The notes under the pieces were generated by a model. The model made no database searches. It was given only the letters and a program-made list of their open reading frames with translations, and had not been told where the DNA came from. A stretch of 64,000 bases of DNA from assembly GCF_019693215.1 (NCBI RefSeq), contig NZ_CP081183.1:2297226-2361225 (forward strand). The letters run 5' to 3'. Positions 1 to 64,000 of the stretch are shown here, piece by piece (the first letter of the stretch is position 1; the number at the start of each line of letters is the position of its first letter). This stretch comes from Salinarchaeum sp. IM2453 (GTDB lineage Archaea > Halobacteriota > Halobacteria > Halobacteriales > Salinarchaeaceae). A program made the translations under genes and the position numbers.

Positions 1-1727
1 GGACAATTAATATCGCTCATAATGTGCTGGATCGACACGCAGATATAAACAACGAAAGCCGTAACAGAGTAGCATGTATCTGGGAAGCTGAAGATGGTGA
101 GATTCGACGAGTAACATATCATGATCTTCAACGTGAAGCAAATCAGGTTGCAAATCTACTAGAACAACGAGGTGTTGGGAAAGGCGATACCGTCGGATTG
201 TATATGCCGATGACTCCTGAGGTAATCTCTATTCTGTACGGGTGTTTCAAGGTAGGTGCAATTGCTGTGCCAATCTTCTCTGGGTTTGGTACCGAAGCAA
301 CTGCAACCCGAATTCGTGACTCTGAATGCACGGTATTATTTACAGGAGATGGATTTTATCGCCGAGGAGAAGAAGTTCTACTCAAGGAGGCTGCCGATGA
401 AGCCATTGATGAAGCGGGGTATGTTGAGCATACTGTTGTCGTGGACAGGCTCGGTCACGCTAGCAGCCGAGAAGTTCCATGGAATGATGATCGCGATGAA
501 TTGTGGGGCGAGGCTGTCTTACCACAATCAGCAACTTACGATACGAAAGAGGTTCCTTCTGATCACCCAGCGATGCTATTATACTCATCTGGAACAACGG
601 GAATGCCGAAGGGAATTATACAGACACATGCAGGGGCCCAGGTGCAAAGTGCCAAAGAATTGCACTTTGGGTTCGATTTACAACCTTCTGATCGGTTCTT
701 TTGGGTCTCCGATATTGGTTGGATGATGGGACCATGGACGTTGATCGGAACGCACACATTCGGGGCTACAATGTTCATGTATGAAGGTGCTCCTGATTAT
801 CCAGAACCAGATCGATTCTGGGAAATGATTGATAGGCATAAAATTACACAATTTGGGATTTCTCCAACTGCTATTAGGGCATTACGTAAACAAGGAGATC
901 ACTGGGTGAAAAAGCATGACCTTTCTTCACTGCGTCTGCTTGGCTCAACAGGTGAGCCGTGGGATCCAGAGTCTTGGGAATGGTTCTACAAACACGTAGG
1001 GAACAGCGAAACACCGATTATTAATATATCAGGCGGAACAGAAATTTTCGGGTGCTTCCTGATGCCAATGCCTACCCAAGAACTGAAACCATGTACGCTT
1101 GGAGGCCCTGGCCTTGGAATGGATATTGACATTGTAAACGAGCGTGGTGAATCTATTGTTGATAAACATGAACGAGGTTACTTAGTCGCTCGAAGCTCCT
1201 GTCCTTCAATGACAAATAGCCTCTGGTCTGGTGACCAACGGTATCTTGACGAATACTGGTCAACGTGGGAAAATCTCTGGGACCACGGAGACTGGGCGCA
1301 GAAAGATGAAGACGGCTTTTGGTTCCTTCATGGCCGAGCGGATGACGCACTGAATGTTGCTGGCCGCAAGGTTGGCCCCGCTGAAATTGAAGCAGTCGCT
1401 ATGGAACATTCTGGTATCAATCAGGCTGCTGCGGTTGGTGTGCCCGACGACGTTACTGGGACAGCTGTTGTGCTATATCTTATTGCCGAGGACGGTCATG
1501 AGCCTTCAGAAGATTTGCGTGATGAGGTTAGGAAAATGGTGGATGATGAGCATGGAAAGCCATTCCGGCCTCGTGAGATCCTTTTTGTTAATGAGTTTCC
1601 AAAAACTCAGTCTGGAAAAGTAGTTCGCCGTGCTATTCGATCAAAACATATTGGCGAGGACCTTGGAGACTTATCAAGTATCGAAAATCCGGAAGCTCTT
1701 GAAGCAATTGGGGAAGCAAGTGATTGA
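1..1727 (+). CDS. Acyl-CoA synthetase (AMP-forming), 5' end outside window
   Basis: ATP-dependent acid:CoA ligase of the acetyl/propionyl-CoA synthetase type, activating a short-chain acid through an acyl-adenylate in the cytoplasm. The frame stays open to the first base and encodes a stretch ending NVLDRHAD, the usual internal N-terminal motif of this family, so the apparent GTG at 24 is not the real start. Visible motifs are the phosphate loop SSGTTGMPKG, the GGTE motif, GRADD and, near the C-terminus, PKTQSGK with the catalytic lysine. It lies 96 bases before a second synthetase and a carboxylase operon, so propionate or another short or branched acid is a plausible substrate (inference). 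Acetate cannot be excluded. Confidence 0.9.
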   Translation, partial: TINIAHNVLDRHADINNESRNRVACIWEAEDGEIRRVTYHDLQREANQVANLLEQRGVGKGDTVGLYMPMTPEVISILYGCFKVGAIAVPIFSGFGTEATATRIRDSECTVLFTGDGFYRRGEEVLLKEAADEAIDEAGYVEHTVVVDRLGHASSREVPWNDDRDELWGEAVLPQSATYDTKEVPSDHPAMLLYSSGTTGMPKGIIQTHAGAQVQSAKELHFGFDLQPSDRFFWVSDIGWMMGPWTLIGTHTFGATMFMYEGAPDYPEPDRFWEMIDRHKITQFGISPTAIRALRKQGDHWVKKHDLSSLRLLGSTGEPWDPESWEWFYKHVGNSETPIINISGGTEIFGCFLMPMPTQELKPCTLGGPGLGMDIDIVNERGESIVDKHERGYLVARSSCPSMTNSLWSGDQRYLDEYWSTWENLWDHGDWAQKDEDGFWFLHGRADDALNVAGRKVGPAEIEAVAMEHSGINQAAAVGVPDDVTGTAVVLYLIAEDGHEPSEDLRDEVRKMVDDEHGKPFRPREILFVNEFPKTQSGKVVRRAIRSKHIGEDLGDLSSIENPEALEAIGEASD

Positions 1728-1789
1728 CCCCTAAAGGACTGTAATATAAAAGTGTAGTTCTAATTATAATTGTAACTCATTACCAAAAC

Positions 1790-1806
1790 AGTTATTAAGG
1801 TATATT
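1790..1806 (+). promoter_or_regulatory. TATA-like box before second acyl-CoA synthetase
   Basis: An AT-rich segment (TTATTAAGG followed by TATATT) is centred about 26 bases before the ATG at 1824. This is the spacing expected for a haloarchaeal promoter driving a leaderless transcript. It suggests the 1824-7479 gene block can be transcribed separately from the gene before it. Confidence 0.45.
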
Positions 1807-1823
1807 ATCTTTTTCTGCAATGC

Positions 1824-3512
1824 ATGACTGATAGCCACAACCTGCAGGACTACAAGTCATTAGTAGAGGAATTCTCTTGGGACGATATCTATAATAAAGC
1901 TGACTGGGATGCTCCTGAACAACTCAATATTGGACATGAAGTGTGCGATCGGCACGCTGGGAACCAGAACCAAGCAGCACTATATCAAGTTGGAACCGAC
2001 GGATCACTGACAACACTCACATTCACTGAACTCAAGAATCAATCAAATCAATTTGCAAATCTTCTTGATGACCTTGGTATTCACCAAGGTGACCGAGTGT
2101 TCTCCTACATGCCAAGAATTCCGGAGCACTATGTGGCACTTGTTGGAACACTCAAGCATGGCGCCGTGTGGGGAAGCGTTAATGAACGATATGGTGCAGA
2201 TGGAATCTCCTATCGACTTAGTGACTGTGATGCAACTGTTGTTTTAACGACATCTGACAATCGTGACACAATCAGCGAGGCGCTTGAGGATAATGAGACC
2301 GTTGAACATGTGATCACCGTAGATCGAGGTGATGCGTTTCCAGCATCGGATACTACATTTCATGATTCGCTGTCAGATATGAACATAGAATACAAGCCGG
2401 CATTAACAACTGGCGGGGATAATGCGATGTTATATTATACGTCGGGAACAACCGGTCCTGCGAAGGGAGTCTTACACAAACACCGGTGGATAGCTGGCGT
2501 TGCAGCAACACAGCGATATGCCGTTGACCTAAACCAAGACGATTTGTATTGGTCAACGGGTGATCTTGGATGGTTAACGGGAGCAATCAATACACTCGGG
2601 GCTTGGTTTTGGGGAGTAAGCCTATTTACATATGAAGGTGAATTTGATCCAGAGATTTGGTCAGGTTTACTTGACGAGTATTCAATCTCTGTTCTTTTCT
2701 CGGTTCCCACGGCATACAGAATGCTAAGAGAAAACGAAGAGGTACTCGAAGGCACTGATCTTGATCTGAGACATGCACTCTCAATCGGTGAACCGTTGTC
2801 TGCCGGCGTTGTCGAGTGGGGAGAAAAACAGCTTGGTGTTACGATTCATGACACCTACGGGCAAACAGAGACTGGAAATATGATTATCAATAACTATCCA
2901 ACTGAATCGGTCAAGCCAGGATCGATGGGTCGTCCTCTCCCGGGAATCGAAGCAGACATCGTTGATCCCGATACAGGGGAGGTGCTTGACCCAGGGGAAA
3001 CGGGCGAGATAGCTCAGCGTGGCCAATATCCGTGTTTCTTTGCTGGATATTGGGAGGCCCCCGATAAAACAGCTAACTGTTTCATTGACGGACCAGACGG
3101 GGAATGGTATTTGTCTGGAGACTTAGCACACAAAGATGATGATGGATATTTCTGGTTTGAAGGCCGAGCAGATGATGTTATCCTATCGTCGGGATACCGC
3201 ATTGGGCCATTTGAAGTAGAAAGCTCATTAGGCGATCATGATACCGTTGCCGAAGCTGCAGTTGTTCCTAAGCCCCATTCTGAACGAGGAAATATTGTTA
3301 AGGCGTATATTGTTCCAAGCGGGGACGTAACTCCTTCAGAAAGCGTCAAAAAAGACATTAAGACACATGTGAGATCAGAATTGGCGGCACATGAGTACCC
3401 TCGAGAGATAGAATTCCGGGATGAGCTACCGAAGACAGTCACCGGCAAAATCCGTCGAACTGAGCTGCAGGACCAAGCAGCATCTGAGGCAGAGACAAGA
3501 CAGGAGGACTGA
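1824..3512 (+). CDS. Acyl-CoA synthetase (AMP-forming)
   Basis: A 562-residue member of the ANL superfamily, acetyl-CoA synthetase-like branch, converting an acid, ATP and CoA to acyl-CoA. All core motifs are intact: TSGTTGPAKG phosphate loop, YGQTE, STGDLGW, GRADD with a G-Y-R-I-G hinge, and PKTVTGK carrying the acyl-adenylation lysine. The N-terminal SWDDIYNKADW segment is typical of full-length short or medium-chain acyl-CoA synthetases, which supports the ATG at 1824. The stop is 6 bases before the biotin carboxylase start, so the two are almost certainly co-transcribed. Substrate cannot be read from sequence; the context favours an acid whose CoA ester is later carboxylated. Confidence 0.9.
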   Translation: MTDSHNLQDYKSLVEEFSWDDIYNKADWDAPEQLNIGHEVCDRHAGNQNQAALYQVGTDGSLTTLTFTELKNQSNQFANLLDDLGIHQGDRVFSYMPRIPEHYVALVGTLKHGAVWGSVNERYGADGISYRLSDCDATVVLTTSDNRDTISEALEDNETVEHVITVDRGDAFPASDTTFHDSLSDMNIEYKPALTTGGDNAMLYYTSGTTGPAKGVLHKHRWIAGVAATQRYAVDLNQDDLYWSTGDLGWLTGAINTLGAWFWGVSLFTYEGEFDPEIWSGLLDEYSISVLFSVPTAYRMLRENEEVLEGTDLDLRHALSIGEPLSAGVVEWGEKQLGVTIHDTYGQTETGNMIINNYPTESVKPGSMGRPLPGIEADIVDPDTGEVLDPGETGEIAQRGQYPCFFAGYWEAPDKTANCFIDGPDGEWYLSGDLAHKDDDGYFWFEGRADDVILSSGYRIGPFEVESSLGDHDTVAEAAVVPKPHSERGNIVKAYIVPSGDVTPSESVKKDIKTHVRSELAAHEYPREIEFRDELPKTVTGKIRRTELQDQAASEAETRQED

Positions 3513-3518
3513 TAAAGG

Positions 3519-5267
3519 ATGTTTGATAAATTATTAGTCGCTAATCGAGGAGAAATTGCAATTCGTATCATGGCTGCATGTGAGGAGCTTGACATTGGCA
3601 CAGTTGCTATATACAGCGATGCTGATCGCGAAAGTGAGCATGTTGCATATGCTGATGAAGCATATCGGGTAGGTCCACCTCAGGCCAGTGAGTCATATCT
3701 TGATCAAGAACGAATCATCGAGGTGAGTAAAGAAGCACAGGCGGATGCAATTCATCCTGGATATGGGTTCTTAGCGGAAAACGCTGAGTTTGCTGAGCAG
3801 GTCGAGGCAACTGATGGGATTAAGTGGATAGGGCCAAGCAGTGACGCAATGCAGCAGCTAGGATCTAAGACATCTGCCCGAGAAACAATGCAAGCAGCTG
3901 ATGTTCCAATCGTTCCAGGAACGACAACATCTGTTGATAATCCAGACGAAGTTGTCTCAATAGCAGAGGAATATGGATACCCAATTACAATCAAGGCAGC
4001 CGGCGGTGGGGGCGGACGGGGCATGCAAATTGTACAGGATGAATACGAAATTGAAGACGCATTAGAAACGGCCAAACGCGAAGGAGAGGCCTACTTTGAT
4101 GATGCAGAGGTATATGTAGAAAAATATCTAAGTGATCCAAAGCATATTGAAGTGCAGATATTGGCAGACGAATCCGGAAATGTGCTACATCTTGGTGAAC
4201 GAGACTGTTCTCTGCAACGTCGCCATCAAAAAGTTATAGAGGAAGCTCCAAGCCCCACGCTCTCTCAGTCTCTCCGTAAGAAAATCGGAAACGCCGCGAA
4301 GCGAGGAATGCATAAGGCTGGTTACACAAACGCCGGGACTGTTGAGTTCCTCGTTGAAGATGGAAAATTCTATTTCATGGAGGTAAACACTCGGATACAG
4401 GTCGAGCATACCGTAACTGAAGAGATTACCGGGATTGACATCGTAAAATGGCAAATTAGAATTGCGGCTGGAGAAACACTTCCGTACGATCAGTCCGACA
4501 TAACATTTAATGGACACGCAATTCAGTATCGTGTAAACGCTGAGGACCCAGCAAGTGAATTTGCACCAACGCCCGGCAAATTGGAGACATATCGACCTCC
4601 AAGCACTATCGGAGTCCGCATTGATCATGCTGTATTCGAAGGACAGGAAGTGAGCGGCGACTATGATTCGATGATCGGAAAGCTAATTGTCGAAAGTTCA
4701 AGCCGAACAGAGTGTATCAACAGATCGAAGCGAGCACTACGGCATTTCGATATTGATGGTATTCAAACGACGCTTCCATTCCACCAGTATATTCTCAATG
4801 ATAACACGTTCCGTGATGGGGCACATACAACCAAATATGTAGATCAGCTACTTAAAGAGGATTCATTCAAGAAAGCCATTGAGAATCGATCGGATGCATC
4901 GGTTGTTAAACCAGAGTCAGATGAGCCAAGCATGGAGACAGTTAGTGTTGAAGTGGATGGAGAACTGTTCGATGTTCAAGTAGAAGGCCTGTCTTCCAAT
5001 AATACGAGGGCATCGCAATCAACGAGTGAAAATCCAATTGCGAATAAAGCCGATGAGGGCGGTATACAAGCAGATATGGAGGGGACAGTTATCTCAGTTG
5101 ATGTCGAAGAAGGAGAGCATATCGATCAAGGAGAGACGGTCTGTGTTCTTGAAGCAATGAAAATGGAAAATGAAATTACAGCAAATCACGGAGGCATTGT
5201 CTCAGAGATTAACGTGTCAGAAGGTGACTCAGTTAATATGGGAGAACAACTCGTTCAAATGAGGTAA
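3519..5267 (+). CDS. pccA: Acyl-CoA carboxylase alpha: biotin carboxylase plus biotin carrier
   Basis: Carboxylates its own biotin using ATP and bicarbonate, then presents it to the carboxyltransferase encoded next door. The 582-residue chain has the biotin carboxylase N-terminal domain (FDKLLVANRGEIAIR start), an ATP-grasp domain with the glycine-rich KAAGGGGGRGM loop near residue 160, the EVNTRIQVEHTVTE active-site segment, and a C-terminal biotinyl domain with the EAMKMEN motif whose lysine is biotinylated. It begins 6 bases after the synthetase and ends 5 bases before the beta subunit. Propionyl-CoA carboxylase is the best guess because methylmalonyl-CoA mutase genes follow; acetyl- or methylcrotonyl-CoA are alternatives. 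Confidence 0.88.
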   Translation: MFDKLLVANRGEIAIRIMAACEELDIGTVAIYSDADRESEHVAYADEAYRVGPPQASESYLDQERIIEVSKEAQADAIHPGYGFLAENAEFAEQVEATDGIKWIGPSSDAMQQLGSKTSARETMQAADVPIVPGTTTSVDNPDEVVSIAEEYGYPITIKAAGGGGGRGMQIVQDEYEIEDALETAKREGEAYFDDAEVYVEKYLSDPKHIEVQILADESGNVLHLGERDCSLQRRHQKVIEEAPSPTLSQSLRKKIGNAAKRGMHKAGYTNAGTVEFLVEDGKFYFMEVNTRIQVEHTVTEEITGIDIVKWQIRIAAGETLPYDQSDITFNGHAIQYRVNAEDPASEFAPTPGKLETYRPPSTIGVRIDHAVFEGQEVSGDYDSMIGKLIVESSSRTECINRSKRALRHFDIDGIQTTLPFHQYILNDNTFRDGAHTTKYVDQLLKEDSFKKAIENRSDASVVKPESDEPSMETVSVEVDGELFDVQVEGLSSNNTRASQSTSENPIANKADEGGIQADMEGTVISVDVEEGEHIDQGETVCVLEAMKMENEITANHGGIVSEINVSEGDSVNMGEQLVQMR

Positions 5268-5272
5268 GAATT

Positions 5273-6991
5273 ATGCAAGTTCGTATTTCAGACGATATCA
5301 CGGAGGAAAAGGCCAAGGCTGTTGCTGAAGCATTTGCCATGGAACTTAACGGAGAAGTGACTGTAATCGACGACGACGGGTCGGAAATAGCTACTGCAGA
5401 GCCCTCAAGTCCAACAGCCGACAACCAGCAGAGTGATCTAGACAAGTCACTTGGACCAACAGAACGGGAAGAAGAACTCGTAGCACAGATCGAGGAGATT
5501 GAATCAGGTGGGCCAGAAAAATACAAGAAGCAACTACCTGAAGAGGGTAAGCTATTTGTTAGAGATCGTATTGACTTGTGGTTTGATGATGGATTCCTAT
5601 TCGAGGATGGAAAATTCGCTGAGTTTGACGCTGAGGATCAGCTTCCTGCTGATGGCTTGATCACGGGGGGTGCAGAGTTCGAAGGCAGAGACATCCATTT
5701 TATGGCAAACGACTACACCGTGAAGCGCGGGAGTATGGCTGAAAAAGGAGTAGAAAAGTTCCTCCGCATGCAACAACGTGCTCTCAAAACCGGGAAGCCC
5801 GTGCTCTATTTGATGGATTCGTCTGGGGGTCGCATTGACCAACAGACAGGATTCTTTGCCAATCGAGAAGGAATTGGAAAGTACTACTATAATCATTCGA
5901 TGCTATCTGGACGGGTCCCTCAGATTTGTGTTCTATATGGCCCTTGTATTGCTGGTGCTGCTTATACTCCTGTGTTTGCGGACTTTACCATCATGGTCCG
6001 AAATATGAGTGCAATGGCTATTGCAAGCCCCAGAATGGTGGAAATGGTAACTGGGGAAGACATCTCCCTACAGGAGCTTGGAGGTCCTGAAGTGCATGCA
6101 CAGTATTCCGGGAGTGCAGACCTAATTGCTGAAAATGAAGAGCATGCCAAAGAGCTAGCTGCCCAATTAATTAGTTACCTTCCAAATAACAGTGGTGAGG
6201 ATCCACCACAAACAGCCGGCCAAGAGCCAAAACATCCATCCAGCGAAATTGATGGAGTCGTTCCCAATGATCCGAACAGAAGTTACGACATGCAGGACGT
6301 GATCACTCGAATTATCGACAAAGGCTCGTTACTTGAACTCAGACCCCAATATGGGCAAGAAATTATCACTGCATTTGCTCGTATCGATGGTCGACCGATA
6401 GGTATCGTTGCAAACCAGCCAGATCAGCGCGCTGGTGCAATCTTTCCTGATTCGGCTGAGAAGGCAGCTGAGTTTATTTGGACCTGTGACGCATATAATG
6501 TTCCATTGTTGTACTTATGCGATACACCTGGGTTTATGGCTGGCTCAAGTGTTGAGCAAGAGGGAATTCTTGAACAAGGTAAAAAGATGATTTATGCTAC
6601 ATCATCTGCAACAGTACCTAAACAGTCAGTGATTGTGCGAAAAGCATACGGAGCAGGCATCTATGCAATGTCGGGACCAGCATACGACCCAGAGTCTACC
6701 ATTGCACTACCCAGTGGCGAACTGGCAATTATGGGGCCAGAAGCTGCAATAAATGCTGTGTATGCAAATAAACTAGCAGAGATAGATGACGAAGAAAAGC
6801 GCAAAGAACGGGAACGAGAACTCAGAGAAGAGTATCGTCGTGATATTGATGTCCGCCGTATGGCAAGCGAAGTAGTGATTGACGAGATTATCCCTCCTTC
6901 ATCACTTCGTGATGAGCTCATTGCACGGTTTAACTTCTATGAGTCAGTCGAAAAGACATTACCAGATAAAAAACATGGCACGATATTATAA
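5273..6991 (+). CDS. pccB: Acyl-CoA carboxylase beta (carboxyltransferase) with N-terminal extension
   Basis: Transfers the carboxyl group from biotin to acyl-CoA. The crotonase-like N- and C-halves are both present: DSSGGRID and YGPCIAGAAYTP around residues 180-225, then ANQPDQRAG and CDTPGFMAGS near 380-425. The chain is 572 residues, longer than typical PccB (about 510-520). The excess is N-terminal: a small alpha/beta-looking segment (residues 1-40, starting MQVRISDDITEEK) and a polar linker precede the usual TEREEELVAQIEEI start. The extension is reminiscent of the separate small subunits (epsilon or PccX type) of other acyl-CoA carboxylases; that link is inferred from size and position only. 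Substrate is propionyl-CoA by context, but methylcrotonyl-CoA-like activity is possible. Confidence 0.87.
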   Translation: MQVRISDDITEEKAKAVAEAFAMELNGEVTVIDDDGSEIATAEPSSPTADNQQSDLDKSLGPTEREEELVAQIEEIESGGPEKYKKQLPEEGKLFVRDRIDLWFDDGFLFEDGKFAEFDAEDQLPADGLITGGAEFEGRDIHFMANDYTVKRGSMAEKGVEKFLRMQQRALKTGKPVLYLMDSSGGRIDQQTGFFANREGIGKYYYNHSMLSGRVPQICVLYGPCIAGAAYTPVFADFTIMVRNMSAMAIASPRMVEMVTGEDISLQELGGPEVHAQYSGSADLIAENEEHAKELAAQLISYLPNNSGEDPPQTAGQEPKHPSSEIDGVVPNDPNRSYDMQDVITRIIDKGSLLELRPQYGQEIITAFARIDGRPIGIVANQPDQRAGAIFPDSAEKAAEFIWTCDAYNVPLLYLCDTPGFMAGSSVEQEGILEQGKKMIYATSSATVPKQSVIVRKAYGAGIYAMSGPAYDPESTIALPSGELAIMGPEAAINAVYANKLAEIDDEEKRKERERELREEYRRDIDVRRMASEVVIDEIIPPSSLRDELIARFNFYESVEKTLPDKKHGTIL

Positions 6992-7011
6992 CCAACAAGT
7001 AGGTGATACAC

Positions 7012-7479
7012 ATGCCCGGAAAATATTTTGAGGAATTCGAGATTGGAGAAATTATCAAGCATAATAAGCGACGTACGATCACAGAGAGTGACAATCATCG
7101 GTTCTGTGATCTTACGATGAACCAGCAACCATTGCACATTGACCATGCTTTTGCCAATGAGACTCAGTTTGAAGAACCACTTGTTAATGGACTATACACA
7201 ATGAGCTTAGCGGTTGGTATTTCTGTCCCGGACACAACTGAAGGAACAGCCGTTGCTAACCTTTCATATAACAATGTTGAACACCCAGAACCGGTGTTCC
7301 ACGGGGATACAATCCGTGTACAGTCTACAGTCACGGATAAGCGGGAAACAAGCGATGGGACCCAGGGTATCGTCACTATGCATGTTGAAGCATTCAAAGT
7401 TAACACCGACGAAGAGACGCTTGTTTGTGAATTCGATCGTACAGCGCTCTGCCATAAAAAATCCGGAACTAATGAGTGA
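7012..7479 (+). CDS. MaoC-like enoyl-CoA hydratase
   Basis: A single hot-dog-fold MaoC dehydratase, 155 residues, that would hydrate an enoyl-CoA or a related unsaturated CoA ester. The (R)-hydratase-like signature runs from DNHRFCDLTMNQQPLHID, with the conserved Asp and His, and is followed by NGLYTMSL. A GTG at 7003 keeps the frame open, but the ATG at 7012 is preceded by AGGTGAT five bases upstream, a good Shine-Dalgarno sequence, so I place the start there. It follows pccB by 20 bases and completes the operon. Archaeal mesaconyl-CoA or beta-methylmalyl-CoA dehydratases share this fold, so the substrate need not be a simple enoyl-CoA. Confidence 0.8.
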   Translation: MPGKYFEEFEIGEIIKHNKRRTITESDNHRFCDLTMNQQPLHIDHAFANETQFEEPLVNGLYTMSLAVGISVPDTTEGTAVANLSYNNVEHPEPVFHGDTIRVQSTVTDKRETSDGTQGIVTMHVEAFKVNTDEETLVCEFDRTALCHKKSGTNE

Positions 7480-7480
7480 C

Positions 7481-9091
7481 TTATCGACTAAACTCGTATC
7501 CCTGATCTCTATCCCATGCTTCTTTAATTGAGATCTCGTTGAGTACTTCTGTCCTGATCTTTCCGGTTGGAGTTCTCGGAAGTTCTTTCCGGACATCGAT
7601 GTACCGGGGGATCTTAATGTATGGTAGTCGCTGTTTACAGTATCGATATATCTCTGGAGGGGTCACTTCTTTATTTTCCTGTGGCACGACAACTGCGACA
7701 ACAGCTTCGGTATCGTCCTGCATACTAACACCAGTAACGGCACACTCACGAACTGGTCCATGAGAATTGATTACGCTCTCAATCTCAAGTGTCGAAATAC
7801 GCCCAGCAATTTGTCCACGATATATCGAATTTTCTTTGTTTGCAACAAAGAACAGATATCCATCTTCGTCTTTGTACCCGATATCCCCAGTGTGAATCCA
7901 TTGATTTCTACAATCCCGGACTGCCTGCCCGTGGTTATCATGATACCCTAGCATCATTGTATTGTTCCTTGTCGGACGAACAACGATCTCACCAGTCTCA
8001 TTTTCGGGCAATGACCAGTCATTCTCATCAACAATGTCGACATCGGCAAATGATGCCACTTGTCCAACACTTCCGATTCGGCGCTGATCAGGGCGGTTAT
8101 AGGTCGCAATCGTACCTACCTGTGTTGTCCCATAGCCTTCTAAAACCGTGATGTCGAATCGCTGTTCAAAGTTTTTAATGAGATTTTCGTCGTTACGGAA
8201 TCCGAACCCGTGTCCAATTGCAAAATTAACTGTATTTTCTTCATATTGTTCTAAGTCTTGCTGGTTATACAACACAGAAAGCATACGGCTTAGATACAAA
8301 AACACGGATGCATCGTGTTCGCGTATTTTGGACCAAAACTGATGTGGATCAAACTGTTTGAGAAGAACAAATGTTGACCCTGTAATTAGTGCACCCATGA
8401 TTCCGAGTTGGAATGTGAATATGCTGTATAGCGGTAAGCTTGTGAGTATACAGTCATCTTCGGTAAAGTTAAATAAATTTTGCCCGGATTCCCATCCAGT
8501 ATTAATGTATGAGAATTGTGGTAACACGACACCTTTTGGTTGGCTTGTTTGCTGTTGTTGGATAAATGTAACCGACCCTGGATCTGTGCTAGAGATAGGA
8601 CTCCCCTTTGAAAATCGCTGGTCGTTGCCGCGGAATTCGTCAAAGGATCTGTACGGTGTTTTCTGCGGTGGTGTCCCAATATAGTATTCATACGGTGCTG
8701 CAGACTGCTGGCCTCGTATTTTTTCGTATTCTGAATGCGTATGTTTGTCAAGGAAAATGGCATCCCCCTTTACTCGGTTGAGAATATTTAGGAGCATATC
8801 TCCAGTAAACCGGGTATCAATTGGAACAACAATGGCACCAAGACGCATCGCTGCTAGATACATAAGTAGGTATTCTGCAGAATTGTACAAATACAAACAG
8901 ACATGATCTCCAGACGAAATACCGATTTCATGGAGCCTATTAGCAATCTTTGCTGTTTTTTGCTCAATATCTGCGAATGAGAGCTCTTTCTGACCGCATT
9001 TGAAAAATGTCCGGTCGCCATATGCAGCTGCTTTTCGTTCAAGAAGTTGTGAGACAGTACGTAGTGACTCAGGTGGGGCAGTGTCAGTCAT
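7481..9091 (-). CDS. Acyl-CoA synthetase-like protein with degenerate catalytic motifs
   Basis: A full-length ANL-superfamily protein (536 residues) most like benzoate/fatty acid-CoA ligases. The overall fold is recognisable throughout: N-terminal motif DHVCLYLYNS, HTGDIGYKDEDGYLF at about 399-413, and PRTPTGK near the C-terminus. Several catalytic motifs are changed. The phosphate loop, normally TSGTTGxPKG, reads QQQQTSQPKG (178-187). The YGxTE motif reads YGTTQ (320-324). The GRxxD hinge reads ANKEN (417-421). The frame is long and uninterrupted, so it is not an ordinary pseudogene. It is either an inactive homologue with another role or an enzyme with altered chemistry. It is convergent with the MaoC gene, one base apart. 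Confidence 0.8.
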   Translation of the reverse strand: MTDTAPPESLRTVSQLLERKAAAYGDRTFFKCGQKELSFADIEQKTAKIANRLHEIGISSGDHVCLYLYNSAEYLLMYLAAMRLGAIVVPIDTRFTGDMLLNILNRVKGDAIFLDKHTHSEYEKIRGQQSAAPYEYYIGTPPQKTPYRSFDEFRGNDQRFSKGSPISSTDPGSVTFIQQQQTSQPKGVVLPQFSYINTGWESGQNLFNFTEDDCILTSLPLYSIFTFQLGIMGALITGSTFVLLKQFDPHQFWSKIREHDASVFLYLSRMLSVLYNQQDLEQYEENTVNFAIGHGFGFRNDENLIKNFEQRFDITVLEGYGTTQVGTIATYNRPDQRRIGSVGQVASFADVDIVDENDWSLPENETGEIVVRPTRNNTMMLGYHDNHGQAVRDCRNQWIHTGDIGYKDEDGYLFFVANKENSIYRGQIAGRISTLEIESVINSHGPVRECAVTGVSMQDDTEAVVAVVVPQENKEVTPPEIYRYCKQRLPYIKIPRYIDVRKELPRTPTGKIRTEVLNEISIKEAWDRDQGYEFSR

Positions 9092-9633
9092 TGTTATTTA
9101 AATACTGAGTATAATGGGTATTATTTCCAGTACGGGTGATTCGATGTGTCCCAGTTAACCGGGATGTTGTCCTGTATATTGAAGAGGCGGATAGGCAGTT
9201 GGAAAGCATTTTGACCACTTTGATAATTATCTAAATGTTCTGTATACAAATATCTATCATTATCAATGAACATCGTAATTCCAGTGGTCCTACCTGTGTC
9301 TAGTGAGTTCCGTATTAGTGAATATCAACGACCGAGATATCTAACTAAATTCGTCATTATTCCTGATTAGTCTATATTTAATTGCTGTTTGAGGTTCATT
9401 AACTGAAGTACTTTTGTTAAAATTGTCTAAGCAGGTTCATGATAACTGTAGCTGAATGCAGGAAGGAAATGGCATTGTTTTGACAATGTGTATTTGCGTC
9501 CCTGCTGTTTGCCACAGCATCTCGATCCACATTTTAAAAGTCCAGAATTTTGATAATATCGGGGATAAATACCGTATGGTTTGTGAGATTCTGGCGATAG
9601 AACTTTATTGATTGATTATAATATTGTCTGATA
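9092..9633. other. AT-rich intergenic region between divergent genes
   Basis: No coding region is supported here. It separates the start of the synthetase-like gene from the start of the methylmalonyl-CoA mutase gene and so must hold both promoters. Two short dyads are visible: 9473-9488 (CATTGT, 4-base spacer, ACAATG) and 9501-9515 (GCTGT, 5-base spacer, ACAGC). Either could be a regulator site. A TATA-like TTTATTGATT lies near 9604-9613, about 27 bases before the mutase ATG. Confidence 0.5.
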
Positions 9634-11334
9634 ATGTTTGACGAGGATGAACTTGAGAATATCCGTGAGCAACATGAGCAATGGGAAGAGGATACTCTTC
9701 AAGGGTATCTCAATACATATGGAGAACGGAAAGGCCGATTTGCAACTGTCTCCAACAAAGAAGTAGATAGAATCTACACGCCAGAAGATGTTTCCGATCT
9801 AGATTATACTGAAGACATCGGTGTCCCTGGAGAGCCACCGTATACCCGTGGTGTATATCCTACAATGCATCGAGGCCGGACGTGGACCATGCGGCAGTTC
9901 GCTGGGTTTGGAACTGCCGAAGAAACAAATGACCGGTTCCATTATTTGATCGAAAATGGGCAAACAGGGTTATCCACTGCTTTTGATATGCCCACTCTCA
10001 TGGGGATTGACTCCGATAATCCGATGAGTAAAGGCGAAGTTGGAAAAGAGGGCGTAGCTGTGGATACTCTCCGTGATATGGAGATTTTATTCGATGAGAT
10101 TGATATTGGGGAAGTGTCAACATCATTTACAATTAATCCATCAGCACCGGTAATTTATGCAATGTATATCGCACTCGCTGATAAGCAGGGCGTTCCTCGT
10201 GAAGAGATTAGAGGCACATTACAGAATGACATGTTTAAAGAATTCATTGCCCAAAAAGAGTGGGCAGTTCCTCCTGAGCCCTCACTAGAAATAGTAACTG
10301 ATACTATAGAATTTGCCGTTGATGAAACACCACGGTTCCATCCAGTCTCGATTTCTGGCTATCACATTCGTGAAGCTGGATCAACTGCGATACAGGAAGC
10401 AGCGTTTACTCTCGCAGATGGATTTGGATATGTCGAAGATTGTCTTAATCGAGGTCTTGATGTAGATGAGTTCGCTCCTCTTCTATCGTTCTTCTTTAAT
10501 TCTCATAATTCAATCTTTGAGGAGATCGCTAAGTTCCGAGCCGCACGACGGATATACGCGCGGGTAATGGAAGATTGGTATGATGCTGAGGAGCCAGAAT
10601 CAAAAAGGCTAAAATTCCACACACAAACAGCTGGCCAGTCACTCACCGCTCAGCAGCCGTTAAACAACATTGTCCGAGTAACTGTACAGGCCCTTGCTGC
10701 TGTCATGGGAGGTACACAATCACTTCATACCAATAGTTTTGATGAGGCTTTGGCCCTTCCAAGCGAAAAAGCTGTGCGTGTAGCACTGCGAACGCAACAA
10801 ATCATTGCTGAAGAAACAGGCGCAGCTGATATTGTTGATCCGATGGGAGGTAGTTTTGCAATTGAGAAACTTACAAATGAGATGGAGTCAGAGATCATGG
10901 AGTACATCACTGAAATCAAAGAGATGGGTGATGGATCAATTCGAGATGGTATTCTTCGAGGTATTGAGAATGGATACTTCCAGCGTGAAATCCAAGACTC
11001 TGCCTACGAGTATCAACAGCGCGTTGAGAGCGACGAGGAAATTGTCGTCGGGGTAAACAAGTATACAATTGAGGAAGATACGGATCCAGATATTCTCAAG
11101 GTCGATGAGGAAGTCCGTGATCGACAATTAGAGCGCTTATCAAATGTCAAAGAAGCTCGTGACAACGAGGCAGTCTCTGAGTCGCTGCAAGCACTTGAGA
11201 AAGCAATCAGAAACGATGAGAATATCATGCCATACGTGATTGACGCCGTCAAATGCTATGCAACAATGGGTGAAATAATGGACGTACTCAAAGATCAGCA
11301 CGGAACATATCAAGGTCAAGTTGCAATGACATGA
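9634..11334 (+). CDS. mcmA1: Methylmalonyl-CoA mutase, catalytic (large) subunit
   Basis: Isomerises methylmalonyl-CoA to succinyl-CoA by an adenosylcobalamin radical mechanism, feeding propionyl-CoA carbon into the TCA cycle. The 566-residue chain is the TIM-barrel catalytic domain only; it ends after the barrel (DQHGTYQGQ) without a cobalamin-binding domain. That domain is a separate gene at 12434-12847, as is usual in archaea. Recognisable barrel segments include YTRGVYPTMHRGRTWTMRQ, TAFDMPTLMGIDSD, ISGYHIREAG and QSLHTNSFDEALALPSE. It stands divergent from the synthetase-like gene and convergent with the meaB/mcmA2 pair. Identification is secure; only the metabolic source of its substrate is inferred. 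Confidence 0.95.
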   Translation: MFDEDELENIREQHEQWEEDTLQGYLNTYGERKGRFATVSNKEVDRIYTPEDVSDLDYTEDIGVPGEPPYTRGVYPTMHRGRTWTMRQFAGFGTAEETNDRFHYLIENGQTGLSTAFDMPTLMGIDSDNPMSKGEVGKEGVAVDTLRDMEILFDEIDIGEVSTSFTINPSAPVIYAMYIALADKQGVPREEIRGTLQNDMFKEFIAQKEWAVPPEPSLEIVTDTIEFAVDETPRFHPVSISGYHIREAGSTAIQEAAFTLADGFGYVEDCLNRGLDVDEFAPLLSFFFNSHNSIFEEIAKFRAARRIYARVMEDWYDAEEPESKRLKFHTQTAGQSLTAQQPLNNIVRVTVQALAAVMGGTQSLHTNSFDEALALPSEKAVRVALRTQQIIAEETGAADIVDPMGGSFAIEKLTNEMESEIMEYITEIKEMGDGSIRDGILRGIENGYFQREIQDSAYEYQQRVESDEEIVVGVNKYTIEEDTDPDILKVDEEVRDRQLERLSNVKEARDNEAVSESLQALEKAIRNDENIMPYVIDAVKCYATMGEIMDVLKDQHGTYQGQVAMT

Positions 11335-11411
11335 CTTACTCCTATTCTATTTGAGTCCCTCGATTAGCCCGAAGATGGATGCCAGGAATATAAAGCCAGA
11401 TGAATGGATGT

Positions 11412-12437
11412 TCAAGATGACTGTCCTTTAATTGCATCAAGCAGGTCATCAGCAACAGAATATGGATCAGTTTGCCGTTCCATTACTGCATCAACTTTCT
11501 GTTCTATCCCACCAGATTTCTCAATTTGATCCTCAACCAATGCTGCGACGTCTTCCCGGATAAGTCGTTGAATCTCCGCAGCGTATCGTTTTCGCTCTTG
11601 TGCTTGCCCCTCTCCGGTGTCTTCAAGCCACTGTGTACGGTCGTCTAGCTCTGATAGAAACGTATCTACACCTTTACCAGATTTTGCGACAGTCTCTACA
11701 ACAGGAGGTTTCCAGTCATTCTCAGAGGTGTCCATTGCAACAGCACCGTCATTAAATGCATCAACTCCATGATGACCAGCGGCTGGCGCGTCTTCCTGCA
11801 TGTGAATCATTTCTTGTAGTTCTTTCACTGTTTTATCCGCTCCATCGAGATCTGCCTTGTTGACGACAAAGATATCAGCGATTTCCAAAATACCTGCTTT
11901 CAGCATCTGAATATCATCACCAGATGCTGGCGGAACAAGGACTGCAACTGTATCTGCGGTTTTGACGACATCTATTTCATTTTGTCCAGCTCCCACTGTC
12001 TCGATGATGATTTTGTCTTTCCCGAACGCATCTAATGCTTTGACGGCATCGGTTGTGGCTGTTGAAAGACCACCAAGTGCTCCTCTTGCAGACATAGAAC
12101 GGAAGAAAACATCCATATCACCGACCGTTGAGTTCATCCGAATGCGGTCTCCAAGTACTGCTCCACCGGAAAAAGGAGACGATGGATCAACAGCAATAAC
12201 ACCTACTGTTTGTCCTTGTTCACGGTACATTTCGGCCATCTTGTCGACAAGTGTTGATTTTCCAGCTCCAGGTGATCCTGTAATGCCGATAATGTCTGCG
12301 TTCCCCGTGTGTGGATGGAGATTTGATACTAATTTCCGATAGCCAGAGGACCGATTTTCAATCGTCGTGATTGCTTCAGCTAATGCCCTGTGGCTCCCAT
12401 TAAGTATTTCAGGTACCAGCGCTTCAGTTTCGGTCAT
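11412..12437 (-). CDS. meaB: MeaB-type GTPase, methylmalonyl-CoA mutase chaperone
   Basis: G3E-family P-loop GTPase that protects methylmalonyl-CoA mutase and gates cobalamin loading. Visible motifs are Walker A GSPGAGKST (near residue 55), the DPSSPFSGGAVLGDRIRM switch region, ETVGAGQNE, and NKADLDG as the base-specificity NKxD. Length (341 residues) is normal for MeaB/ArgK. The ATG overlaps the mcmA2 stop in an ATGA arrangement, so the two are translationally coupled. The function is well established for the family, and the position beside both mutase subunits makes the assignment firm. Confidence 0.93.
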   Translation of the reverse strand: MTETEALVPEILNGSHRALAEAITTIENRSSGYRKLVSNLHPHTGNADIIGITGSPGAGKSTLVDKMAEMYREQGQTVGVIAVDPSSPFSGGAVLGDRIRMNSTVGDMDVFFRSMSARGALGGLSTATTDAVKALDAFGKDKIIIETVGAGQNEIDVVKTADTVAVLVPPASGDDIQMLKAGILEIADIFVVNKADLDGADKTVKELQEMIHMQEDAPAAGHHGVDAFNDGAVAMDTSENDWKPPVVETVAKSGKGVDTFLSELDDRTQWLEDTGEGQAQERKRYAAEIQRLIREDVAALVEDQIEKSGGIEQKVDAVMERQTDPYSVADDLLDAIKGQSS

Positions 12438-12847
12438 TTTTCCGGAACGTTCTCCTCAATAAACTCGATCGTCTCTTCAACTGGAGTCCCTGGCCCGAAT
12501 ATCCCATCAACACCTTGGTCATATAGATATTCTTGATCGTCGTCTGGGATAATTCCACCAACGAGAATTAGTGTACTTTCAAATGCGTCATACTCTTTTA
12601 ATCCATCAACAATCTCTGGAACAAGTTCATTGTGTGCTCCTGAGAGAATAGAGATACCAAGGACATCAACATCTTCTTGAACAGCAGCCTGTACGATGTC
12701 TTCCGGGGCATTATGTAGACCAGAATAAATCACTTCAAACCCAGCATCCCTAAATGCTCGAGCGATCACATGTGCCCCTCGATCATGACCATCAAGGCCA
12801 ACCTTTGCGACCAGACAGCGGATCCTTTCTTGCGTTTCAACGCTCAT
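12434..12847 (-). CDS. mcmA2: Methylmalonyl-CoA mutase cobalamin-binding subunit
   Basis: Stand-alone B12-binding domain (137 residues) that pairs with the catalytic subunit at 9634-11334. The base-off cobalamin signature is clear: DGHDRG near residues 19-24 with the cobalt-ligating histidine, then SILSGAH and GGIIPDDD, and a C-terminal GPGTPVEE. It is the first gene of a two-gene minus-strand operon with meaB. The split into two subunits is the common archaeal layout. No epimerase gene follows, although one often sits near these genes in relatives. Confidence 0.94.
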   Translation of the reverse strand: MSVETQERIRCLVAKVGLDGHDRGAHVIARAFRDAGFEVIYSGLHNAPEDIVQAAVQEDVDVLGISILSGAHNELVPEIVDGLKEYDAFESTLILVGGIIPDDDQEYLYDQGVDGIFGPGTPVEETIEFIEENVPEK

Positions 12848-13066
12848 GGTCTTTACTAATAATATGGTATGTAATGATTTTAACGGAATAACAACCGAAA
12901 AATAATATCAGTATTAGAATCAAACGGAGATCGGTTAAGTCCACTCCCTGTTTGTAATCGTGTGTGCTTGACGTCTCTTCGATAGCATACTATATCGAAC
13001 CTATTATACACCACGTGCTATGTGGTAAATCGTCACATCTTAGTTAATTGATTGTGTGGTAATACT

Positions 13067-14191
13067 ATGGAACTAACCGAGGAACAACAGATGGTTAGAG
13101 ACATGGTTCGGCAATTTGTTGACGATGAAGTTGTTGAGGCAGCACGGACTGCTGAGAAAGAAAAAACCTTTCCGGAGGATATCTGGGATGAGCTAGCCGA
13201 GCTGGACTTGACTGGATTGACCACTCCAAAAGAGTACGGTGGATTTGATGCTGATATGCTAACGTACAGCCTCGTGAATGAAGAATTAGCGAGAGGACAC
13301 TTAGCGTTAGCTACAGCGCTTTCCGTTCACTGTATGGTAACGTCGTGTATTCGTCAGTTTGGTTCAGAAAGTCAGCGTGATCGATGGCTGCCAAATATGA
13401 GGGACGGACGCCCTGTTGGAGCGTTTGCACTCTCTGAGCCTGATGCTGGCTCCAATCCTGCAGAAATGACAACTGAAGCAGTCCGTGATGGCAACGAGTT
13501 TGTCATCAACGGGACAAAACAATGGATTACGAACGGTGAACGAGCGGATGTTGTTATTTTGTTTGCTAAAACAGACTCTAATGACCCAGACACTGTGACA
13601 CAATTCTTGGTCCCGAAAGATACAGATGGAGTCAATGTTGGGAAACACGAAGAAAAGATGGGAATGAAAGCCAGCGATACGACAACACTGAAGTTTGATA
13701 ACGCTCGCATCCCAGCCGAGAATCAGCTTACCGATGTTGGAAGGGGGCTCAAGGCTGCATTTTCCATCCTTAATGGTGGGCGAGTAGCCATCGCAAGTCA
13801 AGCAGTCGGTGTTGCTCAGGCGGCTCTTGATGATGCTATTGAGTATGCAAATGACCGAGAACAATTTGGTACCGAGATTATTAATCATCAAGCGATTGGT
13901 CAAAAATTGGCTGATATGCAAACTGACGTGCAAGCAGCACGACTTCTAACCTATGATGCGGCTAAGAAGAATGAAAATAGTGTAGATGCGATGGCGGCAA
14001 GTATGGCCAAATATTTTGCAAGTGAAACTGCCGTCAACGTTGCAGATGACGCTGTGCAAGTCCATGGTGGGTACGGATATGCAAAGGACTTTGATGTTGA
14101 GCGATATTATCGAGATGCTAAGATTACAACAATTTACGAGGGAACATCAGAAATACAGAAAAAGATAATCGCCCGCCACCTAAAAGAATAA
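13067..14191 (+). CDS. Acyl-CoA dehydrogenase
   Basis: FAD-dependent dehydrogenase that introduces the alpha-beta double bond into an acyl-CoA. The reading frame opens at a TTG at 13052, but the ATG at 13067 gives the typical N-terminus MELTEEQQMVRD and lies about 23 bases after a TTAGTTAATTG TATA-like box, so I start it there (374 residues). The family signatures FALSEPDAGSNP and the C-terminal IYEGTSEIQ with the catalytic glutamate are intact. It stands divergent from mcmA2-meaB. Short or branched-chain specificity is likely given the neighbours, but chain length cannot be read from sequence. Confidence 0.9.
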   Translation: MELTEEQQMVRDMVRQFVDDEVVEAARTAEKEKTFPEDIWDELAELDLTGLTTPKEYGGFDADMLTYSLVNEELARGHLALATALSVHCMVTSCIRQFGSESQRDRWLPNMRDGRPVGAFALSEPDAGSNPAEMTTEAVRDGNEFVINGTKQWITNGERADVVILFAKTDSNDPDTVTQFLVPKDTDGVNVGKHEEKMGMKASDTTTLKFDNARIPAENQLTDVGRGLKAAFSILNGGRVAIASQAVGVAQAALDDAIEYANDREQFGTEIINHQAIGQKLADMQTDVQAARLLTYDAAKKNENSVDAMAASMAKYFASETAVNVADDAVQVHGGYGYAKDFDVERYYRDAKITTIYEGTSEIQKKIIARHLKE

Positions 14192-14245
14192 AACAACGGT
14201 GTGCTTACCAGCAGCTAACTACGGCGTGTGAGGTCGTGCAGTATT

Positions 14246-15112
14246 TTACTCATATGTGTAGAATCCTTTTCCTGTTTTCTTCCCGAGCTCATTCGCCTCG
14301 ACTTTTCGCTTTAGTAGATAAGCAGGCTTGTACCGGTCTCCAAGTTCCTCATAAAGCGTCTGACTAGCATGTAGGCAGATATCTAACCCAATATGATCAG
14401 CTAGCTCAAGTGGCCCCATTGGAACGTTAGTACCGAGCCGCATGCCTTTATCGATATCCTCTTTCGTTCCGACCCCTTCATCGTAGGCTCTAATACCTTC
14501 ATTAATCCAAGGCATTAAAATTCGGTTTGTGATAAATCCAGGCTTATCATCGGACTCCCATGTCTGTTTGTCTAGGTCTTCAGCAAATTGATGAGCAAGA
14601 TTAACCACTTCGTCCGGCGTTTTTTCACCAACTACAATCTCTACTCCATCCATAATCGGAACAGGATTCATAAAGTGGATCCCGACAACACGTTCAGGGC
14701 TGTCAGTAGCACTGGCAATCGAGGTGATTGAGAGCGTACTTGTGTTTGTTGCCAGTACAGTGGTATCATCAGTTAATTCCGACAGCTCAGTAAAAATACT
14801 CTGTTTAATTTCCAAGTCCTCAACAGCTGCTTCGATGACTAAATCTATATCCTCAAGATCCTCGAGATCCGTCGTTCCATCTATTCGGCCGATGATCTGC
14901 TCTTTTTCTGTCTCAGAAAGCTGATCCTTCTCAACGAACCGCTGAAGGTTCTGATTGATGTTTGAGAACCCCTCTTCAATGAGTTCCTGCTCAATGTCGC
15001 GCATTACGACATTGTAACCAGAACTTGCGGCAACCTGTGCAATACCACTTCCCATCGTTCCCGCTCCGACGACTCCCACACTGTCGATTGATTCGACGGT
15101 GTATGACATCAT
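14246..15112 (-). CDS. hbd: 3-hydroxyacyl-CoA dehydrogenase
   Basis: NAD-dependent oxidation of 3-hydroxyacyl-CoA to 3-ketoacyl-CoA, the third step of beta-oxidation. The 288-residue single-function form has the Rossmann motif GAGTMGSGIA near residue 16, ATNTSTLSIT, the GIHFMNP segment with the catalytic histidine, and a C-terminal domain ending GKGFYTYE. Two adjacent methionine codons (15112 and 15109) are both possible starts. It precedes, on the same strand, no other gene closely; the thiolase/DUF35 pair lies 113 bases further upstream and is also on the minus strand, so all three may belong to one transcript. Confidence 0.92.
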   Translation of the reverse strand: MMSYTVESIDSVGVVGAGTMGSGIAQVAASSGYNVVMRDIEQELIEEGFSNINQNLQRFVEKDQLSETEKEQIIGRIDGTTDLEDLEDIDLVIEAAVEDLEIKQSIFTELSELTDDTTVLATNTSTLSITSIASATDSPERVVGIHFMNPVPIMDGVEIVVGEKTPDEVVNLAHQFAEDLDKQTWESDDKPGFITNRILMPWINEGIRAYDEGVGTKEDIDKGMRLGTNVPMGPLELADHIGLDICLHASQTLYEELGDRYKPAYLLKRKVEANELGKKTGKGFYTYE

Positions 15113-15225
15113 TACATAGTCACTTGACCACAGTGATATGTGATTCGGTATTATTCATTAATTTCTAGGACATTCTAATAGTCAGTGATGTTAATGTGCC
15201 AAAAAATATGCAAGACCTGATTGCG

Positions 15226-15606
15226 TTATTTGGGAGTAAATACAACAAGTGGATACTCTAGCTTTTCAAGACGTTCAATTCCAATTTTTACTTGCTGACC
15301 GATTTCTGGGTCTGTCTCAAAACCACGGAGCTGACCTGTGATTCGCACCGAACCAAATTCTGCAATTGCAACCGTATAAGGCGACACATGTTCCAATGGA
15401 GATGGTGCAACATGAACTTCTGAATAGGTTAGCAATTTACCTGCATTTGGCATTGGTTCTCGTGAGATCTCCTTATTACCAGAAGCAGGATCCACGTACC
15501 TTGGAGGAACCATCCCGTGAGTCTCAGTTCCAGACAGATAGTACGGCTCGTCGTTCTCAATTGCACTGAAAAATTCCTGGATTTCAGAGATTTCTTCGTT
15601 ACTCAT
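15226..15606 (-). CDS. DUF35 OB-fold protein, thiolase partner, without zinc cysteines
   Basis: A 126-residue DUF35-family protein. These small proteins bind thiolases or related CoA enzymes and normally combine a rubredoxin-like zinc ribbon with an OB fold. The OB-fold half is recognisable (KLLTYSEVHVAPSP, VAIAEFGSVRITGQ). The ribbon scaffold is kept around VPPRYVDPASGN, but the expected ligand pairs are T27/H30 and D39/S42 instead of cysteines. The protein contains no cysteine. Its ATG overlaps the thiolase stop (ATGA), so production is coupled. It probably forms a complex with that thiolase without bound zinc. Confidence 0.78.
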   Translation of the reverse strand: MSNEEISEIQEFFSAIENDEPYYLSGTETHGMVPPRYVDPASGNKEISREPMPNAGKLLTYSEVHVAPSPLEHVSPYTVAIAEFGSVRITGQLRGFETDPEIGQQVKIGIERLEKLEYPLVVFTPK

Positions 15607-16772
15607 TCTTTCACCTCCAATACATGAACAACAGCACTCGCTACAGTCCCTCCAGCATTATGTGTTACCCCGATTTCGACGTCATCAACGTAGGGGCTAT
15701 TTACATGAGTCCCTCGAAGAAGTTTCGTCATTTCAGTAATTTGCGCGCAACCAGTTGCTCCGACTGGATGTCCTTTCGCTTTTAGTCCGCCAGACAGATT
15801 TACTGGGAGTTCTCCATCGGCAGTTGTTTCCCCACGCCTAGCGGCACCAATCGCTTCACCACGCTCATAAATTCCGAGTGCTTCCAAGGCTAAGACCTCA
15901 GCAATCGTGAAACAATCATGTGCTTCAATCAAGTCGATATCGTCTGATGTGATATTCGCTTCCTGATACGCGCTTTGGCTAGCTTCATTCGCTGCTTGTG
16001 TCCATGTCATTGTCTCACGATCAGTTAATGTATATTTGTCACCTCCTTGGCCAGTCCCGGTGATTGCAATTGGCGCGTCTATCCCCGTTTTTTCGGCATA
16101 CTCTTCGGACACCAACACAGCCGCAGCGGCTCCGTCGCTAATCGGAGAGCAGTCGTATACACTAAACGGTGAGCTTACCACCGGGGCATTCAGTACATCG
16201 TTAATATCAATTTCCCGCTGGAAATGCGCTAGATCATTATTAATCGCGTTTTTGTGATTTTTCACTGCAATGTGTGCCAAGTCTTCTCGTGATCCGCCGA
16301 ACTCGTGGAAATATCTATTAGCCATCAGAGCGTACGCCCCAGGGAAGGTAACGCCCATATTACTCTCCCAAACTGCATCTGCTGCCGCCGCAAGAGCATC
16401 TGTCGTCTCAGATGTTGACAGTGTGTTCATACGCTCTGCACCGCCAACTAATACAACATCTGCTTGTCCAGATTGAATCTGTGTTATCCCATGCCTGACG
16501 GCAAGGCCACCAGATGCACAGGCACTTTCAACTCGAGTTGCAGGGGCATCCACACCTGCTGCGTCGGCAACTAGTGGACCTTGGTGGCCTTGGTTCTCTG
16601 CAATCTCCCCGATGAAATTCCCATAGAACACATGATCAATATCTTTCTGCTCCAGTTCTGCGTCCTGTATCGCCTCTGTTGCTGCTTGTGCAAACAATTC
16701 TCGGGTACGCTTCGCTGACCATTCCCCAAACTTGGTCATACCAACGCCTGCGATGCGAACGTTCTCCATCAT
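15603..16772 (-). CDS. Thiolase family acetyl-CoA acyltransferase (SCP2-like)
   Basis: Cleaves 3-ketoacyl-CoA with CoA, or condenses two acyl-CoAs in reverse. The nucleophilic cysteine lies in VESACASGG (C85) and the histidine in KAKGHPVGATG (near residue 336); a THNAGGT segment replaces the classical C-terminal CxG, as in SCP2-type thiolases. Length 389 is normal. The first ATG (16772) is followed by a second in frame; either may be used. The gene overlaps the DUF35 gene by four bases. Archaeal thiolase-DUF35 pairs occur in mevalonate synthesis and in beta-oxidation; the surrounding dehydrogenases favour degradation here. Confidence 0.9.
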   Translation of the reverse strand: MMENVRIAGVGMTKFGEWSAKRTRELFAQAATEAIQDAELEQKDIDHVFYGNFIGEIAENQGHQGPLVADAAGVDAPATRVESACASGGLAVRHGITQIQSGQADVVLVGGAERMNTLSTSETTDALAAAADAVWESNMGVTFPGAYALMANRYFHEFGGSREDLAHIAVKNHKNAINNDLAHFQREIDINDVLNAPVVSSPFSVYDCSPISDGAAAAVLVSEEYAEKTGIDAPIAITGTGQGGDKYTLTDRETMTWTQAANEASQSAYQEANITSDDIDLIEAHDCFTIAEVLALEALGIYERGEAIGAARRGETTADGELPVNLSGGLKAKGHPVGATGCAQITEMTKLLRGTHVNSPYVDDVEIGVTHNAGGTVASAVVHVLEVKE

Positions 16773-17179
16773 TGAATCCTCCGTGCAGCTGATTTTATCT
16801 TCTGTGTCATACTCAACTCACGCTATTTACTCAAATGTGTACCTCGTGTCAAGAGGCACAGTGTTCGTTCTACGATATGAGAACAACTGACATGTATTTT
16901 TGGTTTTATACTATATCATATTGATTATCAAGCTAAGCAGAATGCTATCAATATAGATTGTAAGTATAGTAGCCGTTTGGCGAATCTGTTTACGAAATAT
17001 AAGCTTATATTGGTAATAAATATATGATAATGGCTTTCTAACATAATATATCTATTATTATGCAATTCCTTGGCGACGACTTACTTCGAGATAATTTCTA
17101 TCGACATGTATTAGGTATAATCCCTTGCATGCTTGCTGCAGTGATAATCAATTTGTAGCTACACAAATATAACATTAGT
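16773..17179. other. AT-rich intergenic region with one micro-ORF
   Basis: This gap separates the divergent thiolase and acyl-CoA dehydrogenase genes. A 32-codon frame, 17060-17158 on the plus strand, begins MQFLGDDLLRDNFYRH and ends in a hydrophobic stretch. It may be a tiny membrane peptide or chance, and I do not recognise it. Otherwise only AT-rich promoter-like sequence is seen. Confidence 0.35.
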
Positions 17180-18325
17180 ATGGACTTTCAGCTGACTTCC
17201 GAGCAAAGGCAAATTAAGGAAATGGTAGCTGAGTTTGTCGATGAGGAGATTGTTCCGGTTGCTGATGAAATTGATCACAAAGATGAATTTCCATGGGAAA
17301 TCATTGACAAACTTGCATCGTTGGACCTCATGGGGATGCCGTTTCCTGAAGAGTATGGTGGTGCTAATCTTGATTATCACGCCTACCCTGAAGCGTTGCT
17401 TGAAATCTCTCGAGGATCTGGTGGCATTGGCACAATTGTTGCGGCACATATCTCGCTTGCAGGGAACATGATTAATCAATTTGGCTCAGATGGGCAAAAA
17501 GAAACTTATTTAACACCGTTAGCGAGGGGAAGTGACATCGGTGCATTTGCGCTATCAGAACCCGATGCAGGGTCAGATGTCCCCTCGATGGAAACTACTG
17601 CTGAAAAAGACAGTGACGGCTACTGCATCAATGGTAACAAACTCTGGATTTCAAATGGATCGGTCGCCGACACGGTTATTTTGTTTGCAAAAACAGACCC
17701 AGAGGCAGGCCAAAATGGGATTTCGTCGTTCATTGTTCGACCAGAAGAGGACAACGGTTTTATCGTAGAAGGTACGGAGGAAAAGCTTGGTGACAAGGGT
17801 TGTCCGACTGCGGAGTTACGATTTGATGATATGTGGATTCCGGAGGAGAGGCGTCTTGGAGATGAAGGTGATGGATTTGTTCATGCACTAAAAACGTTGA
17901 ATGGCGGACGTATTACGATTGCTGCCCGGTCAGTCGGGATCGCACGGGCAGCACTTGACGCTTCAATTGATTACAGTCAACAACGTGAGCAGTTCGGCCA
18001 AGAAATATCAGGGTTCCAATCTATTCAACATAAGATAGCCGACATGGACACAAAAGTGCGTGGTGCTAGACTATTGATGCATGACGCAGCAGATAAAAAG
18101 ATTCGCGGCGATCGCTTCGTTAAGGAAGCAGCTCAAGCAAAACTGTATGCGTCAGAAATCTCTCGCGAAGTAGCTAACGAAGGGATTCAGATTCACGGAG
18201 GGTATGGATATACCAAGGACTTCCCAATGGAACGGTACTACCGCGATGCTAAACTCAACGAAATCTATGAGGGGACAAGTGAAGTACTGCGCAATACAAT
18301 AGCAAGTGAACTGCTTGCAAAATAA
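17180..18325 (+). CDS. Acyl-CoA dehydrogenase
   Basis: Second FAD-dependent acyl-CoA dehydrogenase of the block, 381 residues. It begins MDFQLTSEQRQIKEM and has FALSEPDAGSDVPS, WISNGSVAD, GGYGYTKDFPMERYYRD and the catalytic IYEGTSEV segment. It differs clearly from the enzyme at 13067-14191, so a different chain-length or branched substrate is likely. It is convergent with the uvsE gene, the two stop codons being only four bases apart. Confidence 0.9.
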   Translation: MDFQLTSEQRQIKEMVAEFVDEEIVPVADEIDHKDEFPWEIIDKLASLDLMGMPFPEEYGGANLDYHAYPEALLEISRGSGGIGTIVAAHISLAGNMINQFGSDGQKETYLTPLARGSDIGAFALSEPDAGSDVPSMETTAEKDSDGYCINGNKLWISNGSVADTVILFAKTDPEAGQNGISSFIVRPEEDNGFIVEGTEEKLGDKGCPTAELRFDDMWIPEERRLGDEGDGFVHALKTLNGGRITIAARSVGIARAALDASIDYSQQREQFGQEISGFQSIQHKIADMDTKVRGARLLMHDAADKKIRGDRFVKEAAQAKLYASEISREVANEGIQIHGGYGYTKDFPMERYYRDAKLNEIYEGTSEVLRNTIASELLAK

Positions 18326-18329
18326 CGCA

Positions 18330-19235
18330 TCAGACGAACTTATCTGGGGTATATCGTAGTACTGATTGCTCTTTTTGATGGGATTCAATTATAACATCTG
18401 CTCGCTTTCGAAGCCAGTCGGGAAGATCAGACACGTACTCTGAGTGGTCTTGTGGCCTGGCGTCAGAATCTCCGTGTAACCGAGATGTTTCAGAATAATG
18501 CGCAATTGGCCGGTGATTTCCCCAAGTCGATACTGCCATCTCAAACGCTTCACGATAAGTTAAACCACGGTCAGTAAATTTGTGATGGTGATAATCGAAT
18601 GTCACTGGGATTCCAGTACGATCGCTGACCTGATTTACAAGCTCCTGAATACTCCATAGTGATTCCTTGTCATCATTTTCAACTACAATTCGACTTTTTG
18701 CTTCTGGCGGAAGATCATTGATCACCTCACAAAATCGGTCTGCGGTTGCTTCTTTATTGCCATAGTGAGCACCAATATGCACGTTAATCGCATACCGGGG
18801 TGAACGATCTAATTCCATTAGGTCAAGCCATTGGCCGTGACACACTACAGAACGAACGGATCGTCTGACCGTATCTTCGGACTCGCTAGCCAATTTGCAC
18901 CAATGGTCTGGATGGAACGTTAGTCGCATATCCTCGGACTTGATTAGCTCGCCGCACTGCTGCGCGATTTCCTGAATTGTCTCATAGTTCGGCAACTCAT
19001 TAAGATCAAACTGAGAGTTCCATGGCACCAGACCTGAGCTACATCGATATAAATTAATATTATGCTTATAATTCCATTGTAAAATCGCTAATAGATCTCG
19101 AAAATTCTGTTCAGCTAGCTCCCCAGCATATTTGAGACCCTTTGACTCCCATGTGGATTTACGCATGTCCCGATTGCATCGGCGTGGGGTATCAGAGTCA
19201 CGAAGTGTGCGATTCATCGCAGCATACCCAAGCAT
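18330..19235 (-). CDS. uvsE: UV damage endonuclease, UvsE/UVDE family
   Basis: TIM-barrel endonuclease that nicks DNA 5' of UV photoproducts and starts an alternative excision repair pathway. The family-type N-terminus is LGYAAMNRTLR, followed by LYRCSSGLVPW, LTFHPDHW, NVHIGAHYGNKE, VVENDDKE and VTFDYHHHK. These hold the metal-binding His, Asp and Glu residues. An upstream TTG at 19259 would add eight residues; I prefer the ATG at 19235 because it matches the family start. It is one of four UV or helicase repair genes within 17 kb. Confidence 0.9.
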   Translation of the reverse strand: MLGYAAMNRTLRDSDTPRRCNRDMRKSTWESKGLKYAGELAEQNFRDLLAILQWNYKHNINLYRCSSGLVPWNSQFDLNELPNYETIQEIAQQCGELIKSEDMRLTFHPDHWCKLASESEDTVRRSVRSVVCHGQWLDLMELDRSPRYAINVHIGAHYGNKEATADRFCEVINDLPPEAKSRIVVENDDKESLWSIQELVNQVSDRTGIPVTFDYHHHKFTDRGLTYREAFEMAVSTWGNHRPIAHYSETSRLHGDSDARPQDHSEYVSDLPDWLRKRADVIIESHQKEQSVLRYTPDKFV

Positions 19236-19397
19236 ACCGTAATAAAGTGCCCTCAGCAATGTATACCTGGTTGAATATGATGACTGAAATATTGCAAGTC
19301 ATAAACTCTCCAAGAAAAGATGCAGTCTGTTGAGCCCGGATAAGATCTACGTTGAATATAAAAATAAGGTTAGCCTGTCAGTTAGCTATGCGGTCAA

Positions 19398-19436
19398 CGG
19401 GCTCGGGATCAGGCTCCGGGCCCTTGGCCTAATTAT
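19398..19436. repeat. Family C palindromic repeat, degenerate copy
   Basis: GC-rich segment in AT-rich surroundings between uvsE and the nitroreductase gene. It contains GGGCTCGGGATCAGGCTC followed by CGGGCCCTTGGCCTA. The second part matches the flank of the family C copy at 22331-22400. It may also fold as a weak terminator for the nitroreductase gene, whose stop codon lies inside it. Confidence 0.4.
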
Positions 19437-20103
19437 CTGCAGACGGGTCCAAAAGTGTTGTTTCGGACGATGGATCAAATGATTCGTAGTGAACAACGTC
19501 ATCAACTGGCCGTCGGCCTTTGCGCTCGTTTTCTATATCAGAGGTATCAGCCGCTGGGTATCCAAGTGTAATCAGCATAACCGGTTCATACTCATCTGGG
19601 ATATCAAACGTTTCAACAAGAGCTTCCGAGTCAAAACCTTCCATCGGACAACTTGCAATGCCTTCATCCCAAGCAGCAAACATAAGCGTCATTGCAGCAA
19701 GTGCGGTCGACCGGGTGGTCCAAGTTCGCTTATCTGCTTTGGACATTGTGTTCATCTTCTCAACATTGTTGATTAGTGATTCTTTGACATCATTATTGGG
19801 AAGGTAGCCTTTCGCCAACCAGTCCTCAAAGACTGCTTCTGAGTGTCGGGTCAAATCGGTAGAACCAAGAACAATTACTGAGGTGTCTGCTTCAACGACA
19901 TGATCTTGATTATAGGCGACCTCTTTCAGCCTCTCCTTTGATTCTTCCTCGCGTAGCGCAACAAATTCCCAAGGCTGTAGATTGTATCCTGATGGTGCAA
20001 GTGTTGTCCTTTTGAAAATACGCTGTAGTGTGTCTTCCTCAATTGACTGGTCACTATATTCGTGAACGGATCTTCTTGTCTGAACAAGTTCAGTAAAGTC
20101 CAT
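19429..20103 (-). CDS. Nitroreductase family FMN oxidoreductase
   Basis: NAD(P)H- and FMN-dependent reductase of the nitroreductase fold, 224 residues. FMN-binding signatures are visible: RRSVHEYSDQS at the N-terminus, APSGYNLQPWEF, and CPMEGFDSEAL with LGYPA towards the C-terminus. The frame extends upstream to 20121, but the ATG at 20103 gives the typical MDFTELVQTRRS start. Physiological substrate is unknown; quinones, nitro-compounds or flavin-linked redox control are all possible. It is divergent from the symporter pair. Confidence 0.87.
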   Translation of the reverse strand: MDFTELVQTRRSVHEYSDQSIEEDTLQRIFKRTTLAPSGYNLQPWEFVALREEESKERLKEVAYNQDHVVEADTSVIVLGSTDLTRHSEAVFEDWLAKGYLPNNDVKESLINNVEKMNTMSKADKRTWTTRSTALAAMTLMFAAWDEGIASCPMEGFDSEALVETFDIPDEYEPVMLITLGYPAADTSDIENERKGRRPVDDVVHYESFDPSSETTLLDPSADN

Positions 20104-20249
20104 ACATACCATTGTAATCACTTACCAAAGAAAACACTGATTCAGTAATGTTGTGCGCAGATATAGCACAAGCGCAACTTCTCAGTCTTGCTCCGTGCTG
20201 GTCGTCCGACACATCAAAAACTATCGAGTAAAATATCAGTAGCAAGAGA

Positions 20250-20471
20250 ATGTCTGTAAACCGAATGTTGGTCGTTTGGTCTATTGTTGGTGCCATTCTG
20301 GTCGGACTTGCCATTCCATGGTTTCTTTGGGGGGTTGATCAGGTAGTTGCTGGACTCCCAGTCTGGATTTGGTGGCACATCGTCTGGATGATTGTCGCTG
20401 CTATTTTATTTCGCATCTTCGTTAAGCGAGCTTGGGGAATTGGCGTCCGTTGTTCAGGTGATCAGCGATGA
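20250..20471 (+). CDS. DUF3311 small membrane subunit of sodium:solute symporter
   Basis: A 73-residue protein with two predicted membrane helices (about residues 8-30 and 38-60) of the DUF3311 type. Such proteins are encoded immediately before SSS-family symporters and are thought to be accessory subunits. The stop overlaps the symporter ATG by four bases (ATGA), a strong sign of coupled translation. Confidence 0.8.
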   Translation: MSVNRMLVVWSIVGAILVGLAIPWFLWGVDQVVAGLPVWIWWHIVWMIVAAILFRIFVKRAWGIGVRCSGDQR

Positions 20472-22015
20472 GTGAAGCTCTCCAACTAGGCATTATCATA
20501 GGATATCTCTTCGTTGCGTTGGGTATTGGTATCGTTGCGTATCGACTCACAGAACGAACTGCAGAAGATTACTACTTAGCGAGCCGAAGTTTTGGTACCA
20601 TTGTCTTGTTGTTTACTGTGTTTGCGACGCTCTTGTCAGCATTTACCTTCTTTGGCGGGCCAGATGGAGCTTACCAGCATGGACCAGAATGGCTACTGAT
20701 AATGGGACTTATGGATGGTATTATCTTTGCGATTCTCTGGTATATCATCGGGTACAAACAGTGGCTCATGGGAAATCAGCATGGGTACATTACACTTGGT
20801 GAAATGCTAGGTGATCAGTTTAAATCCACCGCCCTCCGCGCGCTTGTTGCCCTTGTGTCGTTAATCTGGCTGTTCCCATATGTGATGTTACAACAGATTG
20901 GAGCAGGTGGCGCAATAGAGGCACTGACAGACGGTACTATTCCCTTTTGGTTTGGTGCTACACTGATAACCGTGTTTATGATCCTGTATGTTGTCTTGGC
21001 AGGGATGCGCGGAATTGCATGGACAGACACACTACAGGGGATATTTATGCTCGTTGCTATTTGGGCAGCATTTCTTTGGATCCTATTAACAACAGAAGGC
21101 ATCGGAGTAATTAATAATACACTGGCTATGGAACATCCAGAATTTCTAGCGCTGGGAAGTGAGTTCTACACGCCACAACAGATGTTGACACTCGCTATTA
21201 GCATCGCGTTCGGTGTTGCGATGTTTCCACAAGTTAATCAGCGCTTTTTCACTGCAGAATCGGAGGCGGTTCTCAAGCGATCGTTTTCTCTATGGCCAAT
21301 TCTTGTGCTGTTACTCTTTGTTCCTGCATTTCTACTAGGTACATGGGCACAGGGACTTGGAGTAACCGCAGATATTGGGGCTGGTGAAAATGTACTGCCA
21401 ATCCTGCTTTCAGAGTATACCCCTGTTTGGTTCGCCGCTCTTGTCGTCGCTGGTGCACTTGCTGCAATGATGTCTTCATCAGATGCTATGTTACTCTCTG
21501 GCTCATCGTACTTTACACGAGATGTGTATCAGCCTCTGATCAATCCAAATCTTTCAGAAGACAAAGAAAGTTTTCTTGGTCGAATTATTGTTACTGTCTT
21601 TGCTGCCGCTGCATTGGGTGCAAGTCTATGGGTCGAAGCAGGAGGCGTTGCAGCTGGAACAATCGGAGCAATCTTGCTTGATATTGGGGATCTTGCATTT
21701 GGAGGTTTTGCACAGCTTGCTTTTCCAGTACTTGTCGCGATGTACTGGCAGCGAACCACTGATAGAGGAATTATTTCTGGTATTCTTGTCTCGCAAGCAG
21801 TTTATATGAGCTTTAATTTTGTCTCTGCTACTACGATTGGAATCCCAGTCGTTGGTAACGTTACAATCTTTGCAAGCACGTACTTTGGCTGGGGGATTTC
21901 ACTGTACTGTATGCTACTAGGCCTTGTCACAACAGTTGTTGGGTCACTTCTAACAACAAAAACAGTAGAAAATACAATGAACACGGAGGTTGATGAGGCG
22001 GCATCGAAACAGTAG
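20468..22015 (+). CDS. Sodium:solute symporter (SSS family)
   Basis: Integral membrane sodium-coupled symporter with about 13 hydrophobic segments over 515 residues. Family features include FATLLSAFTFFGGPDGAYQHG near residue 55-75 in the sodium and substrate site region, and AAMMSSSDAMLLSGSSYFTRD near 335-355, the signature found in pantothenate- and monocarboxylate-type members. The DUF3311 partner lies directly upstream. Substrate is not determined; organic acids such as acetate, propionate or pyruvate would fit the CoA-ligase genes nearby, but that is inference. Confidence 0.9.
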   Translation: MSEALQLGIIIGYLFVALGIGIVAYRLTERTAEDYYLASRSFGTIVLLFTVFATLLSAFTFFGGPDGAYQHGPEWLLIMGLMDGIIFAILWYIIGYKQWLMGNQHGYITLGEMLGDQFKSTALRALVALVSLIWLFPYVMLQQIGAGGAIEALTDGTIPFWFGATLITVFMILYVVLAGMRGIAWTDTLQGIFMLVAIWAAFLWILLTTEGIGVINNTLAMEHPEFLALGSEFYTPQQMLTLAISIAFGVAMFPQVNQRFFTAESEAVLKRSFSLWPILVLLLFVPAFLLGTWAQGLGVTADIGAGENVLPILLSEYTPVWFAALVVAGALAAMMSSSDAMLLSGSSYFTRDVYQPLINPNLSEDKESFLGRIIVTVFAAAALGASLWVEAGGVAAGTIGAILLDIGDLAFGGFAQLAFPVLVAMYWQRTTDRGIISGILVSQAVYMSFNFVSATTIGIPVVGNVTIFASTYFGWGISLYCMLLGLVTTVVGSLLTTKTVENTMNTEVDEAASKQ

Positions 22016-22182
22016 TTTTCCAAGCACCGAACTGGTAGGCCATTATCCGTTATCCGACGTTCGAAAGAAGGATACGATATCAAGTGTCGTTGTCTCCACG
22101 AGAGCGAGATCAATCACCCAACCAAGAGCAGATAATCAAGAATCAACAGCAAACTTCCAGACCATGCGACAGCAATCAAAAT

Positions 22183-22618
22183 CTAAAAAGTAAGTGGTCC
22201 TCCCACAAAGATGAACCACAGTGCCCAAATGACTCGAAAAGCAAGCTCATACTCTCCACCGAGCAGCGAATAAATACCAAAAAACACATTGTCACAGCAA
22301 AAAGCAGCCCAATCCATCCGGTTCGGAAAAACTAGTCGGGCCCTTGGTCTACAGATTAACAGGCAGAGTGCCTCGGGGCTTGACCCCGGAGCCGTTCACA
22401 TTGCTTGTCAACATCTGGTAGGTGAATGGAATCCCTACCAATACGAGAATTGCTGCTCCGATGCGTCGTCAAATACCCATCTCGTCAAGTAGATAACGTG
22501 CCAACATGTACCACACTGTTGATTAACTCATTGATCAGACCTTTCAATTATCCGAAACACTTGATCGACCACTCAACTCGCTGTCGGCGATACTGGAGGT
22601 AATTCTGTCAGTATCCAT
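22183..22618 (-). pseudogene. Decayed membrane-protein gene interrupted by a palindromic element
   Basis: Translating the minus strand in pieces recovers a coherent small membrane protein. It has an N-terminal hydrophilic piece (MDTDRITSSIADSE from 22618), then MLARYLLDEMGI from 22507, an in-frame TGA at 22471-22469, then RRIGAAILVLVGIPFTYQM. About 60-70 bases of family C palindrome follow. It resumes as FFRTGWIGLLFAVTM, and after a one-base shift continues to a stop at 22185-22183 with a further membrane helix (FRVIWALWFIFVGG). At least two frameshifts, one stop and an insertion make it non-functional. I do not recognise the family. Confidence 0.55.
22331..22400. repeat. Family C palindromic repeat inside a decayed gene
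   Basis: Contains AGGCAGAGTGCCTCGGGG, then CTTGACCCCGGAGCC and GTTCACA, with dyad symmetry around the GCCTCGGGG/CCCCGGAG arms. Its close relatives are at 32599-32640 (inverted), 50984-51025, 54296-54338 and, partially, 44502-44532. It sits between two segments of the membrane-protein pseudogene, so it was inserted into that gene. Confidence 0.6.
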
Positions 22619-22833
22619 CTCAGTGTACCTCTAAGTCGTCTCAGATTTATATGACAAGAAAATCAACATCTATATACGTGAACTACCCACTGTCCACATC
22701 GTAACACAGCATACAAGCAGGAACACCAATAATAGTGTAATGTGAAAATTAATGCCCCACATTGTTCTGGAGTATCTCATTGCAGGGCTCAAACTAAGCA
22801 ATCACAAGATACCGTGACTGTTAACTCAACGCT
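22619..22833. other. Intergenic region before helicase
   Basis: No gene is supported. It separates the decayed membrane gene from the helicase start and presumably holds the helicase promoter; an AAAATTAATG stretch lies near 22745. Confidence 0.4.
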
Positions 22834-25704
22834 ATGACCGAGACAATAACCCGCGAACAGATGGAGAATTTCTGGACAAAATACTTTCCGTACGAACGGG
22901 TGTACAATGACCAGGTTGACGGGATTGAAACATTTCTAAATACACTTGCTAGTCGTAATCACATGCTGATGGAGGGTGCATGTGGGACTGGAAAAACACT
23001 TATTGGATTAACCGCCGGACTATCGGCGATTCGTGAACCAGCAGAATGGGCCACACATCAACAACAGAAAAGCGGTTGGAACAAGACTGGCTCATTGCCG
23101 ACATATGAGCGTGTATTCATTGCAACCCCTGTTAAGCAACAGCTGAAGCAATTCGTTGAAGAAATGCGAGTAATTAATAACCAGCAGCCTGCTGATGGAG
23201 CAATCTCAACGGTCGTATTGCGAGGAAGGGATGACATGGTTCCTTATTTGTCTGATTCCGTTGGCAAGAATCAGTATGACCGAGACGATGTTGATACCCT
23301 GCGGCAGCGATCTCGTGAGCTTGTTTCTCCACACTCAGATTATGACATTAACTGGGGGTTAGTGTCTGCTAGTGCAACGAGGTGGTCGCCACCAGAAAAT
23401 GCCTCTGTAGTAGAACAGTATGATCCAAATCGCATTCGTGCTATATTGGAACGACTTGAGGAACACGTTGACTCACAGGGGACATCACAGATGAATATTG
23501 ATGGACAGCGTGTTCCGTATCCTGAATACCTCCCAAAGCTAAGCGACGTGGCCAATGTTCCAGAAATCGCTAATGGCCGGTTTGATCCATTTTATATTGG
23601 TTTTCTTGCACATGCACATCCTGAGATTCATGAGTATGAACAACTCACATTTGCCGATCTTCCTGATAGTATTGTTGATACACATTCCCTGTGGAAAAAA
23701 GCAATAACGCGAGGAATTTGTCCCCACAGCCAAATGGCACACTTACTAGAAGAAGCTGATGTTGTTATCGGTAACTACTACCATGTATTGGATCCAATGA
23801 GCCGGCAGTTGACAAAAAAGAAAGTCGATGTTCTCGATGGAGAGACAGTCCTAATTTTGGACGAAGCACATAACTTGGAAACTATCGCACGAGATGTTTT
23901 TAGCTTCGAGTGTAGTCGGGAGACTCTCGAGGAGACACAGCAATCAGTCGGGGCAATTGAATCGATGGTGGAACAGCGATATGAGGACTTTACCACATTA
24001 ATACCCGGAGAGAACCCATTTGAGCAGATCACTTCGATGGAAGACTTGGAAACATTTCAAAATCAAGTAGTTGCCAACCTCACTGATCAAATTGATTTAC
24101 AACAACTCCCATTTAATTCAGAAGCTGAGATTTTTGAATTATTCAAGGCAGATGATATCCCAGACGACAAAACATGGGACGACTTGACTGCCGACACAGG
24201 AAAGGGACGGCGTGAAGCTGCAAACCGGGCGTTTGGTGGGAGCAGCCAATTAGTAAAAATGATACTTCAAGACCTTACGGACAATGAAAATACTGTCCGT
24301 GAACTTCTCCGACCGGTGTCTGGAGCACTACGCCGAGCGCAGTCAAAGTTACGAGAACAGGCTGAAACACTCGTTTCGAATGACTATCCAGATCGTGAGT
24401 ATCCAACAATTGAAGAAGTAAGTGAGCACGGACTTCAACGGTACGAAAAGAGCATTGACCGACCAAAGAGTACAAACAAAGACGAGATTACTAAAGAAAT
24501 TGCTGACGCTGTTCGGGACGATTTACCATCCGGCTATCAGACAATATGGTCCCTTCTTGAAGAGATAGAAGGGATCATTACACTTGTTAATCAAATTTTA
24601 CCAAAAGATAGCCAGCTCACAGCATCTGCTAGCTCATTTCTTCTTACTTGGGGCAAAGCAGATCGTACGCAGTACTTTAGAGAAGTTATTGTTGAACCCA
24701 CCGTGAGCGAAGACACAACCGGGGAAGCCTCAACATGGCAGGACCTATGGACCGCCAGATATCGAATTCACAATACTCTCCCAACAGAACAACTTCGACA
24801 TCGGTTTAGCGAAGTCGGAAGTGTACTACTTATGAGTGCAACTCTTGAACCGCTGGAAGCATATCAAGAAACAACCGGAGTTGGAGACAGTCTTTATCCT
24901 TCTTCTTTTGATACTGATAATGACCTTGGAAAATTAATGACGGTGCCGAAAAGTACAACCACAGATACACGAGAGATAATTACTCGACAGTATCCACTAC
25001 GATTTTCGGAAACAAATCGAGGAACATACGCCGTAAAGCTACCCAAGTTTACCTACAAAAACCGAGGAGATCCGGTCACTCAACTTAAGCAGATGTCACG
25101 TTGTCGTCAGCAGTACCTGCATGCGCTCGAGGACGCTGTGTGCCGGATCCCGAATGTTTTGATCTGTATGCCTTCGTACCGGGAAGCTCAGTGGGTGGTT
25201 GAGATACTTGAGGAGCGGGTTGATAAGCCAATTTACCTTGATCAATCCAGCTCTGCAACAGAAACAAGCGAGTTACTTGATCAGTTTATGCCGGCTAATG
25301 AAGCAATACTTGTTACGTCCTCTCTTGGGACAGTAATTGAAGGTGTAGATTACAAAGGAGACGCATTGCATGGGACAATTGTTGTCGGTATCCCGATCAA
25401 ACCACAGACTGACCGTAGACAAGCGACCATCGATGCATATGACGCACGATTAGACACATTGGACGGCTGGACAGCCGTTAATCAAATCCCGGCAATTAGA
25501 AAGGCACGACAGGCAATTGGACGGGTTATTAGAGGGCCAGAAGAACTTGGTGTACGGTTATTCTTCGATGAACGGTATGCTTATACAGAACACCAACGCC
25601 GCGATGGCGTTCAAAATTACCTTAGCGAGCAGGAGCAACAGGAAGTCATGGATATCTCACCTGAGTATATTCAACCGGCTGTTGATCGCGTTCTTAAGCA
25701 GTGA
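22834..25704 (+). CDS. Rad3/XPD-like superfamily 2 DNA helicase lacking iron-sulfur cysteines
   Basis: Large ATP-dependent helicase (956 residues; XPD enzymes are about 700-750). Walker A is GACGTGKT (48-55), the DEAH box is LILDEAHNLE near residue 342, and C-terminal helicase motifs include LLMSATLEP, ILVTSSLGTVIEGVDYKG and QAIGRVIRGPEE with the arginine finger. XPD-family helicases carry four cysteines for a 4Fe-4S cluster between Walker A and the DEAH box. Only one cysteine (about residue 296, in RGICPHSQ) is present there. It is probably a repair or recombination helicase; the family is common in haloarchaea. The substrate (bubble, R-loop, damaged DNA) cannot be told from sequence. Confidence 0.88.
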   Translation: MTETITREQMENFWTKYFPYERVYNDQVDGIETFLNTLASRNHMLMEGACGTGKTLIGLTAGLSAIREPAEWATHQQQKSGWNKTGSLPTYERVFIATPVKQQLKQFVEEMRVINNQQPADGAISTVVLRGRDDMVPYLSDSVGKNQYDRDDVDTLRQRSRELVSPHSDYDINWGLVSASATRWSPPENASVVEQYDPNRIRAILERLEEHVDSQGTSQMNIDGQRVPYPEYLPKLSDVANVPEIANGRFDPFYIGFLAHAHPEIHEYEQLTFADLPDSIVDTHSLWKKAITRGICPHSQMAHLLEEADVVIGNYYHVLDPMSRQLTKKKVDVLDGETVLILDEAHNLETIARDVFSFECSRETLEETQQSVGAIESMVEQRYEDFTTLIPGENPFEQITSMEDLETFQNQVVANLTDQIDLQQLPFNSEAEIFELFKADDIPDDKTWDDLTADTGKGRREAANRAFGGSSQLVKMILQDLTDNENTVRELLRPVSGALRRAQSKLREQAETLVSNDYPDREYPTIEEVSEHGLQRYEKSIDRPKSTNKDEITKEIADAVRDDLPSGYQTIWSLLEEIEGIITLVNQILPKDSQLTASASSFLLTWGKADRTQYFREVIVEPTVSEDTTGEASTWQDLWTARYRIHNTLPTEQLRHRFSEVGSVLLMSATLEPLEAYQETTGVGDSLYPSSFDTDNDLGKLMTVPKSTTTDTREIITRQYPLRFSETNRGTYAVKLPKFTYKNRGDPVTQLKQMSRCRQQYLHALEDAVCRIPNVLICMPSYREAQWVVEILEERVDKPIYLDQSSSATETSELLDQFMPANEAILVTSSLGTVIEGVDYKGDALHGTIVVGIPIKPQTDRRQATIDAYDARLDTLDGWTAVNQIPAIRKARQAIGRVIRGPEELGVRLFFDERYAYTEHQRRDGVQNYLSEQEQQEVMDISPEYIQPAVDRVLKQ

Positions 25705-26023
25705 TATCACAGAAGGGGGATAATCTGACTAACTTTCTCACCCGGCTGAATCCAGGAGCGTCGGCTTAACACACGATGGCTTAATCTCTCTATCGGTCGT
25801 GCTTCTTAGATCCATATATTAACTTATTTGATACAAGTTAGAGTCCGTACTCAAGGCATCTGAATGTAAATATAATTGCTTTGTATATGAAAAATATTAC
25901 AGGCATATCACCACATTTCTCTTATTATTAATTCAATTTTTTATCTACAGCATATAATTTTGAACAAGAAGCATAATTTTGTCATACCAGAAAATAAAAG
26001 TTACAGAGGTCATAAGACGGAGC
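25705..26023. other. Intergenic region, no gene seen
   Basis: AT-rich spacer between the helicase and PitA genes. Beyond AT-rich runs that could include the PitA promoter, nothing is recognisable. Confidence 0.4.
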
Positions 26024-27403
26024 ATGACATCTGCACCAATCCAGGGGATGGCTCCACCGCAAACTGACGAAGGGTGGTACGCAATGCATGACTTTCGGAA
26101 AATAGATTGGCAGCGATGGCGGGAAACATCACCTGAAGAAAAAGAGGCTGTTATCTCAGAGGCAACCGAATTTTTTCAACAGGCTGAATTAGCCTCCGAC
26201 GCTTCTGAGGGTGAATCCGCAGTTTGTTCGATACTCGGGGCAGATGCCGACCTATTGTTGTTCCATCTGCGTCCAACTATGGACCATCTGTCAGCAATAG
26301 AGCGGCAATTCAACCAAACAAAACTAGCATCATATACTACCTCCGCTGAATCGTATATCGCTGTCACTGAAATCTCAGATTATGTCTCTGAGTCGTACTT
26401 TGAAGAAGAGAATGTGAGCCCGGGCATGCAGCGTTACGTCAATATGAAGCTATATCCGTCACTGCCGGATGATGAGTATCTTTGCTTTTATCCAATGGAT
26501 CGACGGCGGAGAGAGAAAAAGAACTGGTATACAGAGTCGTTCGAAAAAAGAGCAGCAATGATGGCAGAACATGGAGACACCGGCAAACAGTACGCAGGAC
26601 ATGTATCACAAATTGTCACCAACTCAATCGGATTTGATGATCATGAATGGGGAGTTACGCTGTTTGCTGACGACCCAGTGAAACTGAAAGATATTGTGTA
26701 CGAAATGCGATTTGATAAAGCCTCTTCCGAGTACGCCGACTTTCCATACTTTCATATTGGTCGCCGGTTTGCTCCTACGGATCTTCCTGCCTTCCTTTCT
26801 GGTGAAGTTGTCCCATCAAACGCATCAGTTGAGCATACCCCGCTAAATGACCACGAAGAGAATATCTCTCCTCCCAACAACGTGAGTAACAAGACTTCTG
26901 AAGGTAGCCAAGAAGGGAATAACTCATCAGTAGTGTATGCATGTGCAGCTCAGTCATCTGCAGCATTAGATCATATTGATGATAGTGTAAATGAGTTGTC
27001 CGATGATTTTACCGAATACGATTCCCACATTCAGACAACGAGGTATAAGCTTGAATTTACAGATGACAGCAGATTTGTCATATCAATATGGAAGTCTGAA
27101 AAAGCAGCACATACCGCTACGGATTTTCTCTCTATTATTCCCAAGTCGACAGTAATCAGTAGCCAGATAAAACAGAACGCACTATACTGGGAGGACATAG
27201 ATCCTGATCGCATAGAGACATTAAAAGACGCGTCCACATTGCAAGCAGATAACACGGACGGAGCTCGTTTGCTTCACAGCTCCGGGTCTAACAACCACTC
27301 TGTTGTCGTGATTGCAGACGAAGACGTTGTAGCGTGCGATTCTGAACAGCAATCAATACAACCTGACCACCATGGTGCGCGAGAGCTACAGTTTATATCA
27401 TAG
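26024..27403 (+). CDS. hemQ: PitA/HemQ: chlorite dismutase-family protein with C-terminal ABM-like domain
   Basis: Haem-binding protein of the chlorite dismutase/coproheme decarboxylase family. The core is clear: YPMDRRRREKKNWY near residues 157-170, EHGDTGKQYAGHVSQI near 180-195, and DDHEWGVTLFADD. In HemQ-type enzymes these carry the coproheme-contact and proximal-histidine positions. After an acidic, Ser/Asn-rich linker (about 265-305) comes a second small domain (STVVYACAA to about 390) in the position of the antibiotic-biosynthesis-monooxygenase domain of haloarchaeal PitA. I start at the ATG at 26024 rather than the TTG at 25979. Likely role: final decarboxylation in coproporphyrin-dependent haem synthesis. 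Confidence 0.85.
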   Translation: MTSAPIQGMAPPQTDEGWYAMHDFRKIDWQRWRETSPEEKEAVISEATEFFQQAELASDASEGESAVCSILGADADLLLFHLRPTMDHLSAIERQFNQTKLASYTTSAESYIAVTEISDYVSESYFEEENVSPGMQRYVNMKLYPSLPDDEYLCFYPMDRRRREKKNWYTESFEKRAAMMAEHGDTGKQYAGHVSQIVTNSIGFDDHEWGVTLFADDPVKLKDIVYEMRFDKASSEYADFPYFHIGRRFAPTDLPAFLSGEVVPSNASVEHTPLNDHEENISPPNNVSNKTSEGSQEGNNSSVVYACAAQSSAALDHIDDSVNELSDDFTEYDSHIQTTRYKLEFTDDSRFVISIWKSEKAAHTATDFLSIIPKSTVISSQIKQNALYWEDIDPDRIETLKDASTLQADNTDGARLLHSSGSNNHSVVVIADEDVVACDSEQQSIQPDHHGARELQFIS

Positions 27404-27461
27404 TCACAGCTAGGGATATGTTATAGCCTCCTGAAAATTAGAAAATCAATGACTCAAGCGT

Positions 27462-27662
27462 ATGATTCAGAACTTACTCAATGTAACTGGAATATTACAC
27501 CTCGTTCCGGGAGTCGCTATTGTATTATTAGGTCTAATCTACTCTGATAATACGCTTATATTAACAGGCACTGGTTTGACAGTCGGTGGTATTGTTATTT
27601 TTTCAATCACACTGACTGGGTATGGTAGCGTATTGAAAGATTATATTTTTAATAAACTATAA
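27462..27662 (+). CDS. Small membrane protein, unknown function
   Basis: Sixty-six residues with two hydrophobic helices (about 9-27 and 31-54) and short charged ends. It lies in the same direction as PitA, 58 bases after it. I do not recognise a family. Its hydrophobic layout and clean start make a real gene plausible. Confidence 0.5.
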   Translation: MIQNLLNVTGILHLVPGVAIVLLGLIYSDNTLILTGTGLTVGGIVIFSITLTGYGSVLKDYIFNKL

Positions 27663-27815
27663 CAGAAGTACAGCCCTCCTTTGCAGTGGCCAAGCACAAT
27701 TTGATGGTCGAACATCACTATTAGTTTGTGTATTAAATATTAGATATATTATAATCTGTAAATTTCATCATGTAGAACATTTTTGTGCACAACGTTACTA
27801 TACACACGCAATAAC

Positions 27816-28109
27816 ATGCCAGTTATTACTTACCAAGGTGAACAAATCGAGTGTGAATCAGGCGATACACTTCGGGAAGTGCTGATTAATCACGACAAAA
27901 GTCCGCATAAAGGGATCACGAAGAAAATCAACTGTGGTGGTAATGCAACTTGTGGAACATGCGCTGTTCGGATTGTTGAAGGACCCGTTGGAGAACCGGC
28001 TGGAAGAGAAAAAACCAGACTACGGCTTTCGACACACGATGATGTTGAGTCTGTACGACTCGCCTGTCAATATAGCGTATCTGACGATCTGACAATTGAA
28101 AAGCCGTAA
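27816..28109 (+). CDS. [2Fe-2S] ferredoxin
   Basis: Plant-type ferredoxin of 97 residues, an electron carrier in the cytoplasm. The cluster ligands follow the pattern C-x5-C-x2-C in NCGGNATCGTCAVR, with the fourth cysteine in RLACQYSV. A TTG-initiated extension to 27783 is possible, but the ATG at 27816 gives the standard N-terminus MPVITYQGEQIEC. The sequence is less acidic at its N-terminus than the abundant haloarchaeal ferredoxin, so it may be a dedicated partner of an oxygenase or reductase. Confidence 0.88.
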   Translation: MPVITYQGEQIECESGDTLREVLINHDKSPHKGITKKINCGGNATCGTCAVRIVEGPVGEPAGREKTRLRLSTHDDVESVRLACQYSVSDDLTIEKP

Positions 28110-28140
28110 ATATACTGTCTATGACCGGGTAATATGAGTA

Positions 28141-28520
28141 AACTTCCCCCGCCCTACTCTGCTCGGGCTGCACCCTCGCTTCGTTGAGGACGGGGCTTCC
28201 TGTCTCTCGAACAGGACTTCCTGATTGCACGACGGCACTTGCAGACACTTCATGGGTGGCATCCGTGTCCACAGCGGTGCCAGTCTCCGCAGGCGTTGCT
28301 TTGGATTGTCCAAATCCTACTTGCTGGTGACGGAAAAATAGCGACTGACCGCGGGTATGATCCCGCTCTAAGCCAGCCTCATGAATGGATTCCGTCACAA
28401 TGTAGCGTATATCATCAACCGAATTGAATGTTGGTTACAGCGAGCGTGCGGCTGTATCCCCGCCCTACTCGCTCCCGTTGATCGCTCCTTGAGGACGAAA
28501 ACGTAACCTAAAAGTTAAAT
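28141..28520. mobile_element. Decayed IS-derived element (family B), copy 1
   Basis: A GC-richer 380-base block with no intact gene. It starts with CCCCGCCCTACTC and ends with CTCCTTGAGGACGA, CGTAACCT and AGTTAAA. Its middle resembles, on the minus strand, the C-terminal tail of a transposase (PAETGTAVDTDATHEV, a phrase like those in haloarchaeal IS-encoded proteins). The same order of blocks appears at 45244-45589, so both descend from one element. Parts resembling its outer end alone occur at 30645, 32670 and 60399. Confidence 0.6.
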
Positions 28521-28675
28521 CCACGTTTGTGAAGGTAGTCGAGACGATATACTCAATTTTCAGACTACTAATTATACACTTAGAATACATTCGTTTAATT
28601 ATATCAATTCTATGTATAATGCTGACTGAAAAGCTATATACGAGTTCCTGCCGTTCGATTGAATGCTGCCAATAG

Positions 28676-29587
28676 ATGAATACATATCGGACGATCGGGG
28701 TTTTTGCTTTGTTAGCATTTTTCTGGGGGACGGCCTTTGTTGCAATCAGAGCTGGTCTTGCTAATCTTCCGCCTGTTCTCTTTGCTGGATTTCGGTATGA
28801 TATAGCCGCAGTCATCATGCTTGGGTATGCTATATTCGTCACCGAAGACTGGCTACCGCAGTCGAAACCAGACATTATTGCCGTGGGAATCAGTGCCACT
28901 TTCGTTATTGCGTTGTATAATGCATTTCTATTTGTTGGCCAGCAAGAAGTAACATCCGGAGTGGCAGCGATTATTGTTGCGACAAGCCCTATAATTACGA
29001 CTGCTCTTTCGTGGGTTTTGGTCCCAGAGAATCGTTTGACTGTTACTGGTCTTATTGGCTTAGTTGCAGGATTTATTGGTGTTGGACTTGTTGCAGTCCC
29101 TGATCCGACAGCACTTACTACTGGAGAGATAGAGTCTTCCTTGTTGGTCCTGCTCGCTGCATTTTCTGTGGCCTTGGGCAGTGTGCTGCTACAGCGACTC
29201 AATCACTCGCTTTCGACAGAAGCCACGGTTGCTTGGGCCTGTGCTATCGGAGCGATTATGCTTCACGTGATTAGTTTTAGCCTCCCCACAGAGTCATTGA
29301 GCGAAGCTACATTCACATGGGAGGCAGTTATTGCAACTGTGTACCTGGCTGTCTTCGCAAGCGCAATTGGATATTTCTTCTACTTTGATTTACTTGAGCG
29401 CGTAGGCGCCGTTGAAATTAATCTTGTATCATATGCTGCTCCAGTATTCGCTGCACTATTTGGGTGGTTGTTACTAGATGAGCAAATTACAGCTCAGACC
29501 GTGCTTGGATTCGGCATTATCTTTGCTGGATTTGTCTTGTTAAAGCGTGATGCGCTCGTACAGCGTGTGCATACACATATACTATGA
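28676..29587 (+). CDS. DMT-superfamily (EamA) transporter
   Basis: Ten predicted membrane helices in two homologous halves over 303 residues, typical of EamA exporters or permeases. Each half has the characteristic motif start (FFWGTAFVAIRAGLANLPP near residue 15, and a second-half SAIGYFFYFDLLERVGAVE near 230). A KRD-type cytoplasmic tail follows. Substrate is unknown; members export amino acids, nucleosides or other metabolites. It begins just after the decayed family B element. Confidence 0.88.
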   Translation: MNTYRTIGVFALLAFFWGTAFVAIRAGLANLPPVLFAGFRYDIAAVIMLGYAIFVTEDWLPQSKPDIIAVGISATFVIALYNAFLFVGQQEVTSGVAAIIVATSPIITTALSWVLVPENRLTVTGLIGLVAGFIGVGLVAVPDPTALTTGEIESSLLVLLAAFSVALGSVLLQRLNHSLSTEATVAWACAIGAIMLHVISFSLPTESLSEATFTWEAVIATVYLAVFASAIGYFFYFDLLERVGAVEINLVSYAAPVFAALFGWLLLDEQITAQTVLGFGIIFAGFVLLKRDALVQRVHTHIL

Positions 29588-29642
29588 AACGAACCGAGCC
29601 AGGTAAGAACTATTATCCGACACCATAGCGTATCTTCAATTA

Positions 29643-29948
29643 ATGAACCTGCGATCCAAGCCGTACTTCCCAGTATTGATGACGATACTTATCGCCGGGC
29701 TTGGCCATGCTTTTCTTGGATATATCCGCAGGGGTATCATCTGGTTTGGTGGATATGTGTTTGCACTTGTTGGGTTGAGCGCATATACACCAATACTATT
29801 TGGTGGAGACGTTACATCACCATTCTTATTGCAATTAGTCGAGGGAGAGATTGCTCCAACTGGAGCAGTATTCCCTCTTGTAGTCCTTGTCCTCTGCATA
29901 ATAGATGTGTATCTGTTACACCGAGCAAATAGTCAGACCTCAGACTGA
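29643..29948 (+). CDS. Small membrane protein, unknown function
   Basis: A 101-residue protein with three hydrophobic segments (about 9-27, 33-53 and 74-93). It begins RSKPYFPVLMTILIAGLGHAF, a layout similar to small TM2-like membrane proteins in haloarchaea, but I cannot name a family. It lies 55 bases after the DMT transporter on the same strand and could share its transcript. Confidence 0.65.
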   Translation: MNLRSKPYFPVLMTILIAGLGHAFLGYIRRGIIWFGGYVFALVGLSAYTPILFGGDVTSPFLLQLVEGEIAPTGAVFPLVVLVLCIIDVYLLHRANSQTSD

Positions 29949-30088
29949 GGACACTAAGAGCTGACGGCAAGTCTTAGACAACAACGTCTGAAAGTATTCG
30001 ATATTTAATAATAAATATAGAGATTCATACAAAGAAGCAAGTCACAAAATGACTAAACTTACGAGTCCCTCATCCTGCTATACGAGCA

Positions 30089-30625
30089 ATGGGAAATAAA
30101 GGGAAAATACATCTTTACTATGGACCTGGGAAAGGAAAGACAACTGCAGCAATTGGAACTGTTCTTCGGTTTCTCGGTCACGATAGCTCGGCAGTAGTAT
30201 TGCAGTTTATGAAGGGAAATCAATCCATTGGCAGTGAATACGGAGAGATAACGTATCTTAACGATGTTGAATCAGTTGATATTTTCCAATATCCTACACG
30301 GCACTTGACTCCTGACATGAGCCTAACACAGGATGAACAGGGACGTATACAGACAGGAATAAACAAAGCAAAAGATGCTGTTTCTGCTGCTGACACTGAT
30401 GTTGTTGTCCTTGACGAACTCTCACTTCTATGGGCCTTCGATATCTGCGATGTAAAAACGATTCTAAATATCTGTAGTGCAAAACGCGAACGGACAGAAT
30501 TGCTCATCACCGGTCGACAAGCCCCGCCGGAACTTGTCGATCGTGCGGATTATGTCACATATATGGCTGAAATAAAACATCCATATCAGAAGGACGTTCC
30601 TCCACGAGAAGGTGTCGAACGATAG
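30089..30625 (+). CDS. cobA: Cob(I)yrinic acid a,c-diamide adenosyltransferase
   Basis: ATP:corrinoid adenosyltransferase of the CobA/CobO/BtuR family, attaching the 5'-deoxyadenosyl group to cobalt. The P-loop YYGPGKGKTTAAIG occurs near residue 10-25, followed by VVLQFMKG, VVVLDELSLLWAF and LLITGRQAPPELVDRADYVTYM. The length of 178 residues is right for the family. It stands alone here rather than in a cobalamin operon. It could provide adenosylcobalamin for the methylmalonyl-CoA mutase 20 kb away. Confidence 0.93.
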   Translation: MGNKGKIHLYYGPGKGKTTAAIGTVLRFLGHDSSAVVLQFMKGNQSIGSEYGEITYLNDVESVDIFQYPTRHLTPDMSLTQDEQGRIQTGINKAKDAVSAADTDVVVLDELSLLWAFDICDVKTILNICSAKRERTELLITGRQAPPELVDRADYVTYMAEIKHPYQKDVPPREGVER

Positions 30626-30644
30626 GCCGCTCTTCCAAGTGACC

Positions 30645-30703
30645 ACCTTACTCGCTCCGGCCGGTCGCTTCTTGACGACGGGGACGTAGCCTGTAGGAAT
30701 TAA
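30645..30703. repeat. Family B repeat between convergent genes
   Basis: Contains ACCTTACTCGCTCCGG, GTCGCTTCTTGACGACGG and GGACGTAGCCTGTAGG, then AATTAAA. It matches the outer end of the family B elements. It lies directly after cobA and its last bases include the stop codon of the photolyase-family gene on the opposite strand. Confidence 0.6.
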
Positions 30704-32253
30704 AACTGCTCAAGTGTTGATTGATCATCTGTATGCAATGAAACCTCATCTAACTCAGGAATCGTCTCAACTGGTGTTGATGGTGGGTCACCGTCGGGTA
30801 ATTCACTTGGTGGAGTATCTAAACGTGCAAGTGACGCTCGACGAGCTATTGATTCTGTATGTAGTGCCTGTCTTGCTGGCACTTTTAGTTGCTCGTATAA
30901 CTGATGTGCACGCTCACGTGCTTGAGCAAACTCAACGACTGGCTCAGGATAGTCTTTCCCGATAATACAGTTTGCCTCTTGCTGAGTTTGTTCTGGAGCA
31001 CGTTCTGGTCGCTCTAAGTATCCGACTGGAAAATCCTGAAGCTCCGGAATATATTGCTTGATAAATTCCCCTTCTGGATCATTGTCTTCTACTTGTTTGA
31101 TAGGATTATAAATCCGCATTAGATCTGTTCCAACGGTTCCAGCTTGGTACTGCCACTGCGTATAATTAATGCCTGGGTCCGAGTCGATAAGGTGGTAATG
31201 AAAATAATCTGCCCCGATTTTCCACGGCTGCTGTAAAATATCTGTGAAAAAAGAGACACACATTGCGCGCATTCGGAAATTTAACCATCCTGTTTCTCGC
31301 AGGCATCGCATTGAAGCGTCAACCATTGGATATCCAGTTTCCCCGTACTTCCAAGCACGAACATATTCTGAATTATAATTCTCTGACCGAAGGTCTTCCA
31401 TGACTGGGTTAGCCGCACGCTCTGTCCAGCCAGGCCAGTCGACAAGTTTCTGCAGGTAGTGACGGTTCCAGAACAATCGAGAGATAAACATATCTCGTCC
31501 AGTGCAATCTGGACAGTGCTCCATAACGTACTGATATACCTCGCGGAGTGATAGACATCCAAACCGTAAGTATGGAGAAAGCTGGCTTGTACCTGTCCGA
31601 GCATCACTTGGCGCAGAAATATTCTTTGGATACGATCGAATCTGCCTGGCAAACGACTGTAATGTCTCTACTGCTGCCTGCCTTCCTCCGACTGGTCGAT
31701 TCGTTTTTTGCGGCGTAATTGCGTATTTTCCCTCAATTTCGTCAACTGACACTTGCTCATCAAGCTGCTCAAAATTAATATCATTAATATTAGGTTTGCG
31801 TTGTTCAGCAGTGAACCACTCCTCTACTTCCGCTTCCCAGTTTCTTCGAGACCAACCATCTGATCGTACGAGACCATCTCCTGAAATAAAGTTAACAATT
31901 CTCTTATCAGATAGTTTTTGATCGCGTTGATAGCCATGTCTTGCCGTAGGGTCGGCGGTGGCAATGACTTCCCATCCCTGTTTTGAGAGTCGCTGCAGAA
32001 GCTCGACTGGATCTCCGTGCCTGTAAATGAGATCTCCACCGACCGCTGTGTATAACTGCTCTAATGACTGAAGTGAATCATGTAAGAAGGCGATTCTGGA
32101 ATCACAAGCAAGACCGTCTTCCCCGTAAAACGCCGGGTCAAAAACAAAAAGAGGCATAACAGTGTCGTAATTTTCAGTTGCATACGCGACAGCGGCATGG
32201 TCAGATAAGCGAAGCCGCCGTCGGTGCCAGATAATTGCCTTCTCGACCGGCAT
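30700..32253 (-). CDS. Cryptochrome/photolyase family protein
   Basis: FAD-containing light-dependent DNA repair enzyme or photoreceptor. The N-terminal antenna-binding domain begins AIIWHRRRLRLSDHAA; the FAD domain carries TSQLSPYLRFGCLS, RLFWNRHYLQKL, GYPMVDASMRCL and WQYQAGTVGTD, followed by IKQYIPELQDFP. The chain is about 517 residues, longer than class I photolyases because of a C-terminal tail rich in Pro, Asp and Ser. Whether it repairs CPDs, repairs (6-4) products or only senses light cannot be settled by eye. An ATG at 32271 adds six residues. A perfect 24-base palindrome lies 82 bases upstream. Confidence 0.88.
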   Translation of the reverse strand: MPVEKAIIWHRRRLRLSDHAAVAYATENYDTVMPLFVFDPAFYGEDGLACDSRIAFLHDSLQSLEQLYTAVGGDLIYRHGDPVELLQRLSKQGWEVIATADPTARHGYQRDQKLSDKRIVNFISGDGLVRSDGWSRRNWEAEVEEWFTAEQRKPNINDINFEQLDEQVSVDEIEGKYAITPQKTNRPVGGRQAAVETLQSFARQIRSYPKNISAPSDARTGTSQLSPYLRFGCLSLREVYQYVMEHCPDCTGRDMFISRLFWNRHYLQKLVDWPGWTERAANPVMEDLRSENYNSEYVRAWKYGETGYPMVDASMRCLRETGWLNFRMRAMCVSFFTDILQQPWKIGADYFHYHLIDSDPGINYTQWQYQAGTVGTDLMRIYNPIKQVEDNDPEGEFIKQYIPELQDFPVGYLERPERAPEQTQQEANCIIGKDYPEPVVEFAQARERAHQLYEQLKVPARQALHTESIARRASLARLDTPPSELPDGDPPSTPVETIPELDEVSLHTDDQSTLEQF

Positions 32254-32334
32254 TATACATCCATTAGTCATCCCCCGTGATAGGCTACCGGAAGCCCGAT
32301 GACATTGCCCATATTTAAGTAAAATTATATTGGC

Positions 32335-32358
32335 GATCTCAAGGCATATCTTGAGATC
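32335..32358. promoter_or_regulatory. Perfect palindrome upstream of cryptochrome/photolyase gene
   Basis: GATCTCAAG, a six-base spacer GCATAT, and CTTGAGATC form nine-base perfect arms. It lies about 20 bases upstream of a minus-strand TATA-like ACTTAAATATG (near 32316), where an activator or repressor could act. It also faces the small plus-strand ORF at 32429. An operator is more likely than a terminator because the arms are not GC-rich and no gene ends here. Confidence 0.5.
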
Positions 32359-32428
32359 TATACTCTGGATAAAATATAATTAAGGATCGTTATGTTTATA
32401 ATGGTACTGAACAATAGTGAAGGATACG

Positions 32429-32581
32429 ATGCGAGAAACCGATCCCGCCCCGGTCGTTCCAGTCATGCCGACTGCAAATACTGAAAACAGTGAACGGTCT
32501 GATGTAAGTGCCGATGGAGGGAAACGTCGTACCCTCCCACCAAAACCAACAGATGCACCAATTGTACCAGATTGCTCATAA
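32429..32581 (+). CDS. Small ORF, unknown, possibly real
   Basis: Fifty codons from an ATG with a TATA-like TTTATAATGG about 30 bases upstream. The peptide is rich in Pro, Asp, Ser and Thr (RETDPAPVVPVMP, ADGGKRRTLPPKPT) and would be intrinsically disordered. It ends 18 bases before a family C/B repeat. It may be a small protein, or the tail of a decayed element-encoded gene. I recognise no family. Confidence 0.3.
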   Translation: MRETDPAPVVPVMPTANTENSERSDVSADGGKRRTLPPKPTDAPIVPDCS

Positions 32582-32598
32582 ATCCGGGCGGGACAGCT

Positions 32599-32740
32599 GT
32601 GAACTGCCTCGAGGTCAAGCCCCGTGGCATTCGCCTCGATTTTCTGTAAAGGCTGATCCGGCTGTGTGTTTTAACTCTTACAGGCTACGTCCCCGTCCTC
32701 AAGGAGCGAACCGCGTCAGCGGTGAGTGAGTAGGCAGGGG
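32599..32740. repeat. Joined family C and family B repeats (inverted)
   Basis: 32599-32640 is an inverted family C copy (GAACTGCCTCGAGGTCAAG, CCCCGTGGCA). 32670-32740 is an inverted family B end (AACTCTTACAGGCTACG, CCCCGTCCTCAAGGAGCGA, GTGAGTGAGTAGGCAGGG). The close pairing suggests that the two families are parts or ends of one element type. No transposase coding sequence remains between them. Confidence 0.6.
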
Positions 32741-32895
32741 TAGTTCACTCGCACTAGCAAGTTACTGTAAACAGACTGTGTTATAGTACACCGGATTGTC
32801 TTGAATCTATCTTATTGGTAGGATAACGTAACGATCAGAGTACACTGTGAGTCCAAAGCGATGCCTATTAATCAAGGAAAACGTTATACTAAATC

Positions 32896-33084
32896 ATGAC
32901 AACCAACGAAGATACTATTACAGCAGAGGACCCCATCACTGGCGAAGAAATTGAGCTTCCAGCTGATCTTGAAGTTGGACAGATTGTTGATAGCCCAGTA
33001 ACTGGAGCAGAGCTTGAGGTTATCTCCACTGACCCAATTGAACTCGAAGAAGCACCTGACCTCGAAGAAGACTGGGGCGAATAA
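32896..33084 (+). CDS. LysW/ArgW-like carrier protein without zinc cysteines
   Basis: A 62-residue acidic protein matching the amino-group carrier LysW/ArgW along its length: GEEIELPADLEVGQIVDSP, TGAELEVIS and the signature tail EDWGE. In lysine or arginine synthesis the terminal glutamate is ligated to the growing substrate by LysX/ArgX. Normal LysW has two CxxC pairs binding zinc; here those places hold D12/T15 and S33/T36, and no cysteine remains. The tail that accepts substrate is intact, so carrier function may persist without zinc. No lysine or arginine genes are nearby. A short AT-rich promoter precedes the ATG. Confidence 0.72.
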   Translation: MTTNEDTITAEDPITGEEIELPADLEVGQIVDSPVTGAELEVISTDPIELEEAPDLEEDWGE

Positions 33085-33251
33085 CACATTTCCGAATCTT
33101 TTTGAGGAAGTTAATGGAACAGCTACAGCTATTGAGTATGCCGAGATTTATTCATCCCAACTTAATGCCTACTCTTTTTTCCCACCAGAAAGTAATGTGA
33201 TACTGTTACCTCATCCGATATACACATCTGACTGAAAAAGTACTCATAATT

Positions 33252-33716
33252 ATGGATTTGGACCGTTTTGCAGATGATTCTCCGGAAGATAAGGCACCAG
33301 AAGATGCGCGTATCTGTATTGTTGCTACGCAAACAGACACATTTGATCGCTGTCGGGACGGAATCTATCCATCACCGAAGTCATATGATCGAACACGGGC
33401 GGATTTCGAGTACATGGCTTTTTACCGAACAGCACCAGTCTCAGCAATTACACACTATGCGACAGTCCAGAACCGTACTGAGCAGACACGTGGAGAACCC
33501 GGTCCAATGAATGAAAAAGACTGGCAGAAGCTGATTGATCCGTTTTCCAGTGAACGTGTTGTTGTTGTATTTGAAATCGGGGAACTAATTCCAATAGATA
33601 ATCCTGTCAAGAATGATATGAACGGGGTGAGAGGTGCTTGGTACTGCACGATAAACGATATTCGTGAGTCAGCAACACTATCTGAGCTGGAGACTGTAGC
33701 CAGCACAAGTTCTTGA
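33252..33716 (+). CDS. Hypothetical protein
   Basis: A 154-residue soluble protein I cannot assign with confidence. The central part (ICIVATQTDTFDRC, YPSPKSYDRTRAD, EYMAFYRTAPVSAITHYATV) alternates beta-strands and charged loops, somewhat like PUA/ASCH/EVE-type nucleic-acid binding domains that open with a short strand and contain an aromatic cage. That resemblance is weak. It follows the LysW-like gene by 167 bases and is convergent with the photolyase gene, 25 bases apart. Confidence 0.6.
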   Translation: MDLDRFADDSPEDKAPEDARICIVATQTDTFDRCRDGIYPSPKSYDRTRADFEYMAFYRTAPVSAITHYATVQNRTEQTRGEPGPMNEKDWQKLIDPFSSERVVVVFEIGELIPIDNPVKNDMNGVRGAWYCTINDIRESATLSELETVASTSS

Positions 33717-33741
33717 CCAGCCGGGGATAGCTCGCTGGAAA

Positions 33742-35127
33742 CTATCGTTTCCCAAGAGCTTCTTCAAAAACACGCTGTGCCCGCTCATATCCTCCATTTC
33801 GGTCAACAATTGGATGTGGGTATTGAGGGGCTAACTGACTTCGTTCACCCGGAGACAGTGTTGGCCAGTCGACAATCTTGTCTGCAGGAACATCTTGAAG
33901 CTCTGGAATATATTGTTTGACGTATTTAGCTCCTGAATCATACTTTGCGAGCTGACTTACAGGGTCGAAAATTCGGACATCAACCGAATCTGTTCCCGTT
34001 GAAGCAATCCACTGCCAACTTCCATGGTTGGACGCGTAATCATGGTCAATTAGCTGTTTAGTAAAGTATCGAGCTCCTTTCCGCCAATCAATTAGGAGGT
34101 GCTTTGTTAAAAAGCTAGCTACAACCTGCCGTGGTCGGTTGTGAATGTATCCTTCCTGCTCTAGCTGACGCATGCCAGCATCGACAAGCGGATATCCAGT
34201 CTTTCCGTTAGCCCATGCTTTGAAGTCTTCTTGGTCATTGCGCCAGTCAATATCATTTGGGAACGTCTTGTAGTTTGAGACTGCCAAATCTGGCATATAG
34301 TACAGTAAGTGATAGTTTTGTTCACGCCAGCTTAGCTCGTACCGGTACTTATCGACGTTGCGGCGCTCAGAACCATGAACAGCATTGTATACCTCGCTTG
34401 CCGCTGCCCAGATCTCTCGAATCCCAATCGCCCCTACAGATATATACGGAGACATCCGCGAGACGGTGGTTTTCGGGGATTCAACAGCGCCCGCTAAGTC
34501 ATCTCGGTTGTCATTATATGAAGTGATACCTTCGTCAATGAATGTATCCAAGCGCTCGCGAGCCCCCTCGTAGCCTGGTTTGGGTAGTTCAATATCAGAC
34601 GAAGGTGATGGGACTGTTTTTGCATCAGAGAATTCGATAAAGGCATCTGTATCAGGATCACTGAACGGTGATAGCTTAGGAACGTCTTCCCAGTCGTCAT
34701 AAAATTGGCTGTGATTAGGATACTTAGCATCCAAACGGCTAGGACTTACGAGGACAAGGTCAGTCAGTGATTTGATATCGATATCTTCAGCACTTAGGGT
34801 ATCTTTGACTGCTTTCTCACGATTTCGTCGCGCTGGACGGTAGTGTTCATTGTATACAACTCGATCAGCATTGTGCTTGGCCGCAATGTTAGGGAGTACC
34901 TCTTCCGGTGATCCGGACCGAACCAGTAAATCACTGCCGAGAGATCGATATTGATCCTGCAGTTCGCGGATACACTGGAAGTAAAATGACCGCTGTCTAG
35001 AACCAATCGTACCAAGCAATTCAGTGTCATACACAAACACCGGTAAAACATTACCACTTCGAGTGGCAGCCGTTAGCCCGGCATTGTCATGGATTCGTGG
35101 ATCACGACGATGCCAAAAAATCTGCAT
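33742..35127 (-). CDS. phr: Deoxyribodipyrimidine photolyase
   Basis: Class I-type photolyase (461 residues) that repairs UV-induced cyclobutane pyrimidine dimers with blue light. The N-terminal antenna domain begins MQIFWHRRDPRIHDNAGL. The FAD-binding region has SRMSPYISVGAIGIREIW, YRYELSWREQNYHLL, KTGYPLVDAGMRQL, NRPRQVVASFLTKHLL, DWRKGARYF and NHGSWQWIASTGTD. The C-terminal KYVKQYIPELQDVP segment matches the family. Compared with the neighbour at 30700-32253 it has no long tail, so it is the better candidate for the dedicated repair enzyme. Confidence 0.92.
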   Translation of the reverse strand: MQIFWHRRDPRIHDNAGLTAATRSGNVLPVFVYDTELLGTIGSRQRSFYFQCIRELQDQYRSLGSDLLVRSGSPEEVLPNIAAKHNADRVVYNEHYRPARRNREKAVKDTLSAEDIDIKSLTDLVLVSPSRLDAKYPNHSQFYDDWEDVPKLSPFSDPDTDAFIEFSDAKTVPSPSSDIELPKPGYEGARERLDTFIDEGITSYNDNRDDLAGAVESPKTTVSRMSPYISVGAIGIREIWAAASEVYNAVHGSERRNVDKYRYELSWREQNYHLLYYMPDLAVSNYKTFPNDIDWRNDQEDFKAWANGKTGYPLVDAGMRQLEQEGYIHNRPRQVVASFLTKHLLIDWRKGARYFTKQLIDHDYASNHGSWQWIASTGTDSVDVRIFDPVSQLAKYDSGAKYVKQYIPELQDVPADKIVDWPTLSPGERSQLAPQYPHPIVDRNGGYERAQRVFEEALGKR

Positions 35128-35171
35128 ATTACTATATAGCTTAGGTACACAATAGTCTGCTTCGCTCCCGA

Positions 35172-35495
35172 ATGATACAGTATATCATACTCATTCCAAA
35201 ACAACGGCTTGAGACTCTGCGCTGTTTGTCAGAACAAGATATATGTTTAGAATTAATGGAATTTGTCGGAATAGACGGAAAGACAGTAACTCACCACCTC
35301 AATGTACTTGAAGAGGCCGATATTGTCTCATCATGCATGGAAGGGTGACGGCGACATTTTCGGCTTGACCGGAATGTGAGAATTGAAATATCACGTTTTC
35401 CTGAACGACGGTTCATCGCACATTCCCCAGAGCAGACGAACAACAGGACAAATAGCCATATCACAGGAGCACTGTTTGACCCCGGTGTGAAGTAA
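35172..35495 (+). pseudogene. ArsR-family winged-helix regulator gene with in-frame stop
   Basis: Reading the plus strand in one frame gives a regulator-like protein from the ATG at 35172 to the TAA at 35493-35495. A single TGA interrupts it at 35346-35348. Before the stop the recognition-helix region reads GKTVTHHLNVLEEADIVSS; after it, RRHFRLDRNVRIEISRFPERRF continues the typical ArsR wing and strand. The N-terminal part (PKQRLETLRCLSEQDI) matches the first helices. A CGA-to-TGA change would explain it. It may be inactive, or the truncated 58-residue part may be all that is made. Confidence 0.65.
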
Positions 35496-35532
35496 CATTC
35501 TATTTTGGGTAAAAAACTGAGTGTGCGATAGG

Positions 35533-35973
35533 CTAGTCAAGTGATCGGTGCATTTTGACATGCTTGATACCCGCATCAAGGAATACATCGCCTGATGCAG
35601 TATAACCGAGCTTCTCATAAAATTCGGTCACTCCAACTTGGGCATACAACAGTACTGAGTTGTACCCCTTCTTTGCTGCAAGTTCCTCCATTCGTTCCAT
35701 CAATTTAGTGCCGATACCATTATCTCGATGGGGATTGCAGACAGCAACCCGTTCAACTTTTGCTGTTGATTGGTCGTACTCTCGGAGTCGCGCAGTGCCG
35801 ACAGGGGTCTCATCTTTCCACGCGAGTGCATGGTATGCTCCCTGATCATTACCATCCATTTCTTCCTGCACTGGCACCCCCTGTTCTTCAACAAATACCT
35901 TCTTTCGTACTTGAAATGCTGGAGCTAGATCATCTGCTGCAGTCCGAACTTCAACAACAATCTGATCTACCAT
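35533..35973 (-). CDS. GNAT-family N-acetyltransferase
   Basis: Acetyl-CoA-dependent acetyltransferase, 146 residues from the ATG at 35973 (a TTG or ATG upstream would add three). It has the N-terminal RKKVFVEEQGVP segment typical of the ElaA/YjcF-like subgroup, the acetyl-CoA loop VERVAVCNPHRDNGIGTKLM and C-terminal VTEFYEKLGY. Substrate unknown; such proteins acetylate small amines or protein N-termini. Its N-terminus points away from the decayed ArsR gene, with which it is convergent. Confidence 0.87.
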   Translation of the reverse strand: MVDQIVVEVRTAADDLAPAFQVRKKVFVEEQGVPVQEEMDGNDQGAYHALAWKDETPVGTARLREYDQSTAKVERVAVCNPHRDNGIGTKLMERMEELAAKKGYNSVLLYAQVGVTEFYEKLGYTASGDVFLDAGIKHVKMHRSLD

Positions 35974-36239
35974 TAACAGCACAATATACCGAATAGAGAG
36001 ATATGTAGGTATTGGAGCTGCAGTGGTTTTCTTTCATTTCAGAGCATATGAACTGTCCGCGTTCAATCAAATAGTAAAGGTCAGTTATATTTGACCGGAA
36101 ACCCCCGACTGAGATTCAAGATGTGACTGTAGCCTATGCAAATCAGAAATAGCTACCGGCACAATATCCCAACAAAGAGGCATAGATCCAGTTGAATCTC
36201 AGAAGGATTTATACAACATTAGAAACTAACCAAATATTA

Positions 36240-36572
36240 ATGTTGATGTCAGCACTCACGGCCGCCAGTGCAGCCGTTGTCGGAGGGCTTGCAGGCTACG
36301 GTATATACAGTGTTGCTAAATCCAGTAGCACTGGTACGTCTGATCCAAAAACTTCGAGTAGCCCTAGCTCCGTGGTTGCTCTCGGTGCTGGATTCTTAAC
36401 CAGTGCTGCAGTATTCATTTTGGCACTTACTATGCTGCCAGCAGCTGCGGTTGTTGCGGGAGCTATTGCCTTTGTCGCATTAGCGTTGCTCCCGTTTGTT
36501 CTTGCAGGCTACGGACTGGCACGACTCATACAGGCGAATCCGGCGGCTCAAACTGAGACGATCGGTAATTGA
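36240..36572 (+). CDS. Small membrane protein, unknown function
   Basis: A 110-residue protein starting at the ATG at 36240 (a TTG at 36192 keeps the frame open). It has an alanine/glycine-rich hydrophobic helix near residues 5-25, a Ser/Thr/Pro-rich hydrophilic loop, then a long hydrophobic region (about 50-95) consistent with two more helices. No family is recognised. Confidence 0.6.
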   Translation: MLMSALTAASAAVVGGLAGYGIYSVAKSSSTGTSDPKTSSSPSSVVALGAGFLTSAAVFILALTMLPAAAVVAGAIAFVALALLPFVLAGYGLARLIQANPAAQTETIGN

Positions 36573-36743
36573 TTCCCGTCAATAAATGCTCATGTTGTGT
36601 GAGTGGCCCTCTCAGTCTCGGCTTCGCGGACAGAATTATCCGGAGATGGCTGAAATGACCTAGAGAACCTCTAACGGAGTTAGCTAACCACCTTGGCTTG
36701 AAATGATTGAGACAGTGTTGTTAAAAATTTGAGCTCGATACGA

Positions 36744-36798
36744 ATCACAGTAGTTCGAGGCGAACGCCCACCGACTTCAGTCGTGTGGAGGGATTCAA
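36744..36798. repeat. Family A palindromic repeat abutting a gene end
   Basis: About 55 bases: ATCACAGTAGTTCGAGGCG, AACGCCCACCGACTTC, AGTCGTGTGGAGGGATTCA. It is an inverted copy of the short family A element seen at 44544, 45161 and 54379. The stop codon of the membrane-protein gene on the minus strand falls in its last bases. Confidence 0.65.
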
Positions 36799-37523
36799 TC
36801 AAGAAGGATTTGGATCCCTTCAATTCCGTAGTATGTTGCTGCCGTTAACCCAACTGTCCAGATTGCAATCGAGATCGTCATCCAGACTGCTACGGCTCGT
36901 TTTGCTGACCCAATTGCAAGCGCAATAAGAGCAGCAACATGAACGCCAGTCAAGATAACTGACGCTAGTGCTAGTCCAGGGAGTCCATAATGGTCCCATA
37001 ACCGATTAGCCCATTGTCTGCGTTTGGACGGCTCAGATGAACCGTCTGTGTCTGATGATTGTGATCCCCATAAGGATTTGACCTGGGAACAGAACAAAAT
37101 AACAATATAGACTGACAGGACATTCCCAAGGAATGCAAATATTGCTACAGCGGTTGGATTAATTCCAAGAGCAATGCCTGCGGGGATCACCAGTGCAATT
37201 TCAATCCATGGAATCGCCGCCAGAATGGCTACAAGTAAGTACTGAACACCCCCGTCATAATCTTGCAGTATATCCGTGACAACCCCGTTTTCTGTGAAGA
37301 GCGGAATTCCTATTGTATGCAACTCATTATTGGAGATTTCAGGGACAGATGTAATTGGTACCAAGAAAGCGCTAATAATCACCGGCAGGAATAGACATCT
37401 TACAGTCTTCGGCACTCGGCTTGTTCGCATGCTTTGTATGTTTGCTGGTAGGGAAGCATGGATGTAGTGGCTTTTGAATACTGGTAAGCTTTCTTTGAGG
37501 AAGCCCGTTATGAACCGGCTCAT
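36795..37523 (-). CDS. COG2426-type small multidrug export-like membrane protein
   Basis: Integral membrane protein with about five hydrophobic segments after a long N-terminal region. The core (LVAILAAIPWIEIALVIPAG near residues 97-115, and FLGNVLSVYIVILF) matches the family annotated as putative small multidrug export proteins, in which the PWIE motif is conserved. A hydrophilic loop (RQWANRLWDHYGLPGL) separates the halves. Start is uncertain: an internal ATG at residue 31 would still leave the complete membrane core. Substrate and activity unproven in the family. Confidence 0.78.
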   Translation of the reverse strand: MSRFITGFLKESLPVFKSHYIHASLPANIQSMRTSRVPKTVRCLFLPVIISAFLVPITSVPEISNNELHTIGIPLFTENGVVTDILQDYDGGVQYLLVAILAAIPWIEIALVIPAGIALGINPTAVAIFAFLGNVLSVYIVILFCSQVKSLWGSQSSDTDGSSEPSKRRQWANRLWDHYGLPGLALASVILTGVHVAALIALAIGSAKRAVAVWMTISIAIWTVGLTAATYYGIEGIQILLD

Positions 37524-37580
37524 TGCGTTTTAGGTCAAACACACAGGAAGCTTAACCTGTCTTGGTCCTCATAAACGAAT

Positions 37581-38282
37581 ATGGATATATCGTTGTATGA
37601 ATCTTTAGATGGTCAAACAGCGCTGGTAACTGGTGCAACGAGAGGGATTGGAAAAATAATTGCCGAAAACCTTGCTGATCTAGGCGCGACTGTCTATGCC
37701 GGAGCCCGTGATCCAGATGATATTGTTGCGTCTACACAACGTCCAGTGCAACTAGATGTCACAGTCAACAAGGATGTTAAAACAGCCATCGATGTGGTCA
37801 AAGAAGAGGAAGGTGCCCTCGATATTTTAGTTAACAATGCCGGTATATCTCCGGGATTAGGGCCGTTACACACAATTGATTTTGATGAATTTGAACGGAC
37901 CATGGCGGTGAATCTCCGTGGGCCAACACTTCTCTGTAAACATGCCCTTCCACTACTATTGAATAACAGAGGGGGTCGAGTTGTCAACCTGTCTTCTGGA
38001 TTGGCACAATACACAACAGATGAACTAGACGGAGGCAAGCCTGCCTATCGAATATCAAAGATTGGACTTGGCGGCCTCACTGCCTATCTTCATGCAGAGT
38101 ACAACGAGCAAGGCTTGATAGCTAATGCTGTAAGTCCAGGCTGGGTTCGAACTGATATGGGAGGTGAAGCGGCACCACGATCACCAGAGAAAGGCGCTGA
38201 GACCCCAACATGGCTTGCTCGCTTTAAGCCTGGGGGTCCAAGCGGTAAATTCTGGAAAGATAAAGATGAGCGCCCATGGTGA
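37581..38282 (+). CDS. Short-chain dehydrogenase/reductase
   Basis: NAD(P)-dependent classical SDR, 233 residues. The nucleotide-binding motif TGATRGIG is near residue 18, NNAG near 88, the catalytic serine in NLSSGLAQ and the Tyr-Lys pair in PAYRISKIGL. The C-terminus is shorter than in many SDRs but has WVRTDMGGEAAPRSPEKGAETP, the usual segment of this carbonyl-reductase-like group. The cofactor is probably NADPH because of the arginine after the glycine motif (GATRG). Substrate unknown. It faces away from the membrane-protein gene. Confidence 0.9.
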   Translation: MDISLYESLDGQTALVTGATRGIGKIIAENLADLGATVYAGARDPDDIVASTQRPVQLDVTVNKDVKTAIDVVKEEEGALDILVNNAGISPGLGPLHTIDFDEFERTMAVNLRGPTLLCKHALPLLLNNRGGRVVNLSSGLAQYTTDELDGGKPAYRISKIGLGGLTAYLHAEYNEQGLIANAVSPGWVRTDMGGEAAPRSPEKGAETPTWLARFKPGGPSGKFWKDKDERPW

Positions 38283-38330
38283 CCTGAGCAAGGTCAGCTA
38301 GCATATATTTGACAGCTCAAAAAGATTCGA

Positions 38331-38600
38331 CTAAAGAACCAATACCGATGCCAAAAGCGTTACTGTAACAAAAACAGCAACGGCTGCCATCCCGTACGTA
38401 AGAAGACCATATTCTTCAGGATATTGCTCTTCCTCAGGTTTCCACAGTCGAACCCCTCCAATGCCCAAGATGGCAAGTCCCCCAGCGAACTGCACCAGTG
38501 AATTTAGCTCAAATGAAATTCCATAGAAGAGGGCATATTGGGCCATAATCACGAGTCCGATATACACAAAACAATATGTCACAAACCGGGCTGCTTGCAT
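38331..38600 (-). CDS. Small membrane protein, unknown function
   Basis: Eighty-nine residues from the ATG at 38600, beginning MQAARFVTYCF. Three hydrophobic segments flank an acidic loop with WKPEEEQYPEEYG. The layout is typical of haloarchaeal hypothetical membrane proteins, but I can name no family. It is convergent with the SDR gene. Confidence 0.6.
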   Translation of the reverse strand: MQAARFVTYCFVYIGLVIMAQYALFYGISFELNSLVQFAGGLAILGIGGVRLWKPEEEQYPEEYGLLTYGMAAVAVFVTVTLLASVLVL

Positions 38601-38707
38601 ACACGGTGGATAGTAAAGTAAACAGATAACATTACTGATCAAGCCTGTCGACTGGGCCTTATGATGAGAACCTCTGGCGTCAGCTAAGGAGGAGTCAACG
38701 TACTTGA

Positions 38708-39709
38708 TTAGAGACTGTCGTATGGGCCTTCTTTTGCCTCTGTTAGTCGACGGACCTGGTCTGTGGATAAGTCAATCTGTGTTGCCTGAAGATTCTCTTT
38801 AAGTTGCTCGACCGTTCGTGCACCAATGATTGGGGCGGTTACTCCATCTCGGTGCATGAGCCATGCAAGTGCAACCCGGGCGGGGGTAGAACTTACTTCA
38901 TCCGCAACCTGATCAAGTACATCATGAACTGCAAAGCTTTGCTCAGTTAAGTATGATTCTTGGAATCGACTTGATTGTCCTGCTTTTGATGATTCTGGAA
39001 CCTGCTGTGACCGATCATATTTCCCTGTCAAGAACCCTTGTGCAAGTGGGCTCCATGGGCAAACAGCAAGGTTACACCTATGTGCGAATTCAAGGTAATT
39101 CCCCTCAATCTCCCTGTCGATCAAGTTATACCGAGGCTGTAGCACGGTAAACGGCTCCCAGCCACGTTCTTGAGCAATTGCATTTGCTCTAGCGACTTTC
39201 CAAGCATTCGGACGAAGTGTTGAAGCACCAAGATAGTGTACACGGCCTGATTCTACCAGCCCATTAAGTGTCTTCATTAGCTCTTCTGCTGAGGTCAGAT
39301 CATCCCATCGGTGGATATATAGAACATCCACATAATCAGTTTGAAGTCGGTCAAGTAGTCGATCAATTCGGTGACGAATATTCTTTCGGTTTGTTCCTCG
39401 ACTATTTGGATCTCCGTCACGAGTTTGCCAGTAAATTTTTGAAGCGATCGTAAACCGCTCCCGGTCTTGGTCTTCGAGCCACCGTCCTATCCATTTCTCG
39501 CAGTCTCCCCCTCCATAGATGTCTGCCGTGTCAATATATCGGCCCCCGGCGTTGGCATATGCGTCAAGCAATTCGTACGCTTGGTCTTCTGAGATTTCTG
39601 TTTCTCCAGTTTCAGTTGTGCGTCCAAAGCGCCATGTTCCAAACTGCAACTCGCTGGTCTTAATTCCAGTTCGTCCAAGCTGTACGAAGTCAAGTGAAAT
39701 ATTTGACAT
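38708..39709 (-). CDS. Aldo/keto reductase
   Basis: NADPH-dependent TIM-barrel oxidoreductase of the AKR superfamily, 333 residues from the ATG at 39709. Catalytic tetrad residues are visible in YIDTADIYGGG (Asp and Tyr), TIASKIYW (Lys) and VLYIHRWD (His). C-terminal TAPIIGARTVEQLKENL is the usual cofactor-binding signature. Earlier ATG codons at 39721 and an alternative at 39766 extend the N-terminus without clear homology. Resembles the YajO/Tas subgroup; aldehyde reduction is likely, exact substrate unknown. Confidence 0.9.
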   Translation of the reverse strand: MSNISLDFVQLGRTGIKTSELQFGTWRFGRTTETGETEISEDQAYELLDAYANAGGRYIDTADIYGGGDCEKWIGRWLEDQDRERFTIASKIYWQTRDGDPNSRGTNRKNIRHRIDRLLDRLQTDYVDVLYIHRWDDLTSAEELMKTLNGLVESGRVHYLGASTLRPNAWKVARANAIAQERGWEPFTVLQPRYNLIDREIEGNYLEFAHRCNLAVCPWSPLAQGFLTGKYDRSQQVPESSKAGQSSRFQESYLTEQSFAVHDVLDQVADEVSSTPARVALAWLMHRDGVTAPIIGARTVEQLKENLQATQIDLSTDQVRRLTEAKEGPYDSL

Positions 39710-39849
39710 TGTAGTGTCCATCATCGTTGTTTTGAGCGAAGCGCGGAAAACGGTTCTGTATACCACATCTCATAATTTACCATTCATCTAAATTTCATGT
39801 TATCATGTCTCTCGGATGTATTATCCGGCTGGACCTCCTATATAGATAT

Positions 39850-40131
39850 ATGAGTGAAGAATCTACTCGGCGGGCCCTTCGGATGCCCGACGATGACGAA
39901 ATATTTGGCACTGTAACACGACATGATGGCGGCAACCATGTCCGAGTAAAATGTGAAGACGGTGAAGACCGACTAGGGCGGATCCCTGGTCGAATGAAGT
40001 ACCGTGTTTGGATCGACGAGGGCGATGTCGTGCTCGTCAAACCATGGGATTGGCAAGATGAAAAGGCGGATATTGAATGGCGGTACTCCGAACAGGACGC
40101 CGATCAACTCCGAGCAGAAGGCCACATTTAA
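39850..40131 (+). CDS. eif1a: Translation initiation factor aIF-1A
   Basis: Archaeal counterpart of eIF1A; binds the 30S A site and helps set the initiation codon. The 93-residue sequence from the ATG at 39850 begins [17 protein letters not shown]. It carries the OB-fold motif [22 protein letters not shown] and [21 protein letters not shown], essentially family consensus. An upstream ATG at 39805 would add a non-homologous extension. Confidence 0.97.
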
Positions 40132-40229
40132 ACTGGAGTATCCTACGTCTTCGCAGTATTAGTCTCTATCTCTTTATACAACTACGCTCAAGAGAGTGAA
40201 TCTTATACATCGACAAAACAAGTACAACT

Positions 40230-40685
40230 ATGTCTATTCCGATAGATCCTCGTCAGATCGATCCTGATGACTACGGTGAGAAACAAATTATTCTTGATAT
40301 GGGGCATGATGAGGCGATTGAACTAGTGCGATCCATCTGTGATGAATGTGGATTCGGTATTCCTGTCGAGTTTTCTCCATCAGAGTTACTCAATGAAAAA
40401 GTCGACGCTGATCGCGATTCATACTATGTCCTAGGCGCATGCAATCCATCGATTGCGGATCGAGCACTAAACGAAACACTCCGGATTGGTGGCTTGTTTC
40501 CGTGTAATATGATCATCTGGGAAGAAGAACCTGGAATACAACGTGTATATCATGTTTCCATTATGCGTATTGCTCGATTGGTAGGTATGGCTCCGAACAA
40601 CGAAGCATGGGAAGAGATTGTTGCCGAGACTGGCACAATGGTAGACAAAGTCTTCGATAAACTCGAGACAGAGCAGCAACTGTAA
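40230..40685 (+). CDS. DUF302 domain protein
   Basis: A 151-residue protein of the DUF302 group, whose members share a small alpha/beta fold of unknown activity. Diagnostic stretches include YYVLGACNPSIADRALN and LRIGGLFPCNMIIWE, where the lipophilic pocket is thought to lie, followed by YHVSIMRIARLVG. A TATA-like CTTATACAT ends about 20 bases before the ATG, consistent with a leaderless transcript. No partner gene adjoins. Confidence 0.78.
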   Translation: MSIPIDPRQIDPDDYGEKQIILDMGHDEAIELVRSICDECGFGIPVEFSPSELLNEKVDADRDSYYVLGACNPSIADRALNETLRIGGLFPCNMIIWEEEPGIQRVYHVSIMRIARLVGMAPNNEAWEEIVAETGTMVDKVFDKLETEQQL

Positions 40686-40713
40686 CGAACTAGAGTATTC
40701 TCATAGTCAACGA

Positions 40714-40735
40714 CCCCGCGCACGGTGGCGCGGGG
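40714..40735. terminator. GC-rich hairpin between convergent genes
   Basis: CCCCGCG, an eight-base loop, CGCGGGG: seven-base perfect GC arms in an AT-rich surrounding. It lies between the convergent DUF302 and alcohol dehydrogenase genes, so it may terminate both. It also resembles the hairpin ends (GACCCCGC...GCGGGGCTTG) of IS200/IS605-type elements, so it could be a solo transposon end. Confidence 0.5.
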
Positions 40736-40773
40736 CTTGTCAGAGACTCGGTAGATACGTGTTAATCTTTAAA

Positions 40774-41811
40774 TTATGGTTTTACAAGCACCTTTATTGC
40801 TGTTCGCTCGTGCATTGCCCGGTAACCGTCTGCGATGTTGTCCAGCGAGACCGTCTTATCGAAGATTGGTGACGGATCAAGTGTCCCATCGAGGACATCC
40901 TCAAGTAATGGCTCAGCGTAGGCACGAACAGGTGCGATGCCTCCAGCAAGCGTAATGTTCTTCCCAAAACCAGTGCCTAAAAATTCTCCCTTCGTTACAC
41001 CAGCCGGAACGCCAACATAACCGACGTTGCCCCCAGGGCGTGCAACCTCAAATGCAGTTTTCATGGATGACTCGGTTCCAACGCACTCGACAACATGATT
41101 TGCTCCACCATAGGTGAGTTTCTTAGCTTGCTCAACTGCTGCATCTCCACGGGCACTGATTGTCTCTGTCGCACCAAAAGATTCAGCAATCTCAAGCCGA
41201 TCTTGGTGATGCCCAAGTATAATAATCCGCTCAGCACCTATTCGACGAGCTGCTAACACAGCACAGAGACCAACGGCCCCGTCGCCGACAATCACGGCAG
41301 TTGAACCGGGGGCAACATTAGCACTAACTACGGCGTGATGCCCTGTTCCCATTACATCTGATAGAGGTAGGACAGACCGAAGTACAGACTCATTATCAGC
41401 ATACCGATCAGGGATACGGACTAGTGTTCCATTTGCATGAGGAACACGGATTTTTTCTGCCTGTGCTCCGTCACGTTCTCCAGCCCATGTGTCTCCGTCA
41501 ATACAGGACGTGTGCAATCCTTTTCGACAGAACTCACATTTTCCACAGCTAATTGCAAAAGGCGCGAACACTCGATCCCCTGGTTGGACACCAGTAACAT
41601 CATCACCAACGGTCGTAACAATCCCCATTGGCTCGTGACCTGTGCGCCATCCAGATTCATACTCACGCTGCCCCCGATAGAACCAGAGATCAGATCCACA
41701 GACAGCAGTGTGTGTCACCCGGACAATGGCATCAGTACTCTCTTGTATCGTTGGCTTGGGGACATCTTCAACGCGAATGTCTTGTTCACCACGAAAAACT
41801 GCGGCCTTCAT
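40774..41811 (-). CDS. Zinc-dependent alcohol dehydrogenase (MDR family)
   Basis: Medium-chain dehydrogenase/reductase, 345 residues, oxidising an alcohol or related substrate with NAD(P). Catalytic zinc ligands are in TAVCGSDLWFYRG (Cys) and GHEPMG (His-Glu). The structural-zinc region GKCEFCRKGLHTSC keeps three cysteines with CEFC spacing. The nucleotide fold shows VGDGAVGLCAVLAARRIGAE. Similar to alcohol/formaldehyde/sorbitol dehydrogenase-like proteins of haloarchaea. Divergent from the osmC gene; a GTACTT/AAGTAC pair lies just upstream of the ATG. Confidence 0.9.
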   Translation of the reverse strand: MKAAVFRGEQDIRVEDVPKPTIQESTDAIVRVTHTAVCGSDLWFYRGQREYESGWRTGHEPMGIVTTVGDDVTGVQPGDRVFAPFAISCGKCEFCRKGLHTSCIDGDTWAGERDGAQAEKIRVPHANGTLVRIPDRYADNESVLRSVLPLSDVMGTGHHAVVSANVAPGSTAVIVGDGAVGLCAVLAARRIGAERIIILGHHQDRLEIAESFGATETISARGDAAVEQAKKLTYGGANHVVECVGTESSMKTAFEVARPGGNVGYVGVPAGVTKGEFLGTGFGKNITLAGGIAPVRAYAEPLLEDVLDGTLDPSPIFDKTVSLDNIADGYRAMHERTAIKVLVKP

Positions 41812-41913
41812 ACCTGTACTTACCTACGGAAGTACTAGAGTTGTCGGAATCAAGTTGTGTGATATAACTACACATAGAAGTCACGTATATACCTTCTCAA
41901 GCAAAGATAATAT

Positions 41914-42297
41914 ATGACAAAGACTGTCTGTGCAACATCTAAATCGGGGTTCAACTCAGAAGTATCGATTCGAGATTTCTCACTATCAGTTGATGCAACT
42001 GGATCAGATAGTCCAGATACACTAGAAACTACACTAGCAGCATATGCAGCCTGTTACATTCCAGCACTTCGCGTTGCTGCCGATCAACATGAAATTGGAG
42101 AGTTAGGGGAGATTGAGCTTACTGCGGATGGTGAAACAGATGAAGACGGATTTTTGTCTATAATTACCTTTGTAGTTGATGTTGAAAAAACGCTGTCTGA
42201 TGAGGAGAGAGATCAATTGATCGCTAAGGCTGATGAGCTATGTAAGGTCCATGATGCTCTCAAGCAATCACTACACGCAACAATTGAGATAGCATAA
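41914..42297 (+). CDS. OsmC family peroxiredoxin-like protein
   Basis: Small alpha/beta OsmC-fold protein, 127 residues, normally reducing organic peroxides with two cysteines. Here the first reactive cysteine would be in AAYAACYIPALRVAA; a second cysteine of the usual helix is in ADELCKVHDALKQ. Both positions agree with the OsmC pair, and the fold N-terminus (MTKTVCATSKSGF) is short as in the YhfA-like group. The gene ends just before the long family A element. Confidence 0.82.
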   Translation: MTKTVCATSKSGFNSEVSIRDFSLSVDATGSDSPDTLETTLAAYAACYIPALRVAADQHEIGELGEIELTADGETDEDGFLSIITFVVDVEKTLSDEERDQLIAKADELCKVHDALKQSLHATIEIA

Positions 42298-42306
42298 CCG
42301 TGGTCA

Positions 42307-42807
42307 TTGACCTCCTCCCACGACTGAAGTCGTGGGATTCCTCCGTGGGTAATCCACCCAGATTGATTACCCCGGCTGTGAACGTGCGGGTTCGCTGATG
42401 CACCTTTGGCCCCCAAACGGGGGTGTGGCGTGTTGGGTATCCACTCGGTGTTGCCCTCCCAAGAAGGGAGTGACACTCACGGGCGTCCAGCACCGTGAGC
42501 AGCGGGCCGGGCCATCGGCCCCACTCCCCGTTGCAGCCACACGTGGGGAGCGCTTGGGTGACATGCCAACCGCTGCTGGTTGGGCTGCGAAGGTGTGTGA
42601 ATGTAAGAGTTGAGACGCACTCGTGGCCAGCTTGAGCGTGAGCACGTTCCCCGCAGCAGCATGTCGCATGCCTACCAACTCATAGTATTTCGCATAGAAT
42701 AAACGTTGAGATTACAACCGGTCTATGTCACGTTGTTTGTGACATATCATGTCGGCTTCATCCACACCCCTGAAGGGGTGGGCTTTCGCCTCGCTACCGC
42801 TGTAATC
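42307..42807. mobile_element. Long family A element (PATE/MITE-like)
   Basis: About 500 bases, GC-rich, without intact coding capacity. The left terminus is TTGACCTCCTCCCACGACT, then GAAGTCGTGGGATTCC, with a hairpin at 42317-42335. The right terminus has CACCCCTGAAGGGGTG (42765-42780) followed by CGCCTCGCTACCGCTGTAATC. The same termini fused together make the 55-base family A repeats. The interior has fragments such as GCCCCCAAACGGGGG and TGACATGCCAACCGCTGC that look like decayed IS DNA. It resembles the palindrome-associated elements reported in Haloquadratum. Confidence 0.65.
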
Positions 42808-43149
42808 CGATTTTCCTTGTTCATTTGTCCTGCTAAATCTCGTCTCAGGCCACCTAAACAGGAACCCGGAGCCTGTGTGTGATCCAACCGTAACTCGACA
42901 TGTCCCTAAATGCCATCGGACGGGATGATGTGTTGGTGATTTTCAACTAAACCATAGAAAGAGTACCCGGGTTGTACAGAAGACTGTGTCTTCCGTGGTG
43001 GAGAGAGACAGGGCCTTTAGAGACACATGACTCCGAAGAGGTTCAACCATTTTTAAAAATATTCCGAGCAAAGGACGAACAATATTATAGAATCGAAGAG
43101 AAATGTCTTGTTGCGATCGGAAACTGACTAGGTTTAGCTGTACTCTGGT
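42808..43149. other. Intergenic region, nothing recognised
   Basis: No gene or repeat with a clear match. Stop codons are frequent in all frames. It may be older decayed DNA trailing the element at 42307-42807. Confidence 0.4.
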
Positions 43150-43794
43150 TTACAGCTGTTCTTCGATTTTTGCCTTGATCTCGTCAAACTCAAGTGGATC
43201 ATCAATTTCAGTATCTTCAACGATTACTGTCGGGGTTCTCTCAACGTCTGCCTCACTAGCTCGATCCCAGTCGGCACGTAATTGTGGGTAGTAAGTTTTT
43301 TCTTCGATATCTAAACGGACAACATTAGAATCTACACCGTGGTCTTCCGCAACGCTGGCTATGGTGTCAGTACTCCAGTTCTCTTTCTCCATGAGGTCAC
43401 ATTTGTATTCAAAAAAAGCACCAGTTGAATCATCAGCATTCTGTGTCGCATCTTGCACAGACCGGGCCGCGCAAGCTAAGTCGAGGGATCTCTCATTAGC
43501 CATCACAATAAAATCAACATGTTGATACGAGATACAACCGGTGTCAATGTACTGTTCTTGTATTTTTGGAAAAATTTCAGAATTAAACTCATGACACGGT
43601 GGACAACCAATGTCCTCGTATGTCTCAACGACGACTTCACCATCGCCAAGCGTAGGTCGAGACAGTTGATCCTCTGGAGATATGTCTTCAAGTTTATCCG
43701 GCAACGGAGAGCTAAATAGAGCTGCACATCCAGCGATTCCAACCGTGCCAATTGTTCCACAACTGCCCAAAAATGTTCTCCGTTTCACATTCAT
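43150..43794 (-). CDS. DsbA-family thiol oxidoreductase, predicted exported lipoprotein
   Basis: A 214-residue thioredoxin-fold protein. It starts at the ATG at 43794 with NVKRRTFLG, a twin-arginine-like signal (KRR) and hydrophobic core, then GIAGC as a lipobox. It is therefore likely lipid-anchored outside the cell membrane. The active site is CPPC (C64-C67), as in DsbA/DsbC-type proteins, and the cis-proline region ERTPTVIVED is conserved. Two further cysteines occur in the helical insertion. Probable role: forming or reshuffling disulfides in secreted proteins. An AT-rich TATA-like box is about 27 bases before the ATG. Confidence 0.85.
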   Translation of the reverse strand: MNVKRRTFLGSCGTIGTVGIAGCAALFSSPLPDKLEDISPEDQLSRPTLGDGEVVVETYEDIGCPPCHEFNSEIFPKIQEQYIDTGCISYQHVDFIVMANERSLDLACAARSVQDATQNADDSTGAFFEYKCDLMEKENWSTDTIASVAEDHGVDSNVVRLDIEEKTYYPQLRADWDRASEADVERTPTVIVEDTEIDDPLEFDEIKAKIEEQL

Positions 43795-44501
43795 ATATTG
43801 AAGTACAGCAGCAAAAATTATGACGACTCTCACTTGTACTGAGCAAACAACATTGGCTTCCGTAAGGACAGTTACTCTCAGAAAGAGTTCATATGTATAG
43901 GTCTAAAAATCACAATGAGGGAACCTAACCTAAACTTACGTAAATCATGTGCACATCACCCACCTGAGGATTAATTAACTTTTACACCGCCTACATTTAG
44001 CAGCTTTTGAATGACACACGATCTCTCCTTGGAATAGTTAGGATTATGCGTGCACTTCTACTATCAAAAGTTTTCAGAGAAGCTAGTAGACATATTATAG
44101 TGTTAAGATGTAACCTGCTATAACTGAGTAAGCCAGTATACTATGCTTGGTTCTGAAACGGATCATATACACCTAGAAACTTTGTTCTGTCCTTGTAGTG
44201 GATATTGCTAACAGAACATCAAAAGAAATCAATGAAAAAAGGCAGACAATGACGGAAGATGTAGCCCCGATATTAGGTTAGGCGGATATACCGCCTCGGG
44301 ACATTTGTATGTATTTCACCTTATATAATAAAACTTGTCTTGGTTTTAACAACATTCTCACAGATAAACTCATCCCAGTGACGTAGGACTTGACCCTGAA
44401 CGGCTTACAATGACTCGTCTGGTAAGTGAATAGGGCACCTTTCTAACTATCAGCATCAGGTGCACAGCCATCACAGAATATCAAGTTCTACAGAAGGAGT
44501 G

Positions 44502-44593
44502 GGCAGCGTGCCTCGGAGCCGTCCGAATATCGGAGACTCTTGTGATTACAGCGGTAGCAAGGCGAACACCCACTGGCTTTAGCTGTGGGATGA
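44502..44593. repeat. Partial family C plus short family A repeat
   Basis: 44502-44532 holds GCAGCGTGCCTCGGAGCC, a family C half. 44544-44593 holds GATTACAGCGGTAGCAAGG, CGAACACCCACTGGCTTTA and GCTGTGGGATGAA, an inverted family A copy. The same C-then-A pairing occurs at 54296-54433. Confidence 0.55.
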
Positions 44594-45160
44594 AGCCTTT
44601 GTGAAAGGCATTTATCGCACCCTCGCCGGATTGAGCGGTATATGGGTTAGATTAATCCTTACAGGATTTACAGGGGGTACTTTGCATGAATCTTATTGGA
44701 TTTCTTGGTCAGCTTGTATATAGCGAAATATGATTTATATGATGGAAAAAAGCCACTCGCCTGGTTAAAATTGGATAATTAAGTCCACAGGCAGCCACGA
44801 CATAGTTCAAAAGTAGCCATGCAAAACAGTACTGACTATGAAGTTCGTAGGACGTGCCACATTATTCTTGATATGTTGTAGTAATTCGGGAATCTAACAT
44901 ATGTAATAAAATATTATAGAAATTCAAATAGAATTGCCGTTTCTCCAAAGACAGTCAATTCTGAGATCGAATGTATAGTCCTTCAATAACAAGTAGACAG
45001 AGCATTCGATGAAGGTGTGTTTGTCACCAGTTTTTCGACTAAGTTGCTGTTTGTAATGGCTTGCATACACAATGATGGTCAGACAGGTGGTTAATCGAGT
45101 AACAGGTTGGTGGTACTGCTAGCTGAGAGCACACAAGAAGCTGATCGGCTGAGAATAGAG

Positions 45161-45216
45161 GTTACAGCGGTATCGAGACGAACGCTCACCGGCTTTAGCC
45201 GTGTGGAGGAGGTTAA
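45161..45216. repeat. Short family A palindromic repeat
   Basis: GTTACAGCGGTATCGAGACG, AACGCTCACCGGCTTTAG, CCGTGTGGAGGAGGTTAA. It is an inverted version of the family A consensus seen at 54379 and is only 28 bases from the second family B element. Confidence 0.6.
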
Positions 45217-45243
45217 AGTGGAGAATAAAACACTAAAAGTGAA

Positions 45244-45589
45244 ATACCCCTGCCTACTCACTCGCAGCAATAGCTGCTTGTTTCTTGAGGGAGGGGGATT
45301 TCTGGTTCCACAACGCGCTTTGTAGACACTTCATCAACTGTCGTCTCAGTGTCCACAGAGAACGCAGTCTCCACAGGCGTTGATTCCATATGCCCTTCAG
45401 AGAGACGATTCTGAGTTGCTGTAGCCGAGGTGTGGTCCCGCATTGCAGCGTACTTGAACGGCTCTTCCACCACGATTGATTTGTTGGATCGTCTATCACT
45501 TAGTTTCCAGAAACTCAGAGAGCGCACGGCTGTACCCTGTCTTATTCTACTCGCCCCTTGAGAACCGGGATAGCCTGTGAGAGTTAAAT
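45244..45589. mobile_element. Decayed IS-derived element (family B), copy 2
   Basis: Has the same order of blocks as 28141-28520: an outer CCCTGCCTACTCACTCG, a middle with AGACACTTCATCAACTG and GTCTCCACAGGCGTTGA, and the end CTCGCCCCTTGAGAACC, AGCCTGTGAGAGTTAAA. On the minus strand the middle reads STPVETAFSVDTETTVDE and VSTKRVVEPEIPL, like the tail of a haloarchaeal transposase. Frames are broken and no start or catalytic motif remains. Confidence 0.6.
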
Positions 45590-45726
45590 ATCAGCAGGGG
45601 ACAATAAGAGAACCTACAACAATCGGGGTGATACACTTATTTGAAGTGGATATTGGTATAAATGATTAAACCGTGCCACAGAGGTAGCCAATTCAGATCT
45701 TTAGTTTAGCTAAGGGAAGTAGCCGG

Positions 45727-46764
45727 TCATGTGTGAACAAGTTGATTATTCTGTTTTGTTGGCTCAAATAGCGAGTAAATATTCGAGATATATGTTTCAC
45801 GAACACGACCCCCCCAGTTGTGCGTATATGTATCGATGATATCTTCTGCAACATCTCCCCGGAGGTACTTTACAATTCCACGGTCACCGGTTCGGTCCCG
45901 GAGATGTGTTGTGAAGAAGTGCCGGAAGTAATGTGGTGTTACATTTTCACCAGCACCAGCACCTTGGTTGTACCATCCTACCTCTGTTGCGTGCTGTCGG
46001 ACAATCGCTCTTATTGCCTCTGGACTCAGGCGGCTTCCCCACTGGTTTCGCGTTGACATAAATAGCGGAGCAGGGTCTGCACTTGTGTCCGGCGAAATCG
46101 CAAGCCATTTACGAAGTACAATCGATAACTCTTGATCAACTGGAATAATCGTAGACCGTTTCCGTTTGTTCGCTGCAGTCCTTCCGTTGGGTATTTGATC
46201 ACCTGACGCGACATAGATTGCTGGAATACGCCCCTCTAGTGCAGGTCGAATTGGATGTTCGTCCAGAGGAGACTTAGCAAGGGCAATGTCCCGTCGATCG
46301 AGATTACATAGCTCTCCGACTCGCATTCCGGTCTTGAGTAACATCAAGATCACAGCCTGATCAAGCGGATGAGTAATTGAATTAACAAATGAACGCATTT
46401 CGGGGATTGAGATGTCACGCCGAGTTGGGTCACGAGTAATCGTTTCATCCATTTCATCTGTCACAAGTGCCATTGGATTGCTTTCTAACTCACCAACCTG
46501 CACCATATAGTTATAAAATCTATGAACATAGGAGGCATACGAGGCAACAGTACTCTGTGAATATGAATCCCGTAATGAATGTACCCACGCCATGCATTCT
46601 CGTCGACCAGCGGTCCCTGGTGTTGCCTGTGTTGGACCACGATCTGGATCAGTAAGGAATGATTCAAAATTCCTGAGCACTCGCTCATACGCTGCAAGCG
46701 TGCGTGAGCTTTTACCATAATATTCCTGTTCAGTCAGAAAGTACTCAATCGGGTCGTCAGTCAT
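45727..46764 (-). CDS. Tyrosine recombinase/integrase (Xer-like)
   Basis: Site-specific DNA recombinase, 345 residues. It has an N-terminal SAM-like core-binding domain and a catalytic domain with MLLKTGMRVGELCNL (first Arg), KRKRSTIIPVD (Lys), HYFRHFFTTHL (His-x-x-Arg) and DTYTH (nucleophilic Tyr). At the place of the usual GH (nine residues before the tyrosine) there is GD, a variation seen by eye and possibly typical of this haloarchaeal group. It sits six bases after the DUF5805 gene, forming a conserved haloarchaeal pair. It may act in chromosome dimer resolution or on a mobile element; no att site was identified. Confidence 0.9.
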   Translation of the reverse strand: MTDDPIEYFLTEQEYYGKSSRTLAAYERVLRNFESFLTDPDRGPTQATPGTAGRRECMAWVHSLRDSYSQSTVASYASYVHRFYNYMVQVGELESNPMALVTDEMDETITRDPTRRDISIPEMRSFVNSITHPLDQAVILMLLKTGMRVGELCNLDRRDIALAKSPLDEHPIRPALEGRIPAIYVASGDQIPNGRTAANKRKRSTIIPVDQELSIVLRKWLAISPDTSADPAPLFMSTRNQWGSRLSPEAIRAIVRQHATEVGWYNQGAGAGENVTPHYFRHFFTTHLRDRTGDRGIVKYLRGDVAEDIIDTYTHNWGGRVRETYISNIYSLFEPTKQNNQLVHT

Positions 46765-46770
46765 GATCGA

Positions 46771-47142
46771 TCACATCCTGTTGAGTGTGTAACCTTTACG
46801 AGGGGCGTACTTGATTTGATTCTGTTCTTGTAATTGTTCAAGTGTCTCCTCAAGACGCGTATCGATTCCTTCGGTCAGTTCATCGTGTAGTTCATCAAAT
46901 GATTTTGGGCTTTCTCGTAAGCTGTCGAGGACAACTGTTTCAAGGTCGTCACCCCCAGGGTTATCGTCCGAAGAATCCAGTTCCTCGGCATCAATAGAAA
47001 TGCCACGGTGACCGGCTTGCACCATTGTCCGAACAAACTCACTGAGTGTCATATCAAGCTCAGAAGCGTGGTCCTTCCATGTTGACTTTTGCTCAGCAGA
47101 TACGTAGGTTTTAACGACTGATCGGTCTGATCCCCCACTCAT
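46771..47142 (-). CDS. DUF5805 protein, putative DNA-binding partner of recombinase
   Basis: A 123-residue acidic protein. The N-terminal VVKTYVSAEQKSTWKDHASELDM region followed by TLSEFVRTMV has the beta-helix-helix look of ribbon-helix-helix DNA-binding domains. The C-terminal half (SFDELHDELTEGIDTRLEETLEQLQEQNQIKYAPRKGY, here noted in summary only) looks like a small winged helix. It is the first gene of the minus-strand pair with the recombinase and lies just downstream of a strong 44-base dyad that it could bind. Confidence 0.75.
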   Translation of the reverse strand: MSGGSDRSVVKTYVSAEQKSTWKDHASELDMTLSEFVRTMVQAGHRGISIDAEELDSSDDNPGGDDLETVVLDSLRESPKSFDELHDELTEGIDTRLEETLEQLQEQNQIKYAPRKGYTLNRM

Positions 47143-47174
47143 GTTTGTCTATACGTGGAGGGATACACTAAAAA

Positions 47175-47218
47175 GTACTAGTTTCATGGATAAGGACTCT
47201 TATCATTGAGTCTAGTAC
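47175..47218. promoter_or_regulatory. 44-base dyad, candidate operator
   Basis: Outer arms GTACTAG/CTAGTAC (7 of 7), inner arms GATAAG/CTTATC with one more pair (GGATAAG side), and a TCA/TGA pair between. In all 16 of 22 positions are complementary around one centre at 47196.5. It lies 33 bases before the DUF5805 ATG and upstream of the divergent ornithine cyclodeaminase gene. A dimer or tetramer binding site is likely; the arms are AT-rich, so a terminator is unlikely. Confidence 0.6.
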
Positions 47219-47369
47219 CATATACACCGGGGAAATACCCCGTAACAGCGGCATGATTGATGATCTCCAAGTATTGATAGTACTAGAAAAAATCACCAAT
47301 ATGTTTATACTTGTGGCGACTGCTCTGATGAGCACTGGACTTTTTCAACAGGGGATGTGTATTCCCTGT

Positions 47370-48374
47370 ATGGAACGGGTGCCATTTCTCGATAGTAATA
47401 CAATCCAAAATAGTATTGATTTCTCACAGGCTGTGTCAGCTGTCCGGGATGGATATCGACAGCGAGGAAATGGAGCACCAGCTGAGCCACGGACGCTATT
47501 ACATCACGAGCAGCCAGCAGGAATATTCACTGGCTACTTTGCTATTCTTCCAGAAACAAGTGTGATGGGGATGTACGTTTACAGTGGTGGGTTTGAATCA
47601 GGTGAGGCATGGTTTCTGTTTGGATTATACGATGCAGTTGAAGGCACTCCGCTTGGGATTTTTGATGGAGCTAGTTTAAATCCATACAAAACGGGTGCAA
47701 CTGGCGCTGTGGGCGTTGATGCACTTGCTCGGTCGAATTCATCAACCGTCGGAATTATTGGTAGTGGTCCGCAGGCGTATGCGCAAATCCATGCAACAGC
47801 AGTTGTTCGGGATATTGAGTGTGTTTCCGTGTACTCACCTACAAAAGCACATCGAGAAGCATTTGCTGAACATGTTAACGGAGAGCTATCTGCGACTGTT
47901 CAAGCAGTTGATTCTGTGGCTGCAGCAACAATCGATTCTGATGTGGTTATCACTGCAACTCGGTCTCGAACACCTGTGGTCGACTTTGACCACATCTCCC
48001 CTGGAACGCACATCACGGCCATGGGACAGTACGGAGCGTTGAAACGAGAACTTGATGCAAAGACAGTCAGTGAATCCGTCTATGTTCCTGACTTACGTTC
48101 CCGGATCGAGTATGATGCAGGCTCATACATACAGGCTATTGAGGCAGGGAAAATTGAACCCGACCACATACATGGTGAACTTGGTGAGGTCATCACTGGA
48201 ACTGTTCCAGGCAGACAGTCACCAGAGCAGATTACCGTGTTTGACAGTGGTGGTATGGCCATAGAAACAACAGCAGTTGCAGCTCATGTCAATGATCAAG
48301 TTAGTGATGCTGACATCGACATTGAACTTCCATTTATTTCATCAACAGAAGCATTTGGGCTGGATTATCGGTAG
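47370..48374 (+). CDS. Ornithine cyclodeaminase/mu-crystallin family protein
   Basis: NAD(P)-binding protein, 334 residues from the ATG at 47370; frames further upstream lack homology. The Rossmann signature is VGIIGSGPQAYAQIHA, and ITATRSRTPVVDF and GTHITAMGQYG are family segments. Members include ornithine cyclodeaminase, alanine dehydrogenase and ketimine reductases. The catalytic residue set cannot be placed by eye, so which reaction it catalyses is open: ornithine to proline, or pyruvate to alanine (as in archaeal AlaDH of this family). Confidence 0.88.
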   Translation: MERVPFLDSNTIQNSIDFSQAVSAVRDGYRQRGNGAPAEPRTLLHHEQPAGIFTGYFAILPETSVMGMYVYSGGFESGEAWFLFGLYDAVEGTPLGIFDGASLNPYKTGATGAVGVDALARSNSSTVGIIGSGPQAYAQIHATAVVRDIECVSVYSPTKAHREAFAEHVNGELSATVQAVDSVAAATIDSDVVITATRSRTPVVDFDHISPGTHITAMGQYGALKRELDAKTVSESVYVPDLRSRIEYDAGSYIQAIEAGKIEPDHIHGELGEVITGTVPGRQSPEQITVFDSGGMAIETTAVAAHVNDQVSDADIDIELPFISSTEAFGLDYR

Positions 48375-48482
48375 CCCTTTCTCCCTCATTAGACGAATTT
48401 CCGATTTTTGCACAGTACTGATTGCAGTAAATAAGAAGATGCCATCGTATATAGAGCAATTAGGGCTTTAGAATAACTGAGG

Positions 48483-49610
48483 TTATACCAGTAGCGCATC
48501 AGCTGGTGTCAACCCTGCTGCGTAAGCTCCGAGGAAGAACCCAATAATTGCACCACCATTAAGCAATGGCAGTCCAGCATGTGCACGACCACGAAGGACC
48601 ATTGCAAGCAATATGGCAAGTCCAACAAGGGTACCAAGCAGTGTTCCAATTGCTGGGAGATTTAGTGCAACAGCCCCAATGCTGTATACTCCTGGGCCGA
48701 CAGCACCGTGGAATGCAAGTGAGCTAACGATTAATATCGATGGCATGACAGCGTCACCAAGACCAATAAAGATAGCATTGCGGTCAGCTGGTTCAGTCTG
48801 TTTATCTGTCTCTGGAAGAGCATCCTTAGTCGTGTCATCACAATCAGGATCTAATGTAGTTTCTTCATCAGCATCCGACACGGGATTGCTTTCCTCAGCT
48901 GGCGTTTCAGCATCGTCAGAAAGTGCAGAACTATCCTCAGATGAATCAGAATGATCATCGTGATCCATCTCGTCCAGCTCCAAGTCTCGCAGCGAGAATG
49001 ATCGTCGAGTCGGAACAACAAGCATCACTGGAACACGCATTTTCATTACGTTGTCTGCCAGTGTCAGCATGTGCTTTGTTCCATAGACGCTGATCGCATC
49101 ATACACGGCAAGTAATATGAGAAAAATCACTGCTGGAAGCGGTCCGAAGCTAGATCCAAAAATGGCTACGGCACCTGCTCCAAGGATTACGCCGACAGCA
49201 TCGATTACGTACCATTCCGGATAATAGACGAGTCCAGCGACTGCTCCGACCGCACCGATAATTGGTATGATCAGGGTTACCGCTGTTAAGACGGCTCCAG
49301 CGGTACCTGTTCCTGATGGGAGATGAGTCCTAAGTAAAATATCGAGCACTGTCCAGACAAGAAGCCCGGAAATGCCGATAATAAGCCAGTGAATTAGCTT
49401 ATCTTTTCCATATTTAAACACAAGCAGCATTCCGCCAGTTGCAAGCAACAAAATGGCAATGAATATGAAACTGTTTGTCGGATCAGTTGGATCCTCAACA
49501 GCCTGCATAGCATCGGCCCCAGGGGTCAACATCGCCAGCGCGCCAAACTGAATCAGCAAAAACAGCACAGCCACTCCACCGGCGGCGGCTATATTTCGGT
49601 AACGATCCAT
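48483..49610 (-). CDS. Presenilin-like (A22) intramembrane aspartyl protease
   Basis: Integral membrane protease related to presenilin and signal peptide peptidase, 375 residues with about nine hydrophobic helices. The catalytic motifs are YD (Y170-D171) and GLGD (G283-D286), separated by a long acidic cytoplasmic loop (about 205-275, very rich in Asp, Ser and Glu). The C-terminal motif normally PAL appears as GLPLLNG. It follows gar1 and srp19 on the same strand, a conserved haloarchaeal neighbourhood. Natural substrates are unknown. Confidence 0.88.
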   Translation of the reverse strand: MDRYRNIAAAGGVAVLFLLIQFGALAMLTPGADAMQAVEDPTDPTNSFIFIAILLLATGGMLLVFKYGKDKLIHWLIIGISGLLVWTVLDILLRTHLPSGTGTAGAVLTAVTLIIPIIGAVGAVAGLVYYPEWYVIDAVGVILGAGAVAIFGSSFGPLPAVIFLILLAVYDAISVYGTKHMLTLADNVMKMRVPVMLVVPTRRSFSLRDLELDEMDHDDHSDSSEDSSALSDDAETPAEESNPVSDADEETTLDPDCDDTTKDALPETDKQTEPADRNAIFIGLGDAVMPSILIVSSLAFHGAVGPGVYSIGAVALNLPAIGTLLGTLVGLAILLAMVLRGRAHAGLPLLNGGAIIGFFLGAYAAGLTPADALLV

Positions 49611-49863
49611 ACAGTAATATCATCAGCCTCAGCACTTAGAGAATTGTGATACATTGTTCTACGGAGGAATAATTTAGTTATTGCCGCGTGTGGTTCCTTT
49701 TGTCAGCTACTTCATATAGCAGTAAACATGGTGCATCTCGAGGAAAAGCCACAGACAATTCGTTGTATCTATCAGTCGAAAACTGACTTACAGCGATTAA
49801 CGGCACAGCAGAGCGAATTACTGCAAACCATAGGCCAGTCCACGATCTCTGTCCTGACAACAA
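49611..49863. other. Short intergenic region
   Basis: A frame continues through the gar1 stop codon, but has no start or homology that I can see. Nothing else is recognised. Confidence 0.35.
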
Positions 49864-50097
49864 CTATGTACCCGGATCGGCATACAACGTCTCTCCAAGG
49901 AAAATTGCAAGGTTAGTCTCATCAGATGGCGTAACAGCAGCATACGGATTCGAAACGGGACCAAACACATCAACAACTTTTCCGACAGCCGTTAGCTGTT
50001 CATCTACGACAGCAATTCCAATTTCCGGTACAGTATCAGCTAAACGAACGACAAGCAATCCCTGTGCAACTGTTTCAACATCCCCCAGTCGGTACAT
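49864..50097 (-). CDS. gar1: H/ACA RNA-protein complex protein Gar1
   Basis: Small beta-barrel subunit of the box H/ACA pseudouridylation complex. The 77-residue sequence starts [13 protein letters not shown] and contains IGIAVVDEQLTAVGKVVDVFGPVSNPY, the family core around the conserved GPV. It overlaps srp19 by one base, so translation is coupled. The archaeal form lacks the RGG extensions of eukaryotes. Confidence 0.93.
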   Translation of the reverse strand: MYRLGDVETVAQGLLVVRLADTVPEIGIAVVDEQLTAVGKVVDVFGPVSNPYAAVTPSDETNLAIFLGETLYADPGT

Positions 50098-50378
50098 TAT
50101 CCACGGAGTGCGTTGATGTATGCAGCCACTGCCTGCAAAAGGTCACTTCGCTTGGCGTCATCCGCGTTTTTAACAATGACTCGTCCTCGGGTTCGCCATG
50201 GTTCTCTCGGATATGCTGCATCTCGCTCGATTGTCGCATCATATCCGACTTGTCCTACTGCTTCTGCAACTTCGTCAACTGATGGGTCTGATACTGCGAG
50301 ATCTTCTGGGACCCGGCGTCCTTTGGCCCTTGTAAGCTCGGCATCGAAATAGGCTGGATAAAGGATATTTTCGACCAT
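50097..50378 (-). CDS. srp19: Signal recognition particle 19 kDa protein
   Basis: Binds helices 6 and 8 of SRP RNA and helps assemble SRP54. The 93-residue protein has [22 protein letters not shown] and later [11 protein letters not shown], all family consensus, and [14 protein letters not shown]. Promoter sequence is expected upstream at 50379-50450. The SRP RNA gene itself is not seen in the window. Confidence 0.96.
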
Positions 50379-51659
50379 TATCAGTGTGTTCGATGTCTTC
50401 CGGTAAAACCACTGTGTCTTCGGATTACTAGATCACCCTTTTTACACTCAATCTACGATTACTTCCTCTTTTTCTGGCTATGTACCGGCTTACCCGTATT
50501 ATTGCCTTTCAAACCAACACCCAGCAATGACTGAGAGAGCACATATAAACTATATTTCGCTATATAGAAATGGGCGGACAGAGTCGTAAACAGCGGTGAA
50601 CACGTTCACGGGATCGACGCTACTCGGCCAATACCCGATAGAAACAGCTGCAATTATTCTCTACCGATCATCAACAACAGAATTGGTACAATATCTAAAC
50701 GAAAAGCAGCGTGAGTTCCTCGCCCCACCGTGAGCGGAGGTGAAGCGCGTCACTTCGGGGCGTGTTCTGGGTCTTCGGCATATCGTTCAACCAGTTCCAC
50801 CGATACCGACCCTGTCGTCACAACCTTGTCCCCAACTTCCAGAATCCCCATCCCGGAAATATGCCTTCTGAATCTCAGAATACCGTTTCTAGCAAGTGCT
50901 TCCTTGGAGGACAGGTTGAATTGGTGGGGGCTGTTCGCGACGTCGTTACCTGTCTCTTTGAGGAATCGTATCTACAGAAAAAGCAGGCAAAGTGCCTCGA
51001 GGCTTGATCCCGAGGTACTTCACAGGCGAATCGCGCTCAAGAAGCAACTGGCCGATCGATGAAAGCCGTCTACAACGCTATTGATATGTTCTCCGATGAC
51101 GGAGTCATCGATGTAACCAATAGGAAAGAACAGCAAGGTGTACCGAGCGCAAGACATTCTCGCGATCGTCGAAACACCGTAGCTCGACAGGCTTTCCGTC
51201 AAAATGCAAGCCGAGTGCTTCGGGTTTGATATTGTTTGTGTGCTGACCGATTCTTCTCTCTATCAGGATAGACATCGAGAAGCTCCCAGAGCGAGGACAT
51301 CATGTGCATCGGATCGGCGCCAAGCTCACACTCTCTTTCGATCCATCACGGGGTAGAAGTACAGGACCGTGTATCCTCGGTTCCGGCTCCCTACCGAATA
51401 ACCGGAAATAGGAGATTACATATATCGCTCCGTCAGTTACGGAGTCCCCGGAATAAGATGTCCTCGAAAATAAGCCAGCGAAAGCGAGATTCCTACGACT
51501 ATTGCCCTAGCAGACTTTGACTTCCGACTGAGATGCGCCCAAGCGTACCTGCGACCGTGATATTTGCAGCCGTATACGCTTCACAGCTATTCTCGCCTGT
51601 ATACTCTGGTTGCCGCAGTTTGTCGATTATATTCTTCGTCATTCATTCTTACTGTCACA
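50379..51659. other. Decayed, GC-richer IS graveyard
   Basis: About 1.3 kb with no intact gene. Pieces look protein-like. 50596-50733 plus gives NTFTGSTLLGQYPIETAA then a stop. 50750 to about 50880 minus gives GMGILEVGDKVVTTGS and VERYAEDPEHAPK, then a stop. 51020-51202 minus gives a further fragment. A family C copy lies at 50984-51025. These fragments, in different frames and strands, fit an old insertion-sequence cluster that has rotted. Confidence 0.5.
50984..51025. repeat. Family C palindromic repeat
   Basis: GCAGGCAAAGTGCCTCGAGG followed by CTTGATCCCGAGGTACTTCA. It closely matches the copies at 22331 and 54296 and has the GCCTCGAGG/CCCGAGG dyad. Confidence 0.6.
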
Positions 51660-51667
51660 TTTAAATA
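51660..51667 (+). promoter_or_regulatory. TATA box of ABC exporter operon
   Basis: TTTAAATA centred about 27 bases before the ATG at 51690. This spacing decides the start: the ATG at 51675 would fall inside the promoter-to-start interval, whereas 51690 fits a leaderless mRNA. Confidence 0.6.
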
Positions 51668-51689
51668 TAAGTATATGTCAAGTATTAAC

Positions 51690-52592
51690 ATGTCTGCCAT
51701 CGAGCTCTCCGGACTAACAAAGCGATACGGAGATATCGTTGCCAACGACGACGTCACATTCGATGTTGAGTCAGGCGAGATATTCGGATATCTCGGGCCA
51801 AACGGAGCAGGTAAGACCACGACAATTCGATTGTTGCTTGGACTGATCAATCCGACTGATGGGACTGCACAAGTGCTCGGTGCTGATATCCGGGATCGCC
51901 GAGCACTTACATCTGTAAAGCACGACATTGGATATCTTCCAGATACGCTCGGATTCGATGAGCACTTGACTGGTAAAGAAGTCTTGGATTACTTTGCTCG
52001 CATGCGGGGTGACGAACGTCGCGAAGAAATGCTTCGTCTCTTTTCCCCACCGCTTGACAGAAAGGTTCGAGAGTACTCGGCGGGGAACCGACGGATGCTT
52101 GGGATCATACAGGCGTTCATGCACGACCCGGAGTTGGTAATCATGGACGAACCGACAGCTGGGCTTGATCCACTCAAACAAGATCGTCTTCATCTGTTCT
52201 TACAAGAGGAGTGCAAGAACGGTAAGACGATCTTCTTTTCGTCGCACATCCTAAGTGAGGTCCAGCGCATTGCAGATCGTGTGGGGATTATCCGGAATGG
52301 TAAGATTGTGACACTCGAAGGAGTTGAGAAGCTGATGAAGCAGGGTGGGAAGCAAGTGAGAGTGCACTTTTCAGATAACGTTAGTGAAGAAGAATTTTTA
52401 ACCGAAGACATGATTGAAACAGAAATATCTGGGAAGTCAATTCGGTTTACGTATACTGGTGAGGTCAAATCCCTCCTTGAACATCTTGTGACATACAATG
52501 TAGAAGACATCGAAATCGCCGACCCACAGCTCGATGAAATCTTCAAGCATTACTACGGAAATAACAACCATGACAGCAATCCTCCGGAATGA
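51690..52592 (+). CDS. ABC transporter ATP-binding protein (export type)
   Basis: Cytoplasmic ATPase of an ABC-2 exporter, 300 residues from the ATG at 51690. It begins MSAIELSGLTKRYGD. Walker A is GPNGAGKTTTIR, the signature segment is EYSAGNRRMLG (a variant of LSGGQ with SAGN), Walker B is ELVIMDEPTAGLDP, and the H-loop is FFSSHILSEVQ. A C-terminal DUF4162-like domain (VRVHFSDNVSEEEF) follows. It overlaps the first permease gene by 23 bases. The system could export drugs, lipids or peptides; nothing in the sequence fixes it. Confidence 0.92.
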   Translation: MSAIELSGLTKRYGDIVANDDVTFDVESGEIFGYLGPNGAGKTTTIRLLLGLINPTDGTAQVLGADIRDRRALTSVKHDIGYLPDTLGFDEHLTGKEVLDYFARMRGDERREEMLRLFSPPLDRKVREYSAGNRRMLGIIQAFMHDPELVIMDEPTAGLDPLKQDRLHLFLQEECKNGKTIFFSSHILSEVQRIADRVGIIRNGKIVTLEGVEKLMKQGGKQVRVHFSDNVSEEEFLTEDMIETEISGKSIRFTYTGEVKSLLEHLVTYNVEDIEIADPQLDEIFKHYYGNNNHDSNPPE

Positions 52593-53352
52593 GTCACGTC
52601 GATTGATACGAGGATCTCTTCTCCTCGGAGGAGCCTATGCGGTGTTACTGCTGTTCATTCTCTCGGTGTTTCCAAGTATGGCTGAGGAGTCAGAACTCAT
52701 TGAAGAGGCATTTCCAGAAGCAATGCGCGGATTATTTGGGTTCGAAGAAATGCATACGCTGGAGGGATTTATTGGTTCGTACGTATTTTCGTTGATGTGG
52801 ATAGTCTTCCTCGGGCTATATATCGCTTACCTTACCGGAGGCATGATCGCTGGTGATATCCGTCAACGGCGGATGGATCTTACCCTCTCAAATCCTGTCT
52901 CTCGGGAGTCAGTCGTCCTTCAGAAGTTCGCGAGTCTGTGGGTTCCGGTCACTGTCCTTACTATTATTCAAGTAACGATGCTTTACGCTGGATCTATCAT
53001 TCTCAATGAGTCTCTCAATCCGGTTGCACTCGTACTCCTGCATTTCCTCTCAATTCCATATCTTCTGGTTTGTGGTGCTATTGGGATTCTTCTATCAGTG
53101 GTTCTCGATCGGGAAGAGCCAGCACAGGCCGGCGCACTGGGAATTGTGTTTCTACTGTGGCTGCTGGAGGGATTATCGGAGTTCGATCCCGATTATAAGT
53201 GGATTGGCGAGATTGCTCCGAGCCGTCACTTTGATTCGGCTAGTATTCTCATCCATGAGGAGTATGCTTGGTTCGACGCAGGAATCCTCTTAGTTACAGC
53301 TGCTGTTCTGATTGGTGTTGCCTTATTCCTGTTTACACGGAGGGACATATGA
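52570..53352 (+). CDS. ABC-2 type permease
   Basis: Membrane subunit, 260 residues from the ATG at 52570, beginning MTAILRNESRRLIRGS. Six hydrophobic segments with the characteristic GGMIAGDIRQRRMDLTLSNP cytoplasmic segment after the second helix and PSRHFDSASILIHEEYAW near the end. It is a clear duplicate of the next gene. The overlap with the ATPase gene argues for coupled translation. Confidence 0.88.
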   Translation: MTAILRNESRRLIRGSLLLGGAYAVLLLFILSVFPSMAEESELIEEAFPEAMRGLFGFEEMHTLEGFIGSYVFSLMWIVFLGLYIAYLTGGMIAGDIRQRRMDLTLSNPVSRESVVLQKFASLWVPVTVLTIIQVTMLYAGSIILNESLNPVALVLLHFLSIPYLLVCGAIGILLSVVLDREEPAQAGALGIVFLLWLLEGLSEFDPDYKWIGEIAPSRHFDSASILIHEEYAWFDAGILLVTAAVLIGVALFLFTRRDI

Positions 53353-53413
53353 ATAGAATAACAACCAATTCCATGATCACAGTGGTTCCAAGAATCCTTC
53401 TGGAGGGACACTT

Positions 53414-54196
53414 ATGACAGCAATTCTTCGGACTGAATCAAGGCAGCGAGTTCGCGGACCAATCTACATCACTATTGTACTGTGGATATTTACGGCACTA
53501 TATTTCGCTGTTTTCCCGGGGTTTTCAGAGGAAGCAGAAGAAATCACAGACGCATTCCCGGAGTATATATTCGATCTATTCGGGCTTGAAGCACTCCACA
53601 CTATTGAAGGTTTTATTGCTGCCGAACTTTACTCATTCTTCTGGAGTCTACTTGTCGCAATATATTTTGCCTATATCGGGGCGGGAATGATTGCAGGTGA
53701 TGTTGAAACGCGAAAATTAGATCTCACACTTTCGAATCCAATATCACGGGAATCGGTGCTGTTGCAGAAGGTAGCTTCACTCTGTGTTCCGCTTGTTATC
53801 TTGAATGTTGGACTATCTGTTCTAGTATACGTTGGTTCTATCATCATTGGCGAAAGAATAAATCCAGTTGCCATCGCAATGGTGCATTTCCTCTCGATTC
53901 CATATCTCTTGGTATGTGCTGCTATTGGACTCTTCCTGTCAGTGATAGTGGATCGTGTCCGTACAGCACGCTCAGCAGCCTTTGGAATAGTAATACTTCT
54001 GTGGCTTATTGACGCATTTTCTCGGTTACAAGAAGACTTCAGATGGGTTGGCAGATTCACCCCCAGTCGATACTGGGAAGAAGCAGATATTCTTGTTCAT
54101 GAGCAATACGCCCTCGTTGATGCCGGTATACTTTTGACTGTATTCTTCATACTCGTCAGCATCGCACTTTTCATATTTACCCGACAGGATATTTGA
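53414..54196 (+). CDS. ABC-2 type permease (paralogue)
   Basis: Second permease, 260 residues, aligned with the first along its length: MTAILRTESRQRVRGP at the N-terminus, AGMIAGDVETRKLDLTLSNP in the loop and PSRYWEEADILVHEQYAL near the C-terminus. Both end with FTRxDI. The pair probably forms a heterodimeric channel with two copies of the ATPase, or they are alternates after recent duplication. Confidence 0.88.
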   Translation: MTAILRTESRQRVRGPIYITIVLWIFTALYFAVFPGFSEEAEEITDAFPEYIFDLFGLEALHTIEGFIAAELYSFFWSLLVAIYFAYIGAGMIAGDVETRKLDLTLSNPISRESVLLQKVASLCVPLVILNVGLSVLVYVGSIIIGERINPVAIAMVHFLSIPYLLVCAAIGLFLSVIVDRVRTARSAAFGIVILLWLIDAFSRLQEDFRWVGRFTPSRYWEEADILVHEQYALVDAGILLTVFFILVSIALFIFTRQDI

Positions 54197-54295
54197 TATA
54201 CTCACTAGTTTCAGTCAATACGACATGTATGGGAACAGGGGCCAGAACAGTTAAATGCGAGGCGAGCTCCGGCACTCAAATATTCCACAGAGATA

Positions 54296-54433
54296 ACAGG
54301 CAAAGTGCTTCGGAGTTTGTTCCTGAAATACTTCACATATATGGAGTGAGATCTTCAGACTTCTTGATATATGCGGCATTGACCTCCTTCCACGACTAAA
54401 TCCGGTGGATGTTTGACTCGCTACCGCTGTAAC
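54296..54433. repeat. Family C then short family A repeat
   Basis: 54296-54338 contains ACAGGCAAAGTGCTTCGGAG and later AATACTTCACAT (family C). 54379-54433 is a short family A copy: TTGACCTCCTTCCACGACT, AAATCCGGTGGATG, CTCGCTACCGCTGTAAC. They lie between the permease and a membrane protein gene. Confidence 0.6.
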
Positions 54434-54472
54434 CACCAATCCATTTATTGCACTGTCTGACATAGCACGTCC

Positions 54473-55048
54473 ATGTCAAGCATACAAGAGAAAGCTGAAC
54501 AGGTGCCATACGGTGCTGGAGCAATTTTTGGAGTGGGCGCATACCTGTTTAGCTATATTCTCATATTTGCTCTTGTCTTCATTGGTGAAGACGAGTTATC
54601 TGATGATATTGTTGATGCATCTGGATGGATTTTATATAATGCACAGTTTGTAGACATTGAAATCTCCTCTGAAGAGGAAGTCGTCGATGATATCTTCGAT
54701 GACACAACAATTAATTACGTTACGGAGGCTAGTGTCGAGCTCCCTTCGCTTGTATATCATCTTGTGCCAATTCTAGTACTTCTTAGTGCTGGGTTTATAC
54801 TGGTCACGTATGCAGATATCGACTCAGAGATCATTGGTATCATGTCAGGGGCCTCGATTGTCAGCGGTACGGTGGTTTTGGCTGTCCTTGGCACGTTTGT
54901 ATTTGAGATAACAGAAACGGTTGAGTTAGCCGACGTTGACGTAACCTATGCGCCACCACTTCTTGAGAGCATAATTTTTGTCGGGATCCTGTTTCCGGTT
55001 ATCTTTGGGGCAATTGGCGGGTTAGTTGCTACACAGGTTGAGTCTTAA
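54473..55048 (+). CDS. Haloarchaeal membrane protein, unknown function
   Basis: A 191-residue protein with an N-terminal helix (about 17-38), an acidic extracytoplasmic stretch (40-80) and three further helices (about 92-110, 120-145 and 162-187). The pattern (GAIFGVGAYLFSYILIF, then DIDSEIIGIMSGASI) is like conserved hypothetical membrane proteins of haloarchaea. I recognise no catalytic motif. It lies between two family A copies and could be an older resident gene. Confidence 0.65.
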   Translation: MSSIQEKAEQVPYGAGAIFGVGAYLFSYILIFALVFIGEDELSDDIVDASGWILYNAQFVDIEISSEEEVVDDIFDDTTINYVTEASVELPSLVYHLVPILVLLSAGFILVTYADIDSEIIGIMSGASIVSGTVVLAVLGTFVFEITETVELADVDVTYAPPLLESIIFVGILFPVIFGAIGGLVATQVES

Positions 55049-55066
55049 GCGACACCACTCCTCACC

Positions 55067-55429
55067 TGACCTCGTTCCACGGCTAAAGTCGTGGTATTCC
55101 CGTGGTACCGCACCGGTTAAGTGGAAGTATCAGGGTTGCAGTTTTGTCGCTATGATTAGACTGCTGGTGGAGATAAGCCGCCGTTTTCGACCCCTGACAT
55201 GGAATGCAGAGATACCGTGCTTCCCAAGAGCCACGGTCAGTGAATCGAAATAGATTCCCTCAGACATGGTGTGATCTGATTACCAAGGCGGTCAAACCGC
55301 GTCAGGACAGTCATGTCTACCTCTTGATTAAGAAGGAAAATCTGGCTTGGAGCTCTTATTACTGATTAGGTCCTAATTGTCAGCTTCATCCACTCCACAA
55401 ATAGGTCTTCGCTTCGCTACCGCTGTAAT
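55067..55429. mobile_element. Family A element (PATE/MITE-like), 363 bases
   Basis: Left terminus TGACCTCGTTCCACGGCTA, then AAGTCGTGGTATTCCCGTGG, a clear hairpin. Right terminus CTTCGCTTCGCTACCGCTGTAAT. Internal DNA has no coding frame of note. It is a sister of the element at 42307-42807 and of the 55-base copies. Confidence 0.6.
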
Positions 55430-55529
55430 TGATACCACGTGGAAAGCAGATACATCATACATTCTTGATGAATGGATTACATTGGCAGTCGGCATCAAGT
55501 TCATTACCATTGGTAACATATCATAATAT

Positions 55530-55955
55530 ATGAGTGACCAAGACAAAGGCCGATTTCAGCAACTCGATTCAGCAATGAACCGGATCCGAGACAGCTTTGA
55601 CGATATTGTAGATGAATCAAAAGAGGCGGGACAAAAGGCGTTTGTTGGTGCAAGGGAAATGGTCGATTCACTAGAGGATCGAGTCGATCAGCTCCGTGAC
55701 CGTACTGAGGATGAGCTTGACGATGTTGTCGATGAGTCAAAGGAACTCAGTGATGACGTCGAATCAGAACTCCGGGAAGCAATCAACGATCTAGAGGATG
55801 ATGTTGAAGAATTGCGATACAGACTTGATGATGAACTTGATGAAGCAGTCGATGAATCAAAAGAAGCTAGCGAAGAAATGCGAACCCGTGTCGAACAAGC
55901 AGTCGATGAATTGGAGGATCGTATTGAGAAGCTCCGAAATCGAATTCGTAGCTAA
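55530..55955 (+). CDS. Coiled-coil repeat protein, unknown function
   Basis: A 141-residue, highly charged, almost wholly alpha-helical protein. Three tandem copies of a roughly 39-residue unit occur, each with a VDESKE block (DIVDESKEA, DVVDESKEL, EAVDESKEA) and a LEDxVxxLRxR block. The DNA for these blocks is also repetitive. It is likely to be a cytoplasmic coiled coil that oligomerises. I recognise no family; a structural, scaffold or chaperone-like role could be imagined, but there is no direct evidence. Confidence 0.75.
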   Translation: MSDQDKGRFQQLDSAMNRIRDSFDDIVDESKEAGQKAFVGAREMVDSLEDRVDQLRDRTEDELDDVVDESKELSDDVESELREAINDLEDDVEELRYRLDDELDEAVDESKEASEEMRTRVEQAVDELEDRIEKLRNRIRS

Positions 55956-56116
55956 CGGTATCGCGTGTCGTTAGTACGAGGTGTTAGTTTTAGAGATATC
56001 TGTATGAGAAGGATGTTCAAAATACTGATATTATTAACTATACCTATTCTATTACCAGTATTTTATATGCTGGATAGAATTATTGTTATACAGCGACTTA
56101 GGGAGTTCATATAGAT

Positions 56117-57400
56117 ATGGGAAAAGATATTCCAGTAACCATTCTCTCAGGCATCCTTGGAGCCGGAAAGACAACGACGTTGAATCACTTACTGAACCAA
56201 ACTGAAACATCCGATATTGCTGTTTTGGTAAACGATATGGGAGCGGTAAACGTTGATGCTGCAGATATTAAACGCCAATCAACTCTCTCAGAAGGAGAGG
56301 TCGTTGAACTGTCTAATGGCTGCATATGTTGTGGTGTTAGAGGTGAGTTTGAGCGTGCTGTTATTGATTTAGCTTTGGAGGAATCATTTTCTGCGCTTAT
56401 AATTGAGCCATCAGGTATTTCGGAGCCAGAAACACTGATTCAAACGCTGATACAAGGAAGAGCAGGCAGTTTCTATGATCTCTCGAGTGCTGTAACCGTG
56501 GTTGATGCGCGTCGTTTTTACGATGCATTCGTCGGCATGGAGCAGCCGGATCTTGGAAGCGAGGGTGACAAATCACTTTCTGATCTTATTGCCTCTGGGA
56601 TCGAATTCTGTGACACTGTCTTACTGAACAAGACAGACCTGATTACAGAAGAAGAACGTAAAGAGACTACTCGTATCCTCCGGTCAATGCAACCGGAAGC
56701 ACGGGTTGTAGAGACAACATATGGTGCTGCCGATCCCGAGAACATACTCTGGACTGACCGATTTGATATAAGAACAGTTTCTACATCTGCACACTGGAAA
56801 CAGACAATCGGAGCTCACCGTCAAGATCCAGATACACCCGATGATGAAGGAACCTTAGAACACAACCATGATCACAACCACTCTCACGGCGAGCATGAGG
56901 ACCACGACCACCAGCATGCTCACGATGGACACCTGCCGGAAGAGTATGGAGTCAGTTCATTCGTGTTTGAGTCTTGGAAACCATTCCACCCAGAACGATT
57001 AGCTGCCTTTTTCGATAATCCACCAGTAACGGTAATTCGAGTGAAGGGGAATGCGCATATTGCTGGTCGACCAAACTATGCGATCAATGTTTCACTGGCT
57101 GGTGTTGAGACCCATGTTGAAGCAGCCGGCCGATGGATTGTCTCACTTCCACCAGGAAGACAGGCTGCGTATCGTGAATCACGTGATCCAGACTGGCATT
57201 CGGAGTACGGAGACAGAAAGACCGAGCTTGTCGTAATTGGTCAGGAGATGAACGTAAAGCAGATCAGGAATCAATTAGAAGACTGTGTAGTCGGGGAAGG
57301 AGAGCTAACAGAGGAAGTTGATCAGCGTAATAATCCATTTCCAAAACGGGAAGACGAAACGGTACAGTTTCAAGCCTTCACCGAGAGCGGAGCAGATTAG
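56117..57400 (+). CDS. CobW/COG0523-type metal chaperone GTPase
   Basis: G3E-family P-loop GTPase, 427 residues, thought to deliver zinc or another metal. Walker A is GILGAGKTT (12-20), the metal motif is NGCICCG (C69-C72), and NKTD recognises guanine. A His-Asp-rich loop (about 250-275, with HDHNHSHGEHEDHDH) would bind zinc or cobalt, and the CobW C-terminal domain follows (GNAHIAGRP). Its client could be a zinc enzyme under zinc limitation. An SD-like AGGGAG is 11 bases before the ATG. Confidence 0.9.
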   Translation: MGKDIPVTILSGILGAGKTTTLNHLLNQTETSDIAVLVNDMGAVNVDAADIKRQSTLSEGEVVELSNGCICCGVRGEFERAVIDLALEESFSALIIEPSGISEPETLIQTLIQGRAGSFYDLSSAVTVVDARRFYDAFVGMEQPDLGSEGDKSLSDLIASGIEFCDTVLLNKTDLITEEERKETTRILRSMQPEARVVETTYGAADPENILWTDRFDIRTVSTSAHWKQTIGAHRQDPDTPDDEGTLEHNHDHNHSHGEHEDHDHQHAHDGHLPEEYGVSSFVFESWKPFHPERLAAFFDNPPVTVIRVKGNAHIAGRPNYAINVSLAGVETHVEAAGRWIVSLPPGRQAAYRESRDPDWHSEYGDRKTELVVIGQEMNVKQIRNQLEDCVVGEGELTEEVDQRNNPFPKREDETVQFQAFTESGAD

Positions 57401-57411
57401 CTACCAACAAA

Positions 57412-58191
57412 CTACTCTGTATATCTCCGTTGGATTTCATTCCGAAGATCGTTTGTAATCTGTTGCTCAGCTTCTTGTAGAGCTCTGACCGCCTCATCGG
57501 TGAACTCAACTGAAATTGTCGGCAGACCGCGGCCAAATAGTGATCCGACGACATCCGCAGGGTCAATCGTCGTTTCAAAGGTAAAAGCGTGCTTGTGTTC
57601 CTGAAATGGTCCAGTAAATGGGAACGCTTCTTCTACTAGATATAGTGCCTCATCAGATTCTAGTGCCGCTGTTGTTGCATCCCAAAATTCATCATTCGAA
57701 TGTTGAACAATAGGTCGGATACCGTCCGCAAGTTCTTCGAGTCTACTCATCGTTTGCTGAACAACGATAGATTGCTGTTGCTCTGAAACGTCCTCTGCAA
57801 GCGCATCAAGGTAATTATCATACTGTAGTAATTCGCGTTGGTACATATCGATTGAGTCTCCGTTCTCTACTGCATCAAGTAGCACTTGGAATTGATTGTT
57901 TGTGCGTGTTTGATACTCTTGTAATTCTGGACGAACAATTTCTTCCTCAATAAACGATGAGTTCTTCCGAAGAATGTCAACAAATCGTCCACCTGATTGG
58001 AACCCTGATCCCTGTAACACTCGCTCAACGCTAAATTCATCTCGAGTAGTGTTGATTGTTTCTTCAAGAAAATGTTGGAATCCGCGTTCTGCTGCCAAAC
58101 GACTCATTAATCGTGACGTAAGAGACTGAAACAAATAGGGATGTTGCTCTTCTCCACAGTGCCGAGATCGACAAAGCGAATTAGTCGCCAT
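57412..58191 (-). CDS. Haloarchaeal hypothetical protein
   Basis: A 259-residue protein I do not recognise. Mostly helical by eye with repeated charged stretches (FLEETINTTRDEFS, QYDNYLDALAEDVSEQQQ) and a C-terminal half with beta-strands (KHAFTFETTIDPADV, TISVEFTDEAVRALQEAE). The first residues carry two cysteines (LCRSRHCGEEQHPYLF), which could be either metal-binding or outside the true protein if translation starts at M29. It follows the DUF2441-like gene by 60 bases on the same strand and may form an operon with it. Confidence 0.6.
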   Translation of the reverse strand: MATNSLCRSRHCGEEQHPYLFQSLTSRLMSRLAAERGFQHFLEETINTTRDEFSVERVLQGSGFQSGGRFVDILRKNSSFIEEEIVRPELQEYQTRTNNQFQVLLDAVENGDSIDMYQRELLQYDNYLDALAEDVSEQQQSIVVQQTMSRLEELADGIRPIVQHSNDEFWDATTAALESDEALYLVEEAFPFTGPFQEHKHAFTFETTIDPADVVGSLFGRGLPTISVEFTDEAVRALQEAEQQITNDLRNEIQRRYTE

Positions 58192-58251
58192 TCGCAGTTC
58201 TGCTTCCTGAAAGCACTGGCGATGATGTTTGCAAAATTATCGTTCAGTTGA

Positions 58252-58779
58252 TCAATCGGAGCTAACTGTATCAACCAGCGAATCGACTGTCACCGGACAC
58301 TTGAGTAAATATTCTCTCTCTCCGCTTCGGTGGGGGGTCTGGTTCCAGTACTGCTCTGCATCTAACAGAACCTCTGGAATTGTTGTTCCGCGACGATGCT
58401 GCGAATAAAATGGTCCAGTCGGGTCGACATCTGAAATCTTGAAGATATCATATCTATCATGAAGCCCAATCTGTCGTGCTGCTCGTTTAGCGCTTTTTAC
58501 TGTCTCAAACACGACGACTGCTTGAAACCGCGATGGGCACTCCTCGTACTCTCCTCGTCGCGCGATCTCTAGAAGCCATTCCCTGATTGCTTCGATTGAT
58601 TGATTTGGATTTGTCAGGGTTGCCTCTGCCCATTGACAGCCATTGTATGAAAGTCCATCTGGGAACCACTTAACCAATGGCTTGTGTTGGGTGTTAATGA
58701 TATCACTATGTGGATCAACGAGTCGCACGGTTTGACCAGGAGACAACTCGTTGACTTTTCGATAGAGATAGGCGTCCAT
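58252..58779 (-). CDS. Hypothetical protein, possible DUF2441/ART-like fold
   Basis: A 175-residue protein. The order YRKVNELSPGQTVRL, then EECPSRFQAVVVFE, SAKRAARQIG, IFKISDVDPTGPF and finally DAEQYWNQ resembles the plan of DUF2441 proteins, which are thought to have an ADP-ribosyltransferase-like fold. The resemblance is by pattern only; no NAD-binding residues are proven. It is the first gene of a putative two-gene minus-strand operon with 57412-58191. Such pairs can be toxin-immunity or effector systems, but that is speculation. Confidence 0.5.
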   Translation of the reverse strand: MDAYLYRKVNELSPGQTVRLVDPHSDIINTQHKPLVKWFPDGLSYNGCQWAEATLTNPNQSIEAIREWLLEIARRGEYEECPSRFQAVVVFETVKSAKRAARQIGLHDRYDIFKISDVDPTGPFYSQHRRGTTIPEVLLDAEQYWNQTPHRSGEREYLLKCPVTVDSLVDTVSSD

Positions 58780-58986
58780 AACGTATAATTACTGTATCGG
58801 ATCAAAATACTTCGGCTTGTCTTGGAGAAGTTGCTAATAATGCTTACATCGGACTCGTATGTGAACTCAGCTTCAGGATTCAACCCCCGAACAATCGCTT
58901 TGTATCGTCTGTACAAACGGTTCAATCAGACCTGCCTGTGAATTAGATAAGCTAAAGTTCAACACAGAGTTGGTCAGAGACTTTTG

Positions 58987-59322
58987 CTAATCATCAAGCA
59001 TTGAATGATACCGTTGTTCAATGTTGGCAGCAAGAACAAAATCAAGCTCTTGCAGTCCATCTACGTCATGCGAGTACAATGTAATTGAAACGTTCCCCCA
59101 TGAGAGATGAATATCTGGGTGGTGCCAGTATTCATCGGCTAATTCTCCTACTTCGTTTGTAAATGCGAGTGCCTCGTTAAAATCTGAAAAATCAAATGAG
59201 CCTTCTAAGTGATGTCCATCGACAACTTCCCAAACAGACTCATCAAGTCTTTGGAGGTAAGCGCGTCGTTCAGTTGGGCTCAAAACACCGTCTTGAGGTT
59301 CTTTATCAGCTAAGTCTGACAT
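58987..59322 (-). CDS. phhB: Pterin-4a-carbinolamine dehydratase
   Basis: Small alpha/beta enzyme (111 residues from the ATG at 59322) that dehydrates 4a-hydroxytetrahydropterin. The signature is DEYWHHPDIHLSWGNVSITLYSHD, with the catalytic EYxHHP histidines. A longer frame upstream is open but non-homologous. No aromatic amino acid hydroxylase is nearby. Haloarchaeal homologues are also thought to act in molybdopterin-related metabolism; I cannot decide. Confidence 0.9.
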   Translation of the reverse strand: MSDLADKEPQDGVLSPTERRAYLQRLDESVWEVVDGHHLEGSFDFSDFNEALAFTNEVGELADEYWHHPDIHLSWGNVSITLYSHDVDGLQELDFVLAANIEQRYHSMLDD

Positions 59323-59439
59323 AGTTGTATATATGGCTCTGGTCTCTTGAGTGCTACTACCATAAGTCACAATTACTACATAGATCTTTTAAGCTGAACA
59401 GACACTATGAAGTCAAATACACTAGTATAATGTTGGAAC

Positions 59440-59632
59440 TACGAACCAGATTTGTATCCTTCCCTTCACGGAAGGATCAAGTCGGATGACGCGAGGATGG
59501 GCATCAAGATTGTTGACGTTTACTGCCTTGGAGCCAATTCCCGTGACATCCGCCTCAATATTTCTGTGAACTATCCTTAACCTACACTCCACCTTCAGCG
59601 GGGCTTTGTGGATATTTTAGCCTGTAAAGATT
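59440..59632. repeat. Decayed IS-derived DNA
   Basis: Contains the hairpin ATCCTTCCCTTCACGGAAGGAT (59456-59477 region, written here as its arms ATCCTTCC and GGAAGGAT), and segments like GGAGCCAATTCCCGTGAC and CCTCAATATTTCTGTGAAC that recall family C in reverse. It ends with TAGCCTGTAAAGATTAAG, as in family B. No coding region remains. Confidence 0.4.
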
Positions 59633-59649
59633 AAGAATCAAGAACAATA

Positions 59650-60276
59650 TTAGGTTGGAGCTGATTCAGACACCGGAGAAGATTCCAGAGTGAGGTGAGT
59701 CATAATATAGGCGTCAAGCATATTTCGACCTTCTTCCATCATAGATACCTCAGAAAAAGATACACTACGCATAATAATCCCATACGCGGTTGCGTATATT
59801 AGTTCAGCAGTCTTACGCGGATTGACATCAGTGAATATGCTTTGCTCGACTCCATCTTCAATTGCTGCTGTTAACGCCGAAAGCCAAATTTTGTCCGACC
59901 GGTCAAATTGTTCCTGATAGGCTTCGTGGTAGGGTGCTTGAGAACGAATTTCTAGAATTACTCGCCGTGATTGGAGTTCTTCCTCGGCTGGATTCCTTGG
60001 AAGAATTTGGTCAAGCACTGCCTGTAGCCGGTCTATTGGGTTTTCTGCATCAATCTCTGCGATGTCATTCTCAATTTGGCTGAGAATATGTCGCAAAAAG
60101 TCTTCTAATAATTTTTCTTTGTTCTCATAATGATAGTATAGCAGTGACTTGCTCTTATCAAACTCTTCAGCAATATCAGCAATTGTTGTCGTGGGATAGC
60201 CGTTATTTGCGAGGGCACGGAAGGTTGCCCCCATAATCTCCTCTGTGGTGGCCTCTTCAGAAGCTGATTTACCCAT
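59650..60276 (-). CDS. TetR/AcrR family transcriptional regulator
   Basis: DNA-binding repressor, 208 residues from the ATG at 60276. N-terminal HTH: ATFRALANNGYPTTTIADIAEE, FDKSKSLLYYHYENKEKLL, exactly the TetR pattern. The C-terminal domain is ligand-binding and helical. No adjacent exporter or enzyme makes its target obvious, although the solo tnpB element and decayed DNA separate it from the CPBP gene. It probably represses itself. Confidence 0.92.
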   Translation of the reverse strand: MGKSASEEATTEEIMGATFRALANNGYPTTTIADIAEEFDKSKSLLYYHYENKEKLLEDFLRHILSQIENDIAEIDAENPIDRLQAVLDQILPRNPAEEELQSRRVILEIRSQAPYHEAYQEQFDRSDKIWLSALTAAIEDGVEQSIFTDVNPRKTAELIYATAYGIIMRSVSFSEVSMMEEGRNMLDAYIMTHLTLESSPVSESAPT

Positions 60277-61175
60277 TAATATGCAACTATGATCGTTCAT
60301 TAATTAACTCTTAACGGAAAAAGCGCACACAGGTTGTTGAGCTCAGTACATATAGCCTAACCTGAATATAAGTACACGGATAATTGGAGAAATGAATTAC
60401 CTTGCCTACTCGTTCCCGTTAGTCGCTCCTTGAGGACGGGGACGTAACCTGTAGAAGTTAAGAGAAAATTACAGGGTGTTCTTTGGGGAACTGGTATTTA
60501 CTCAGACCATTGCCTGTGCTGTCTGTGGTGGAAATATGAGACACACGCGTTGACCGGGGGGTTTCCCCGTATCAACGCAAAAGGCACGTGGAACGCGCCG
60601 GTTCCGGGGCAGGAAGATCCGGATGGCGTCCTACGTGCCGTGCCCCATTGCAGTATACGAATATTTCCGGGGCAGGGGAACCGGGTTGCAATTGGTGTTT
60701 TGGGCGTATTCACACGACGAGGGGATGGAACCGTCGACGAGATTGTGGTCTGGCGGTCTATGCTGGTTTCACCCAGCATGATATACTGAATGAGCGTTCA
60801 ACATAAATTTATCGCTATTTCTCGTGCCAGGAAAATTAGTGCGACGGCATAGTGATTATCGACTTGATACTCGGTAACTCGGAGAGGAATCATCGTACCT
60901 TGTAGTAGGTGTCAACTGCTCTGCACCACCGTGCACAGAGATTGTCAGTGGACTCGACTCTACCCCCGAAAGCGAGAGAGCCAGTGTATCTGACTAACTC
61001 AGGGCCCTCACTCCTGACGTGAGAGGGCATTGACCGACGTCCCTCCGACCAGACGGCTGATGTCCTTGCCCGTAGTGGAACCGGAATCAGCCTTGATACT
61101 TATTTGAAAACATTCTCAAAATCAGTATATGTGTAGCTCAACATTTCATTTATCGAGGATTATACGCTGAACAGG
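60277..61175. other. Decayed IS region without genes
   Basis: About 900 bases. A family B end at 60399-60462 (CTTGCCTACTCGTTCCCG, GCTCCTTGAGGACGGGGA, CCTGTAGAAGTTAAG), an inverted repeat at 60547-60578 (GCGTTGA...TCAACGC with CCGGGG/CCCCG inside), a GC-rich stretch to 60780 with broken frames, and a hairpin at 61004-61028 (GCCCTCAC/GTGAGAGGGC). Frames longer than 70 codons here overlap each other on both strands and have no recognisable motif. Confidence 0.5.
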
Positions 61176-61315
61176 CGCAATACCACGGCCTTCAGGCCGT
61201 GGATACGCGCCGTCACTCGGTGACACGTTCCACCGACTCCGACAGGCCCGGATATTCTACGCCAAACACAGGTTTTAATCGATTCTGTTCCATAACTAGT
61301 TATGAAAACAGCACG

Positions 61316-62572
61316 ATGCTGGAGACGACCCGCACCTACGTCGCACGCATCACGAACCACGAACAGGTTCATGACGATCTTGATGCCTGCGGGTTTGCAG
61401 CATCGAAACTGTGGAACGTTGGCCGCTACTACATCCAAGGCCGGTGGGACGACGACGGCGAGATTCCCGACGAGAAAGAATTGAAATCGGAGTTGAAAAA
61501 CCACGAACGCTATAGTGACCTGCATTCTCAGTCAAGTCAGCGAGTTCTTGAAGAGCTTGCTGAGGCGTTTAACGGCTGGTACAACTCCGACGACGGCAAT
61601 GACCCACCGGGATACCGGAAACGTGGCGACCGACACCCGCGCTCCACCGTGACGTGGAAACAGAAAGGCATCAAACACGACGCCAAACACAGTCAACTCC
61701 GCCTCTCGAAAGGTTGGAATCTGAAAGACGGGCGGTCAGACTTCATCCTCGCAGAGTACGAAACCCGGCCCGACGTAGAAGTCGAGAACATCCAACAGGT
61801 GCGTGCCGTCTGGAACGGCGACAAGTGGGAACTTCACATCGTTTGTAAGAAAGAGATTCCCGTTGAGGACGCACCCGGCGAGAATACAGCGGGTATCGAC
61901 CTCGGTATCAGCAACTACCTCGCCATCGACTACGAAGACGGCCCTTCTGAGTTGTATCCGGGGAACGTGTTGAAAGAGGACAAGCACTACTTCACCCGCG
62001 AGGAGTACCAGACCGAAGGCAAGAACGGGCCGTCCAAGCGAGCGCGGACGGCTCGGCAGAAACTCTCCCGACGCAAAGACCATTTCCTCCACACGCTCTC
62101 GAAACACATCGTTGAACGATGTGTCGAAGAAGGTGTAGAGGAGATAGCAGTTGGCGACCTCAGCGACATCCGCGAGGATGAGAACGGTGACTCGCGGGAG
62201 TGGGGCCAGTCGGGGAACAAGAAACTCCACGGATGGGAGTTCGACCGATTCGCCCGTCTCCTTGAATACAAGGCCGAGGAACACGGCATCCTCGTTGACC
62301 GGGTAGACGAGGAGAACACCTCAATGACGTGTTCGTGTTGCGGGCAGATTCGGGACAGCAATCGCGTGGAGCGCGGGCTGTACGTCTGTGAGTCGTGTGA
62401 GACGACGATGAACGCAGACGTGAATGGCGCGGTGAACATCCGTAGAAAGATAACTCAGAGTCCCCCAACAGGGGATATGAGTAACGGCTGGTTGGCACAG
62501 CCCGGAGTCTTCCTGTTCGACCGCGAGAGCGGACGGTTCACACCGAGAGAACAGGGAGTCTGCAAACCCTAA
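61316..62572 (+). CDS. tnpB: TnpB-family RNA-guided nuclease homologue
   Basis: OrfB/TnpB of IS1341 type, 418 residues from the ATG at 61316 (LETTRTYVARI). The RuvC-like core has GIDLGISNYLAID with D195, and the final aspartate D368 in NADVNGAVNI. A zinc ribbon with CSCCG and CESCE is intact. Where the second catalytic glutamate usually lies (VxEDL), this protein reads VGDL (G280). The C-terminus GWLAQPGVFLFD is common in haloarchaeal copies. GC content and codon use differ from the neighbours, which points to recent arrival. The 3' part of the gene plus the right hairpin should encode the guide RNA scaffold. Confidence 0.88.
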   Translation: MLETTRTYVARITNHEQVHDDLDACGFAASKLWNVGRYYIQGRWDDDGEIPDEKELKSELKNHERYSDLHSQSSQRVLEELAEAFNGWYNSDDGNDPPGYRKRGDRHPRSTVTWKQKGIKHDAKHSQLRLSKGWNLKDGRSDFILAEYETRPDVEVENIQQVRAVWNGDKWELHIVCKKEIPVEDAPGENTAGIDLGISNYLAIDYEDGPSELYPGNVLKEDKHYFTREEYQTEGKNGPSKRARTARQKLSRRKDHFLHTLSKHIVERCVEEGVEEIAVGDLSDIREDENGDSREWGQSGNKKLHGWEFDRFARLLEYKAEEHGILVDRVDEENTSMTCSCCGQIRDSNRVERGLYVCESCETTMNADVNGAVNIRRKITQSPPTGDMSNGWLAQPGVFLFDRESGRFTPREQGVCKP

Positions 62573-62590
62573 TATCCCAACGCTCGGGAT

Positions 62591-62612
62591 TCCTCCGCCT
62601 TCAGGCGGAGGA
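62591..62612. repeat. Right-end hairpin of tnpB element
   Basis: Nine-base arms around a TTCA loop, just after the tnpB stop. It is expected to be both the transposon right end and the 3' part of the guide RNA scaffold. The following bases GGAGGATGTCAAG would border the guide. Confidence 0.6.
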
Positions 62613-62709
62613 GGATGTCAAGTGTAATGGCGCTAGATTTTGTCTTTTATCACAAGTAAAATTACAATAATGACAATCCAAAAGAGGTGATAGTATATAT
62701 ATATTATAT

Positions 62710-63513
62710 ATGCAGCATTCAGAGGCGAGTTCACAAAAGAATACTAAAAGCCCTCTTCGAACGGCACTTGTTGGGTTTGGGTTAGCGATTCTTGGCATCC
62801 TCGTTGCAGAGATTATGATAGCTCCTGCAGCAGTGGTTGACCCAAGTCTTGCCGATGGAATTGGGGAAGCGACAATGACAGGTCAGAGTCTCGCGTTAAT
62901 CTTGAATTTTGTTGGAATGGCACTGGCCGGAATAGCATACCTCATATTCACCGACCGCGGGCTATCTTGGATCGATCTTCGCCAGCCGACCCGTTCGGAC
63001 TGGCGATATGTGGTTCTCGGTAGTCTAGCAAGTCTCGGACTTCTAGTTTTATTTCAGGTTATTGTCTGGCTTGGGGTGCCAGCTGCAGACAGTCAGGTAA
63101 TCGATATTGTCGGAGATAGTCAGACAATGATCTTGATTATGATCGTTATTGTATTCTTATTTAACGCGCCAGCGGAGGAGTTTCTGTTTCGGAATGTGAT
63201 CCAGAAACGCCTATACGAAGGGTTTTCGCGGAGAGATGCAATCCTTGTCACAAGCGCTATTTTTGCGATAATTCATATTCCGATGTATGTCATGTATGCG
63301 GACACCGTCTTGGCAACGATGACCTCAATTATCCTTATGTTTGCTGGATCAGTTATTTTTGGGTATGTATACGCACAAACAGAGAATCTGTTTGTCCCAA
63401 CTCTTGCGCATGCAGTATATAACGCGGTACAATTTGCACTTCTTTATTTAGCAATTGAACTTGGTATTGAAGAAGTTCAACCTGGATTTGTTCTTACCAG
63501 TATTGGATTATAG
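62710..63513 (+). CDS. CPBP family intramembrane metalloprotease
   Basis: CAAX-protease/bacteriocin-processing family membrane protein, 267 residues with about eight hydrophobic segments. The signature glutamates and arginine are in APAEEFLFRNVIQKRL (EExxxR), the first histidine in IIHIPMYVMY, and the second in LAHAVYNAVQF. These form the membrane-embedded active site. Possible roles are processing of lipidated or secreted proteins, or self-protection; the target is unknown. It starts just after the tnpB element. Confidence 0.9.
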   Translation: MQHSEASSQKNTKSPLRTALVGFGLAILGILVAEIMIAPAAVVDPSLADGIGEATMTGQSLALILNFVGMALAGIAYLIFTDRGLSWIDLRQPTRSDWRYVVLGSLASLGLLVLFQVIVWLGVPAADSQVIDIVGDSQTMILIMIVIVFLFNAPAEEFLFRNVIQKRLYEGFSRRDAILVTSAIFAIIHIPMYVMYADTVLATMTSIILMFAGSVIFGYVYAQTENLFVPTLAHAVYNAVQFALLYLAIELGIEEVQPGFVLTSIGL

Positions 63514-63528
63514 TGCCTTTGGCAGAAT

Positions 63529-64000
63529 TCAATCTGTCAGTAGGTCACTAGAAGATAGCGAATCAGATCGTTGTCGATACCGACTGAAGGTGTCCTGTGC
63601 CCACTCATAGATTGCAGTATTTTCAGAATCAACTGCCCCCCGAAGAACGCCTTGCGTATCACGGACTAACAGACATACTGCTTCATCTGCAACCATCACA
63701 GCTAGTGGAATATCGTCAGTAACAGCGATTTCACTTCGGTCATGGCGAACTAATTCTTGAAGCTTGGCACTTAGCTCTTCGTCAGATTGCAGTGCACTGA
63801 TGGCTGCACGTGAAAAAATTCCATTAAACTGTGTGTCTCCATTGGTTACTAGGTCATGCACAATAGTCAATGTTTCCTCGTTAAACGCATGTGAGACGGT
63901 CGTGATTCTTGCTGCGCCATCAATCAAGGTTAGAAGCCGTTTTAGCGGTGCGTTCGGACGGGTTCGAGTTGGTGTTGTTATCCTTGTATCCGCGAGATGT
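63529..64000 (-). CDS. Transcriptional regulator C-terminal part (FilR1-like), N-terminus outside window
   Basis: The minus-strand frame is open to the last base of the window. The apparent start at 63927 is a TTG inside a longer sequence (preceding residues include TPTRTRPNAPLKRLLTL). The visible 157 residues (DGAARITTVSH, FNEETLTIVHDLVTNG, LQELVRHDRSEIAV, VMVADEAVCLLVRD, IYEWAQDTFSRYRQ) look like the sensor domain of haloarchaeal winged-helix regulators with a FilR1-like middle domain. The DNA-binding domain would lie upstream. It is convergent with the CPBP gene. Confidence 0.65.
   Translation of the reverse strand, partial: HLADTRITTPTRTRPNAPLKRLLTLIDGAARITTVSHAFNEETLTIVHDLVTNGDTQFNGIFSRAAISALQSDEELSAKLQELVRHDRSEIAVTDDIPLAVMVADEAVCLLVRDTQGVLRGAVDSENTAIYEWAQDTFSRYRQRSDSLSSSDLLTD

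Follow-up and report, generated by a model that had tools for sequence, protein, structure and literature searches.

A clade of haloarchaeal acyl-CoA ligase homologues lacking canonical adenylation motifs is paired with an IclR-family regulator

Introduction

ANL enzymes are among the commonest activating enzymes. To our knowledge, only a few cases exist of an ANL enzyme that has no ATP chemistry and yet is kept by selection. A system with a similar logic is DhaQ-DhaS of Lactococcus lactis, in which a kinase paralogue is the co-activator of the adjacent regulator. As is proposed here for the clade under study, an enzyme paralogue without catalytic function is encoded beside a regulator gene; however, the folds are of the DhaK and TetR types and unrelated to ours, and the likeness is therefore one of analogy and not of homology. 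Within the ANL fold, the FLD2 domain of eukaryotic DIP2 was suggested to have lost adenylation (PMC9342972). It has in common with our protein the fold, the degenerate adenylation motifs and retention for some other role, but it is a domain of a large lipid-homeostasis protein and has no link to a transcription regulator. In the open-access literature that we searched for IclR regulators paired with inactive CoA ligases and for ANL pseudoenzymes, we found no description of such a pair.

The protein examined in this work is encoded in a 64,000-nucleotide stretch of the Salinarchaeum sp. IM2453 genome (the window). It resembles the AMP-forming acid/acyl-CoA ligases (the nearest models being PRK06155 and CaiC / PRK08008) in fold, domain order and the PTGK of motif A10, whereas the clade to which it belongs lacks the P-loop, the A4 His and the A8 Arg in 16/16 members and the A5 Glu in 14/16. 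Its closest relatives outside the clade are canonical haloarchaeal sister ligases (L064-L068, L071 and L072), which are 35-40% identical to the window protein and share its C-terminal WDR motif. They differ in that their motifs are canonical, with the exception of A10, which reads TER and has no PTGK Lys, and in that they are not directly coupled to an IclR gene.

Results

Reading frame and fold

The gene of the remodelled ANL-fold protein is located at 7481..9091 on the (-) strand of the window. The initial annotation, made from the sequence alone, had described a full-length homologue with an intact frame of 536 codons, and translation of the minus strand confirmed an ORF of 536 aa with an ATG start and zero internal stops. 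The product belongs to the ANL superfamily over its full length: PF00501 (AMP-binding) matched residues 17-384 (E=5.5e-53, 180.6 bits) and PF13193 (AMP-binding_C) matched residues 436-511 (E=3.7e-17, 63.4 bits), both above cut-off, and the closest solved relatives by sequence were oxalyl-CoA synthetases, the best of them being 6qjz (residues 9-518, E=1.1e-42). These matches agree with the earlier statement that the rest of the fold is kept. The NCBIfam models of specific ligases were matched well below their cut-offs, with 340.6 bits vs 722 for PRK06155 (ATP-dependent acyl-CoA ligase) and 271.5 bits vs 651 for CaiC / PRK08008 (crotonobetaine/carnitine-CoA ligase). An AlphaFold2 model computed from an alignment of just three window proteins had a mean pLDDT of 39.5 and was given no weight here.

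The former active site

All three motif replacements reported in the initial annotation were found in the translation. The former P-loop (motif A3, canonically (T/S)SG(T/S)TGxPKG) reads QQQQTSQPKG at codons 178-187 (8531..8560, (-) strand), and the first Thr and the Gly are lost in 16/16 clade members. The A5 motif, YGxTE, reads YGTTQ at codons 320-324 (8120..8134, (-) strand), with Gln in the position of the Glu that 14 of the 16 proteins have lost and only two have kept. The A8 hinge region reads ANKEN at codons 417-421 (7829..7843, (-) strand); A417 and N421 are invariant in the clade, and the ribose-contacting Arg, present in 7/7 sister proteins, is replaced by Asn, Ser or Thr in 16/16. 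The Gly and Asp of the GRxxD hinge are already absent from the nearest canonical relatives, most of which read DRKAY, so that in this hinge it is the missing Arg and the invariant A417 and N421 that are informative. We also noticed two changes that had escaped the initial annotation, namely the A4 His, which is Ser223 in the window protein and is lost in all 16 members, and T269, which is Arg. Furthermore, there are two insertions, one of four residues at 291-294 in the adenine-loop region and one of two residues in the A8 loop.

Two of the canonical motif residues are retained in the window protein. The A10 Lys is present as K511, as had been claimed for the PTGK motif, and is found in 16/16 members, and the ribose-contacting Asp of motif A7 is present as D403 (kept in 12/16, lost in 4/16).

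At 19 positions, among them Q178, S223, R269, D301, Q397, A417, N421 and R431, the clade has a fixed or nearly fixed residue that differs from those of the sister proteins. Conservation across the clade is highest in a clade-specific block at codons 425-438 (7778..7819, (-) strand; RGQIAGRISTLEIE in the window protein, RGRxAGRISSLEIE as the clade pattern), which contains the two-residue insertion, and the old P-loop drifts within the clade save for Q178, P185 and G187. The clade has given up the ATP site but is maintaining some other feature. Mutation of Thr161, Gly163 and His207 in 4-chlorobenzoate:CoA ligase lowered the activity 2000-, 1000- and 500-fold, respectively (table in PMC8388817), and the equivalents of all three residues are lost in the clade. 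From the sequences, we infer that catalysis was lost as well.

Clade membership and selection

Relatives were sought in a sample of 394 Halobacteriales genomes and then in the genomes of the two families with matches, which yielded 15 haloarchaeal orthologues, 45-52% identical to the window protein; two of these were plasmid-borne, namely the copies of Natrinema halophilum (annotated) and of Halomarina sp. PSR21. No extra orthologues came from a broad sample of the phylum, the viral_contigs search returned no relatives, and the genome_contigs search returned one, with 24% identity. In the tree, the window protein and the 15 orthologues formed one clade with support of 100/100, and the nearest relatives outside it (the sister ligases listed above) had the P-loop YTSGTTGxPKG, the His, the Glu and the Arg all intact. 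The clade probably arose from a canonical acid-CoA ligase whose active site was then rebuilt with a new set of fixed residues.

The orthologues are under purifying selection, with dN/dS of 0.09-0.29 for the pairs with usable synonymous distances. The members of both families (ligase and IclR) from the window's genome are on long branches (0.75 for the ligase and 0.78 for the IclR protein). The alignment of orthologues and the dN/dS measurement had been proposed as a check of the idea that selection maintains the protein without preserving its usual adenylation reaction, and both support it: the replaced motifs are common to the whole clade (n=16), and therefore they do not reflect decay in a single strain. 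Simple decay, with canonical motifs in the orthologues and broken frames in other strains, was not seen; canonical motifs were restricted to the sister clade, which is separate, and none of the members found had a broken frame.

Gene neighbourhoods

The gene had been placed in a catabolic block with two canonical synthetases, and this description holds, as the synthetases at 24-1727 and 1824-3512 have canonical P-loops. They are followed by biotin carboxylase, carboxyltransferase and MaoC genes at 3519..7479 on the (+) strand, which are convergent with the ANL gene, and the same layout is found at L042 and L044. Acyl-CoA carboxylase and MaoC hydratase genes are neighbours in the window, at L041-L044 and at L086; an APH-type kinase gene, often together with an acyl-CoA dehydrogenase gene, is the neighbour at L049, L082, L083, L085 and L087; and Liv-type transporter genes are found at L046 and L047. 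Acyl-CoA catabolism or acid-transport genes were present at all loci, and in the fetched neighbourhoods no neighbour gene other than that of the IclR regulator was common to all of them.

In these haloarchaea, the kinase and dehydrogenase sets (L049, L082, L083, L085 and L087, some with MaoC or alcohol dehydrogenase) resemble the lva / ACAD10-ACAD11 route, which is a route for 4-hydroxy acids (PMC11342911, PMC12440821). Five of the canonical sister ligases (at L048, L050, L089, L090 and L091) are encoded in or near clusters with hydantoinase A/B-like (HydA/HydB) and acetone-carboxylase-gamma-like genes, which suggests ketone carboxylation in haloarchaea. We also noticed that a pair of genes for RdfA (PF21811, rod-determining factor A) and an AAA_23 ATPase recurs near IclR/ligase and sister loci (L041, L046, L049, L087, L050, L091, L092 and L138).

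Pairing with an IclR-family gene

In 15/15 orthologues, the gene immediately upstream of the ligase gene, in the same orientation, encodes an IclR-family regulator, and in 14 of them the distance from the IclR stop to the ligase start was +1, +2 or -4 nt. In a further MAG (G444), the same IclR gene lies at a contig end, with the ligase frame after it cut off at residue 99. The profile of this IclR protein gave scores of at least 395 bits only in genomes that also carry the ligase clade, and at most 263 bits elsewhere. The remodelled ligase and its specific IclR protein are a two-gene module, usually translationally coupled, of which the ligase is a dedicated member.

The window ligase is the one member of the clade with no adjacent IclR gene, and a degenerate IclR remnant sought in 9092-9640 was not found. 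The window genome has, however, retained the IclR ortholog, intact, about 27 kb away (G000:C1:2277399-2278142, in the region L138:9400-10152), and it scored 336 bits against the profile, with the next IclR protein of the same genome at 179. The split of the pair in this genome indicates that coupled translation is not strictly needed, and it may have arisen by a rearrangement or by reciprocal loss between two former pairs. The surroundings of the IclR gene at L138 (RdfA, AAA_23 and then Liv transporter genes) correspond to those of the intact pair at locus L046; the window ligase, by contrast, has surroundings like those at L042 and L044. At L138:13530-16004, a transposase-like ORF directly precedes a shortened ORF of a Liv-type substrate-binding protein, and thus the transporter locus near this IclR gene may be broken.

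The IclR tree mirrors the ligase tree, including the corresponding sister clades; five of the canonical sister ligases have a sister IclR gene 8-17 kb away. The distances within the two families were correlated with r=0.905 (the maximum in 5000 permutations was 0.586), but since the pair usually moves as a unit, its co-occurrence and mirrored trees are partly expected, and the congruence alone is no proof of contact between the proteins.

A predicted operator

De novo palindromic motif finding was carried out on the 15 upstream regions, with the window sequences never included in the training. It returned a 17-bp palindrome, GTTCACNANTNGTGAAC, with a log-likelihood of 84.0 vs 28-39 in eight shuffled sets, and its sites recur near -49, -102, -154 and -206, i.e., about 52 bp apart. 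When each group of relatives was left out in turn, the predicted operator was recovered upstream of the pair at 14/15 loci, the site at L084 being weak. In the window, the top score of all 64 kb (14.5 bits) was obtained upstream of the ligase gene at 9307..9323 (unstranded, GTTCCGTATTAGTGAAT), a score reached in 7/2000 shuffles of the region. This site is located in the intergenic region 9092-9633, which is shared with a divergent methylmalonyl-CoA mutase gene and, at 542 bp, is long for its gene block. The IclR gene of the same genome has an upstream site of 16.4 bits (1/2000 shuffles), and at two of the five sister loci with an IclR gene nearby, sites of the same operator type (13.1 bits) are found upstream of the sister IclR gene. 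On the basis of these sequence statistics, the pair appears to be controlled through the 17-bp palindromic predicted operator.

Scanning of the neighbourhoods near the carboxylase, dehydrogenase, kinase and transporter genes gave maximum scores at background level, and the sites were confined to the promoter of the pair; thus no regulon that a co-regulator could serve is visible. An operator-like site of 12.7 bits is present beside the IclR gene of the window genome, at L138:11225-11241, with the probable start codon of a gene for a CitE/HpcH-type lyase about 120 bp downstream; it is possibly a further target or possibly a chance match.

Discussion

We consider it very well founded that, taken together, the clade is real, under selection, devoid of canonical adenylation motifs and tied to this IclR regulator. 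Since the parts needed for the use of ATP are lost, and yet the gene is kept by selection and almost always coupled to the IclR gene, the ANL protein is probably a sensor or a repurposed partner of the regulator, and not just a normal enzyme or the product of a gene in decay. A regulatory role had been among the options offered in the initial annotation, and the IclR pairing and the predicted operator lend it strong indirect support.

The explanation that we prefer, with a confidence that stays somewhat below even, is that the non-adenylating ANL protein acts as a ligand-binding co-regulator of its IclR protein. According to this model, a canonical acid-CoA ligase ancestor would have lost ATP-dependent adenylation while its active site was rebuilt with new fixed residues; the remodelled ligase would bind the acid of a catabolic pathway, or its acyl-CoA, and would pass the signal to the IclR protein as a sensing partner, comparable to DhaQ for the regulator DhaS. 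The binding of a ligand, the contact with IclR and the direction of control are all inferred here from sequence. The co-regulator is favoured by the tight coupling, by the loss of ATP chemistry and by the fact that IclR alone is a constant partner, and disfavoured by the lack of predicted operator sites at the neighbouring catabolic genes; the invariant catalytic A10 Lys, together with the A7 Asp that persists in 12/16 members and the A5 Glu in 2/16, also speaks against it, as does the split of the pair in the window's genome. A more tentative, specific form of the idea, which we regard as possible, is a two-protein sensing system in which the nucleotide site of the ligase was rebuilt as a ligand site and the ligase became the sensor subunit of IclR, the module then having spread among haloarchaea beside differing sets of acyl-CoA catabolic genes.

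Alternatively, the ligase could be the output of the IclR regulator, i.e., a repurposed enzyme that acts on an acid or acyl-CoA with changed chemistry (ATP-independent, or an adenylation that uses an altered nucleotide site), and whose gene IclR switches on in the presence of the substrate. The confinement of the predicted sites to the pair's promoter fits this explanation, as it makes the ligase gene, along with that of IclR itself, the visible target, and the ligase gene keeps its predicted operator even when it is apart from the IclR gene. The invariant A10 Lys, a new fixed residue set of the kind expected in a working site, and the acyl-CoA catabolism or acid-transport genes at every locus point in the same direction. 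However, no pathway partner is constant across the loci, the main ATP contacts are all lost, and we know of no example of ATP-free chemistry by an ANL-fold enzyme. Both explanations fit the data, and we hold the repurposed enzyme to be somewhat less probable than the co-regulator.

It is unlikely that the protein is an ordinary acid-CoA ligase that tolerates unusual motifs. The A10 Lys and, in the window protein, the A7 Asp, as well as the full-length fold and the catabolic setting, would be in agreement with such a function, but the P-loop Thr and Gly, the A4 His and the A8 Arg (16/16) and the A5 Glu (14/16) are lost together, whereas single changes at the P-loop Thr, the Gly or the A4 His lower the activity of a related enzyme 500- to 2000-fold (PMC8388817). 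Even less probable is a pseudoenzyme that serves one of the canonical acyl-CoA synthetases of its neighbourhood as a scaffold or allosteric partner: two such synthetases are present in the window block and others near some orthologues, but they are of differing types and none occurs in the fetched neighbourhoods of L042, L043, L049, L085, L086 and L087, with only IclR being constant, and we rejected a fixed synthetase partner on these grounds. A decaying pseudogene, to which the long window branch and the loss of the adjacent IclR gene might point, has almost no probability left and was rejected in view of the intact frame, the same replacements conserved in 16 intact members, the low dN/dS and the retained predicted operator.

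For annotators of haloarchaeal genomes, our results call for caution, as the label 'acyl-CoA ligase' is probably the wrong name for the function of the clade's genes. The two-protein sensing system, if true, would differ from one-component IclR regulation. The conserved clade, with its single regulator and single operator, provides a well-delimited example on which the recruitment of an enzyme into an archaeal gene switch can be tested, and the canonical ligase of the sister clade, together with the IclR protein that belongs to it, offers a clear starting point for this change from enzyme to switch.
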